The notes under the pieces: generated by a model
What the model saw: the letters and a program-made list of their open reading frames with translations, nothing else
What the model was told of the DNA's origin: nothing
Databases searched by the model: none
In this document: piece after piece, positions 1 to 64,000 of the stretch
Layout: every line of letters starts with the position of its first letter
Numbering within the stretch: position 1 is the stretch's first letter
Assembly: GCF_032854445.1 (NCBI RefSeq)
Contig: NC_088300.1
Coordinates: forward strand, 38,096,458-38,160,457
Direction: 5' to 3'
DNA from: Liolophura sinensis
Taxonomy: Eukaryota > Mollusca > Polyplacophora > Chitonida > Chitonidae
Length of the DNA stretch: 64,000 bases
Made by a program: the position numbers and the translations under genes

Positions 1-3000
1 ACAATACATTTTCCAAAGCGTTCGTTTCTGTGGACTGGCTAAAAGATCTGCATTTAAATGTGGCTCATGTGTGTAAGCGATCAAACAGACTTCGTCACGG
101 CCCAAAGGAATTCGCCGCGGTCCAGATGATTTCTCTTCCTGAGGCAGTTGTTGGGTCCAGGATTAGTTGTTGTAATTTAACGCTCATAATCCTTCTCATA
201 GATATTTTGATACTATAACCACAACGGTTCTTGTTAAAGGTTATCCTCGGGGAATTTTGATGTATCATCGGCGAATTTGGCTGCATCATGGGGGCCAGCT
301 ATAAAAGCAAATATACAGCCACATATAAAGTCTAGCCATTTTGAGAACATACCAAGGCTATTCTCATAACGAGAAAGACAGCGGTCAGATGTGCGAATGA
401 GATATTGCCTGGAAAATATATCTAGGACCCATTTCATAAAAGTTTAAAGGCTAAGCTTAGCCGACTAGCCATCTTGTCTTACTCGTTTCACAAAGAAAAT
501 ATTTGGCTCTCGGCCAAAAACTTCTTGTCGTATCTTTAGAATGTTAGCTCAAAATCGCTAGCCAGCTTCGTTGTACATTGTGATTTAATATATTTATATT
601 TTGGATATAATTTATAATATATAATGTGAGAGTTATTGCCTTTTGTCATTTTGGAGAAATTATCACCTTTCAGTTATTCATACAATGTAATTTAATATAT
701 TTATATTTTGGATATAATTTAACAATTATCAGCACTGATTCAGCCATTAGACAGGCGCAGAGCGGCCACATAGCTATGGTAAGCCTGCTGAGATTTAGAG
801 AGTTTTACTTTTGTGAAGTGGCCTTTTCAGTTTTTTCGTAGCCTACTTACTGTAGCCAGCTAAATACCACTTAGCCTACTATAACAGACCTTAGACGGCT
901 ACATAAGTTTTGTGAATGGGGCCCCTGTGCTATAATTGTCGAACGCAGCAAGATACCCAATCTATATTTTTAGTAATATAAGATCTACGAGAGGTAATTG
1001 TTTCGGTTGGGAACAATGTTACTGATCTCTAAAGATTTGAACGGCCTGCCAGTGTCCGGTTGTCATTTGACAGTTACTGCAGTAATATTAGAATAAATCC
1101 AACTGATCAGTCATCATTTTCAGTTTCAAATTGCACTGAGCGTTTAAAGAGGCTATGCGGGAGATTTTTGGCAAGAACGGAGAGCCAAACCCAACGGAAT
1201 GCTTTCTATTAGTTTAGAACGAAAGATAGAGTAGCTATAAATACTTACCTTTCACAAAATATTAGGGTGTCATTGTAACCTCTTAAAACTGTGTTAATTC
1301 TATAAAAAGTACGAATCTGACGTTAACTGAAAGGCAATAATTTAAGCTGTTCTTGTTATATACAGAAAGTTTGATTACATGATTAGCGAACATGGATTTT
1401 TTTTTGAGAAAAAATCTCCGGGTCTCAAAAGGCCTCTTTAACACTGCACACACTTCGGCATTTCGTTCACACACTGTCGAAAGCCCAGAATCTGTATGGC
1501 ACTGGCTGTAAGGATGTAGGTTACACGAGCGCTTTGATCTTCCTTACTATTTATGTATTGAAAGACCCGGTACGGTAAGCGGAGAATCGGCCCCAGAAAG
1601 GTACGATAAGAAAGTACAACTTTCAAAATTCCAGCACAATTCTGTAAATTTCCAAATCAGAAGTACAAAACTTGGTCGATGGTTGCTTATTAATAACTCG
1701 CCCAAAATACACTCTCGATCAAAAACGCCAATTTTGGGTTCAAACAAAGGAATGTGTCTTTGATTTACAGTATGAAGATCAACATTAACCAGTTTCATGT
1801 TTGTATTACTACGTGCTGTCAAAGTGTTGTTCTGGTTAACGTTTGTCTTCATATGTAATTTTTTTTTTTGGGCAACACACTTTTGTGTGAGTAAAGATAA
1901 AGGCCGTCTTGAATTAAATAAGAGTTATCATTAATTAAAGTGGATAATTATTAAGCCATGGTATTACGTAACGTCTGACAACTATATCATACGTGAATCT
2001 TGGATGACAGCATTTGTGGTCCTCTAGATATCTTTAACATTAACATAGCGTAGCGGAAATATAAGGCTGAACATTTGTTATACATGTACTTAATTCATTG
2101 GTGCATAACTACGTGATCAAGAATTTTTCAGAAAAGTTACATTTGTGGTGCACTTATTTTTCCCACTCTTCAGTGTCTAATGCCAAAAAAAATAAAGGAT
2201 ATTTCAGTGTGAGAATCATAGCTATATTCAGTTTCTCTTCTTGAGGTGCACAGTGTCTTGCACTTGGGCCAATTCCCCGCCTTCCCATACCAGTTCTTTC
2301 AGTCAGCTTCAGCAGAAAACTATATATCCCTTAGGTACCTTGCCATACCACCACATGCAGCTTGCGCTTTTCTCTACGACATATGAAAAATCTCTTCTTT
2401 TTTTTGCAGTTATATCCAAACCGACAAAATTTGGAGTGAGGATAGATATCTTTGCTATTGACCTAACTTGGATTTCCTGCCTATTTTATGGAAAAATTGA
2501 AAGATGTCGCGTTAATGTTAGTGTCTCATATACTTTATACATGTACATGTATCACTCACTGAGACGAGTCTTGCTCTCTTTCCTTGAATGGAGGCCCTAT
2601 TAAATCTGACCATAACTATATATGCAAGTAGCTTAACTGCCTTTTCATTGTGCGAATAAATATACCTATTCCCGGGCCAGGGAGTTAAGGGGATAGACAC
2701 TATTTTACGTTACAGGCGCCTGGCATTTGTCTGTTGAGAGCTGAGCGGTATTTGTGACGCACTCAGAGGGATCTGTCCACGGACAACTACCATGGGAAAA
2801 GTAGGTACTTTAACGCTGATTATATACCATCGTTAATATAGGGCATAAATCACTTACTGCTTAATTCCGTGTAAATCGAGTGCTAGAAACATATACATTA
2901 CAAACCAAACATCGCCTTTTATGGATTGTGAAAACTTTTCCGCCTTCCTTCATTTTTATTTTAATTTTTTTTTTATTTATTTGATTGTTGTCAATATTCA

Positions 3001-3081
3001 AGAATTTTCTACTTCCACGATTGTTTTTTTTTACATGTATGTTAATTTGAAAGGTATAATAGCATATAGGCTGTGTCATCA
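1..3081. other. AT-rich region without a supported gene
   Basis: Only short chance reading frames are seen. One direct repeat is visible: about 45 bases at 573-619 recur at 682-727 with few differences. No protein family was recognised on either strand. Confidence 0.5.
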
Positions 3082-3196
3082 AACAGTTCCCCCCGAGCCC
3101 GATTTCCTCCCACCATAACGCTGGCCGCAGTTATACAATTTAAATATTGCTGACTATACGGCGTAAGACACTACTCAAATAAATAAATAAATCTCA
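3082..3196 (+). repeat. tRNA-derived SINE (family A), 3' part
   Basis: Degraded 3' end of the common SINE of this window: the CCCGATTTCCTCCCACCATAA block, a divergent TATACGGCGTAAGACACTA block and an AAATAAATAAATAAAT tail. Confidence 0.75.
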
Positions 3197-5650
3197 TTGC
3201 ATAAATGAACGTTTCAAATTTTACGTCAACAAATTCGATAACTCCTTTGTTGCAATATTCTTGTCACGCTGTATACGAGAGGCCATTCATCTAGCAGTTC
3301 ACTAGTCAAGGCTTTTTACTACTTAAACAAGGTACTGAGCCCTGTGAAAACATTGCAATGATTGTACAGCTTTAGCACACAATATATCATCATGTGAACA
3401 AACAGTAAAACTACAAAAATCTTCACAACCTTATTTGTGTGAGTACACAACTGGGATAGTAGCACAGGTGTAGCTGGACACACTGTTATGTAAATAAACA
3501 AAAAAAAAACTACATTTTCCACAATCTTGTTTGTGTCAACATTGCATTGAAATTACAATATGAAGGTGCACATATTATCATATCAATGAACGTCGCTAAT
3601 ACAAAGGGGGTCTGCAATGCATGGCCAAAAACGTCTCCTTCCTGCAAAATCTAATGGTAAATAGATTTAGCGTGGGTTCATGGAAGTTGTTTGGTCATGG
3701 AATTGTCTGAAGTCAACAGCTGAGCAAGATCATATATACATTTATGTTTTACAAGAAAAGTATTAAAACCTGGCTTTTGTTGTGCAATCACTGACCTGCT
3801 TTATCGGGAATTGCGACATTACGACTAGAATGGAGTCGGTATATTTAAAGCAGATACTATCTCTTCGTTGACAGTCTTTTCGTGGCTAGATCAAACGATT
3901 CAAAGTATGCATTAGTCAATTAATGCATGTGAACTAATGAAGACTAACTGTGTGACATGCTTAGAATACAAATGAAACGTATCTATAGTTTGTCATCTTC
4001 AAAACAAGAAGATAACGCACAGCAGAGAGAAGATGTCCGCTGTTTGAACCCATTACCTGCGGCGCCCATTGTCCATAAAATGTGAACTACCCCTGTTTGC
4101 TATATATACATGCAGATAGATGCATGTGGATAACAGACAGGGTGGGCTAACTGGAGACATACCTTACAAAGGACAGGTTGTAAGTACGATTATTACCTGT
4201 ATTCAGTTGACATAAGGTGCAGCAGATGCCCTACTACGTGCATATTTCGAATCAGTCATTCTATTTGTTCAACTCAAAGTTTATACAAGAAAACGTGTTG
4301 ATGCTACACTATACAGCATAAAGTTCGGCTGGAAGTACGGGTTTAGTATGACCGCACAAAAAAAGAGAAAAAAATCCATGGTGAATAAACTATGACCTTT
4401 TGAGCACATTATACACTGTCCATAAATAATGAAGAAAATGACACAGTCGTCACTATGCATTATTAAATCTGATATTAACTTTCACTTACCTTTGCAGTGC
4501 ACTTTTAAGATATTATTGATCACTAAGGGTAAATATTTAAAAATGTAACCCTGTCAAATGAGTTACTATTGATAACGTTCTGATTCAGTACCCCGTGCTG
4601 TCTAGCATTCGATAAAAGCGGATAACATTGTATCAACTGGGAAATGATATTAGTATATCTCGCACCACTGGTCATCGCCTTCTTCAGCAAAATATACTTT
4701 ATATTAATATAAAATAGTACATGTTTATTTACTTGCTCAAGTGACTTCTTGAAACAGTCAGTCAGAACTCAAATGCTTCTAAAATCCAAATAAAGAAACG
4801 GGCCTTTCTGAACTTGAAAACCATACCATAATCTGGAATCATTATCATTGTACAAGTGTAATCATTCTTGAAAAGATTGTGTCATTATACTGGTATTTAT
4901 ATAACCACCAGTAACGCATCTGCGTAAGTCTCTTTACATATGAAAAGCATTTCAGAAGAAACGGTAAATTTAACATGCACCTTATATAGACATTGTATTT
5001 ATTTTAAATTCTCAAAATAACAACCTATATAAGTTCTTGGTATCTGTAGCTAACTTTGAAACCAATTTTTATTAATCTGCTGGTTAAAAAATGAAAAGGC
5101 AACAACAAAATTACTATTAATACATAAGACGGTTTTTAACAATTGAACTATCAGTGTTTTCTAAATCCCCTCTTATCCCTATGGATAACAACTGCAAGAC
5201 TCACTTCCGCAAGAATGTTGCATGTTTGACGATCCCCAAAGAATGATTTTTGTCGTCTGTTGTTTATATCTTGAGGCAGCCCGTATTGTCAAATTCAAGA
5301 CTTCGTACATGAAGGCTACATCTGTATAATATAGTATCTTATATAAAAATCAATTTTCGTGCCTAGGGATTACGTGAAAGCGCATGCGCATTCAACCATT
5401 CATATTTCAACTTGTCAACGGATGTAGTTCATAATTAATAGTTCGACCTGAACAGATTTATTATATTATTTTCTGAACACAGATGCCCTACTCTGGCCAG
5501 TGTTAGAAAGAAATTCTTTAATGGCACTTTACTTTGGTGAGCAGCACTGCATGATGCAGATCCAGTTGAGTGAGGTTTAAATATACTCATCTCAATTTCT
5601 ACCATATTCATTACTGTTCTGATGCAGCTTGACATAGAGTCCTTGCAAGA
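3197..5650. other. Intergenic stretch, nothing recognised
   Basis: AT-rich sequence with no long reading frame, no array and no repeat that recurs elsewhere in the window as far as I can see by eye. Confidence 0.4.
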
Positions 5651-5985
5651 ATGAGTGAGTAAGTGCGTGCTTGGGGTATTTAAACTATGACAACGAAGGA
5701 GTCCTCCGAGTGCACGTAATGTGCCCCCTTGTTCCTGGACGGATTTCCTCTGCTCTTTTATCCACTACTGCATCACTGAGCCGAAGGCAAGTGAGCCGAC
5801 CCATCCAAGCCATTATACTGATACGGGTCAACCATCGTTGCCCTATCCCCATAATGCTGAGCGCCAAGCGAGGAAATTACAACTTCCAATTTTAAAGTCT
5901 CAGGTGTGAGCCGACCCAGGATTGAACCTGGATCTATCGCACAAGAAGTGGACGTTCTAATAAATGAGCCATCGAGGCCGGTTTT
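5651..5985 (-). repeat. tRNA-derived SINE (family B)
   Basis: Same element as at 19285-19665 and, in the other orientation, 32003-32360. Shared blocks include CCATTATACTGATACGGGTC and a tRNA-like head at the right end with a box B-like motif. The left end (GAGTGAGTAAGTGCGTGCTT) is the element's 3' tail read in reverse. Confidence 0.75.
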
Positions 5986-6189
5986 CAAGAATGACCAGTG
6001 AAAACAAAGCAGAACGAACAGTATTGATTGTGCTATCATTAATTAACACAGGAGAGTCAAAGAGTTCTGTAAAAAAGTCTATTACACTGTTCACCATGAT
6101 GAAATTGGATCAGTTTTCTTTTTATCGCAAAACTGCACCCATCTGAGGATATACGACCGATACTGTTTGTATGAGTTCCCACTCCCCAG

Positions 6190-6525
6190 ATTTTGAGAAT
6201 AATGTCGGAATGCCTTTTTCAAACGCTTCGGCGACGGAGTGAATCCTGGATAGTCTGCAGGTACACATTTTCAGCGGCAGATGTCGTCGGTTGGTGCACT
6301 GTACCAGGCGCCGTATGTCGCGGCCCATCGGTAGTATTCGTGGGTGATCCACCAGAACTCCCAGGGCTGGGTGAACCATGGCTGTGTTACCCACAATGGG
6401 AAGAATAGAATGGCTTTTGCCCGGTTTGGGGTGATCTTTTGAAAAATACGCCCTATTACATACAGGAAAGATATAGCATTTAAACTGTCCCCAGTCAAGT
6501 GAGAATGCATCCACCGCATATGTTA
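6190..6525 (-). pseudogene. DIRS/Ngaro-like retroelement fragment (RT-RNase H C-terminus)
   Basis: Two overlapping minus-strand frames together read DAFSLDWGQF, then a frameshift, VIGRIFQKITPNRAKAILFF with PLWVTQPWF, then LVDHPRILP and CRLSRI. This order (DAFS-W, PP/L-IGR-LQKI, A-ILV-P-WPTQPWF, LLVDHP-LLP) is the usual end of the RT/RNase H polyprotein of DIRS-type elements. At least two frame breaks make it a dead fragment. No tyrosine recombinase was seen nearby. Confidence 0.68.
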
Positions 6526-7674
6526 GGGGGCCTGGTCTCCACGAGACAACGAGGCACCTGACAGCTCAATCGAGATGCAAAGAGATCAATGTTTGCACCC
6601 CAAATAATGATAAGATTTGCTTACAAATGACAGGTTATAGGTTCCATGCAGTGTCAATATTGTCTCCACTCAAAATCCGCTTGAACATTGTCAACACCTG
6701 AAATGTAAGCAACGGATATCCAAATAATTTCGGTGTAAAAACCAGCCCCACATTTGACTTACGCTTCAGTCACAAAGAGGTTTTGTACTACCCATATTAT
6801 TAATACATGAGACAGCAGTTCATAATCCGAACATGAATGTCCAATTTTCTACAAAATAGTTGTAAGCTCAGAAAGGCCGTTAAAGAGTTCGAGGTAATGT
6901 GTGTGATAAACCAGGAGCCCTCGGTTCTTTGCTCACTATACTAACCACCCCAGCCAGAGTCTGAAGCTTCACTAAGTAGAGTTATGTCTGGTTTCGTCTC
7001 CAAGATTGGTTTCACACTGTAATGTATATTGCCTATCCACCACTTCAGTTCCTCCACAATAATTTCAGACATTTTTCCCACACAGTTACAGTCTCTAGAA
7101 TTCTCTCTGAAGAATCTGTTTCTCTCAATCTCTGATGCCCAATGGTGTAATGGGGCGAGCTGGACTCCAGGCTCTAAGGCAACAATAAGCGCCCACCCAA
7201 AGCGAAGATACTTCCTAAAAATCCTTCCTCAGCGGAACTGAATCATATGCATCTTTTAAGTCTATGGACGCGAAAAGCAATTATGTGAAACCATTTGTAT
7301 GGCAGTTTTCAATGAGTCTGTTTTAAAATGGTGATAATTAATAGTTTTGTTCAAGAACTTTAATTTCAAAATAAGCCTATAACTGACATAATTGTTGAGC
7401 AGAATTTAAAATTCACCCTCTTCAGGTGTTGCTCTTTCAATCACATGTTTTTGCTTAAGTCATTTACTTCATTATCTGTCAGTGAAGTCTCCAACTCTCG
7501 GGACAACAGTTTGGTATGGCATATAGTCAAAGTCTAAAACAATACCCTGTGTGTTATGTAACACCCATTTGTCTGATTTTAGACATTTTAGCTCATTTCA
7601 GGTTTATTTATTACAGTAGCAAGTTAATTATGTCCGCTTACCCGTGGCATAACATCAGTTTTTACTGACTCGAT
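6526..7674. other. Intergenic stretch, nothing recognised
   Basis: No coding signal or array found. It lies between two possible pieces of a DIRS-like element and may itself be decayed element sequence. Confidence 0.35.
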
Positions 7675-7953
7675 TTGGCCTTCTGGTTTCTGCAAGATAG
7701 TGATCAAACGCTGATCCCATCTGATAGCAGATCAATGGATATAAAACTGCACGGAAGTCAGAACTTCGTGGCTAAAGGAATAACACCACTTCTGTGCTTG
7801 ATGGATAAGATGTTAGCGGTAATGAAGACTCATGGAAAAGATAAGCGGGCCTTAGATGTGAAGAGTTTTGCACTGCTTTCCCTCTCGATGTCATCTCCAT
7901 GCCATTTGTGTGTACGAATGGCGGAAGCAGCATGCTATGCTACAGTGAGGTAA
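7675..7953 (+). pseudogene. Possible gag-like fragment of a DIRS-type retroelement
   Basis: An open stretch of about 90 codons reads DIKLHGSQNFVAKGITPLLC, LMDKMLAVMKTHGK and ALLSLSM. This resembles the helical gag-like region upstream of DIRS-type RT genes (pattern LQ-VQN--VK---PL--LMD, then ALLG-AN). The key downstream RRELIKP-type motif is missing. It is the opposite orientation to the fragment at 6190, so it is a separate piece or another element. Low certainty. Confidence 0.35.
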
Positions 7954-7987
7954 AATCATAACTGTTTGTTTTGACCCGACATCCGCT

Positions 7988-8092
7988 TTACCAAGCCCGG
8001 CTTCCTCCCACCATAATGCTGGTCGCCGTCGTATAAGTGAAATATTCTTGAGTACGGTGTAAAACACCAATCAAATAAATAAATAAATAATA
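7988..8092 (+). repeat. SINE family A, 3' part
   Basis: CCCGGCTTCCTCCCACCATA, ATAAGTGAAATATTCTTGAG, AAAACACCAATCAAATAAAT and a short AAAT tail; nearly identical to the copies at 18690, 35287 and 62885. Confidence 0.85.
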
Positions 8093-9784
8093 CTACTAAT
8101 ATTTATAAATCATTGTAGAATCAAACAATAATACAGTTCATTATGTACATTAAACATAGTATTCTTAAATAATGTATAACAATACTTGGTTAATTATGCA
8201 CAAGCGTGGTCAAAATGGTCAAGACCTATGACCGATGGCTTCCATTCAGACCGGGTTGATACTTATAAATAAATAAAGATTGTTTAACATCTGACAAGGC
8301 CTGGTTTCCACTCTGAATCTAGTAAAATGGAAAAACTTTGAACGGTGATGTTAAAGAGAAAGAACATTGTCTATTATCACTATTCAGAGAAGGGACACAA
8401 TTTTGTTTGAGCAAAAATAACTTTTTGTCGTCTGCTTTGATCATGGCCAACGTAGGAAAAAAGGAAACGTTCTTTGTCTCGCACTAATAAAAAGAATGTG
8501 GTAAAATGGGAAAGTGTTATTCCGGAATTACGAAAAAAATCAAATGAGCATGGCGCAATATTTTTTGTTCCTATCGTGATGAAAAGGGCAGTTAAAATCT
8601 TTTGAAGAGTTTCCCCCAGGAAGATTGGATAAAGTTCCATGACACTTTTGCCTGGATTTGAGGCCTGAAAACAGGATGGGACTAGCCTACATAAACCTTT
8701 ATTCTTTGAATGTCTTCCTCATTTGTCACTGAGTTTTAAAAGGATACAATTTTCTTTCCTGATTACGTGTGGAATTCTAACTCTGTCCTGTAGTTGTTCG
8801 GTGATAGTGCTGGAGATAGTCAGGTCGGTTGTGGTGCATATCTGGATGGCCAGTGGGCCTTTTTCCCATGGTCAGAAGAGTGTCAAGGGACAAAGGTCAT
8901 GGTAAACATAATATTTTGGAACTTGTACTTGTCATTCTGGATTCTCTGGGAAAGACAGTTAACAAGCGGATAGTATTAAACGTAGACAAACAAGCGGTAG
9001 TTTCCATCATCTGGGACTAAAATCACAGATATCTGTTAGGTTAGTCCCAGCCATCATACACAAATAAACAAACATCAAAATCACGAAGAGGCATGGGTAT
9101 AATGAGAGCGTTTGTGTCGTACATCGTGGGGTGCAATGTTACCAATATGATAATGCATGTTTGTAGGGAAATAAATGTAAACAGTGGGAGAGATTCAGGT
9201 CTGTAGACCCGTCAGCCAAGACAGTACTGGACCATATCAGAGGAAGAGGAATACTTGATATTAGTGCAGGGACAATAATAGTAAAGTTACGCTATATATA
9301 CAATAAAACTAAACAATTAGGTAAAAGTGTATGCATTCAAATTAATCAACCTGGAGATTGTGTATAACCATTGTCATGAAACTGCGAATAGTTTCTTTAA
9401 ATAAGATACATGTAGAATTTTTAAATTAAACAACGGATTCGAACGGCCTTTGTCCACGCGTGTATACATTTATGCTGAAAACTCTTCAAGGAAAACTGCA
9501 CTTACTTCAAAGTTTCAATATGACGGGGTACGGAGGCATTAATTTAAACCTCTGCTTATCCATAAACAGTCGTTAAAGTTAGCCCATTTAGTGACCCCAA
9601 CATAGAGCATTGATATCTACTGTGTGTTGATCGAACAGTCGAACAGACAAAAGGGTTTAAAACAATCAGCTGAGATCAGATTACATTATTTCAGGCGTCA
9701 TTCAGGGCGTGGATTTCGTTCAATATTTTGTCCCGCTTAAACAATAACATAACTTGGTAATGTAAGCAAAATGTTCATATAATG
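8093..9784. other. Upstream region of the tryptophanase gene
   Basis: No coding exon is recognised. If the acceptor at 9804 is used, a non-coding first exon and promoter should lie here or further upstream. No TATA box could be assigned with confidence. Confidence 0.4.
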
Positions 9785-9804
9785 TTTTTAATTTACTTTT
9801 GTAG
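9785..9804 (+). promoter_or_regulatory. Predicted 3' splice site just upstream of the tryptophanase ATG
   Basis: A T-rich tract ends in TTTTGTAG at 9804, leaving only 12 bases before the ATG at 9817. This is a good animal acceptor and suggests a non-coding first exon upstream, in 8093-9780, spliced to the single coding exon. The donor cannot be picked with confidence. It is a prediction from consensus only. Confidence 0.55.
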
Positions 9805-9816
9805 CACGACAACGTT

Positions 9817-11235
9817 ATGGAACCCTTCAAAATCAAATCCGTAGAGCCACTTCCCCAGAATACTCGAACTGAACGACTGAAGATATTGAAAGACGCCGGT
9901 TACAATCTCTTTCTAATCCCCGCCAAAGACGTGATCATTGATCTGCTGACCGATTCAGGAACTGGTGCTATGAGTGCCAACCAATGGGCTGCCATGATGC
10001 ACGGAGATGAGAGCTACGCAGGCGCAAGAAGTTTTGAGCACTTCCGAGACACGATTCGTACCATTACGGGCTTTAATTATGTCCTTCCTATTCATCAGGG
10101 TCGGGCGGGTGAGAGAGTGGTCTGTCACGTGATCTGTGATAAGGATCATCTAGTTCTAAGCAATACGATGTTTGACACAACACGAGCTCATGTGGAGAGC
10201 ACAGGCGCAGTAGGCATCGACATGCCGGTGGAATTCACCAAGAATGCTCCATTCAATGGTGACCTGGATATCATCAAGCTGAAGAAATACCTGAAGAAAA
10301 ACCCGAATAAGGTGTCCCTAGTGATACTCACGGTGACAAACAACATGGGCGGTGGTCAGCCGGTGAGTATGCAGAATATCAAAGAGGTTTCTGAAGTCTG
10401 CCGAGAACACAACGTGAAGGTGTATATGGACGCCTGCAGGTTCGCAGAGAACAGCTGGTTCATCAAGACACAGGAATTGGGTTACAGTGAGAAGTCTCCC
10501 ATGGAAATCGCCAAGGAGATGTTCTCTTTCTTCGACGGCTGCATCATGTCTACAAAGAAAGACGGTATATGCAACAGTGGCGGGTTTATCGCTACTAACG
10601 ACCAGCAGATGTACACGCAGTTCTCTCACGAGGTGATCCTCAACGAAGGGTTCGTCACTTACGGCGGACTGACTGGCAGGGACATGGAAGCCGTGGCCGT
10701 CGGTCTAATGGAGGCTCTGGACGAAAATTATCTACGACACAGGATTGAGTCCATCAGGGCGTTTGGTGATATGCTCAAACAAAATTGTGTTTCTGTGTTA
10801 GAACCTGTGGGCGGGCATGCTGTATACCTGGACGCTGCCGAGATCTGTCCTCATATCAAGTTTAAGGAATTTCCAGGATGGGCCCTGAACTGTGTCCTGT
10901 ATTTGGAGGGTGGCATTCGGGCCTGTTCCCTTGGAAACGTTATGAACGGAGTTTTTCCAGACGGCACGGAGCGTCTGTGGACAAAGGAGCTGGTGAGACT
11001 GGCTGTTCCAAGGCGAACATATACCATGTCCCATTTCAAGTACGTGGTAGATGTCATCGGGCGAATTGCAGCCCACAGCCATCTTGTGTCGCCCATGAAG
11101 ATTGTCAAAGCTCCAAACGTTCTTCGTCATTTTACAGCAATTCTCTCTCCTATCGAGGATCATTTGTTCGAGGTGGAAAAGACAGGCACAAAAACTGGAC
11201 TAATCAAGGAACGCCCTTCATACGGGATTAAATGA
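9817..11235 (+). CDS. tnaA: Tryptophanase-like PLP lyase, intronless, bacterial type
   Basis: This 472-residue single-exon reading frame belongs to the beta-eliminating lyase family (tryptophanase / tyrosine phenol-lyase), PLP fold type I. Tryptophanase splits L-tryptophan into indole, pyruvate and ammonia. Visible family residues are: active-site Tyr67 (in GDESYAG), phosphate-binding Gln94-Gly95-Arg96 (HQGR), Asn176, Asp205 and Arg208 (YMDACRF), the Schiff-base lysine Lys248 (MSTKKD) and the carboxylate-binding Arg394 (VRLAVPRR). Overall wording resembles tyrosine phenol-lyase (e.g. FKIKSVE, GGLTGRDMEA). The substrate pocket, however, has Asp120 (FDTT) and His438 (VLRHFTA), as in tryptophanase, and Leu372 where tyrosine phenol-lyase has its phenol-binding Arg. 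Bacterial proteins end soon after the LRHFTA segment; this one runs about 30 residues further. The ATG has G at -3 and +4. It has no operon partners, and animal repeats lie on both sides. Family assignment is certain; indole production is inferred. Confidence 0.93.
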   Translation: MEPFKIKSVEPLPQNTRTERLKILKDAGYNLFLIPAKDVIIDLLTDSGTGAMSANQWAAMMHGDESYAGARSFEHFRDTIRTITGFNYVLPIHQGRAGERVVCHVICDKDHLVLSNTMFDTTRAHVESTGAVGIDMPVEFTKNAPFNGDLDIIKLKKYLKKNPNKVSLVILTVTNNMGGGQPVSMQNIKEVSEVCREHNVKVYMDACRFAENSWFIKTQELGYSEKSPMEIAKEMFSFFDGCIMSTKKDGICNSGGFIATNDQQMYTQFSHEVILNEGFVTYGGLTGRDMEAVAVGLMEALDENYLRHRIESIRAFGDMLKQNCVSVLEPVGGHAVYLDAAEICPHIKFKEFPGWALNCVLYLEGGIRACSLGNVMNGVFPDGTERLWTKELVRLAVPRRTYTMSHFKYVVDVIGRIAAHSHLVSPMKIVKAPNVLRHFTAILSPIEDHLFEVEKTGTKTGLIKERPSYGIK

Positions 11236-11420
11236 GGATGAGGTCCAGGTCCAGGTATATCGCTGTATGGGGAACACACAATACAATTAAGACGTACAGC
11301 ACAGAGAGAAAACCAAAGCAACGACAACAGTGTGTTTGCTGGCACGCAACCGGTGAAATACGGTCTCTTGCCGATTTATCTCAGATAGAGTTTTATTCTA
11401 ACTGTTCATGTAAACGCATA

Positions 11421-11426
11421 AATAAA
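11421..11426 (+). promoter_or_regulatory. Candidate poly(A) signal of the tryptophanase gene
   Basis: AATAAA lies 186 bases after the TGA stop. It is the first canonical signal downstream on the coding strand; a further AATAAA lies near 11653. This is compatible with a eukaryotic mRNA end but unproven. Confidence 0.45.
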
Positions 11427-12016
11427 CATAACACTACATATATTATAGACCAAGAAAACGACACAAGATCTTGGAAATGACCTATCCCGCGGCACGAATG
11501 TATAATTAGGAGGGGGGCAAGTCCTGTAATACCATGACTGACAGTTTGCTATAAGTATATAAAACGGTATCGAGTGCAAGGTCAGGCTGAGGTTATGGGA
11601 CAATTGCACACCAGGATCAGTAAAGAGAGTTTTTATAAATGAACCAGTGATAATAAATAAATCTTCTCATTGTGGTTGACAAAACATATCTCTCTGTTGG
11701 TAAAGAATTGAGAATTTATATGCTCAAAAATCCGCAATTTGGCCAAAGGAAATGTGCAGCATTACCAATTCACTCTTACGTACTGGCGCTAGTATTGCCC
11801 GTGAGTGATTTGTCCAGTTTCTGTTTCCGCGTTTTCTGATATGTACTGGTAAAGAGAAACAGTACTAGAGAGACAGTTATTGGTGTCTAGCACACAATGA
11901 GAAGTACTATTCCTTCTCCTTTTACACAGAACAGAAATGACCCTTTCCCGCCTCATAGGCTCTGGTAATTTGCATATTACCCTACACCCTAAGGAAAGTT
12001 TATAGGCTTCACGGTT
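11427..12016. other. Region between the tryptophanase gene and a LINE fragment
   Basis: Holds the presumed 3' end of the tryptophanase transcript (AATAAA at 11421 and near 11653). Nothing else is recognised. Confidence 0.4.
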
Positions 12017-12750
12017 TGATTATGGATGTGAAGCGTACGATTCTGCCTGTGCTTCAGTTAAAGCTAAGCTTGACAGTATTCAATGTTCAGCGCTCTGTAT
12101 TGCAACAGGTACGCTGAAAACAACTCCCTTAAATGTACTTCAACATATATGTAATGAATGGCCTCTTTTTGTTCGAAGACACTTTCAATCGCTGCAATTT
12201 GGAGTGAAGTTGATGGCTTCACATGGGAAGTCAGCAACTGACATTTTCAGACCATCCTATTATGATATTCTGTTTGAAGGTAAAAGCAGAAAAAGAAAGC
12301 CTTTTAGTGTACAAGCGAAATGTATGTACGACACAATGCAGATCGCCGACATTCAAATCTGGTACAATCTTATTTCCGCGTTTCCTCCATGGAAGTTACG
12401 TTTACCGAATATTTCACAAGCGTTACACAGAGAAGTGCAAAAGAGTTTATCTCCCTTTTCTCTAAGGATTATATTGCCAGAACATGGAGCCACTATCTAC
12501 AGGTGTTTACAGATGCCTCAAAGTGCCCGGATACTGACAAAACCGGCTGTGTATTTTGTGTCCCAGAAATTCGTTTAGACTTACGGATGCAGTATCAGTA
12601 TTTACTGCTGAACTGGGATTCTATGTGCGTTGCTTTTTAGCAGCTTTTAAGCCAGCAAGAGCCATTATCTTCACGGATTCGCTAAGTGCGATACAGGCTT
12701 TACAGAATTTTACGCCAAGGAAAGGCTCTCCTATCATAGTAAATAAGTAA
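12017..12750 (+). pseudogene. Non-LTR retrotransposon fragment (RT C-terminus and RNase H)
   Basis: Frames read DYGCEAYDSACASVKAKLDS, then TGTLKTTPLNVLQH and LFVRRHFQSLQF, the region after the RT catalytic domain of I/Jockey-type LINEs. After frameshifts come LQVFTDASKCPDTDKTGCVF, a glimpse of the AEL block, and RAIIFTDSLSAIQALQNF: an RNase H domain with Asp in VFTDAS and FTDS. Several frame breaks show it is inactive. Confidence 0.8.
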
Positions 12751-13868
12751 AGTTTAGTTTTTAAGGCTGTGGGGAATTATTTATGTAGGATCCACAGATT
12801 TTAGGCTACAACCTTGTGGCAATAGTTCTCTGTGGAATGACTACGGTTGATTAGAGCAGCCTAAATCTCTGAAACACATCTTATTGCCTTGGCGGAAATC
12901 ATTCCATGGAATAGAGTCGCCATGTAAACTAATGTATGTAAGTAAAGGACACAGAACCAACGTATTTAAGCGTTTCTTAATGTCACATATAGAATATTTT
13001 TTATTCTACCATATTTTTGTAAAATGTAAAAAGCAAATATACACAATACACATGACCTAATTATGTGCTGAGAATAAATGAGTGATTATGGCTTAACGCC
13101 ACGTCGGCAATATTTCCGCCATATTGTGGCGATATGTGCCAAGAAATAACAAGAGCAAGCATGCAAATTTCTTTCATTTCTCACGCATGAATTATCACGC
13201 AGAACAGTCTCATATGCATCAAGGGTACTACATTTGACGTTTCAGGAAAATATCCAGGATCTTGGAACATTTTATTGGCATCAAAAATAATAATTTTTCC
13301 AGAAAGGCCAAAATGTACTTCTAGGGATACAAAAGGCTTGTATTGCGTCTTAATCTCTGTCGATAAGTGGAGAATTTAAAAAAAGCTCTTCATTTCCTAC
13401 CCAATGCCATTGTTTTACAAGAAAATACGATAGAATTTCTAAGGATTTGATAATTTTCTAGTCTTCTTTCTGTATGTTGTGTATGTCACATGTCTTTTAG
13501 GGTCATTTCAATGGATTGGATGGTGTCCTGTGTTAAATAGGCACAAAGGTAGAGTGAAATCCAGATATCTTAATCATAATTTCACTTGTCATCAGTTTCG
13601 ATCCAAACTAGCTTCCATTCGAAGACCGTGTTTTTCTCCCAGACTTCTAGTCGACTTGAATAGTGCCAATTTATTTAGATTGCATAAAGGTTTGGAATTT
13701 GGTGTCGCCTTACATGCATCATTACTGTACACATCTGACGTAAATACATAAACTGCCCAGAAATCAAGTTTATTTCTGATGCCAATGCATGCCCTGAGAA
13801 CTGTCCGTCGAAACTGCACATTACGCAAAATAAAGCACTCGCGGTCATACAATAGTGTCATTATGTAT
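12751..13868. other. Intergenic stretch with a short repeat-like piece
   Basis: 13076-13150 reads GAGTGATTATGGCTTAACGC then TATTTCCGCCATATTGTGGC, which resembles interspersed repeats I associate with mollusc genomes. No gene is recognised. Confidence 0.35.
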
Positions 13869-14028
13869 GTAGGTTATCGCCATTCGCATGAGGTGTTTGA
13901 TCTTAGTTTATACGCCTGGTAAGCGGGAACATAATAAACCTCGGGCTGAAGCTCTCGGTCTATTATGTAACCGCTTACCAGGTGTATCACCTCGATCAAA
14001 CACCTCAAGCTCAGTGATAACCCCTACT
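13869..14028. repeat. Foldback (inverted-repeat) element, about 160 bp
   Basis: Two imperfect arms of about 70 bases face each other: GTAGGTTATC...TGAGGTGTTTGATC...GCCTGGTAAGCGG on the left, and the reverse complement (CCGCTTACCAGG, GATCAAACACCTCA, GATAACCCCTAC) on the right, with a short loop near 13948. Likely a MITE-like element. Confidence 0.75.
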
Positions 14029-14193
14029 TAAAGATAAGTTACATGTATTGCCATAGAAATAAAAAATAAACTACAAAAGACAGACCTGTACAAAGGAGAG
14101 GCATTCTAATGTATTTTAATGTTCAGGTTGCAATGAAATCTATCGATTAAACATGTGCTAGCATATCACTGGTCGTATGAGATTTGTTCATTT

Positions 14194-14318
14194 ATTTGAT
14201 TGGTGCTTAACGCCGTTATCAAGAATTTCTCACTGATACGACGGCGGCATTATGGTGGGAGGAAATCGGGCAGAGCACGGGGGAAGCCCAAGACCATCCT
14301 CAGGATGCTGTAGGCCTT
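14194..14318 (-). repeat. SINE family A, 3' part, reverse orientation
   Basis: Starts with TTTATTTGATTGGTGCTTAA, then ACGACGGCGGCATTATGGTG and GGGGGAAGCCCAAGACCATC; the reverse of the 3' half of the full copy at 35287. Confidence 0.85.
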
Positions 14319-15721
14319 TCCACGAACAAAATACCGATCGTGTGAGATGATTTGGAATGTGATACCATCGATGTCCATATTAACTGTTTCTCATACTTAT
14401 ACATTTTATAGGTAAATATAGTGACTGCCCTGACATATTATTATTTCTACCGCGATCAATAGAAGGGAGTTGTCCACACGCAAAATTGTATACATGTATT
14501 TGGTTATAAGTAAATGTTAAAGCATCAAATGAACTGAGTATAACAGGCTTTTACATCAAGGACTGACATCAGGACCACGTTCATTTGTATTGTCTATAGA
14601 AGAGAATAATTATAGTTAGCATACACATTTTGATAATAAAAGACTTCATCATCACCAAAACTACTTACTCATGTGTTGTCAGTATAACGTGTAGAAATGT
14701 TTTGTTTTTCTGAATTTCACTTGTACGAAGGTGGCCAAATTAACTCGCCTTTGTATACAAGGTAAAACATGGGAATTAACGTGACCTGATTGAACAACTG
14801 CCTTGGCTGTCTTTGCCAGAACCCAGTATACGGCTCGACCAGCGAGTGTCATTTGATCACTTGTTGGTTTGTTTGCATCGGTTTTAACATCTTAGTCAAG
14901 AGTATTTTTATTTCACGAAACCCCCGTGTAGCAGACCAGCATCAGTGACAAGATCTTTACAGTGTTAAGGTCTCGTTAGAACACCATGTAGCCAGATCTG
15001 ACCTCAGTTATATAATATACTGACACTGGGTCGACCATTACACGACGTATCGTATAACAGAGTCAAGCCAAGCCTATACAGTACATCGCTCGGACTGCTG
15101 TCAGTCTATATAGGGTTAGGGTTTCTTTAAAAATCCGACTGAATTTTGGTAAAATTTAAAACAAACAAAGGCAAAAAGTGAACAGTGCTAGCTATCGTTC
15201 ACCGCTCGGGTTGCCATCAGAATGACTCCCGCTTATAGGGTTTGCATACTCGTTAGGTTTAGTGTTTTCTTTTTAAAATTAAAAAATAATGTTCGCGTCA
15301 GGGTAGTCTAACGGTAGTCTTACATGAAATCGATGTGGAAGAGTTTATATTTTAGGTCGAAGGCGAAGCCTGAGACCTAAAATTTGTAAACTACAATAGA
15401 CCCGTCCAGAAGTCAAACGTTTCTGTCTCGTGATGGGGGGTATCTAACGACTCAGATAATGAACTCTTGGCACAGAGCCAAGCAGTGCGTTGTATGTAAT
15501 AAAAAGGAATCGAAGAGTAATAGAATACACGATATCGGGTCCACATTAATGAGAAAAGAATAATACAGCAGCATTTGGCTTTTACAGCCAAGTATACAGT
15601 GCTAGCTAGAGTGCATCGTTCGGACTGAGTCCATCTACAGACTAAATATTAGCTCACACAATTTGGTCATTCCGGAAAAGACGATGAAAGGAGAACCCCA
15701 ACGAATTTATTTTCACTCTAA
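14319..15721. other. Intergenic stretch with a hairpin and degenerate repeats
   Basis: A hairpin lies at 15342-15391 (TTTTAGGTC facing GACCTAAAA). Three loosely similar pieces (CAGTGCTAGCTA, ATCGYTCGGACTG) occur near 15080, 15185 and 15597. No gene is recognised. Confidence 0.4.
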
Positions 15722-16033
15722 ATGTTCGCCAAACACAAAATTTATCCTATGTTAGTCTTGAACTGCATTTGGACAACTGTCCAAATAAATAATTTAAAAA
15801 CTATCTTCTCTGACCGACAACAATATGTAAAGTTTAATAACGCCCAATCTAACCCAGCTACCATCACTTGTGGTGTCCCACAGGGATCTATTCTCGGCCC
15901 GACTTTATTTCTGCTCTACATTAGTGACATCATTAGAGCATCAAACTTCCTGGATCTTACTCTATTATTATATATTACTATACTTTCCTTAATTGTACAT
16001 ACTATTATTAAAGTTGTGAAACACATCTTATGA
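15722..16033 (+). pseudogene. LINE reverse transcriptase fragment
   Basis: Reads FSDRQQYVKFNNAQSNPATI then TCGVPQGSILGPTLFLLYIS and DIIRASNFLDL. CGVPQGSILGP-LFLLYI-DI is the central RT motif of CR1/Jockey-type LINEs. The catalytic F/YADD motif that should follow is lost (LTLLLYI), so it is a dead fragment. It may be from the same family as the piece at 12017 but is not contiguous with it. Confidence 0.85.
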
Positions 16034-16570
16034 CATCAACGTACGTGTAAAAAAGGTTTATTTATAGAAAAAAACCGGCGGGCGAAGCAACATCGTCCGT
16101 CTCGGACAAACGTGTTTTGGTTAGAGTCAGAACACTAGCCCGCTCAAGCTACATGATAGTGAATAAAAATACGAAAATCGGACTTTCGCCAGTAACAATT
16201 TTTAGAAAAATGAAAATAAAGATACATATACAGTATAACAATGTTCATAGATAATGATATTACCCTGCCACATACATAGAAATATCAACTTTCCATACCT
16301 ATCAACTTTCCTGATATCGTCGGGACCTTCCTGATTTGGAGAGATATTTCCCTACCTCCCCATCAATACTAACAATCTCCCGATATCAAGGTCCACTAGT
16401 GGGCTCATTCTGACATAGCGGTTCCAAAGCGCCAAGGCGTCTGCGGGGGCCGCTGACGGGATAATCTGGCTCCCGACAGGTGTTTCTGTCTGCAGGTGAA
16501 TGTTCTCTGTTGTCTCGCGTGAACGTCTTCGCGAATCGCGTTCTGTACATTTTCAAAATGGCCTGTTGAT
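16034..16570. other. Intergenic stretch
   Basis: No supported feature. A GC-richer patch at 16430-16560 may belong to the element fragment that follows. Confidence 0.3.
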
Positions 16571-16900
16571 GAGGAAAACGTGGCGATGGTGAACAATCTG
16601 AGAAAACAACGAAAAAGACGAAGTATTTGTGTAAATTTCAACAGGACTGGTATGCATTTATTGCTAAGAGTCACAAGGGTGGCGGAAGACCACAAGAAGA
16701 ACTACACTGCGGCGGTGCAAACCCCAAAATCACTGGTTTTGTCACCAAAGGAGCAGAGGAGGCAGAAAAGATTATTTACACAGAGACTAAATTTGCAATG
16801 TTTTTCACTAATAAAATCTGCCGGACAGTGACATGGTTAAGAAGTATACTGCAGGAAGAACTAAGACGACACAAGTTATAAAAGGAATGTTTTGTCAAAA
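16571..16900 (+). pseudogene. Decayed BED/hAT-like transposon-derived fragment
   Basis: Frames read KYLCKFQQDW, then FIAKSHKGGG, HCGGANPKITGFVTKGAEEA, IIYTETKFAMFFT and, after frame changes, YTAGRTKTTQVIKGMF. The order KF---W--F--S-KG, H-GG---H-----H, T-FF, then GRTKTT-IIKG resembles the N-terminus of hAT-like zinc-finger proteins common in invertebrate genomes. The zinc-binding Cys/His set is not intact. The match is from memory of the family pattern; moderate certainty. Confidence 0.42.
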
Positions 16901-18689
16901 TAAAACCAGTGTAGGTTTCATACAAAACTTCCATGCGATGTTTGATTTGAAATACAAGGCTTCTTTCTCATTGGCTGTCTGGGTCTCACTTCCACGTAGC
17001 CAACGTTTGTCTCTTTAATTCGCGGCCCAGTCTGGCGTTCATACCACCCATCCCAGGCTTCCCCCTTATATCCACATCACCAAAGCAAATCTATATAATT
17101 GGAGGAAAACTCATAGCAATTTCTTGTTCTTTAAAACTTTTCCTCTCATTTGCACAAAAGCAATACAATAGAGTACTATAATAGATTCATAGCAAAACTT
17201 TTGTGTTTCAAACACCAAGTTAAATGATGAGGATATCTATCCCACATTATACAAAACTTACCAGGTATCAGTGAAGTCATGGAGGACATTGCAAAATTAA
17301 AACCTAAACGTTTCTAATGATTTAATTTTTGCTCAATGGTACATCACACAAGAACATGCACAGGACGATAGAGAAAGCTAACATGAAGTTACAAATGCTA
17401 TTTACCATAATATCTACATGTACCTAATTCAAACATCACATCTGTGGTATTTGTTTAGCTTACATCAGGAAAACTGAGTGGAATCAGAGGCAACACCAGT
17501 ATAAAATTCTATTTTACAGGCATAAAAAATCTTTTTTCAATGTCGGAGCAGGGAATAAAACCGTTTTTCTGAATATCGATGAGTTCTCATTGCAGGTGAA
17601 TCAATGCAACACTGGAACAGCCCAGAAAATAATCAAACGCTGATTGTGACACAGGCTCCACTCTACTGAGCCTTGTTTTGTGCCTGTGTAAATCATGTTT
17701 GATAGATGACATCCCAGTGCCTCTTAGTGGTACACTTGCATGTTTTAGTTTCACATTTAAGATATTTTGACTGTTTGGGACAATGCACAAGTCAGCTGAA
17801 TAACAAATAAGAAGGAAATGAAACATCATGCACCTTACTGAGATTTGAAATATGCTAGAAATATATGCACAAACAATTCCTGTTACTGGTTTTATACAAC
17901 GTTTTTTTAAGAGGAGAGCAGATTTTGTTCTGCAGAGCAAAAGTTAAGGACGTGCTGTAAATACGTATATTATTATTACATGTATTTACTGTGGTCGTCC
18001 TTTCCTACTGTTGGTTTAGATGATATTGATATATGTTCTGAATAGGAACGATTGTATGGGCATGTATGTGGTAAACAGTTTTAATAGTAACACTGTACTA
18101 TCTCTTTCCCATTCTTCATCTTGATTATTATTCTAACTTGTGCTACAAATATGAAGTGTATCTCGAATGAAAGACCATTATACATTGTCTAAGAATGGTT
18201 CGATTCGGTTTTCAGAATTTTTTCATTTGAGTTAAATGCACTGGAAGCAGTGAAGTATATGGTGGCTTTTTCTAACCATACTGTGACCAGTGATGTCACA
18301 TCAGGTTTTTGTCATGTGATACATATGTAGACTGCAAAACTTCTGCAAAAAACACATACATGCAAAGGTATAAATATATGCACTGAATGGACCTTGAAAC
18401 GCAACATTTTAAGCAAAAGAATATGGAAGGGGCACCATTGATGCCCACTGACTGGGTCCCAACATATCACCGTAAAATCAGATGTTTGAAAAGCAATCTC
18501 TCCAGTTGGGAAGGTTGTGAAAGAATAAATCAAACTATTTTCCTGGAAAGTGTCTTTTAATCTGACATACACATCATATTAGTGTTTCCATTACCGTTAG
18601 ACATTTTGGCCATAGATCAGTGGGTTCCACAGTCAAAGCAAAACTGCATGCAAGTCTCTAAATTATTAGGCACATTTTAACAAATTATT
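16901..18689. other. Intergenic stretch, nothing recognised
   Basis: AT-rich, only chance reading frames (the longest, on the minus strand near 17587-17940, shows no family motif). Confidence 0.4.
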
Positions 18690-18799
18690 CCCCCCGGGCT
18701 GTGCCCGGTTTCCACCCACCATAATGCTGGCCGCCGTCGTATAAGTGAAATATTCTTGAGTACGGTGTAAAACACCAATCAAATAAATAAATAAATACA
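18690..18799 (+). repeat. SINE family A, 3' part
   Basis: CCCCCCGGGCTGTGCCCGGT, CACCATAATGCTGGCCGCCG and the AAACACCAATCAAATAAATA tail are intact; the tRNA-like head is absent. Confidence 0.88.
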
Positions 18800-19284
18800 T
18801 TTTTAAAAATGCTTATGACCTACTGAACAAATATATCATAAGGGTACGTTGACTGTCAACTTTCTGTATCTTTTGAAATTTTAATAAAATCTCAATAAGG
18901 TTTTCTCCAGAATTCTATCCTCGTACATTTATTATATTTGCACAGTATTTGTGTAAAGCCATGTTCAACAGCCGTATAAAGAGTGTTGACAGCGTTTTGC
19001 AGCCATAGTGGAGGATTTAAACATTGCTGCTAGGAAATCCGTCACACTAATATTGCTTATCAAATGGCTGGTTTCTGGAATGCTATTAAAGCCTGTGGGG
19101 TGTCATTTCTCTCATGCCTAACATCCATTAGTAGTGTGTAACAGTGCATTAAGTAAGATAAAACAGTGCATTAAGTCCAAATAATAATAATACTATCTGC
19201 CGTCAGTTCTGTAATTGAGTTGTGCATCACATTTGACACATTTGGCATGGCATTCCGTTGAAGAAGCACGTTATTGTGTCGACA

Positions 19285-19665
19285 CTGAGTGAGTGAGTGA
19301 GAGGGAGTGCTTAGGGTTTAACATTGTACTTAACAATTTTTCAGTCATATGACGATGAAGGAGTTCTTTAGAGCTCATGTATGTGTAATGTGCATCCTTG
19401 TTGCAGGATGGATTTCCACTGCTCTTTTATCTAGTGCTGCTTCACTGAGATGACTTACCAAAGACAAGTAAGCCAACTCACCCGAGCCATTATACTGATA
19501 CGGGTCAACCAGTTGTTGCACTATCCCCTTAATGTTGAACGCCGAGTGAGGAAGCTATAACTTTCTCTTTCAAGGTCTTAGGTGTGACCCAATCCATAAT
19601 TGACCCAGGATCTACTGCCCGTAAAGCGGGCGCTCTATCAATTTCTAAACATTGAAACTGACCTG
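19285..19665 (-). repeat. SINE family B, near full length, reverse orientation
   Basis: Shares CCATTATACTGATACGGGTC, AACGCCGAGTGAGGAAGCTA and the GGATCTACTGCCCGTAAAGC head with the copies at 5651 and 32003. The repeated GAGT at its left end is the element's 3' tail. Confidence 0.8.
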
Positions 19666-20029
19666 GTACAAAGCAGCTTTGTTGTAATAGGACTAATATA
19701 ATATTACCAGTAACACAATCTCCAGAGAAACAAAATGGTCTGAGCGAGAGTTGAAATTAGTATTTATTTCTATATTGCAGTTTTAAGTCATACCGAAGAA
19801 CATTTAACTTATACGATGGAAGCCAGAATTATGTGGGTTGAGGAAAACAGGTTTAGGGGTAACCATTGTCGGAGTTATACACTGCTTACCTGACCATCAA
19901 TCCATGTATACGATATTAAGCCTTTCATTTTTAGCTATTAGAGTCATGATAAGCACTGTTTAGAGATGAGTTTAATAAAAGTCATGATACAGTGTTTCTT
20001 ACCTCATGTTAAGAAGGTAGAAAAAAATA

Positions 20030-20240
20030 TTAAATGACCATAAATTTCATCCATGGCTAACCTACCCCTTTATCCCGATTCTGTGCGTTTCACTGATTTT
20101 AGAACGGTATTTTGGGGTTTGCATGGAACATGGGATGATGTTTTACTGAACAATTGTTTCAGCACCAAAAATAATATTTTGACATTTATTTGCCTCAAAA
20201 AATGAGCGATTCTTTGCGATATGTTAAGTCATTTACGGTA
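20030..20240 (+). repeat. Old interspersed repeat, copy 1
   Basis: Related to 32690-32900: both contain GTTTCAGCACCAAAA followed by TAATATTTT and ACATTTAT, then a TTTACGGTA/TTTACCATA block. Divergence is high. Confidence 0.5.
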
Positions 20241-20996
20241 GTTTGGCTGCATGCCCTACACTTATTATTATTTAATGAATCAATGGGTCTGTATTAGTGA
20301 AATTGGTGCCATGACTGTACAATTTGAATTGATGTGAAACCTAACGGATGTGTTGGTATAACCGTAATTTCACCAAGCCCACTTCATTCAGGTATTTGGA
20401 TACCTTGCAGAAATCAGGCACATTGATATCACCATGCCTTATACTGAACATGTATCTTCCATATGTCTGAAGTCATTAAGGACCAGCTCGTCTTCAAGCT
20501 GGGCCTATTTTTGCAGAACCCTTCTGTTCTACAAACTGGCTCATATCTGGAGTTTCAGTATTATCATTGGATGTCATGGATTCAAGTCTTGGGGCTTTTG
20601 TATTTGCCACACAGACACCAGCGGCGCAGCTTTCTCAGTTGAGAAGTACTGGAGGCTGGAGAAAAGGAATAAAAACTAAAGAACCAAACATAAATATAAC
20701 TATCAACACAAACACTTCAAAATTATGCTCATAAAGGCAAAGAAAACAAATACACTGGTATGAAGTACATGCCAGATGAAAGACCCTTTAATACTGCCCG
20801 GGAAAATAGTTTGATTAATTTCTTAAGAATGCTTTTCGACCTCGTAAAAGGCTTTTAATAAACGTTTGATTCTACTGTGACCTTTTCTGACCATATTGGG
20901 TCAGTTTTGTTCATAGTTGTGAAATATCACCACTAAATATCTACAGAATTACAGTCAGTCGTCTTGGCAACTTCAAATTTTCCTCAAAATTTTTTT

Positions 20997-23325
20997 AACC
21001 TGGTTGTGGATCACCTGAAGACCATGTGGTCCTGGTGGTGGTTAACATGGTTGTGGATCACCTGAAGACCATGTGGTCCTGGTGGTGGTTAACATGGTTG
21101 TGGATCACCTGAAGACCATGTGGTCCTGGTGGTAGTTAACATGGTTGTGGATCACCTGAAGACCATGTGGTCCTGGTGGTGGTTAACATGGGTGTCCATC
21201 ACCTGAAGACCATGTAGTCCTGGTGGTGGTTAACATGGTTGTGGATCACCTGAAGACCATGTAGTCCTGGTGGTAGTTAACATGGGTGTCCATCACCTGA
21301 AGACCATGTAGTCCTGGCGGTGGTTAACATGGGTGACCATCACCTGAAGACCATGTAGTCCTGGTGGTGGTAAACATGGTTGTGGATCACCTGAAGACCA
21401 TGTGGTCCTGGTGGTGGTTAACATGGTTGTGGATCACCTGAAGACCATGTAGTCCTGGTGGTAGTTAACATGGTTGTGGATCACCTGAAGACCATGTAGT
21501 CCTGGTGGTGGTTAACATGGGTGTCCATCACCTGAAGACCATGTGGTCCTGGTGGTGGTTAACATGGGTGTCCATCACCTGAAGACCATGTGGTCCTGGT
21601 GGTGGTTAACATGGTTGTGGATCACCTGAAGACCATGTAGTCCTGGTGGTGGTTAACATGGTTGTGGATCACCTGAAGACCATGTAGTCCTGGTGGTAGT
21701 TAACATGGGTGTCCATCACCTGAAGACCATGTGGTCCTGGTGGTGGTTAACATGGGTGTTCATCACCTGAAGACCATGTGGTCCTGGTGGTAGTTAACAT
21801 GGGTGTCGATCACCTGAAGACCATGTAGTCCAGGTGGTGGTTAACATGGGTGACCATCACCTGAAGACCATGTGGTCCTGGTGGTGGTTAACATGGGTGT
21901 CCATCACCTGAAGACCATGTAGTCCTGGTGGTAGTTAACATGGTTGTGGATCACCTGAAGACCATGTAGTCCTGGTGGTGGTTAACATGGTTGTGGATCA
22001 CCTGAAGACCATGTGGTCCTGGTGGTGGTTAACATGGTTGTGGATCACCTGAAGACCATGTGGTCCTGGTGGTGGTTAACATGGTTGTGGATCACCTGAA
22101 GACCATGTGGTCCTGGCGGTGGTTAACATGGTTGTGGATCACCTGAAGACCATGTAGTCCTGGTGGTAGTTAACATGGGTGTCCATCACCTGAAGACCAT
22201 GTAGTCCTGGTGGTGGTTAACATGGTTGTGGATCACCTGAAGACCATGTAGTCCTGGTGGTAGTTAACATGGGTGTCCATCACCTGAAGACCATGTAGTC
22301 CTGGTGGTGGTTAACATGGTTGTGGATCACCTGAAGACCATGTAGTCCTGGTGGTAGTTAACATGGGTGTCCATCACCTGAAGACCATGTGGTCCTGGTG
22401 GTGGTTAACATGGGTGTCCATCACCTGAAGACCATGTGGTCCTGGTGGTGGTTAACATGGTTGTGGATCTCCTGAAGACCATGTAGTCCTGGTGGTAGTT
22501 AACATGGGTGTCCATCACCTGAAGACCATGTAGTCCTGGTGGTAGTTAACATGGTTGTGGATCACCTGAAGACCATGTGGTCCTGGTGGTGGTTAACATG
22601 GGTGTCCATCACCTGAAGACCATGTAGTCCTGGTGGTGGTTAACATGGGTGTCCATCACCTGAAGACCATGTGGTCCTGGTGGTGGTTAACATGGGTGTC
22701 CATCACCTGAAGACCATGTAGTCCTGGTGGTGGTTAACATGGTTGTGGATCACCTGAAGACCATATGGTCCTGGTGGTGGTTAACCTGGTTGTCGATCTC
22801 CTGAAGACCATGTAGTCCTGGTGGTGGTTAACATGGGTGTCCATCACCTGAAGACCATGTGGTCCTGGTGGTGGTTAACATGGGTGTCCATCACCTGAAG
22901 ACCATGTGGTCCTGGTGGTGGTTAACATGGGTGTCCATCACCTGAAGACCATGTAGTCCTGGTGGTAGTTAACATGGTTGTGGATCACCTGAAGACCATG
23001 TGGTCCTGGTGGTGGTTAACATGGGTGTCCATCACCTGAAGACCATGTAGTCCTGGTGGTGGTTAACATGGTTGTGGATCACCTGAAGACCATGTGGTCC
23101 TGGTGGTGGTTAACATGGGTGTCCATCACCTGAAGACCATGTGGTCCTGGTGGTGGTTAACATGGGTGTCCATCACCTGAAGACCATGTAGTCCTGGTGG
23201 TGGTTAACATGGTTGTGGATCACCTGAAGACCATGTGGTCCTGGTGGTGGTTAACATGGGTGACCATCACCTGAAGACCATGTGGTCCTGGCGGTGGTTA
23301 ACATGGGTGTCCATCTCCTGAAGAC
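20997..23325. repeat. 47-bp minisatellite array, about 49 copies
   Basis: Tandem unit of 47 bp, e.g. AACATGGTTGTGGATCACCT followed by GAAGACCATGTGGTCCTGGT and GGTGGTT. Two main unit types differ at GGTTGTGGATC versus GGGTGTCCATC, with further AGTCC/GGTCC and TAGTT/TGGTT variants; the types are mixed along the array. The period is not a multiple of three, so no frame stays open. No conserved flanking gene; unit-to-unit identity is very high. Confidence 0.97.
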
Positions 23326-24070
23326 CATGTACAGTGTGGTCATTGTGGTGGTTGACATCGCTGTTCACCGCCTGGAGACCATGTACAGTGTGGTCATTGT
23401 GATGGTTGACATTGTTGTTCATCGCCTGGAGACCATGTACAGTGTGGTCCTTGTGGTGGTTGACATTGCTGTTCATCGCCTGGAGACCATGTACAGTGTG
23501 GTCATTGTGGTGGTTGACATTGCTGTTCATCGCCTGGAGACCATGTACAGTGTGGTCCTTGTGGTTCACATCGCTGTTCATCACCTGGAGACCATGTACA
23601 GTGTGGTCATTGTGGTGGTTGACATTGCTGTTCATCGCCTGGAGACTATGTACAGTGTGGTCCTTGTGGTTCACATCGCTGTTCATCACCTGGAGACCAT
23701 GTACAGTGTGGTCCTTGTGGTGGTTGACATCGCTGTTCATCGCCTGGAGACAATGTACAGTGTGGTCCTTGTGGTGGTTAACATCGTTGTTCATCGCCTG
23801 GAGACCAAGTAGTCCTGCAGGAGGTAAACATCACTGTTCATCGTTTGGAGACCATGTAATTTTGGAGGTGGTTAACATGGCTATTCATTGCCTGGCGTTC
23901 GTTGCCTTGAGACCAAGTAGTCCTGTAGGTGGTCAACATCACTATTCATCGCCTGTAGACCACACGATGCTAGAGATGGTTAACTGCAGTTCATCACCTG
24001 GAGACCATGTAGGCCTGGAGGTGGTTATCTGTTGTTCATCGCCTGGAGACTATGTAATCCTGCAGGTAAT
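23326..24070. repeat. 54/51-bp minisatellite derived from the 47-bp unit, decaying to the right
   Basis: The unit is the 47-mer with ACAGTGT inserted after GACCATGT, giving 54 bp (some copies 51 bp), e.g. GTTGACATCGCTGTTCATCG then CCTGGAGACCATGTACAGTG. Because 54 and 51 are multiples of three, open frames of about 175 codons appear on both strands. From about 23815 the copies become irregular and lose the insertion. Confidence 0.93.
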
Positions 24071-26212
24071 TGTATGAATTATTATTTCTACATTAGGTGT
24101 ACATTCGAGTATTTGTGAACACTGACAAAGGGAGATAACTGCCACATGGTTAAAAACCAAAGAGAATCAAGATTATCTGCCTTTAACAGGCATTTTATCA
24201 TTTGATAAATGTGAACAAACTTTATAGTTGCAAGAATTCTAGGATGCATCCAAATGGTTCTTATGTACTGATTTTGGACACTGTCAGTGTCTGTAAGAAT
24301 TTATACAGTGTTCTTAAGGTTTTAAGGAATTTACCATCAGGGAGTACATTGGAACAAGCAGTGATTTCTTCTGACTAAGGGGTCCAGGATATGTGATCAT
24401 CTCTCTGATGCTTGCATTGCTGGAAAGTGACTTTTGCCATATTAACACACTGGGTACTTTAGTCATTGTCTGTTGAAAGCATTTTTGTATATAATGGCCT
24501 ATCAACCTGAAGATGGTTGAAAAAAGTTCTTAAAAAAAGTCTTTAAAGGGCCCTTTGGGACCGGTCCAACTTAAGAATTAACTTGTATAGAACCAAAAAG
24601 TGTATAGAGGTCAAAAACAAATAAAATGAGAGTGGAGAAAAGCCTGAACAAGTGTCTTGGGTCATGGAGCTCTCTCATAAGTTCATGGTTACATTACTGT
24701 TATTCTTTAAACTTTTAATATCTTTACAAGATGTCTATTCAAGCGTATTATGAGAGCATTATTCTGAGCAGATTAATAAAATTATAGTTCTTGTGAAACC
24801 CTGAAATCGGCCAACTCAATCAGCGAAGCTTTGTGTCAAAAATCAAACTATAAAGATGCATTAAACTTTTTCTCTTTCATATTTGAAATGGAAGAAGAAT
24901 TAGGGTACCGTATATACAGTTTGATGATTATGCCAAGATATTGCTGTGCTGGTTTATTTGATAAACCGGTTTGGAGAATGCATTCATATACATATCCAGA
25001 ATTACAAAATCAGGCATCTTGTGTGTTAAGTGTCAAAAACCTTATGTCACTGGTCCCAGTATGGCCAGAAAAGGCTACTGGTACCATAGAATCTGATATT
25101 TCAAATACATTTTACTCAGTTGAAAAAAAATCTGAAGAAAAAGATCCAGATTACTTTGTGGACAGAGTGTAATAGTCTTTCATCTGATATATATTTCTTG
25201 TTAATGCCGGACCTAATGTGTTGGAAGCGAATAACTAGTACAACTGTTAAGAACCTTACATAGCTGTTTAGTTGTTATTTGGATTGATCTTTTACAAAGT
25301 TCGCGTTTTTTAGTGCCCACAGGAAATTTAACCAGTGCTGTGAGTAAAAGTAATGAAGACCAGAGGATAAAAGACAGCTCCTAGGAAACCAGACAGAGCT
25401 CTCAGGAAATCAGAGCCCAGCGGAAACCAGATTGAGTCTAGCGGAAACCAGATAAAACCGAGAGGACACGAGAGTCTAGAGAAAACCAGGCAGACCCCAG
25501 GGAAAACCAGACATATTCCTGCAGATACCTCACCACCTGACAAACCTCAACCTAAATTTGACAACACATCCATTATGATTGGTCAAGGAACCCATTTGAC
25601 AGCATGGCCAGCCTGTACAGTAGATATACAGGCTTTGCTCCTCTTAAATTACATTGGGTAGAAGGCATACAGAATTCATTGCTCTTCAGGGTAGCTATGG
25701 GTCCCTTATAAACTTGCCCAGATGAGACCCATATAGATGTTGGGTGCAAATATTCTTGGGCCCCGCAGGAGTAGCCCATATTGGTCCCATATTATTTCCC
25801 ATAAGGGCACCATATGGGTCCCTTCTGGCTGTGTTGTCTGGGCATGACCCTACTGCGTATGGTTTTAGAGTACCCTATATCTTTGCGTCCAAAATGATAT
25901 TTAATATTCGTTCCCTCATGATCAGAATAACATGTCAACCAAGTTCAAACCTTGACATGGGCTGCAAATTAAAATTTCTTACACCCATGTAGAGGAATAC
26001 CAGATATGCTGGTGAGTGACGCATATAGATTTGTTTTGTCATGTGGTTGTGGACACGTGACACGAAAGCTGAAAGAAATTCCCCGACTGGTGGAGACTGA
26101 GTCAATGGTGTGCGCATGCGGATAAATGGCTGACGGAAGAGGTAGCTACTGGCAGAAGGAAATTTTTACTTGGTTATAAAATTAATTTTAAACAATATAC
26201 ACGCAGTCCAGG
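24071..26212. other. Region upstream of alpha-SNAP
   Basis: Holds an old repeat piece at 24735-24812 (related to 32533-32612) and degenerate short repeats of GGAAACCAGA type at 25376-25520. A 113-codon open frame at 24831-25172 shows no family motif. The alpha-SNAP promoter must lie at the right end; no core element could be assigned. Confidence 0.45.
25376..25520. repeat. Degenerate GGAAACCAGA-type tandem repeat
   Basis: About seven imperfect units of roughly 18-23 bases, each with (G/C)(G/A)GAAA(C/T)CAGA. It is purine-rich on the plus strand. Confidence 0.6.
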
Positions 26213-26304
26213 ATGGCAGATAGTGAGCAGAAGGGTATTCAGCTTGTGGCTGAAGCAGAGAAGAAACTGAAATCGTCACAAGGCTTTTTGTCTTCGTTGT
26301 TTGG
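26213..26304 (+). CDS. NAPA: Alpha-SNAP exon 1 (start codon)
   Basis: Encodes residues 1-30, beginning [11 protein letters not shown] and ending in the hydrophobic FLSSLF loop that helps alpha-SNAP touch membranes. The ATG is the first in frame before the conserved EAEKKL helix. Donor GTGAGT at 26305; the intron enters after codon base 2. Confidence 0.93.
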
Positions 26305-29300
26305 GTGAGTGAACAGCTTCCGAAGCACACTCCTGTCAGTGTCAGTTAATATGTATTGGCTAGAGACACATATCATATGTACATAGCATTATCAGAAATC
26401 TACTTGTCTGTGACATAAGTGGATGGTGTTAACATTTTCATAATTAGTTTGTCATATAGTGGACACTGGCCATTTGCTAAGCTGTCTTCTACAGGTATAT
26501 TTCAAAAAAGATGATTATTGGCTGATTTATAGTCACTAAGATGTAGTGTAAAGGCCATACTCAAGATAGTGACATACTGATATATTCTGTCTGTGTTAAA
26601 AACACTTAGCTAGGAATTGTAAATATATAACATGTTTATGAATAAATCATGAGCAGTCTCATTGCAAGAGTTATGAGCAGGAGGTGGGGTTGGGTAGGGT
26701 TAACGTAGCTCTAGATAGCTCTCTACCTTAACTAATAGTATTGAGTAGAGTTATAGAACGTTCAATTTGATTCTCCTGTAGTAGTGCCAGAGTTCTGCCA
26801 ACTCGCATCTCAGGCACTATTCTCGTGTCTCCTGCGAAAGAACAGGCCAACACGTGTGCTAAAATCGCAGAGGCCTCACCTTCGTTGCTTAGGAGACTCC
26901 CAGCTTCAAAAATCTACCCCACATTAAAAAGGAAACGAAGCCATGTTTATGATGGCGCCCTGTCTTCCTCTGCTTGCACTTCTGGTTGTGACACGTATAA
27001 CAAAACAGCGAATCTGAAAAAAACGAACCGCCCCTGTTTAAAGCTTACAAGTATCTTTTGAAAATGCCAAATATGTGATTTGTTCCTAATGGCAGAGTAC
27101 ATTCGGGCATGTGCAATTTTCCTGCCATTTTTCAGGAGCATTAATTTACTTATGTCAGCAGTTTTCTTGTTTTATACTATAATAAATTTATGTGGTGAAG
27201 CAGCATGTAAATATTAACTTAAGTCATTGTCCTGTTCCACTTTTCCATTGGCGTGCCAGTTTCTGGACTGGTTCTGGAAATCCATGCTCTCTGCCATGTT
27301 GTGGGTTACAGAAGCAAGTTGCGGATTTCATGTTAGTAATGGTTGACAGGGATTGATGCCGTGGTTGTCTGGCTTTATCTCAGTACCAAATTTATGAGGT
27401 AGGTAGTTTTCGACCAGGAATATAAGACATGGTGATGTCTGTGTCAAGTCTGGGGCCGCTTGCTTAAGAGAGATTGTAAGCCTGAACTGGTTGTGAATCA
27501 TTAAGATTTCAATCATAGCCTTAGCTTACAATCGACTCCCTCGTCGACCCAGTTGTAAATATTTACAATCCTCCCAAAATTAAAGTACAAAATACTTGCC
27601 TTAGCTAGATTGTTAGTAAGTACTTTTTGACTCTGTTTGCAAAGATGTGCAATCTAATTCAGTTAAAATGCTATTATGACAAATTCACTAATAGCAGACA
27701 AAAATATAGCTGCTAAAGTTTCTGGTCTATGGAGTGTCACTTCTGGTTAATTGAATGGTGTGTTTATGCATTTGTACATAACCAACTTAATTAGAAAGAG
27801 TAAATTCTTCGTAGCCATCAGTTTATTACATGTTCACCTATATAACTTGTACATGTAAGTGTGCCAAATGTAGACGGGTAGATAGGCCTTTGGGCAACAA
27901 ATGAAGGTGGGCATGTCCTGTGGTTTTGAACACAGCTGAATGATGTTCAGCATGCATATAGTACACATATAGCCCTTTTTACACACTGATTTTCAGTTTT
28001 CCATCTGTAACAGTTTTGTGTCACATGACCTGCAAACATGGGGGAAATTGCATACGGCCACAGACCCCCATTAGTTTTCCATAAGCGACAATGTTAACGT
28101 TTAGCGCTGTAGCTCAGTCCCAAACATTCCGAGGCCAATAAGCTTTGGTGCATACCTGGCCCAGCCTGTGAGAAAGAAGCTGTAAAAATCTTGACATAGG
28201 TTGACCGTCAAAATCTGGACCTTTCCATGCCGGCAGCTGGGAGGGGTGCCTAGCAAGGCCAAGGGGACGTCACTCGCAGCCTCATCACCACCTGTCTCCT
28301 TGTGTCCTCTCGCCCAGAATTTCAAACTTTCACCATTAAAACTCATACCTGCCCAAAGCTTAGACAATTTCCGTCATTTTGATACCAAGCATGTACCTGT
28401 ACACCAAAAACGGCAGGCTGGCAGCAAAAAAAGACTTTACACCCTAAAATACACAGAACTACAATCGTCCCTACTGAAAAACAGAAGTTGTAATGGGGGT
28501 CTGTGTCCATACTCTTTACAGCCCATACAAGGGAGATAAGTACTGACACTAGCAATTAGTATATTTTATACATCTTGTTTAATCTATTTTTTAATTGTTG
28601 GAGAAATTTTTTATTCATCAGTGTTGATTATGGGTTCCCTTTATTTCATTACTGTTGAGACTGATCCTAAACAATTATCCAGTATGCACGTCAAAAGGTC
28701 TAATAATGGCAGTGATAATTGTATACATGATTTGCCTCACTTTGAGGAGTATGCATTCAAACATGCCAGTCGGAGACAGAATTTATCTAGTTTCCAATAG
28801 TTTCATATTTGTGTGGATTTTTTTGTGATGACACATGGGACACCTACCTTGTATTAGTAGCTGAGACTACTATGACTACAGAGAGACAAATTATTTGGTG
28901 CTGTGCAGCAAAAGCAAAAGAACTACAAGGCGTTCAAGGTAAGCTTATGGAACCGGACAGGGCTGTGATAGTACACGTAATCACAGTTCTACAGAGTCAA
29001 CTATATACACTCACATGTAGGATGTATATGTAGATACCGGTTTGTCTGATGTAGTAAATCGTTTTTTTTCACAATATTTGAAGGTGTGAATGTCCCCTGT
29101 GTTTTTAACACAGCTGAAGGATTTTCAGCATACATACAGCATATATATATAGCCCTTTTCACACAGCAATTTCAGCTTGGCAGCTATAAGCTGTTTTCTA
29201 TCAAGTGACCTGCAAGTAAGTGGAAAATTGCTTTTTGTTTCATGATTTAATCGTTGGGTTTATGGCATGTACTTCTTCAGGTTTGCTGACGTCATTTCCG

Positions 29301-32300
29301 GTTATTTAAATTTTTCTTCTTGCCTTGGGATTTAATTTTCAGTTCAGTTGCATCAGCTGTTCTGGAGAAGAAGATTTTTGTAGGTTTGGCACAAACCCAG
29401 TATGGCCGCCAAGTCACCCGACCAGATATTACCAAATGCCAAAATGCACCACTTCAGATTCTTTCCTAAATCATACTGAAGTTTCAGGAATGTGCCATTT
29501 GTCGTTTCTCATAAAATGTATCACAAAGTGGGCGAGAATAATAATAATAAATATAGTTGCTAAACCAGCCATGCTGGGGTTCAAGCCGATATTTCAGGGC
29601 CTGAGCAGCGTCACTTCCAGTTAACTGAATTCTCTTTATGCATTGATATATAACCAACTTAACTAGAAACGGTATATTTTTCGTAGCCATCCGTATATTG
29701 TATTACACAAGGTAGTGAATACATACACACAGTACATGTATAGCCCTTCATACTCAGTGATATTCAGCTTTAGAGCTGTAACAATTGTTTGTCACGTGAA
29801 CTGCAAAAATGTGGACCTTGTTGAGTACGAAACTAATTCTGTTAGCGTTAAGACTCCGATGACGCTTAGCCAGTGTAAAGAAGAAGTTGAAGTCATTCAG
29901 GTTAGGGTTTGCCCTACATTTACAGTGCTGTACAGCTACGGAGTGAAACCCGACAATGTTCAGCTAGCTGCTTAAATGTTTAGGGACGAGTCCTTGGCTA
30001 AGCATTTACAGATATAAAGTTAGGGCATTGTGGCTCAATAAAAACGCCTGTTTTCAATAAAGCTACATGTGCAGTATGTCTTGTACTTGATTACATGGTA
30101 TGGTTATTCACCACAGCTTCCAATATCCTGCTAATATTTCGTCTCCATACGAGGTACCTCCCGTACGTTCTGAAATTTGCCAAATTGCCATACACTTTAT
30201 AGCCTCTTTTTTTCGATTGCACTGGAAACGACCAATTTCTGCAGCTGTCCATCACTGTATGAAAAAAGGAGAGCCTGCGGTTCTGTGTCTAGGGTAGCCT
30301 TAGCTCAGATTCTAGATGCCAAAGTCGCATTCTAGATGCCTTTTTAGACTAGCAAAAGTATATGTAAGCAGATCATGTGATGTAGCCTATATGTTAAAGA
30401 CTGTGAATGAAGAGGGAATGCAGAAATGATAATACCTTATAGTGCTGAAGTATGTCACATACTGCCACTTTTCTGTTCACAGGAGCTCAACAAAGGTTGA
30501 AGAGGCTGCTGATTTGTACATACGGGCTGCAAATGCTTTTAAGATGGCTAAGAGTGGTCAGGTAGGTCATTCATTGCAAAGTATGGAGATAGGCCGTGCC
30601 AGGTGAAAGAAATTAAAGGAGAAGAAAACATAAACAATGACACTGTAGACTGAAAAGGGCACATTTTTTTCTATTTAGTGGTACCTGCATTCATCATTGC
30701 AATTTTTCCTCGGCATACACATAAAGTCTGAAAACAGCAAAGCTGGCATAAATCGCATCCATAGCAGTTTCATAGCATCCGCCATCTTTAATGCCCTGTA
30801 ATTTATGCTGGGGGTGTGTTGCCTCTCAGCCAGTGAGAGTCGTTAAAACTGCCGGCTTGTTCGTGTAAACTTGGAACCTACGTCTAACATTCCGGTTTCC
30901 GGTTTGTCAAGTGGAAAATGAACTGTACTGTTTGCTACCTTCTGGAAAGAAGAGTTCTACCGGAAATGTACGAACTGCATTTCGGCGGTTTCGGACGGCA
31001 GTTCTCCTCTGAATACAGAAGACTTCAGGACTAGCTCTTGTGCAAAATGAAGTCGCCCAGAGCGGATTTTGGTGCTGATTTATAATTTATCACTTGAGGT
31101 ACATATTAGAATGTTTTTTTATGGCATGCATCTGCGAGGGAATGCATACGCTTTTCATGGTATTGGTTTGATATTTAAATTTCTTGTCCTTTAATTATTG
31201 GGCTGAAGCATAGAGAGTTGTATTTCCCTCTGCTTATAGGCCAGTAGGGAGCTAATCTAGCTAATTTCATTCGAGAGATGGAGGAGGACTATTTTATTGT
31301 ATTATGTTATTATTCATGTTTTGTACTCGGCTCTAAGCGAGCATTTTATTACAATAAAATCAGAATCTAATGCGATTATTAATTTTCTTCATTTTAAAGA
31401 ATTTAACTTTAATACCACTGTTCTAAAAAAGGGATCATGTGTATATACAATAAACACTCAACAGAACTTCAGAAAAGTTTTGAATTCAAAAAGCATAGTA
31501 TATTAAAGAGTTTGACACTTGTGTTCTCTTCTTGTATTCTATTCATCGTTCAGTAAAACTACATGTAGAAGGTTTTCTCAGTAAGATTTCTCTTTTTATT
31601 CACAAATCCTTAACATTTTAAATGTTAAATTCCCTGGTTTTATCCCATGTTGGTTGGACTTGCTGTACAAAGATATGAGTACAATGGAATAGACAGTTTA
31701 GTCCAAGAGCCTGACCTGTCATTGCAGTTGAAATACCACATTATGCCATTCTGGTGAAAATCACAAATCTGTTTTGGTTATGACCTACAATTTTCTGTTA
31801 ATCTGTGTAAAACTGATGTGTGGCATTTGATTTTTAGCTGGTGGCCAGGCATTTGTTGAGGCAGCTAAACTTCAGCTGAAGTTGCAGAGTAAACATCAAG
31901 CTGCCACTCATTATGTGGATGCGGGGAATTGTTACAAAAAGGGAGATCCCAATGGTGAGAATTATTAATGTATTTTATAATGAGGATTTCAAAGAATGTG
32001 TGACCGGCCTGGATAGCACAGTTGGTAGATCGTCCTCTTCGGGAGCGGTAGATCCAGGATCAATCCCAGTTCAAGTCACACCTAAGACTTTAAAGAGGAA
32101 GTTGTAAGTTCCTTGCTTGGTGTTCAGCATGAAGGAGATAGTGCAATGACTGGTTAACCCGTATCAGTATAATGGCTTGGGCGGGACGGCTTACTTGCCT
32201 TCGGTAAGTCGTCTCAGTGAAGCAGCACTACATAAAAGAGCGGTGGAAATCCGTCCTACAACAAGGTGGTACATTACATACACCCTAGGGATTCTTTCGT

Positions 32301-35300
32301 CGTCATATGACTGGAAAATTGTTGAGCACGACGTTTAAACCCCAAGCACTCACTCACTCGAAGGAATGTGTAAAAAGGATGGTGTGTCATACTGGTCTCA
32401 ACTTTGAAGTTTCTTTTGGGTTGTAATGAAATGATTATTACAAGTTACATTTCTACTTACATTACTTACAAGTACTGCTCGTTAGATACTACTGTAAGTC
32501 TTCAACCTTTTAGCTTGTTTGCAGAATTAAGTTTATTCAAGCATATTCTGAGGGCATTATGTGTAGATTGACAAAATTATACTTTTGTGAAGCCCTGCAA
32601 TTGGCTAACCCTATATATTCAGTTTTTGTCGCTAAAGTCAGGTTAAAAAGGAACATAAATACATGTACCAGTTGTAGACTTAAAATTTCGCCTATGACCA
32701 TGTTTCCACATTTGACCTGATTCTAAGAACTCTGCTGATCTATGAAAGGTGGTTTGAGAGTTATTTAGGAAGGTAGGTATGATGCCTACTGAAAAAGTGT
32801 ATGTTTCAGCACCAAAAGTAATATTTTATAACATTTATAGGCTTGTAAAAATGCAGTTTTGGGGGCTAAATTATTGGTTATTTACCATAACTATAAAAAA
32901 AAAAGTGTATTTGAGATGCATATTGTTGTACATATTATTGTACATGTCGTGGTGAAACTTGCCAACAACGTCCCATCTAAAAGCTGACTTCCTGTCAACA
33001 CCAACCATGCCATGTGGTCGCTGCTTGTATCTCCGTTTACAACCCATGTTGTTGTTGTTGATTAAACTGACACGTGTTTATTGTGAATGCCACTGGATTT
33101 CCTTGTCCCCATTGTATCTAATGCATTTGAATCTACTTTATAATCTGACACAGCATGCTGACTGTCTGACTGTGTATAAAGGGCTATGTACATATACTGT
33201 GTGTATGGTAAAAATCTTTGACCTGTGTCAAAAAGCACCAGGATTTTTGTTAAAAAAGTTTCATCTTGGGGGTATTTTTATATCTGTGAATTACTCCTCT
33301 GTATGATGAATATTTTCCATCACTGGTCAGATTTTTTTCAGAAATTACATCATCGTTGATCTTGCTCGGAACTCGGTGAAAACCTCCAAAGTCTGTTCCC
33401 CACACCCCCGCCTCATTCGCCCAGACTTTTTCTGCCCGTCCGACACAGAAATCTTTTTAAACAGTAACCATTGTTGATGTCAACGCTGCAAGCTACTTAA
33501 TTTCCGGACTGACTGCTGGATCATTTTCATGTATCCTTGAATGTGAACATAACATTAGGCTGTAGTAAACCAGTATCAGGATGTATTCTATTACTGGATC
33601 TAATGAAAGTTATGTTGTTTCTTTTTCAGAGGCTGTCAATTGTCTTCTGAAGGCCATTGAAATATACACAGACATGGTGAGGAAATGCTAGGTCTTATCA
33701 GTTGTACTACATGTATTTGTCTGCATCATGTACAGTATGGTACAGAAAAAGCCATTTTAAGTTTTTGTTTCTAGTCAGGCAGTGCGAGGTGTTGACAGAT
33801 AGTGTTTATAGTGATAGATGCATAACATTTTGCTAATCTTGGTAAGGCTGTAAAGGATTCTTAGAATGCAGAAAGATTGAGGTGGTTGTTGTCAGATTAC
33901 AGATTAATGTTAGCCCCTTCCATGGCTTTTGTACTTGCCTTCTTTTTATCTGTAGCCATGATTTGGCTTAAAGATTAATCCTTAATCATTCATTCTTTTT
34001 CTCTACAGGGAAGGTTTACAATTGCAGCCAAACACCATGTGACCATTGCAGAAATCTATGAAACAGAATTGGTAGATTTGGAAAAGGTACATTTGTGTGT
34101 TGGCTTTAAACAGTTAGTTAGAATGTAGAAGATGAGTGGAACTACTACCCATGTGGTTGTGGATCTCAGTGCTGGTGAAGGGACCTCCATGGCTCAGTCG
34201 GTTAGCGTGCTAGCGCAGCGTTAATGACCCAGGACTCTGGGCTCTGCTCGGTTTCCTCCCACCATAATGCTGGCCGTCGTCGTATAAGTGAAATATTCTT
34301 GAATACAGGGTAAAACACCAATCAAATAAATAAATAAATAGATGCTGGTGACAAGTGTTACAGTTTGATGTGGGTACTCGAAAGTTTTCTTTGGCCTCTG
34401 TGGGGTTTCTTCACCATAAACATATTGAACTGCCAACCTGTCAGTGAAATATGCCTGGAGAATTTCATTGTAAATACTAGTGAAATAAGTAAGTAAATCT
34501 GTTTCTTCATCATTTTGATCATCATTCATCATTCATGAATTGTTGTATTGTGGTATGGTATTGTCCATCTGTCCCTCTGTCAATCTGTCCATCTGTCCCT
34601 CTGTCAATCTGTCCATCTGTCCCTCTGTAAATTTTTCATTGTTAACATTTTATCTGCTGCTCCACTTAGAGCTTTGTAACTTTAGGCTATGACTGGCCTA
34701 GAAGTCTGTTGAAAATGGACATCACTGGCAAAGATTTTACAAGTCTACATGTACGCTCCTTTTTATGATATATTGGTTTCTAAATAAGCACTTACCTACA
34801 AACAGTTGGAAGCCTATTGAAAATGGATCCAGACAGGCATATGTGGAGACTCTAGAATCTTGTGTGTATGTGTGTGTTTTTTTTTTATTATTTGTTTTTT
34901 AGGTTGTGTATTTCTAGATTTTTGTTGAAGTATATAAGATGTTTTAGAATGCCTTTTTTTTGGCTTTCAGGCTGTGGTAAATTACGAACAGGCTGCCGAT
35001 TATTACAAAGGAGAGGAGTCTAACAGGTTAGTGATGAAGCCTCTTGTAACATCAACCAACTGATTATCCTCATGTTTTTATTTTTGTGCAAAAAAGGTAC
35101 CTAATTATAGCTGATGATTTTTTAAAAAAAAATGTATATTTAGGTTGTGAATCACTATCATGGAGAATAATATTCCCAATCTAAATATAGAAATGTTCTA
35201 ATGTGTATATAGTATGTAAATGTATGAAAATGTCTAATTAAAAGCATGTATATTTGCTACATTTACTTATATTGTTAATAATGCGGGGGCCTCCGTGGCT

Positions 35301-38300
35301 CAGTTGGTTAGCGTGCTAGCACAGTGTAATGACCCAGGAGCCTCTCACCAATGTGGTCGCTGTGAGTTCAAGTCCAGCTCATGCTGACTTCCTCTCTGGA
35401 CGTAAGTTGGAAGGTCTGCCAGCAATCTGCAGGTGGTCGTTGGCTTCCCCCGGGCTCTGCCCGGTTTCCCACCCTCCATAATGTTGGCCGCCGTCGTATA
35501 AGTGAAATATTCTTTAGTACGGCATAAAACACCAATCAAATAAACAAATAAATAAAATTATATTGTTAATGTGCCTACTAAGGTTCCTTATGGACTATTG
35601 TTTAACTGTAACCAAATGATGAATTAAGATCAAAGTTCTCATTTCTGTTTAGAATACATCTTTTGTGTTGTATTTATTGTCAGTTCTGCCAATAAATGCC
35701 TGCTGAAGGTGGCTCAGTATGCAGCCCAGCTGGAAATGTATGAGAAGGCAATAGAGATATATGAACAGGTTGGTTCAAGCAAATACAGGGAATAGTTTGT
35801 GTATACATTTTTGTGTGTACAATATAATTTATTTCGTCATTAAATAGATCAACTAAAGTATAGTTTGGCTTTTCAAAAACATGGCAGTCATAATTTTCGG
35901 ATTGTTGATAAATTTGGTGGTAGATTCAGGTAATAAGCAATTTTTTTGGTCATCTCCCTTTCAAGACATGAAAAAGAAATACATTCAGCTAGCATATGGG
36001 TCATATTGTCTACAGACAAAAACCTGTTGAGATTTATCCCTATGCAATAACATTCCAGACTTTAGCAACATCTCAGGATTTAGCTCAGTTTGTCTTTTGT
36101 TTGTTAGAGTCCGTGTAAAGTTTCTGGTACCACAGTGTTTCATATAATATAATGGTGTGTTACTGCTAAGGTTTACAGTGCTTTAACATAGGGAAACAGG
36201 CCATTGTTCCCCACTCCCTCCCCTCTCAAAGATGCTGATGTCTGATGCACACTTACATACAAAACTATGAGTACAGTTCATATTGACGAGTAACACATGT
36301 CACATATGTCACACATGTCACACATTTGTAGAGTTATGGCCAGGGAAGTTATTTGACATTCCCAGAATTGGGATTTTGCTGATTCCAGGTGGCCACATCA
36401 GCCATGGAGAACACCTTACTTAAGTACAGTGCCAAGGACCACTTTTTCCGGGCTGCTTTGTGTCACATGTGTGTTGAGGTGGAGAATGCGGAGATGGTGG
36501 TCACCAAATACGAGGAGATGTTCCCTCAGTTTGCTGACTCCCGGGAATGTAAACTACTCAAGGTAAATCTAAGTTAGAGATCGTCAGCATGATGTTGAAA
36601 AGTTTTTCAAATGCTTCACAGTGTCAAACCCATTGCTTTTCCCATTTAAAAATCTCCTCAACGTGTTCAGATAAAAGGTTGATTGACTGAAATAATGATA
36701 AAAACACCTAAGGAAACAAACCGGCCATGGAGAGTAATGAAATAAAGTAAGATATATATTTTCTGAACATCAGTAAATCTTAAATCATTAGTTATGTGTG
36801 TGAATCTGGACTATCACAATTTTTAATACTTGCCTTTGCTAGTGTATACCTTAAAGTATAAGACACCACCTGGTTATTATCTATTTTCAATGAAATACTA
36901 GTATTTAGAGTATCTTAAACCAAGAATTAAATATTTTTTGGGGATTTCTTTCAACTTAGTAAAAGTTTAGTGAAACTTGATTTTGACAGCACTTTAACAC
37001 GTCGCCATTATCGAGAGAAGAGTGGCGTCATGTTTACTCAAGCTTTTAAACATCAGAGGTGTTTTCGCTTTTATCAGCGAGGCTGTATATCGGCTGGAAA
37101 AAGCTGTGTATGTTGGCAATGAAAGCTCAAGTAACCAACCATGTATAGATAACGTATATGCAATATTCCAAGTTAAGCGCCCCTATTGCATAAAACTCTC
37201 GATCAGACTGTATAAATAAAATAACTGTTGGTACAGTAGGTCTAGTACCATTTATAGGGATTGCTGGCTCCGTATGGCCAGATTCACTGTGGGCACCTCG
37301 GTCATGTCAGTTGCAATGTGCGATAAAATGTACAGCCAGTGTGGAAGGTTTGACCTGTGACCCAGTTATATCTCAAATCATCTGCAGGTGCAGTGGGCAT
37401 TCCTGGTTCAGATCACTTTCTCCAAAAGGGCGACTCTGCTCACTAGGAAATGCTTACAGCATCATTGTAGGCTTATGTTACAATTGCATTCATGCTAAAT
37501 TTTTAAAACATGGAAATAAATCTCAGCCCAACTTGAGCTACTGACATAGACCAACACATTCAACTGTGGCTGATGAGTTATCAACAGTCTTGCTTTTTTA
37601 CGCATGAAATAAATATTTTTGGGACTTACTCTGGGGCAAGATGTATTTTCCTGTGTGGTGTTTGCAGATTCAAATACAACTGTAAGTCATAGAGTAAGGC
37701 GCATGTAGATTTGAGAGCAGGCTAGGAGGCATGCATGGATCATCAGGAGAAGTTGATGTTCTTGTCAAAACTTATCAGCATAGCTGTGCTCAATTACCAT
37801 TAAGTCAGTGTTAGAGAGGCACAGCTGTATGGGTACTTTTTATGGGTCAAGAATTGTATGAACTGTTGTCATTACATATAAAATGCATTGGTGGTAGATT
37901 GTAAGATTAGCTCTCTTGGTGACCCTAGTTATCTGTCGCGGACTTCCGAGAAGGCACATCGGCTTCAACAGCGCACTTGACATAAACATCCCTGGCATGC
38001 AAGAAAGATAAATGGGCCAAATTAAAATTCTTCAGTCATGTCACTTGTGATAAATTTAGAGAAAAAAAAAATTTTTTTTTTAAGAAGACTTAATTTAATT
38101 GTTAAACTGTCGGTATCCCAAAGATGTTTTTTTTTCACTAACTCTGATAAAACTGTATACTAAGCAATAAATGAACAAGGTACCAGGAACATATATTTGT
38201 ATAATTTGAACAGCGTGACTAAAGACATGAGGCCTAATTAGGAGATGAATGCTGTTGTGGTCAAGACAATATTCGACTGTCGGGCCTAATCTTTTAATAC

Positions 38301-39014
38301 ACGTAACTAAATGATAATGAAATGATTATTATTTAGTAGTTCAGTGTTATTAGCTATCACTTCATGGAGTGAATGGCTAAAGGCAACGTCACATCCAACA
38401 CTGTGCAATCAAATTGCAACGCGTTTGATTGGATAAAATTCCCAAGATGTCTATCTCGATTCATACCACCCATTAGAGTAGTATTGTCATTTTTTTTTTC
38501 ATCTCTGATTCGATGAAATCACGTTGGAAAAATAAAGTATGATACTTTTTAGAAAGCTTTAGCATCCTGCTTTTGGGTGAAATATGTTTTAGCCAGGTGC
38601 TGTCTTCTCATTATTATTGTTAGAGATTACACTTTCTGGTTATAACACAGATTTTAGTGCTGATGATTGACAGAAACCAGCGCAGGTGTGGGACCAATGA
38701 CCTCAGGGTCAGCCATCCAAGTGGGAGCAATACATGTCAACTGTCTAGACCCATTTGACAAATTACTTGATATCATAATACTGCTTCTTAAAACCGCATA
38801 GAAGTAACATCTACCAATTTGAGTAAATATGTCATCAATGTTTGTTTGGTCATTTTTTTTTAGACCCTACTCTCAGCCTGTGAAGATCAGAATGTAGAGG
38901 CGTTCACGGATGCAGTGAAGGATTTTGACAGTATATCACGTTTGGACCAGTGGATGACAACTATCCTGCTTAGGATTAAGAAAAACAATTAGTGAAGAGC
39001 CGGATCTGCGATAA
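26213..39014 (+). CDS. NAPA: Alpha-SNAP (NSF attachment protein), nine coding exons, C-terminal frameshift
   Basis: Alpha-SNAP binds SNARE complexes and recruits and activates the NSF ATPase, which takes cis-SNAREs apart after membrane fusion; it acts on the cytosolic face of membranes. Exons: 26213-26304, 30483-30556 (or -30561), 31838 (or 31849)-31954, 33630-33676, 34009-34086, 34971-35026, 35684-35768, 36389-36562, 38864-38992/39014. Conserved blocks in order are EAEKKL with the membrane-binding FLSSLFG loop, [95 protein letters not shown] and DSISRLDQW. As sequenced the frame ends at 38992 after IKKNN (283 residues with the first splice choice). Omitting one A from the A5 run at 38981-38985 would continue the frame as TISEEPDLR to 39014 (290 residues), which is the normal family ending. 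The rest is intact, so an assembly error or a recent allele is more likely than an old pseudogene. Confidence 0.95.
27660..28050 (+). repeat. Intron-1 repeat, copy A
   Basis: Contains AAAATATAGCTGCTAAAG, GTGTCACTTCTGGTTAA, ACATAACCAACTTAATTAGA, TTCGTAGCCATC, then ATGTTCAGCATGCATATAG and TGTGTCACATGACCTGCAAA. The same order of blocks recurs at 29530-29815. Confidence 0.65.
29080..29220 (+). repeat. Intron-1 repeat, partial copy
   Basis: GAATGTCCCCTGTGTTTTTA, AACACAGCTGAAGGATTTTC, ATATAGCCCTTTTCACACA and TCAAGTGACCTGCAAGTAAG match copy A's right half. Confidence 0.65.
29530..29815 (+). repeat. Intron-1 repeat, copy B
   Basis: AAATATAGTTGCTAAACC, CGTCACTTCCAGTTAACTGA, ATAACCAACTTAACTAGAAA, TTCGTAGCCATC and TGTCACGTGAACTGCAAAAA line up in order with copy A. 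Confidence 0.65.
30483..30561 (+). CDS. NAPA: Alpha-SNAP exon 2
   Basis: Encodes [23 protein letters not shown], the first helical hairpin. Acceptor TTCTGTTCACAG. Two donors are possible: GTCAGG after 30556 (phase 1) and the stronger GTAGGT after 30561 (phase 0). The exon end therefore depends on which exon 3 acceptor is used. Confidence 0.88.
31838..31954 (+). CDS. NAPA: Alpha-SNAP exon 3
   Basis: Encodes [39 protein letters not shown] split over conserved TPR-like helices. Acceptor TTGATTTTTAG at 31837 gives the best family match; a second AG at 31848 is also frame-compatible when paired with the stronger exon 2 donor. Donor GTGAGA at 31955. Confidence 0.9.
32003..32360 (+). repeat. SINE family B, full length, in alpha-SNAP intron 3
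   Basis: Starts with a tRNA-like head (GGCCTGGATAGCACAGTTGG, an A-box-like start, and GATCAATCCC/GTTCAAGTC) and ends AAACCCCAAGCACTCACTCA. About 360 bp. The two other long copies are at 5651 and 19285. Confidence 0.85.
32690..32900 (+). repeat. Old interspersed repeat, copy 2, in alpha-SNAP intron 3
   Basis: Partner of 20030-20240: GTTTCAGCACCAAAAGTAAT, then ACATTTATAGGCTTGTAAAA and TTTACCATA. Just upstream, 32533-32612 matches 24735-24812 (ATTCAAGCATATTCTGAGGG, GTGAAGCCCTGCAATTGGCT). Confidence 0.5.
33630..33676 (+). CDS. NAPA: Alpha-SNAP exon 4
   Basis: Encodes [16 protein letters not shown], a highly conserved helix. Acceptor TTTCTTTTTCAG, donor GTGAGG. Phase 1 in, phase 0 out. Confidence 0.94.
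34009..34086 (+). CDS. NAPA: Alpha-SNAP exon 5
   Basis: Encodes [20 protein letters not shown] followed by LVDLEK, nearly identical to vertebrate alpha-SNAP. Acceptor TTTTTCTCTACAG, donor GTACAT. Phase 0 on both sides. Confidence 0.95.
34184..34340 (+). repeat. SINE family A with internal deletion, in alpha-SNAP intron 5
   Basis: Has the head (CCATGGCTCAGTCGGTTAGC, box A-like) joined directly to GGGCTCTGCTCGGTTTCCTC and the 3' tail with AAATAAATAAATAAATA. The box B part and the middle are missing. Confidence 0.88.
34562..34630 (+). repeat. 24-bp tandem repeat, three copies
   Basis: TGTCCATCTGTCCCTCTGTC AATC repeated at 34562, 34586 and 34610; pyrimidine-rich, in alpha-SNAP intron 5, 0.35 kb before exon 6. 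Confidence 0.85.
34971..35026 (+). CDS. NAPA: Alpha-SNAP exon 6
   Basis: Encodes [18 protein letters not shown] plus two bases of the next Ser codon. Acceptor TTTGGCTTTCAG, donor GTTAGT; phase 2 out. Confidence 0.94.
35285..35554 (+). repeat. SINE family A, full length, in alpha-SNAP intron 6
   Basis: Best complete copy (about 270 bp). tRNA-like head with box A (TGGCTCAGTTGG) and box B (GAGTTCAAGTCC), body with GGAAGGTCTGCCAGCAATCT and CCCCGGGCTCTGCCCGGTTT, and a tail of CAAATAAACAAATAAATAAA. It lies between exons 6 and 7 in the sense of the gene. Confidence 0.92.
35684..35768 (+). CDS. NAPA: Alpha-SNAP exon 7
   Basis: Encodes [20 protein letters not shown] then EKAIEIYEQ. Acceptor TTTATTGTCAG, donor GTTGGT; phase 2 in, phase 0 out. 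Confidence 0.94.
36389..36562 (+). CDS. NAPA: Alpha-SNAP exon 8
   Basis: Encodes 58 residues from [20 protein letters not shown] through [14 protein letters not shown]. Acceptor TGATTCCAG, donor GTAAAT. The reading frame runs a few codons into the intron before a stop, so the donor is set by homology to the family. Confidence 0.95.
36563..38863 (+). other. Alpha-SNAP intron 8
   Basis: 2.3-kb intron. No repeat family of this window or RNA gene was recognised. Short T-runs occur at 38060-38080, 38127 and 38492. Confidence 0.45.
38864..39014 (+). CDS. NAPA: Alpha-SNAP exon 9 (last), frameshifted end
   Basis: Encodes [30 protein letters not shown] and TTILLRIKK, the C-terminal helices that contact NSF. 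In frame it then reads NN-stop at 38992. One base out of frame, the DNA reads SEEPDLR-stop ending at 39014, matching the family's acidic -DLR terminus. The change sits at the A5 run 38981-38985. Confidence 0.92.
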
Positions 39015-42000
39015 ACAAACTGAGATTTTTTCCTGCTATCTATGCTAGCAGTTCTGCTCTGTTCTCTTGTAGAATACCGATATATAAATTATGAAATCAG
39101 TGATATGCATTTTTATGTATATTTTAAACTGAAGTAGCTCCTTGAAATTCAAGTGTTCACTTTAATCTTGATAGTTGTAGAAATACTTGTAGACATTTTT
39201 CCGATATCGAAAGTTTGCCACTCAGGTCTTTTTTTTTTTTTGGCCCAGATGTAATTATAATAACATGTAAAGGTGCAAACCAGTGTATTCACATTGGTAC
39301 ATATATTTGAAGCATTGACAGTTATGATTTAGTTTGGTGTTCTTTTCACTGTGGCCACCCCCAAGAGATGGCATTAGTTATTTGCTAGACTGTGCTTAAG
39401 ACTAGAGCATGTGTATGAAATTTCCTCTGTTACAGTATCCCCCTTTTTGTTGTGTGCACTTTTTTTTTGGGTCGCTGTTGTTGCACTTATTTTATCAACA
39501 AGGTGTATGTGGCATAAGAGGAGAAAGTCAGTTATGCATGTGAAAGTGAAGATGTCTTTTAATTTAGATTATATCTCTAAACTATACCCATTACAGCATT
39601 AGCATTCACAAACCGGCTCTTTCATCTGAAGGCACCATTTTTCAAGTGACATATTTTGCTGGATTTGGATTCCTTCAGTTACTTTATGGTCACCAACACT
39701 TATGGCATCAAAGTACAGTGTCTTTTTTTTTTATAGCCTTTATTGATATGTTCTGGTGATGCATTTTTACATACCAAACTTCAGGTGATATACAGTATTC
39801 TATACTTGTAGGCACAAAACCACCCTTTTGTCAACATCAAATACATGTAGTATCACTGGCGAGATGTCCTAGTAACATCAGGTTTCTGACAAAAACATTG
39901 TATTAAGTTTACATCATTCAGTATGGACACAATCTTCTATGATAAGGAATCACATCTTATTATCAAAGCTCTCCAATTCACCGTCGTGACGTTGTGAATA
40001 CTAACTTTGTTTTGTAGTTTTCACATGTTGAAATGCATACTTACAATAAAGTCTGGGTTTATACGGTTATACCCCAAGCTATATCCTACATTCTAATATT
40101 TCACCACCCATATCCTAATGCATAATTTTTTTTTCCAAAAGTCTTTCGCATTTCACCCTGTGAACATTCCTGCCAACAAATAACACTGTGTTCTGCCTGT
40201 AGAGTTAAGAATATTACCCTTTAGGTTTGTTATTGGATTTCCTCCTTCCTCCATTCTCATACTTGCTTGTTTTGTGTATGTGGTACAGAGCACTAGCCCA
40301 ACATTGCAAGGGACACAGATTTTTTCAGTAGAAGACACATCCATTACACAGGTTAGGGGAGCTTTGGTGTAATAAGAAAGGGGTTGGACTTGACAAAAAA
40401 AAAAGTTAGCCGAGAATAAGACATGTCATGTAGCACACTCAAGTCTTCGCATCAGATTTTTATGCACTGGTAAGGACGTGTTGTCTTAAATTGTTGATTC
40501 AAACTAATGAACATTTTGTCAGTAGCAAAATCTGTGTACATTAAATGTTGTGTACGTTTAATCTTGTGTACATTTAATAAGTAATGAGCAGAATTATATT
40601 TGTGTACATACCCCCTTTTTTGTTTCACTGTTTATATCTTGTTCAAGAAGTTTAATAAATGTGAATATGTACATAAATTTGTCCCCATAATACTCTTGGT
40701 ATTCTAGAGAACATGTTTATGAATGGTAGACTGTAATGTTTTCATTCAAGATAAACCTTATAGATTGTACATACTGCTATTTTCAGTTTATACAAGATCC
40801 ATTTGTGTTAATACAAAGTCTTCAAGAAACCAATGTCATCCCAGTGCTGAATTATCTTTATTTTTTTCACGATCTTTTACTTCGTTAGTAATTGTGTGTA
40901 GATAAAACACAGAATAGAATTATTTTGGCAATATGTGACACCTCAAGCCATCCAAGGACTTAATTCAGAAGATTAATTTAATTTTGTTTGATTAATCTTT
41001 TAACTAAAACTTGTGTGGCTGACGTAACCTACCTTTCCGCAAGGGGACATCACACTACAAAATGTCAACTATTGTAATGTATTATGCTTTCATACATGTA
41101 CAAGTGATTACGTGGACAAATAATTCAATCCTTTCATTAATGGCTTCCCAAGCAAATGTGTACAAATGTTCCCTCATTTCAACCACTGTTTCAGTGAATA
41201 CTGATAAATAACTACCATGATTTTTTTAAGTGTTTCTGGTCAAGTAGCTAATAGTATTACTATTAAATTATCTGTAGGTAAAGTCTTGTAATAGTCATGT
41301 AGTTTGTTGCAATAATGCAGTGGTAATGCATATTGAGGGACTGTTTTTGTGTACAGGTAGATTTATTTAGCTAAAACGCTGCTAAATGATGATCACATCA
41401 CTTAGTAATGGACACCATACCAGATATCCAAAAAGGATGTGTCGAGTCGGCAGATGTACCTGTACCTATTAAAATAAAGCTTATCTACATGTACCTGTAT
41501 GAGCCATGTCCAGTCAGATTGATGTACCTGTGAGTCCTGTCTATGATTTGTCCAATCAAGCCATGTTCTTCTATCAGATTATATCATGTCTTCATTGAAT
41601 TAAATGGACATCATCAGATGGATGCTTTTGGACTGCTATTTCCTGGTTCAAAACAGATTCAGGCATTCCTTGTGCATGTAAAGAACCAAAATGATTTAAA
41701 CTAAATAAAGGCTATATGAATTAACAATATTGTTGACAATTTGATTAACACCAGACTCAAGAATATTTTACTTATGTACTGGCAGTCACTTTGATTTGTG
41801 GGTGGAGGAAACTGAAGTATCTGGCATAAACCATAGACCTCTGGCATGTTTACTAACAAACTTCCCCACGTGATAAATGGATGAGCACACCATACTGGTG
41901 AAAGACAAGTGGTCTAATGAACAATGAACTGCACAAACGGCATCGTCAATCCCTTATTGTGTCCCCAAAGGATGGAAGAGATACTATAAATTCAATGTCC

Positions 42001-43544
42001 AAGCACATCAAATTGAGATGAATTCTTTGCGGAATGGTAACCACTCTTAGGTATGTTAACATAGCACTACATGTCCATAAGCTGTCAGAACAACCTTGAA
42101 TTTGAAAGCAGAAATCTTAAAGTAAAAAAACACCACCATTTTAATGTTCAGTTGGTCCCCATAAAAACCACTGATGTGTCTTTATTTTATTTATTAAATC
42201 GAAGCAGAATTTGTTCAACAGTTGAACTGTACAAGGTTTCAGCAACCATGCATATTTTACACCCATATATTTTACATGTGCATGTGTCAGTGTGATAACA
42301 TTAGCACTGATCTAGTCTAAAATTTTACACACACAGTCTTCAACACAAAAAAGAAATGAATAATGTACAGATATTGAGTACATACATGTACCAATCATAT
42401 TTACGCTGTTCACAATATTGCTACAGAGTGGCATTTTCTGTGAAAACATGAAAGAACCCTCCTTGTAAACATGCAAAAAAGGTAATCAGAAGTGGAGGCA
42501 TGATATGACAAACTTCAAAGGTCAGAAAAGTTAATGACTTCGATAATTTCCATTCTTTTACTACATTTACATGTACTTAGTTCTTACGCCATTTCTGCAT
42601 TCAAAAACTTCAAGGATCAGTGGTTTAATTAACTGATGCAGGCAAACAAAATTGATTTGCTTAGTTGTCAGAATTAAACCAGGCTGGCCTTCAGCAAGAG
42701 TGCTTCTCTCAAAAATGTTTCAAGGTACACAGAGCGACTTACAGTGCTTTCACAGTTACATGCTTTACTGCATTCCAAAAAATGTCATGCTTACATACCA
42801 TTATTTATCCAGTCTTTACCAAAATGGCTGTAAAAATGTGTGAAACAGAATTACATGAAAATGCAATCTGGTCAGTCCAACACAAAGTCCACAAGATCTC
42901 CTGGTTTGTGGAAAGGATGAAATGATTGGCCTCCTCTGAATTACCTCCCTTATTACCAGACAGCGACTATGATGTAATATGAGACAAGTTTTTGAGGAGT
43001 GAAACTACAGGAGGTGGGACCGTGCATGTTAAAACATGCAGCATGTAGGTTATGTCACGACCGAGACATATATTCTAGGCAACAAAATGTAAAAAAAAAA
43101 ACATGATATCGACTGTTGAGAGTCACAGATGTTGAGATACCTTGAATGAAGTCCATGTTTTTAAGTCTGAAAGAGTTTGGCAAAGCTGTCTATTGTATTT
43201 AAAGAGGGTCAGGATTTTAAAATTACCTCCACACTGATTAAAAAAATACATGACGTTTTCTAGGCTTTCCAACTAAGTTCACAAAATAAAAATCTATCTT
43301 AAAGCTAGGTCTAGTTTATCAAGCTTCCAAAACCTGTCATCAGTAAAATAATATTGAGGTCCCACCAAACCACAGTTTACTCCCAAAAACGCATGTTTAA
43401 AACAGGAGAGTGACCTCAAGGGAGGTAAGTCGATGCTGCCCTATTCAAATGACCCAGTTTCATGTCGTACATGTACGATAATCGTACATTTAGAACAATG
43501 GTAGGGCAATAGTGACATACAAAATATTGTCCTCTCCATGCAGA
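39015..43544. other. 3' side of alpha-SNAP and intergenic sequence
   Basis: AT-rich; includes the probable alpha-SNAP 3' UTR with AATAAA at 40045 and 40654. Only short chance frames follow, and no gene is recognised on either strand up to the next SINE. Confidence 0.45.
40045..40050 (+). promoter_or_regulatory. Candidate poly(A) signal of alpha-SNAP
   Basis: AATAAA about 1.03 kb after the stop, followed by a G/T-rich stretch (GTCTGGGTTT). A second candidate is AATAAA at 40654-40659, also followed by TG-rich sequence. Either could end a long 3' UTR. Confidence 0.4.
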
Positions 43545-43700
43545 CCGTGGGAAGGTTTGCTAGCAACCTGCGGATGGTCGTGGGTTTCCCCCGGGCTTTG
43601 CCCGGTTTCCACCCATCATAATGCTGGCCACTGTCGTATAAGTGAAATATTCTTGAGTACGGCGTAAAACACCAATCAAACAAACAAAACAAAACAAATA
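43545..43700 (+). repeat. SINE family A, 3' half
   Basis: GGGAAGGTTTGCTAGCAACC, GTGGGTTTCCCCCGGGCTTT, CATAATGCTGGCCACTGTCG and tail CAATCAAACAAACAAAAC. Confidence 0.9.
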
Positions 43701-44049
43701 CAAAATATCATACAACATATGTACAATTAAAAAATGTGCACACCACTTTGTGACACTGGGTCCAGTTTACTTCACCATGAATGATAAGGAAGGTAAAAAC
43801 ATAAAGAACATAAAACTATACTATACAAGGTAAGTTAATTACATATGCCCAGTAATTACAACTGTATACCTTAATGGCATTTAATCTAGTTGTACAATAT
43901 GTAAAATAACAAAAACGGCAACCTGATATGGTTAAATGTTCCAAATGATCGATAACTCCCACAGCTCCATGTAGTATGGTAGGCCTACTGCTTTTATACA
44001 CTATTAATCACAACTAAACTGACATCAGCTAGTACCCAGACCTTCTGCA

Positions 44050-44265
44050 ACACTGGACACACAGTGTTTGGTAAGCCTATGTTATGTAAAAATGCACTTT
44101 CAGAAACACAAAGACCTTAAAATGAACAACTACATTTTTCTGATAAGAAATTAACCACACTTCACAAAAAACTCTTTTAATGACCCTATAAGGTCAATGA
44201 ATCAATCAGAATCAAATAAAATGTGTGAACTGAAAACAGCTCAATTTTAGGTCAAATACAGTAGG
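44050..44265 (+). repeat. Interspersed repeat, copy 1 (partner at 55200)
   Basis: TGACCCTATAAGGTCAATGA, ATCAATCAGAATCAA and TATGTAAAAATGCACTTTCA correspond in order to the sequence in golgin intron 5. It directly precedes the 43-bp array. Confidence 0.65.
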
Positions 44266-44271
44266 TGTTTT

Positions 44272-46409
44272 GACAACGTACATCACTGGTCAGCTCATGA
44301 CAGTGTTCACAGCGTACATCACTGGCCTACATGTAGCTCATGACAAGGTTCACAGCGCACATCAATGGCCTGTATGTTGCTCATGACAGTGTTCACAGCG
44401 TACATCAAAGACCTACATGTAGCTCATGACAGGGTTCACAGTGCACATCAATGGCCTGTATGTAGCTCATGACAATGTTCACAGCGTACATCAAAGATCT
44501 ACATGTAGCTCATGACAGGGTTCACAACGTACATCACTGGCCAGCTCATGACAGTGTTCACAGCGTACATCGCTGGCCTACATGTATCTCATGACAGTGT
44601 TCACAACGTACATGACTGGTCTACATGTAGCTCATGACAGTGTTCACAACGTACATGACTGACCTACATGTAGCTCATGACAGTGTTCACAACATACATC
44701 ACTGGCCCCTACATGTAGCTCATGACAGTGTTCACAACGTACATGACTGGTCTACATGTAGCTCATGACAGTCTACACAACATACATCACTGACCTACAT
44801 GTAGCTCATGACAGTGTTCACAACGTACATCACTGGCCTACATGTAGCTCATGACAGTGTTCACAACATACATGACTGGTCTACATGTAGCTCATGACAG
44901 TGTTCACAACATACATCACTGGCCCCTACATGTAGCTCATGACAGTCTACACAACGTACATCGCTGGCCTACATGTATCTCATGACAGTGTTCACAACAT
45001 ACATCACTGGCCTACATGTAGCTCATGACAGTGTTCACAACATACATCACTGGCCTACATGTAGCTCATGACAGTGTTCACAACATACATGACTGGTCTA
45101 CATGTAGCTCATGACAGTGTTCACAACATACATCACTGGTCTACATGTAGCTCATGACAGTGTTCACAACGTACATCACTAACCTACATGTAGCTCATGA
45201 CAGTGTTCACAACATACATCACTGGTCTACATGTAGCTCATGACAGTCTACACAACGTACATCACTGGCCTACATGTAGCTCATGACAGTGTTCACAACA
45301 TACATGACTGGTCTACATGTAGCTCATGACAGTGTTCACAACATACATCACTGGCCCCTACATGTAGCTCATGACAGTCTACACAACGTACATCACTGGC
45401 CTACATGTAGCTCATGACAGTGTTCACAACGTACATGACTGGTCTACATGTAGCTCATGACAGTGTTCACAACGTACATCACTAACCTACATGTAGCTCA
45501 TGACAGTGTTCACAACATACATCACTGGTCTACATGTAGCTCATGACAGTCTACACAACGTACATCACTGGCCTACATGTAGCTCATGACAGTGTTCACA
45601 ACATACATCACTGGTCTACATGTAGCTCATGACAGTCTACACAACGTACATCACTGGCCTACATGTAGCTCATGACAGTGTTCACAACGTACATGACTGG
45701 TCTACATGTAGCTCATGACAGTGTTCACAACGTACATCACTGACCTACATGTAGCTCATGACAGTGTTCACAACGTACATCACTGACCTACATGTAGCTC
45801 ATGACAGTGTTCACAACATACATCACTGACCTACATGTAGCTCATGACAGTCTACACAACGTACATCACTGGTCTACATGTAGCTCATGACAGTCTACAC
45901 AACGCACATCACTGGCCTACATGTAGCTCATGACAGTGTTCACAACGTACATGACTGGTCTACATGTAGCTCATGACAGTCTACACAACGTACATCACTG
46001 GCCTACATGTAGCTCATGACAGTGTTCACAACGTACATCACTGGCCTACATGTAGCTCATGACAGTCTACACAACGTACATCACTGGCCTACATGTAGCT
46101 CATGACAGTGTTCACAACGTACATCACTGGCCTACATGTAGCTCATGACAGTCTACACAACGTACATCACTGGCCAGCTCATGACAGTGTTCACAACGTA
46201 CATCACTGACCTACATGTAGCTCATGACAGTGTTCACAACGTACATGACTGGTCTACATGTAGCTCATGACAGTGTTCACAACATACATGACTGACCTAC
46301 ATGTAGCTCATGACAGTGTTCACAACATACATCACTGGCCTACATGTAGCTCATGACAGTCTACACAACGTACACCACTAACTAAAATGTAGCTCATGAC
46401 CTACATGTA
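44272..46409. repeat. 43-bp minisatellite array, about 50 copies
   Basis: Unit e.g. CACAACGTACATCACTGGCC, TACATGTAGCTCATGACAGT, GTT. Most copies carry the perfect 10-bp palindrome CTACATGTAG. Sub-types: GTGTTCACAAC versus GTCTACACAAC, CATCACTGG versus CATGACTGG; a few 35-bp copies lack the palindrome. The left end is the most diverged. It sits between the ends of the two convergent genes. Confidence 0.97.
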
Positions 46410-46820
46410 TTAGGCTAATAGCTGAGGGCTGATGAAGCCTTATATTTAAATCCATTTTAACACTGTAACAGAAGGCAACCAGTTTAAGTGTATTCCTACC
46501 CAAGAAATACCATAAATTAAATACAGAGTAGAACAAAAATTATAATCATAAATCATAAATCCTTTCAGTGTCCAGTCTTAAGATGTGTAAATGCAGTACC
46601 CTTTCCTGCACAACGAAGTCTCAGGCTCAAACCAGATTGGCCATTGTTCTCTCATAATACTTGAGTGCTACTGTATCAATTTACCTACAAATCATCATTG
46701 CAAAGACCAGAATGAACACTAGCCCACACAGATTAAGCCAGAGATAAGGCTGGAAAGGTTAACTGTTACTACTGCTAGATGATGTCACTTGCACTGGTAC
46801 TGTGGTATGTTTTCCTTAGC
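46410..46820 (-). other. Golgin-84 3' untranslated region (predicted)
   Basis: Sequence between the golgin stop and the 43-bp array. I found neither AATAAA nor ATTAAA on the minus strand here (no TTTATT or TTTAAT on the plus strand), so the transcript may run into or through the array. Confidence 0.4.
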
Positions 46821-46922
46821 TCAGTGCTCAGGTGCCTTAGGCTGGAACTGTATATCACTGCCGCCATGTATTTCTGGCTGGTATGTCAGCAGTACAACCA
46901 TCACCCACAGGTGAAGTAAGGC
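46821..46922 (-). CDS. GOLGA5: Golgin-84 exon 14 (anchor and stop)
   Basis: Encodes ALLHLWVMVVLLTY, the rest of the membrane anchor, then a luminal tail QPEIHGGSDIQFQPKAPEH and TGA. The vertebrate tail is a few residues shorter and different. Acceptor GGTATTTTTCAG. Confidence 0.96.
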   Translation of the reverse strand, partial: ALLHLWVMVVLLTYQPEIHGGSDIQFQPKAPEH

Positions 46923-49900
46923 CTGAAAAATACCAGTAGGGCATGGATATCATGTCAAGTGTCGTTGTGAAATGGCTGAAAAATTGTTAAGTATGACGTT
47001 AAACCCTAAGCACTCACTCCAGTATTGATAAATCCTGAAAGTTACATGTCAAAACGGACCTAAACTTGCAAATAGGCTAGGATTTTAATTCATATGTGAA
47101 GTTCTTTTGATTCTGAAATTTTCAAATAAGACCTGAGTGATGGCCCAAAAATCATATACAATTCTTTTGCAAGATACGCCCTGCATGGCTGAGTGCATAA
47201 CAGGCCATGCCATCAATACTGGTGTTGATGATCAACATACATTGGATATTTCCATGTCAAAATGTTAAATGAAGCATTTCTTCCAAGACATCCCAAAAAG
47301 GGACATAATGTGATGTTACACTTTTTTAAATATGCTTCTACTTTTTTAAATAGAGATAAAAAGTGAAAAGAAATTATAAGTAATAAAAAGTGAAGTGGTT
47401 CTGTAAATATTGTGGTAATGCCAAAAATTAGATGGACAAACACACAGACTGACAACATATCATAACACAGTTACAAACATGATGTAAATATAACAGATTT
47501 GGTCTAACTTTTAACATCAGTCTGGAGTTCATCCCTTTCACAACTAGTCACAACTGGAAGATTTATCCTTAATACTGTGAAGTACTTAATTTTTGCACGG
47601 AAGTAATTTTTGCAGATTTGGCAGTCAATAATTTACCGCAAAAAATAATTCCAGCATGAAAAAATTCCATTATTAAATCATATATTACAGGTAGTAGTAG
47701 TATTAATGAAGTGAGATCTCTCTAGGGCTGGCAGGACTTGGGATAAGAAAGCCCAACAGACAACCTAAATTTTAACAGCAGGCAGGAAAACTTAGGCTTT
47801 AAATGTATGCAAACTTTGGTGATAGGGCTCTGTGGGTTTACAAACAAAGTGAGAGTTCATTCGTCTTTAGTTTGCTCAATCTTCCGTCTGCCAGTAAAGA
47901 GAAAGAAAAGTAGATGCAAACATGTGCTGGCTTCCAATGAATGTCACTCTGATACACACTATCCCATTGGCTGTGTCTCTGCTGTGGACCAATGAGTGAG
48001 CTTCTAACAAATTATGAACTGTGCACAACAGCCCAATGGCTGTTTCACTGCTACAGCAAGGTTACCAGCTACATAGAATGATTTAAACCAAAAACAACCC
48101 AAAACTATTTGCGTTGCTTGACTGGATTAATCGAGAATGAATGACTGGTTGAAATGCTGGTTGTTGATTAAAATTACTCATCGAAAGTGTGAAAACAAGT
48201 GACACCTCTGGTGGACATAAGCCCCTTGATCAGTATTAAGTGTACATGGTATTTGACATCAGTTGTTTGCTTATTTGAGAAACTTGAAACATTCTCCCTG
48301 AAGTGACGTTTCAGATTTCAATATACCTTTGGAATCAATAGAACCCCTTCTTACTCATTCAATCAACATGTATTTTAACCATTTTTGATGACACCGGAAA
48401 GTGGTACATGTATTTATCTTTCAGCGGTATAATGAATGCATTCCTACATTCCAGGTTCATCTGAAAACTAAAGAAGTCTACAAATGTGGTAAACAACTGG
48501 TGTAATGCAGCTTGTGTGGCACTTTTATTCTCCCTATTCTAAGAACACAAATCTTTCAAAGCCAACGTTCATTTTTCCTGATGCTGGGAAATAATATATA
48601 AATTTTAATTTACACAATTAATCCAGAATGCTTCCGATTTAAAGTTAAGTTCACTGATTCGTTTTACTTATCATATACATCTATGTAAGGCATATAAAAT
48701 AGAAAAAAAATACACAGTAACCTATAAAATTAAGATATATATATATATTTTTTTAAAAGTATTCAAAAATAATATTTTCCTGATGGACTATAATATGATT
48801 TGGTTTAAATTTGTAAATAATCAAAATTTTTAAGTACATCTGTTATAGCGAACACATAAATTTGAAAAAGATGCCTGTGAACCGACTCAAAATGCATACC
48901 TTACGGCAGCCGAGAGGTGATACTGTGAATTGTGGTAAGACATAACCTGTATGCCATACTGAAATATTTCAGCCAAGCAAACTGAGTATAGTGATAGAAT
49001 AAACTTTTGGTCGATGACAAGCATTCGACAATAATATCAGAGACAGTCATTTTTGGTAATATTGTTGTGAAAATGTGTATGTGTACAACACTTGTGAGAA
49101 GAAAGCTGTTGAACCCAAGTGACAGACTGGGATACACCTTGACCATAAATTTTTAGATGAAGTCACACTATATGAATTCCTATCAACAAATATTTAACAT
49201 TGTATTTGTCAGACTGTCAGATATGTTTTGTTCGTCAATTAAGACGACAGGGCTTTTTTTCGCAGGTTTTTTTGTCCGCGAGGGATTTTGTCCGCCTTTG
49301 TTTTGTCCGCTGGGGATTTAGTCCTGGATTCTGATAATCCGTCCCCCATTGTTTAAATCTGTGATCCAGATTACAAGGATTAGCTCCACCCCAGGAAGAG
49401 AAAGGGGATTAGAGCCAACTTTGATAATACACTTTTGATGTGCTTGAGTAATTTCAGCCATAATAAAACTATAAAAATTAAACATTTTTAAGATTTTTTT
49501 CAGTACTGCCTAGATTAAATGCACGAAAATTAATTCAGCGAACCCATTTTTGAAGCAAATCTGCAAAATAAATTCCATCGAATAATAAGTACTTCACAGT
49601 AGGCCTGTTGGCAGATGTCATGAGTTACCATGAGGTGTACATGGGGATAACTTACCATGTACATGATCACAAACACCCTGGCTATAGGATATCGCCTCAG
49701 AAACACTCCCAGACGGATGCTACAAAGGCAACATCAACATCACATTTACAAGACTGTCTGTGTCAACATCTGACAAATGATCTAATATATAAATGGGTCA
49801 TTTTCAGGTACAAAGCTGATTAATTTTTGCACCCAAACAGCAGATTTGAAACCCTCTTCTTAAAATAACTGTATACTATTTATTTATTTATTTGATTGGT

Positions 49901-52900
49901 GTTTTACGCCATACTCAAGAATATTTCACTTATACGATGGCAGCCAGCAATATGGTGGGTGGAAACCGGGCAGAGCCTGGGGGAAACCCATGACCATCCG
50001 CAGGTTGTTGTCAGCCCTTCTCACATACAGCAAAATAACTGTGTACATACAATTCATTAAGAGCTTATGTTTCATTAGTCTCCATAGAGATAACTTGGTA
50101 TCTTGTGGATTTGATACAAGGATACGTTTTGACATTACTTAGAAATTTTTTTCATTATCTGTAACCAAACACAGTCTGATCAAAAGAGATTTCACACAAA
50201 CCCAGTATCAAACACAAAGTTGACGTACAAATACACACCTGAACTTGTCTATGACATTGGCGGCTCTCTTCATCTTGCGGGTCACCTCTGTATCAGATGG
50301 ACCTTCCCTCATGAAAGCTGGCAGTCGCTGACGAACTACAACAGCACGATTCCATGGTAGCTAGCATTTAAACACAGTTGGTTGCTGTTCGTAAAATTTG
50401 GCAGAATTTCTAGGAATATAAACAAGGCATAGTTTGAGGACAAAGGTGAGATGGTACACTGTGAATTGTTATATACTTGCAAAAATTAAAATGATCACCT
50501 GGTGGTGCTACCCAAGACAAACAGTAAAAATTTTTTCCTTTTTTTTTTTTGACTTCTGGTTAAAGCCATAGTCAAAATTTTTTCATTTATGTGACTGATG
50601 GAAGTTGTATGGGTTATAGAACCAGCAGTGAGTGAAGTAAACCACCAACCTTTGACAATTTACAAACAAGCTTTTTCATGTGCGATGTACAGATATGTAC
50701 ATCATCTTGGTGGTCCTTAATAAGCATATATCGAGCAGTCAAAACCAGCAAACTTTCATAGATATCAATTCAGATATTTATTTTCATTAAGAAAGAAACT
50801 GAAGTTAAAACTTACCGTCTTCATCGTCGTGTACATTAACCACAGCTGATGTGGATCTGACAGCAGAGGCTTGTACATCACGATACTGTTGCTGTGAACA
50901 TGAAAATTTCGATCCTAATAAAGGCAATTTCAAAAATTAAATTTACTGTTTATAGATACACTTGATTTCAAGTGTTGGAAGACAAGTGGACTTCAACAAC
51001 TACAAGAGGGTGCAAACTGGCTCCACGTGTGCTACAAACTGATTATCGTTAAGTCTGATGTGATGGGAATTCATCACCAGTCTCTCGTTCTGTGGCCCTT
51101 CCTTAGAGTTGACCAATGTATTGCTTGTAGGATAAGTGTATCCTTCAACATTGTACTTATTATGGAAGATATTCCTAAGTTGAGCTGCAATGTGTCATGC
51201 TACGTCACTGTCTTTAAATTAACACTGTTTTATACTGACTTCTTCACCTTTTCACACTTATAAGGCCAACTGTAGATTCAATTTATCAATTATTTATACA
51301 TACCTTGTATTTTACAGAAGTACTAATTACAGGTAAGTGGAATTCTCAGATATTTTGGGAATATCTGAGAATTCCCAATATTTTGGGAATTTTTTGAGAA
51401 TTTCTTTTTATTTTTCTCCCCTTTTTCTGAATCACAGTAGGTGGCGCATGATCTAGGTATGGAGCGCCATGACACTTACCTCTAACCTCTCCAGTTGGAG
51501 AGACAGGGAGTTTTTCTCCGTGCTCAGTGACTCTAACATAGTCTGTTTCTGTATCAAACTTTCAGTCAAAGTTTTCACACGAGCCTCTAATTCATTCTCA
51601 GACGTACTGCCCATCTTCTTGGTGGTCAACTGTGAACCCCCAAAATTATGTTAAAGCGAAAACATCATTCCAAGATAAAGTACTGCTCGAATACATACAG
51701 AGAAATGTTTCTATCAGAAAAATGTGAAAGATTACTTTCACAACATGCCCTTCACTGCACACATATATACAAATTGACTGAATATCTTATTATACATATA
51801 GACAACCATCTCTACAACACTGTGCTTATTTCATTATACACATGTATATATAATGAACCAAATATATCCTTTTCTAACGATAAATTATTCACTTATATAT
51901 TCAAAAAAGATCTCTTTTATGACAAGCAACAAGTACAATTTATTTATTTATTTATTTATTTGATTGGTGTTTTACGCCGTACCCAAGAACATTTCACTCA
52001 TACGACGGCGGCCAGCATTATGGTGGGTGGAAACAGGGCAGAGCCCGGGGGAAACCCACAACCATCCACAGGTTGCTGTCAGACCTTCCCAACTTGAACT
52101 CACTGCGACCGCGTTGGTGAGAGACTCCTGGGTCATTACGCTGCGCTAGTGTGCTAATCAACTGAGCCACGGAGGCCCCAACAAGCACAAGTCCTGTATT
52201 ATAATGATGATTTTAAGTATGGGTTACTACCTGTGTGAAATAATCAATTAATACCAAGTTGACCAACAAAGTGATTGTATTCATCCTGGCTACAGACTAA
52301 AGCTGTTAACATCATACATATGAAGCAATCATTGCCTGAAACTCTTCTTAAAAAAAGACCAAACACAAGTCAAGGGTACAATTCAAACTTAAAGACTATG
52401 TTGATTAACAACACATCATACCTGTGTCCGCAGTTTCTGTATTTCCTTCTCCCTGTCAGCCACCTGAGACGCCATGGCAACCTTTTGACGATGAAGCTCT
52501 TCTGACGAGTACTGGAGCTCCTGCAGCATTTCCATTAAATCAAATGATATAAACTTTCCTCATATTAAAAGGGTAAAGTTAATTAATTCACACCACAACA
52601 ATACTGGTCATCATGTTTCAGCATTTAGAGGATTCAGAAAGCCCAACACATGCGACAATATAACTACATTTCTGAAATGGTGAATATTTTCAAAAATGAT
52701 TGTTGAGAACAACCATCATTGTGCCAGCAAATCTTCTTCTATTTTTCTTCCAATGGATATCTATGTCAAGATGTCTACCCCTATTTGTGCCCCTATATTT
52801 GTTTATGTCAAGACATCTGCCCATATTTCTGTTTGCATCAAAAATATTTGCTCACATTTCTGACCCAATATTATTTGGGCCAGTAAAGTAAGTGCCCTCA

Positions 52901-55900
52901 ATCTGACCATAAAATCCCTTTGCTGCAGAACAGCTGTTCGGCTTTTGTTTGAGCCAGTGTAACTGACCTGTTTCTGTTTGAGCCAGTGTAACTGACCTGT
53001 TTCTGTTTGAGCCAGTGTAACTGACCTGTTTCTGTTTTGTGCCAGTGTAACTGACCTGTTTCTGTTTAAGCAGCTCCTGATCGCTATCCTCTCTCCTCCG
53101 TTTCTCCTCGTTCATCTGCTCCTCCAGAGATCTCAGGTGTTCCCTGTACGTATCACTCTCCTGCTGTAGCTGTGCCTCCAGGTCCTGAGGGTTAAAGCCA
53201 GTTATACAACACGTCATTACTGAGATAGAAATGGTACAAGTACATGTGTGCATACCCAATACAGATATACAACATACATCTACAATACAGAGGAAGGGAT
53301 GTGTGCATACCCAATACAGATATACAACATACACCTACAATACAGAGGAAGGGATGTGTGCATACCCAATATAGATATACAACACACATCTACATTACAG
53401 AGGAAGGGATGTGTGCATACCCAATACAGATATACAACACACATCTACATTACAGAGGAAGGGATGTGTGCATACCCAATATAGATATACAATATACATC
53501 TACAATAGAGACGAAGGGATGTGTGCATACCCAATACAGATATACAATATACATCTACAATACAGAGGAAGGGATGTGTGCATACCCAATATAGATATAC
53601 AACATACACCTACAATACAGAGGAAGGGATGTGTGCATACCCAATACAGATATACAATATACATCTACAATACAGAGGAAGGGATGTGTGCATACCCAAT
53701 ATAGATATACAACATACACCTACAATACAGAGGAAGGGATGTGTGCATACCCAATACAGATATACAACATACATCTACAATACAGAGGAAGGGATGTGTG
53801 CATACCCAATATAGATATACAACACACATCCACAATACAGAGAAAGGGATGTGTGCATACCCAATACAGATATACAACACACATCAACAATACAGAGGAA
53901 GGGATGTGTGCATACCCAATACAGATATACAATACACATCTACAATGCAGAGGAAGGGATGTGTGCATACCCAATACAGATATACAACACACATCCACAA
54001 TACAGAGGAAGGGACGTATGCATACCCAATACAGATATACAACACACATCAACAATACAGAGGAAGGGACGTATGCATAGTCAATATAGATATACAACAC
54101 ACATCTACAATACAGAGGAAGGGACGTATGCATACCCAATACAGATATACAACACACATCTACAATACAGAGGAAGGGATGTGTGCATACCCAATAAATG
54201 AAAAATTGTTTTAAAAAATTCTTGAATCTAGATCACCAAGAAAATTTAATGGATTGATTGTATACAAACTTTTCTCCATATCCTTAAATAAGTTTATCAG
54301 TTAAGTTGTGATTAATTGGCTAACAGACAAATAAACAGCAAAAACATACATGAAACCTCCTTTGTGGCGGTTATAAAAGATAATAAAATACTATGTGATC
54401 AAGCAAGATATAATAACAAATCTGGTGCCGACTGGCTAAGTCAGTCTCATGTATACTTGTACGCTAAAGCTTTATGGCGACTGTGTTCCTCCACACCTGG
54501 ATACTCACCTGCAGTTCTATCCTCAGATTCTCCATACTCATCTTGTTCTGCTGAAGCTCCTCCCTAAACATGTCACGCTCCTGTTTGACAGCGTCATACT
54601 CCAGACTGGACACGCCCACTGCCTCACCTGAGGCTCCTGACCCCTCCCTCAGGCTGGCAATCAGGCGTTCCTTAGACTGATGAGAGAGAAACAGACCCAG
54701 TCAAAAAACAATAAACAGTCTGAACTTCAATGTAACCAAACAACCTAAGCAAGTTACAAAGAAAACTTTTAATATTTCCTTATACTGGGGAAATGTCTTG
54801 AGGTCTTAACAAATTATTTACAGGCAAGATTTCAATACTGTATCAGAGACTGATGTTGATACACCATTCAGAAACCAAGTCAGAAATGGTAAAATTTCAT
54901 TATACTTACACAAAATCAGCTGGTTAATACAATTAACATTTAATAAACGGTGTACACAGTACAGGAAATGCTCATAAGTTTCCACTTCTTGGGAGAATGT
55001 ATGATTCTAGTCCTTACCTGGAGAATCCTGGCTGCCTTATCCTTGTAGTCTGCCAGTTCCTGTCGGGCTGCGTCCAGGGAGGCCTTGGTCGTCCTCAGCT
55101 GGGTGTTCATCTCTGATAACTTACCTGACAAGTCACAACACAACAAACAAACATTTCCTGGATTCATTTTCAGGCACCATACTTAATACACTATATTTCA
55201 CCCCATGTGTGGTATGTAACAATGCACTTTTAGAAGCATAAAAATGCCTTACATTGAGACTTTTGATACCAACACTTGAGCTTTTCCAATAAGGAATTTA
55301 TCAATCTTCCAAAAAAAAAATTCTTGATTGACCCTTTAAGGTGGATGAATCGATCAGAATCAAGCAAAACTTCTCTCTCGAAAATGCTAAACATTAGGTG
55401 AAATACTGTATCTGTATCTTGAAAAAGGTATGACGTTAATGTTCAACAATTGACAACCAAACTGAAGACATTGCCTTCACACAGAGTTACTTAGCTACTC
55501 TTTTGTCTGAAATCAATGGGCAGATATTTTGGATACTGAATATCCTAAAGATGTATTTTAGCTACAGGATGAACAAAACCAAAAACACAGAAGATTTCCA
55601 TAAACTTCAACAGATGACATGAATGAGTGATCAGAAGCTCTGAGATTAACACATAGTCTTGACATGTACACTGCATGAGCACCTGAGTATAATAATCGTA
55701 TTACTAACTTCTCTCATCTGATCCTTTCCTCTGAGCAGCTGTCAAGCTCTCCACCATACTCTGTACCTCAGCTTCTAACTTGGCCTGTCTCATGTTGGCT
55801 TCTTCCTGCACAGCACACAAAAGAAAACAGGTGTACTAACAACATATCAAACAACACAAAAGAACTGCACACAGTCTTCTTTCTTCTTTTCTAAAGTGAT

Positions 55901-58900
55901 TTATTTAATTTTATTTGTTTGGTGTTTACTCTGCACTCAACAAAATTTCACTTATACGACGATCTACAGTGAAGATCAAGGATATAAGCTCGTGAGAAAT
56001 AGATATGTGCAGCACCCAGACATCTGCGATGACATATAAACTAATGCCACTCATTTCTTAAAACTGACAAATGATGATTCCTTACAAATGTCATGTGTGT
56101 ATGCGCGATTTCAGTACTGTGAAATTGTGATTTAAGTACTGCGATAAAACAAGATCAACACTGTATGTGTTGAATAAAAAATCACTGTCACATAATTTAT
56201 GATTTTTCTACAACCTCATGAGACTCTCTGCTCCTGATCTTTGTATACTAAACAGATGCTCTAAAAACTCATATTTAGTACATTTTACCTGTGATTTTTT
56301 TTTTTTTTTACAGCCTCAATCTGCATACTAAACAGATAATTAAATCCCTCATTGGTAAAAATATTACCTACTTACCTGTGCCTTTTGGAAGGCTTCCTTC
56401 TCTCGCTTGAGGGCTGTTTCTGTTTCTACCAGTTTAGCACGGACAGAGTCTAGAGCCTGGCTGTGAACTCCACTGGAGTCTGTGTGATCCTTCAGTACTC
56501 TGAAATCAGGTATGTGTCTTTAGGTACAGGTACAGCAGGCATTGTGGGGAGAGCTGCAGTAGTTTCCCAAAAGATTGGAACATTACAGCAACAGAACCTT
56601 GAAGTAGCACACTGACAGTTATTCATGAAATATTAAAACTTCCAATATACCGAACACATAGTTTAAGAGCATTCTTTTACATGAATTGATAAAATTTCTT
56701 TTGAAGTTTGGATTTGCTAGTCTTTCATCCCTGAATCAAAACTGCAAATGAGCATGAATGCGTCTTTACCTCCTTGTGTTTGAGCTGTCCATGTGGATTT
56801 ATGTTTGTTTCAAATTACTATAACATGTCCATGTGGATGTACGTTGATTTCAAATTACTATAACATGTCCATGTGGATGTACGTTTATTTCAAATTACTA
56901 TAACATGTCCATGTGGATGTACGTTTATTTCAAATTACTATAACATGTCCATGTGGATGTACGTTTATTTCAAATTACTGTAACATGTCCATGTGGATGT
57001 ACATTTATTTCAAATTACTATTACATGTATACACTTATAGATGTACAAAAGTTGAAGAATTAATGCAGATAGTGACACTAAGTACACAATCGGGATTCAC
57101 AAAAAAAAATCTCTTTTCTCTTTCACTTCAATAAGGATATTATTTCAACAAACAATAATGATGTGCACATATAAAACACATTTTATTCATCTACAGTGAA
57201 TCCATAATGGATGACTGCTTTGATCGCCTAATTGTTAGAGCCTCTGCCTAGAATTCAGTGGTTAAGAGCACGGAAACAGGACTGGTTGGTCTGGTGTTAG
57301 TATAATGTGACTGGGTGGGGTGTCATATCTGGTGTCTTGCCCTGCCACAAGAAGACATAGTATATGTACATGCACCAAATGACTTCTCGCTGTGATGTTA
57401 ACTTGAAAAATTTTTAAGTATGATATTAAACCACAAGCATATATACATATCATACTGGATGCCTTACCTGGCAAGTTTAAAGATCAAATTTGGTTTATTC
57501 ATCAAAAACAAATGTTAAAGCCTCTTATAATTTCTCACATCACCTTCATCACATACCTCTCCCTCTCCACCTTGAGGCTCTGTATCTCGTGTTCCTTGAC
57601 CTTCATTTCCTGGTCACTCTCCTCCAAACGTACCCTTAATACAGCCAGCTGTGAGTCCTTGGCTGTCATCGCCTGGGTAAGGTCATTCTCCCGGGCTTGT
57701 AACTCCCGGATAATCTGGTCCGTTCGAGAGGCTGAGTTGTTGTACTGATCTAAACTCAGTCGCAATTTGTTCACCTCTGAGAAAGAAAATGATTTACTAA
57801 AACTTAATAACTCCTCCAGAGGAATTTTGACAATTTCAACTAATGGGTGACAGTATTTCAGTTCATATAACAAAGACATCTGAACTACAATAGTCAGAAC
57901 AAAAATCTGGACATGCAAACATTTTTTTCTTTTAACAAATGCCAAGGGTCCATTATGAAAAGATCTTCCTGAAATAAAGGGCCGTATGTGGGAAGTCTGC
58001 CAGCAACCTGCGGATGGTCATGGGTTTCCTCCGGGCTCTGTCCAGGTTCCTCCCACCATAATGCTGGCCGCCATTGTATAAGTGAAATATTCTTGAGTAT
58101 GGCGTAAAACACCAAGTTTCAGTTTCAGTGTACATTGAGGTGTCCGAAATTCCTTGTGAAGCACATTCGTCTCTGAATTCTAACCCAGCCTTTAAACAAC
58201 CAACACGGCTTTCTATCAATTCTTAAAAAGGGATCCCTCAATAATTGAGCATTGCTAGCTTCTCTACTTTGCTGTTAGGATGTCTCGATTCCAGTCACCA
58301 TTCCAGTCATTGTCCCAGGTCAAGCTGACAAAAAGAGTCAGCGAGCAGATGACTGGTGTGACCAACATGTGTAACGAAATATCAATCTCAGAATACACTG
58401 GGTGTTTGTACCTTAAACAGCACGGATAAATAACATGGGCCAGGTACTAAAAGAGACAACTATGAATTAAAAAAAACATGAAACACTCTGACAAGCCACA
58501 AGTGGAACTGAAAGGCATTTATTATTAATTCTGCTCATTCTGCTCAGCACTCACACGTTATATTTGTCTCAATATCTTTTTTGTGTGAATTATATAAAAA
58601 TTTCACCAACTTCTATGTAATGCATTTTTAAGGAGTGTTGGCATACATATTTATAATATTGTCTTGGTTCTTCAAGCTGACTTGTGAAATAAATACAGTT
58701 CAATGTCTAATTTCATACGGTTTGTCAACCTTAAAATTCAGTGAAAACTGGTTTTCTTCATTCAAACCTTAAATTATGTGGACGGGCGAAAATTCTCCAT
58801 AAACTTTCCAATGTAATTTTGAATCTCACCATCTTGAGAATCTTTAGCTCTCTTTATCACAGCTGCCATCTCAACGTTTAAGGACGCTATCTCGCTGCGT

Positions 58901-60217
58901 AGTAAGCGGTTTTCCAGTTCCAGAGAGGACACAGCCTTATTGGACTGCTCCCCATCCTCATTACCATCATTATTCTCTGACATTGCATCTCCAAGGTCAA
59001 GGTTAAGGTCATCTGCAGAGGCACCGGAGGCTGTCATCTGTGACACAACACTCTGGGTCATCTCTTTTTCTGGTTCAAATATAAAATGTTTCATTGAAAT
59101 TTGTTCTTTCAGAGGTTACCTGCTTGAATAACAGTCAAAAAGCTTCAGTTTGATGAAAGTCTGAACTCAAATATCCAGGTGTGGATAATGGAGCGTTCCG
59201 AAACAAGACTTTCTAATTTGTCCATGTGTCCATGTACTTCAAGCAAAAAATTTCTTCTGCATGGCAGCTGGCTGAGTAAAGCCCCGTCCAGACTATCCAA
59301 CATCACTCAACTTTTGTTGACTACACAAGAGTCAACAAAAGTTGAGTGATATTGGATAGTCTCGACCGGGGCTTTATTGATCTGAAAGTGTTTACACTGA
59401 GCTTTTTTACATGACAACTTTTTTCAGGTTATCAAGCAGACTGCATGTATTACATTCAAATGAAGGTTAGATTTCTCCTTTGCCAAAATGAGATGAGGTC
59501 TGAATCTGACAATTTTTTGTTAAAACTGTAATATCATAGGCCACCTAAAAAAAAAGAATAAAAACACAAAAACTCAAACTTTAAAGGGAATCTAACAAGA
59601 ATAAATCATGTAAATGTATATACAGTAATGTCATGAAATAAGACGGCCCTACCAAAGCCTTCTGGTGGGTTTGGTCCACCTGTAACATCTGACTTGGGCT
59701 TCTCCTGGCTTCCTTTACCCGATGATGCAGACGAGCCACTTCGCTGGTGAGAATTTCTCCTGCGGCTAGGAGGTGGAGTCTGAGATTTCTTTTTGGAATT
59801 GCTGACTGTCTCTTTACTGTTCAAAAATTCAAACAGGGCATCATCTGTGTCATTTTGTGAGGTTTTTGGAAGAAAAACCTCACAGTTCTTCTTCAAGGAA
59901 GAACTTGGTGTCTGAGCTGGGGCTGATACCTTAGGAACTGGCGAGCTCACCACAGACGTTGACGGGCTGAGCTGCGATTGTTTCAGCTTATTCAGGTCGG
60001 TAGGAACGCTGAAGGACGGCGTTAGGGAGGCCTGGTACTGAGGTCCTGAAGGAGTGGAGTACGCAGATGATTGGGTTGACGAGGCAAATGCCTCCCCCAA
60101 CTGGCTGGGTAATTTGCTCTCCACATCATCATCATTGTGGAACACCTCTGCAGCTGACTGGTCGAGGCGATTCAAGAAATCCCCAGCTTTATCCGTTATG
60201 CCGCTCAGCCACGACAT
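46821..60217 (-). CDS. GOLGA5: Golgin-84 (golgin subfamily A member 5), 14 exons, complete
   Basis: Golgin-84 is a Golgi coiled-coil tether held in the membrane by its C-terminus; it helps keep the Golgi ribbon and captures intra-Golgi vesicles. Exons, 5' to 3' on the minus strand: 60217-59653, 59069-58830, 57776-57557, 56499-56376, 55805-55709, 55124-55018, 54676-54509, 53184-53056, 52520-52422, 51629-51480, 50891-50816, 50335-50239, 49719-49656, 46922-46821. All boundaries are GT/AG and phases agree, giving 745 residues (human about 731). Layout: conserved start MSWLSGITDKAGDFLNRLDQ, a Ser/Pro-rich low-complexity part to about residue 200 with DDALFEFLN at 125-133, coiled coil from about 225 to 640 (LELENRLLRSEI, AKDSQLAVLRVRLEESD, IQKQTMLESLSTEKNSL), the signature GVFLRRYPIARVFV near 695-708, and a membrane helix ending LHLWVMVVLLTY. 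A luminal tail of about 19 residues follows. Confidence 0.96.
46923..49655 (-). other. Golgin-84 intron 13
   Basis: 2.7-kb intron. It contains the 3' end of a family B SINE at 46976-47022 (AAAAATTGTTAAGTATGACG then TAAACCCTAAGCACTCACTC) and a short run of GTCCGC-containing repeats at 49255-49330. No other feature. Confidence 0.55.
49656..49719 (-). CDS. GOLGA5: Golgin-84 exon 13 (RRYPIAR signature)
   Basis: Encodes IRLGVFLRRYPIARVFVIMY then Met, the juxtamembrane signature shared with vertebrate golgin-84 and the first part of the membrane helix. Acceptor GCCTTTGTAG, donor GTAAGT; phase 2 in, 0 out. Confidence 0.97.
49877..50020 (-). repeat. SINE family A, 3' half, reverse, in golgin intron 12
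   Basis: TTTATTTATTTGATTGGTGT, TACGCCATACTCAAGAATAT, CACTTATACGATGGCAGCCA, GAGCCTGGGGGAAACCCATG. It is in the sense orientation of the golgin gene. Confidence 0.9.
50239..50335 (-). CDS. GOLGA5: Golgin-84 exon 12
   Basis: Encodes VRQRLPAFMREGPSDTEVTR then KMKRAANVIDKFS, matching KVRKAASSIDQFS of vertebrates. Acceptor GTGCTGTTGTAG, donor GTGTGT; phase 1 in, 2 out. Confidence 0.93.
50816..50891 (-). CDS. GOLGA5: Golgin-84 exon 11
   Basis: Encodes QQYRDVQASAVRSTSAVVNV then HDDEDG, the linker after the coiled coil. Acceptor ATGTTCACAG, donor GTAAGT; phase 1 out. Poorly conserved sequence, placed by phase and position. Confidence 0.85.
51339..51375. repeat. Perfect 16-bp hairpin in golgin intron 10
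   Basis: GGAATTCTCAGATATT, a 5-base loop (TTGGG), then AATATCTGAGAATTCC. A related GGGAATTTTTTGAGAATTTC stretch follows. Confidence 0.9.
51480..51629 (-). CDS. GOLGA5: Golgin-84 exon 10
   Basis: Encodes LTTKKMGSTSENELEARVKT and IQKQTMLESLSTEKNSLSLQ then LERLE, the most conserved coiled-coil stretch. Acceptor GGGTTCACAG, donor GTAAGT; 50 codons. Confidence 0.96.
51936..52180 (-). repeat. SINE family A, near full length, reverse, in golgin intron 9
   Basis: Begins TTTATTTATTTATTTATTTG, and ends at the tRNA-like head AACTGAGCCACGGAGGCC (box A reversed), with the box B region as ACTTGAACTCACTGCGACCG. Part of the middle is deleted. Confidence 0.9.
52422..52520 (-). CDS. GOLGA5: Golgin-84 exon 9
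   Basis: Encodes ELQYSSEELHRQKVAMASQV then ADREKEIQKLRTQ, matching the family DRDEEIQKLRNQ. Acceptor TGCTGCAG, donor GTATGA; 33 codons, phase 0. Confidence 0.95.
52941..53068. repeat. 29/30-bp repeat spanning the golgin exon 8 donor, four copies
   Basis: Plus-strand unit AACTGACCTGTTTCTGTTTG AGCCAGTGT. Each copy contains an AAACAG/GTCAGT donor on the minus strand, at 53055, 53025, 52996 and 52967. The spacing is 30, 29 and 29 bases. Confidence 0.93.
53056..53184 (-). CDS. GOLGA5: Golgin-84 exon 8, next to duplicated donor sites
   Basis: Encodes DLEAQLQQESDTYREHLRSL then EEQMNEEKRRREDSDQELLK and QKQ. Donor GTCAGT. The last bases of the exon plus this donor are repeated three more times downstream (exon ends 53026, 52997, 52968 would be equivalent). 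Ending at 53056 joins best to the next exon. Confidence 0.92.
53241..54198. repeat. 55-bp minisatellite in golgin intron 7, about 17 copies
   Basis: Unit GGGATGTGTGCATACCCAAT, ACAGATATACAACATACATC, TACAATACAGAGGAA. Between about 53470 and 53830 two unit types alternate (AATACAGATATACAATATAC-type and AATATAGATATACAACATAC-type), giving a 110-bp higher-order period. No stop occurs in several frames, so long overlapping open frames appear on both strands that are not genes. Confidence 0.96.
54509..54676 (-). CDS. GOLGA5: Golgin-84 exon 7
   Basis: Encodes SKERLIASLREGSGASGEAV through NKMSMENLRIELQ. The SKE(K/R)LI.SL(K/R)EGSG block is diagnostic. Donor GTGAGT; 56 whole codons. The following intron carries the 55-bp minisatellite. 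Confidence 0.95.
55018..55124 (-). CDS. GOLGA5: Golgin-84 exon 6
   Basis: Encodes SKLSEMNTQLRTTKASLDAA and QELADYKDKAARILQ, matching QELIDYKQKATRILQ of vertebrate golgin-84. Acceptor ACTTGTCAG, donor GTAAGG; phase 1 in, 0 out. Confidence 0.95.
55200..55415 (+). repeat. Interspersed repeat, copy 2, in golgin intron 5
   Basis: TGACCCTTTAAGGTGGATGA, ATCGATCAGAATCAA and TATGTAACAATGCACTTTTA match the copy at 44050-44265 in order and spacing. Confidence 0.65.
55709..55805 (-). CDS. GOLGA5: Golgin-84 exon 5
   Basis: Encodes EEANMRQAKLEAEVQSMVES then LTAAQRKGSDER. Acceptor GTGTGCTGTGCAG, donor GTTAGT; phase 0 in, 1 out. Confidence 0.92.
55897..55965 (-). repeat. SINE family A, 3' end fragment, golgin intron 4
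   Basis: TTTATTTAATTTTATTTGTT, TGGTGTTTACTCTGCACTCA, AAATTTCACTTATACGACG; a diverged tail only. Confidence 0.7.
56376..56499 (-). CDS. GOLGA5: Golgin-84 exon 4
   Basis: Encodes VLKDHTDSSGVHSQALDSVR and ETALKREKEAFQKAQ, aligning with the family segment ending TLKREQESY. Acceptor CTGATTTCAG, donor GTAAGT; phase 2 in, 0 out. Confidence 0.92.
56787..57020. repeat. 40-bp tandem repeat in golgin intron 3, six copies
   Basis: Exact 40-bp spacing of TAACATGTCC at 56821, 56861, 56901, 56941 and 56981. Unit TCCATGTGGATGTACGTTTA, TTTCAAATTACTATAACATG. The outer copies are more diverged. Confidence 0.95.
57215..57440 (+). repeat. Third SINE-like element (family C), golgin intron 3
   Basis: TGGTCTGGTGTTAGTATAAT, GTGACTGGGTGGGGTGTCAT, ATCTGGTGTCTTGCC, ending in a tail like family B (AAAAATTTTTAAGTATGATA TTAAACC). 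The block order matches a spiralian SINE type I recall; single copy here. Confidence 0.5.
57557..57776 (-). CDS. GOLGA5: Golgin-84 exon 3
   Basis: Coiled coil with the strongly conserved AMTAKDSQLAVLRVRLEESD. Acceptor TTTTCTTTCTCAG, donor GTATGT; phase 1 in, phase 2 out. Confidence 0.95.
57983..58118 (+). repeat. SINE family A, 3' half, golgin intron 2
   Basis: GTGGGAAGTCTGCCAGCAAC, TGGGTTTCCTCCGGGCTCTG, CATAATGCTGGCCGCCATTG, GAGTATGGCGTAAAACACCA; the AAAT tail is missing. Confidence 0.88.
58830..59069 (-). CDS. GOLGA5: Golgin-84 exon 2
   Basis: Encodes EKEMTQSVVSQM, an acidic stretch (DDLNLDLGD, ENNDGNEDGE), and the start of the coiled coil LELENRLLRSEIASLNVEMA. Acceptor TATTTGAACCAG, donor GTGAGA; phase 1 both sides. 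Confidence 0.93.
59277..59376. repeat. 100-bp foldback element in golgin intron 1
   Basis: Arms of 46-47 bases, about 43 matching, around a 7-base loop (59323-59329). Ends TAAAGCCCCG and CGGGGCTTTA. The outer TA on each side would fit a Tc1/mariner-type target duplication, though TA is also part of the palindrome. Confidence 0.88.
59653..60217 (-). CDS. GOLGA5: Golgin-84 exon 1 (start codon)
   Basis: Residues 1-188. The start MSWLSGITDK matches the family N-terminus. The exon is Ser/Pro/Thr-rich with basic patches (KKKSQTPPPSRRR) and the DDALFEFLN motif. Donor GTAGGG; phase 1 out. Confidence 0.95.
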
Positions 60218-62884
60218 GCTCTAATGTCCTCTAGCAGTGCAACTGATGGACTGGGCTAAAAGATGGTGTGGATGATGAAAACAAAAGCAGAATCATCAAT
60301 ATAAAAAATTCAGTGCTGGATCCAAGAGTTTTTGTATTCCTCTCCTTATCTGAATTTTTGGAAAATTTATTTTCAGTCAGCGTAGTGAGGTAAAATAAAC
60401 CAAAATAACAAACGGTCTGGAGGCCACAGAATTTGTGTATGCTGAGCAAGCATTCGCAGCTATTTTAAGCTATTTCTGTGCCCACTGAATGATATTACAT
60501 GATACTGAATATGTGATTCATCCTGCTACCCACACCCAGGTTCCCTATCACAGCCTATCATGTCTTCACAGCTGTTTTTAATGCTATACTAACAAATAAT
60601 TTTGATATTCACCTTGGCAATGAGACTCTCTCGAGCAACATGGAATAACTGTTTTGTTGTGGTGCTCTAATTTCTCTCCTAGATGGCTTACTACATAACA
60701 TGTCAGATTTATTGGTAAAACGTTTAAGTCAAGCCTCGAGTCAAGGATATGCTCACTGATTGACAAAACAATATATAATAACCATGCCCACAAGCTGTGT
60801 TCCTAATCGAAATTCTTCATTTCAGGCTTAGTCTGATGGGTAAAATGTAGTCCCTCAATATATGACTGCGCTTTAATAAATTTATTTATTTATTTATTTG
60901 CTTGGTGTTTCACTGGTCTGACTTGACACGCCAGACTACAAAGCACAGAGTAATATTGTATAGGACTGGCAGCATAACTAATTACAGAGTATCAATATTT
61001 TGACTGGCAGTTGTATGCGGCCAGATTATTTTGACTGGCAATGACAGCAATATTATCACTGAAGTAAAAGGAAATTTCACAGATGTGAAAACAGAAAACA
61101 CTGATGGCTGCCATCTAATATTTTAATTGTAGCAGAAAAGCACTTTCATCGCCAAACGTGCTATATATTGTTCCTACTGTACACATGAAATGTCTCACTG
61201 TATCTCATTGCAACTGGTGCATACACATATGCCTACAACTGCATACAGATGAAACAAACCTAGATTGCGCTACAACAACAACATAACACAAGTTCGATGA
61301 TCTTGAAAAACAAGTACATCAGGGTAAAAAAGTTGTCTAGAGTTGTGACCAAGAGCCAAAGCTTTATTCTTCTGCACACTCTGATTACCAACTTATTCTG
61401 ACAATCTAAAGTTTGACACATCAAACTTACATTTTCACATCCATCAAGTTCTTGCCTCAAGTCAGGCTCAACAAATAAACACGGTGACGTGACAGGCACT
61501 CTAACAAGGTTAACAGAACAGAGTAAGGGTATGAACCTCATCCTGCACTGGGTCAGTTTCCATCACAATAAAACACATTCTTAGCCGCATTTACGAGCAT
61601 CCATTAGGCTCCATGATTCAAGAGAATAGGATTAAGCAAACCAGTGAAAACTATTAACAAGAATGGTGGTGGAAAACTGAGGCAAGTCTCATTATAAGCT
61701 CGTTACATGAAACTGTAGAACCAAAATGAATAATCATCAAAAAAATCTCTAGCAAACATGAAAACACCAATCTTTTTTTCTATCAAATTCAAAAATGGTG
61801 CCAAATATATAAGCACGGAATTATTTAGGCGGCTATGAATAAGACACTAATTTACAATGCACCGCAGGCCTGACAGGGCCCTAACTAGATTTATAAGCTG
61901 CTGACCTCACTAGGAGATGCACATGTGGTGTCTCGGTGCGATGCTTAACTCAAAAGGAAAATGAAAGACACATGTACAAGAAGCTGAAGACATTACTATA
62001 TTACCGCGATGAAAGTTGTGGCACTAATAAGGTAGTGCTTACATTACACGTAAAAGTTGAGTGGGGTTGTTCGACGTGTTAAAACAATGGGCCACTTCTG
62101 TCAGTGTCACCTGATGAGATTCAACAGGCCCTACTCTGTGGCTGTTCTAATTATGTGACCCAATTAAGCTTTTTAGACACTAGTTGTTACATGCATATCA
62201 TTTTATAGAGTAATGTAGCCTACTCTGTCTTCTATTGATATGTGAATATACAGACGTATGGAGAAAATTATGCAGTTTATAAGCCGAGTTGGATTTCAGG
62301 AGAGTTCACACATATATGGACGAGACAGGGAGGGTGGTCTTGCAAACTAACGCAGCTAAAATTTCAGATTTTAGAGTACTTGCGGGACTGAATACACATC
62401 TTGTATAGCATGGTCTGTCAGCCCAACTGCCGTAAGAACTAACCGTTTCGCCTGAGTTAATTCGCAAGAGCCCTCACCTTATCTCCTCTCAATCTTCCTG
62501 AACTCGCAAGATTCCTGAAACTCCGACTCGGCTAATTGTACTGAGAGTCAGACAAGATGATCTCGGGATATGAGAGCAGTTGTTGCAGAATGACAGAATT
62601 CTTAAATCAAGCAACACAAAATGTTGCAAGAGTTACAGTGGAGTAAAGCTGCAAATGTGTCAGAGTGATGACTAGGAATGTTTTCTGTGTCTTCACATGT
62701 GCATTAAAACTTCCCTGAAATAAATCGATGTCCACCAAGTGGTTCCCACAAGCAGCTAATCTGTTCTGAGTCATACTGAACCAAAAATGATCTATGACAA
62801 CCACACAAATTCACAAAATAAATCCATTTTTAGTCACGACTCCCTCTATGGCCACCACTTGTCCTGATAGTCATATATACAAGT
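60218..62884. other. Upstream region of golgin-84
   Basis: Should hold the golgin promoter and any 5' non-coding exon. A SINE-like tail occurs at 60877-60915 (TTTATTTATTTATTTATTTG CTTGGTGTTTCAC). No coding exon was recognised on either strand. Confidence 0.4.
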
Positions 62885-63138
62885 CATGTGAGTTGGTTAG
62901 CACGCCAGGGCAGCGTAATGAACCAGGAGTCTCTCACCAATGCGGTCGCTGTGAGTTCAAGTGCAGCTCATACTGACTTCCTCACTGGCTATAAATGGGA
63001 AGGTGTGCAGCAACCTGTGGATGGTCGTTTCCCCTGGGCTCTGCCCGGTTTCCTCCCACCATAATGCTGGCCGCCATTGTATAAGTGAAATGTTCTTGAG
63101 TACGGCGTAAAACACCAATCACATAAATAAATAAATAC
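62885..63138 (+). repeat. SINE family A, near full length
   Basis: Head GAGTTGGTTAGCACGCCAGG, box B-like GAGTTCAAGTGCAGC, body GGAAGGTGTGCAGCAACCTG and tail AAAACACCAATCACATAAAT. The first bases of the head are missing. Confidence 0.92.
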
Positions 63139-63189
63139 AAGTCGTGATCAGTGTGAGCATAGAAAAAAATGTCATTCATGGGAGATAAT

Positions 63190-64000
63190 CCCTATGGCCG
63201 TCAATATTGAGATACAAGGCAAATGTAGTGGCCCATTTGACTGGTTCCCTCTCCCTATGTCAATATTGAGACACTAGGCAAGTGTAGTTGCCCATTTGAC
63301 TGGTTCCCTCTCCCTATGGCAATCAATATTGTAACAATAGGCAAGTGTAGTCGCACATTTGACTGGATCCCTCTCCCTATGGCAATCAATATTGTAACAA
63401 TAGGCAAGTGTAGTCGCACATTTGACTGGATCCCTCTCCCTATGGCAATCAATATTGTAACACTAGGCAAGTGTAGTTGCCCATTTGACTGGATCCCTCT
63501 CCCTATGGCAATCAATATTGTAACACTAGGCAAGTGTAGTGGCCCATTTGACTGGTTCCCTCTCCCAATGGCAATCAATATTGTAACAGTAGGCAAATGT
63601 AGTGGCCCATTTGACTGGTTCTCTCTCCCTATGGCAATCAATATTGTAACAGTAGGCAAGTGTAGTGGCCCATTTGACTGGATCCCTCTCCCTATGGCAA
63701 TCAGTATTGTAACACTAGGCAAGTGTAGTCCCCATTTGACTGGTTCCCTCTCCCTATGGCAGTCAATGTTGAGATACAAGGCAAGTGTAGTGGCCCATTT
63801 GACTGGTTCCCTCTCCCTATGGCAATCAGTATTGTAACAGTAGGCAAGTGTAGTTGCCCATTTGACTGGTTCCCTCTCCCTATGGCAATCAGTATTGTAA
63901 CGCTAGGCAAGTGTAGTTGCCCATTTGACTGGTTCCCTCTCCCTGTGGCAATCAATATTGTAACAGTAGGCAAGTGTAGTTGCCCATTTGACTGGTTCCC
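63190..64000. repeat. 63-bp minisatellite array, about 13 copies, cut by the window end
   Basis: Unit TTGACTGGTTCCCTCTCCCT, ATGGCAATCAATATTGTAAC, AGTAGGCAAGTGTAGTTGCC plus CAT; mostly 63 bp, with shorter copies at the left. 63 is a multiple of three, so both strands show repeats of about 21 codons with no stop over 170 codons. The array continues beyond 64000. Confidence 0.95.

Follow-up and report, generated by a model that had tools for sequence, protein, structure and literature searches.

Animals are generally thought to leave the production of indole, a bacterial signal and the precursor of many marine indoles, to their microbes. How, then, does a tryptophanase-family gene come to lie in the genome of the chiton Liolophura sinensis, and what would its product do there? 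We addressed these questions in a stretch of 64,000 nucleotides (contig NC_088300.1, positions 38,096,458 to 38,160,457; hereafter the window, with positions counted from its first letter), in the remaining chiton genome and among prokaryotic genomes. If the window tryptophanase works, the animal could make indole by itself.

Family assignment and chromosomal setting

The coding sequence of the window gene is intact (Table 1), and the chance of an equally long stop-free frame is about 10^-10.9 by a naive estimate from base composition. Its predicted protein matches the Pfam family PF01212 (Beta_elim_lyase) at 3.1e-66, with 224 bits (cut-off 27), and the NCBIfam model NF009709 ("tryptophanase") at 7.4e-178, with 592 bits (cut-off 285). 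Scoring above the curated cut-offs of both models, it belongs to the tryptophanase subfamily, in agreement with a preliminary description of this DNA that had recognized a complete intronless gene of this family. The narrower models gave lower scores. The protein reached 412.9 bits for the bacterial TnaA equivalog TIGR02617 (cut-off 825.8) and 479.9 bits for the equivalog NF053783 (cut-off 750), and because it misses both cut-offs we did not file it under the bacterial TnaA equivalogs. The tyrosine phenol-lyase model TIGR02618 gave 478.2 bits, also below its cut-off (720.7). Since the scores lie well under the TnaA and phenol-lyase equivalog cut-offs alike, the substrate preference of the enzyme rests on few positions, which are considered below.

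In the alignment, the first residues of the window protein coincide with the starts of the bacterial proteins and no leader is added, and for this reason we read the enzyme as cytosolic. Ahead of the ATG, the run ending TTTTGTAG might act as a splice acceptor, which would imply a 5' non-coding exon; this is suggestive only.

Table 1. Features in the window and in the host sequence preceding it.
Feature	Position	Strand	Remarks
Second full-length tryptophanase copy	G000:C6:38090769-38092166 (L003:4312-5709)	same as window gene	465 codons, intronless
SINE-like dispersed element arm, upstream of tryptophanase gene	8024..8088	.	inverted-repeat search
Possible 3' splice site, pyrimidine-rich run ending TTTTGTAG	9790..9804	+	by eye; 12 bases before ATG
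Tryptophanase-family CDS (window gene)	9817..11235	+	472 aa, ATG start, TGA stop, no intron within ORF
Poly(A) signal candidate AATAAA, first after stop	11421..11426	+	weak evidence in AT-rich DNA
Further poly(A) signal candidates after stop of window gene	11652 and 11656		
SINE-like element, downstream of tryptophanase gene	14182..14330	+	inverted relative to upstream element
SNAP-family exons (PF14938; NAPA in the preliminary description)	31840-31953, 35682-35786, 36386-36562, 38855-38986	+	
GOLGA5 exon piece	54467-54700	-	Golgin_A5 domain PF09787

The window gene lies on an 82.5-Mb scaffold of the chiton assembly, and no N occurs across the window or the preceding 19 kb. The arms of the SINE-like elements on either side of it (8024-8088 and 14182-14246) are inverted and 85% complementary. 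A repeat search with the downstream element, in which 40 of 5,094 candidates were scored, lists 41 matches in the host genome, the element itself included, at 79-100% identity. SNAP-family and GOLGA5 exons stand on the same molecule; among 10 window ORFs searched against Pfam, the Golgin_A5 piece alone scored above the cut-off. The placement between animal SINEs and beside NAPA and GOLGA5, previously read from the letters, was thereby upheld. Overall, physical residence of the tryptophanase gene in the host genome is supported. Bacterial contamination or a chimeric contig would have in its favor that the tryptophanase family is mainly prokaryotic. We rejected it as very unlikely in view of the gap-free 82.5-Mb scaffold, the host repeats on both sides, the SNAP-family and GOLGA5 exons alongside, a second, divergent tryptophanase copy nearby and the modest identity to bacteria, the best full-length relative found reaching 54% and a partial one (L048) 55% over residues 1-178. 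Scaffolds flagged as possible contamination were taken out in the Liolophura japonica genome paper (PMC11068029), in whose main text the word tryptophan is absent.

The preliminary description had also pointed to G+C content above that of the surroundings. The difference itself was confirmed (48.8% in the gene versus 39.1% in the whole window), but host coding sequence comes close, with 46.0% in the SNAP pieces and 47.7% in the GOLGA5 region, sampled as four pieces of which one has a Pfam match over the cut-off. At third positions, G+C amounts to 56.4% in the window gene and 54.0% in the neighboring copy, and to 52.8% and 40.7% in the host samples. Most of the excess is ordinary for coding sequence in this DNA, third positions being somewhat high, and raised G+C was set aside as a sign of transfer, although the third positions of both copies are higher than those of the host pieces.

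Open frames that by eye resemble retroelement remnants, at 6941-7228 (reverse strand) and 12006-12578 (forward strand), gave no Pfam hit. An imperfect palindrome occupies positions 13905-13992 (arms of 43 bases, 79% complementary, 2-base gap), and minisatellite-like stretches at 23264-23830, 53224-54214 and 63241-63902 give long repetitive frames.

Active sites of the two copies

The second copy starts 15.5 kb upstream of the window gene (start to start) and 5.7 kb before the window start. It scores 497 bits for NF009709, over the cut-off of 285, and the two chiton proteins are 50-51% identical. Whole-genome searches, which can miss weak matches, returned these two full-length tryptophanase matches and no third. 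Most of the residue roles assigned in what follows are those we presume from general knowledge of the family; a few are taken from passages of published papers.

All cofactor and catalytic residues examined in an alignment with E. coli TnaA are present in the window copy. Lys248 is the predicted PLP lysine and aligns with E. coli Lys270. Tyr67, Asp120, Asn176 and Asp205 align with Tyr74, Asp137, Asn198 and Asp227, and Arg208, Arg394 and His438 with Arg230, Arg419 and His463; equivalents of Gln101-Gly102-Arg103 and of Phe136 are found as well. Set against E. coli TnaA and Proteus vulgaris tryptophan indole-lyase (solved structures 2oqx, 1ax4), the window copy has the eight aligned E. coli residues just named (Lys270, Tyr74, Asp137, Asn198, Asp227, Arg230, Arg419 and His463); it differs in overall identity (35-40%), in its TIGR02617 score below the cut-off and in having Leu for Ile396 and Cys for Val394. 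Residues and invariant columns were counted over 58 prokaryote rows (without L066-L069), and the window copy keeps 44/44 of the columns invariant among them.

The neighboring copy breaks 9 of these 44 columns, cofactor contacts among them, and keeps 35. When prokaryotes were left out one at a time, the highest numbers of breaks were 6/50 (E. coli) and 5/49 (L046). In E. coli numbering, the rebuilt cofactor cradle of this sister has Ala for Gly102, Leu for Phe136, His for Asn198 and Glu for Asp227, each at a position conserved in 58/58 prokaryotes, and Glu at 396, where 48/58 prokaryotes have Ile. In this fold the Asp is the residue in contact with the PLP pyridine nitrogen (PMC3870968). Lys270, Tyr74, Arg230, Arg419, Asp137 and His463 are retained. 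The duplicate has kept its lysine, but several of its cofactor-contacting residues have been exchanged. Because 9/44 invariant columns are broken, including cofactor contacts, its function is probably altered, tryptophanase activity having been changed or lost. The intact ORF and the 35 columns kept suggest that it is under some constraint.

Five positions separate tryptophanase (Asp137, Phe304, Val394, Ile396, His463) from tyrosine phenol-lyase (Thr, Met, Met, Arg, Phe; PMC5805759). The letters of the window copy at these positions are Asp, Phe, Cys, Leu and His, that is, three tryptophanase letters and no phenol-lyase letter, with a match to neither consensus at 394 and 396. Cys394 occurs in 7/58 prokaryotes and Leu396 in 3/58. 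Thr137, Met394, Arg396 and Phe463 are common to all five rows that make up the phenol-lyase branch (Met304 to two of the five), and these rows lie far from the window copy in the 60-row tree described below.

Modelled by AlphaFold on a 27-row alignment, the window protein has a mean pLDDT of 87.5, with low confidence at residues 1-8 and 455-472; the 18-residue C-terminal tail lies below 50. Similarly, the model of the neighboring copy has a mean pLDDT of 86.8, and its helices and strands are much like those of the window copy. Whether the comparison is made by sequence or by fold, the solved structures nearest to the window protein belong to tyrosine phenol-lyases and tryptophanases; the top hits have 35-44% identity and, in the fold search, a TM score of up to 0.93. 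Phenol-lyases occupy first place in the phmmer search and the first 13 places in the Foldseek search, and the product of the window gene could accordingly be a beta-eliminating lyase with a different preference (tyrosine phenol-lyase, or cysteine or S-alkylcysteine lyase) that yields little indole. The scores under the tryptophanase equivalog cut-offs and the departure of Cys394 and Leu396 from the tryptophanase consensus lean the same way. We nevertheless consider this unlikely. The tyrosine phenol-lyases compared (Citrobacter 2ycp/6dvx; Pantoea L054) have fold and cofactor residues in common with the window copy, at 43-44% identity, but none of the five separating letters appears in it, Asp137, Phe304 and His463 are as in tryptophanase, and the phenol-lyase branch is uniform in its own letters and distant in the tree. 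We predict a functional tryptophan indole-lyase.

Bacterial relatives and ancestry of the pair

Scanning prokaryotes by pattern, with each species represented by one genome, yielded 46 relatives, the full-length ones at no more than 51% identity; the same kind of match was found 16 times in viral contigs, none of them a relative. We then considered groups of genomes around individual records. In the phylum group of the Melioribacter record, 113/296 genomes match at E <= 0.001, weak matches included, with a best identity of 54% among the matches listed, and in the class to which the best-matching genome belongs 30/244 match at E <= 1e-150, again with a best identity of 54%. Around a planctomycete record, 15/294 genomes match at E <= 1e-140 (best 52%), and around the Hippea record 3/25 match, two over the full length at 51% and one as a weak local match. 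No genome out of 398 around the Rhodospirillaceae record matches at E <= 1e-140, a threshold at which the central genome itself, matching at 1.5e-130, is not counted. The full-length maximum of 54% comes from the searches of 296, 25, 294 and 244 genomes, or 859 draws, of which the 296- and 244-genome searches overlap and the 294- and 244-genome searches list strong matches only.

The closest likeness is to the broad PRK13238/NF009709 bacterial tryptophanases (L057-L062 and L069, then Melioribacteraceae and Ignavibacteria), which are of the same length and up to 54% identical, and which have the 44 invariant columns and the tryptophanase letters at 137, 304 and 463 in common with the window copy. 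Unlike them, the window copy lies on an animal chromosome, carries an 18-residue C-terminal tail of low pLDDT and has a diverged duplicate nearby. Many genomes of the Melioribacter group have two family members of their own, with identities to the chiton protein of about 50% and about 40%, sometimes side by side (for example G240:C67 and G067:C1). The tryptophanase gene on plasmid pSALBX2 of Streptomyces sp. CL7 (L052) has as neighbors an annotated tryptophan dimethylallyltransferase and a methyltransferase.

The first tree, of 60 rows (2 chiton, 58 prokaryote), recovered the two chiton copies as monophyletic (ultrafast bootstrap 100, SH-aLRT 99), within a clade of 8 (100/97) that also takes in six bacterial rows from the Melioribacter phylum group. 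A second tree of both copies, with four rows added (L066-L069) and nine removed (the long branches L045, L046, L053, L052, L040 and L037, and also L063, L008 and L013), returned the pair at 100/100 within a clade of 9 at 100/93. When the neighbor was omitted along with the same six long branches, the window copy grouped with the same six bacterial rows at 99/98, and when the window copy was omitted instead, likewise without the long branches, the neighbor grouped with them at 99/94. Because each copy alone reaches the same six bacterial rows, long-branch attraction between the two is spoken against. Two independent transfers are likewise not favored, the copies being sisters when together and joining the same rows when alone. 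L048 (partial) and L064 (the same contig match as L042) were dropped from all trees, and L065, a weak local match, was never used.

Of the checks that the preliminary description had called for, the protein search against bacteria and a phylogeny of prokaryote and chiton rows nest the pair among bacteria, at no more than 54% full-length identity. They support a bacterial ancestry of the chiton pair, followed by a duplication, both apparently old. In the 60-row tree the stem of the pair measures 0.77, the window tip 0.64 and the neighbor tip 1.15; reckoned in changes per site, about 0.6 and 1.1 since the duplication and about 0.7 on the shared stem, the acquisition would be old. The six bacterial rows had been picked from a single phylum group for scoring best against the window protein, a sampling that biases any donor label, and the donor should not be described more narrowly than as bacterial, nearest to the Melioribacter phylum group among those sampled.

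Whether the gene was transferred into this lineage in particular is a separate matter. A listing of tnaA in D. melanogaster may reflect a confusion of names with tonalli (tna), a gene of the fly. This listing is found in Table 1 of a 2021 survey, which also gives tnaA in two octopuses, eight anthozoans, the hemichordate Saccoglossus, Limulus, the springtail Folsomia and Priapulus (PMC8537960). Tryptophanase was reported in a Dicathais transcriptome, and Lottia, Octopus and Crassostrea were reported to yield no KEGG match (PMC4962025); for Octopus, this conflicts with the survey. A Nematostella gene named tryptophanase is among the side-specific genes in regeneration (PMC5015328). Going by these earlier listings, the presence of a tryptophanase in an animal is nothing new as such (PMC8537960), and they weaken the preliminary view that it would be out of the ordinary (PMC8537960, PMC5015328). 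The listed animal genes, likened to the chiton copies by their listing, are of bacterial type too, and neither a tandem pair nor a remodelled copy is mentioned in the survey's passages on them (PMC8537960).

An old eukaryotic or early-animal tryptophanase, once bacterial, may accordingly have descended vertically and been lost in most lineages. We hold this to be evenly balanced with a transfer into molluscs or chitons; it concerns origin, leaves the function of the enzyme the same and is compatible with our main explanation. The listings in cnidarians, molluscs, a hemichordate, arthropods and a priapulid (PMC8537960) are consistent with vertical descent, as are the long stem and the deep duplication in our trees. 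Against it, the survey finds too scant a record in higher eukaryotes to show where tnaA came from (PMC8537960), KEGG matches were missing in three molluscs (PMC4962025) and both chiton coding sequences are intronless. The preliminary description had itself named an old eukaryotic clade with wide animal distribution as the outcome that would overturn its reading, and with the listings in PMC8537960 and PMC5015328 that outcome is live. Of the proposed horizontal transfer, the bacterial ancestry and the chromosomal residence stand; a special transfer into this animal is unproven, because a wide animal distribution is reported (PMC8537960) and our trees cover the chiton copies and prokaryotes.

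Our literature searches found nothing joining tryptophanase with a chiton, and nothing joining tyrosine phenol-lyase, horizontal gene transfer and a mollusc. The part that we did not find described in the literature searched, several of these searches being broad, is a pair of copies with one rewritten active site.

Proposed roles of the two copies

On the evidence of family models, residues and trees, we consider it likely that the window gene is a chiton nuclear gene for a cytosolic PLP-dependent tryptophan indole-lyase of bacterial ancestry. It would be expressed as an animal mRNA, and its product would assemble like bacterial tryptophanase. PLP would be bound on Lys248 and tryptophan held via Arg394, with Tyr67, Asp120 and His438 serving to protonate and release the indole ring. 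From what is known of the family, the products would be indole, pyruvate and ammonia. A supply of indole for halogenated indoles or pigments, as suggested in the preliminary description, would be a speculative extension of this reading. Tryptophan dioxygenase exons were found elsewhere in the chiton genome, and the window enzyme would for that reason be an extra route, an additional outlet for tryptophan beside that of the dioxygenase. A silent or decaying gene seems to us improbable. The relaxed active site of the sister copy would fit such a fate for the window gene, but two ORFs have stayed intact while about half of their residues came to differ, and the window copy keeps every invariant column.

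Since animal tryptophanases are already listed elsewhere, the main surprise of the expected indole-lyase locus is the rewritten sister copy. More tentatively, the neighbors may form a module evolved in the animal, in which a canonical tryptophanase is accompanied by a sister rebuilt for a new catalysis or acting as a regulatory pseudo-enzyme partner in mixed oligomers; we regard this as a possibility of rather low probability. The mollusc, in which a canonical copy stands near a remodelled one, offers a sharp test case, and poly(A) RNA of five tissues (digestive gland, foot, gill, gonad and heart) is listed in the Liolophura japonica genome paper (PMC11068029).

The flanks of the two genes were also compared. 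Over 1.5 kb upstream of each, no significant similarity was detected (best E 0.28). Just after the second copy lies a 74-bp tandem repeat of 4.3 copies (L003:5754-6071), the unit of which resembles, by eye, the final codons of that copy.
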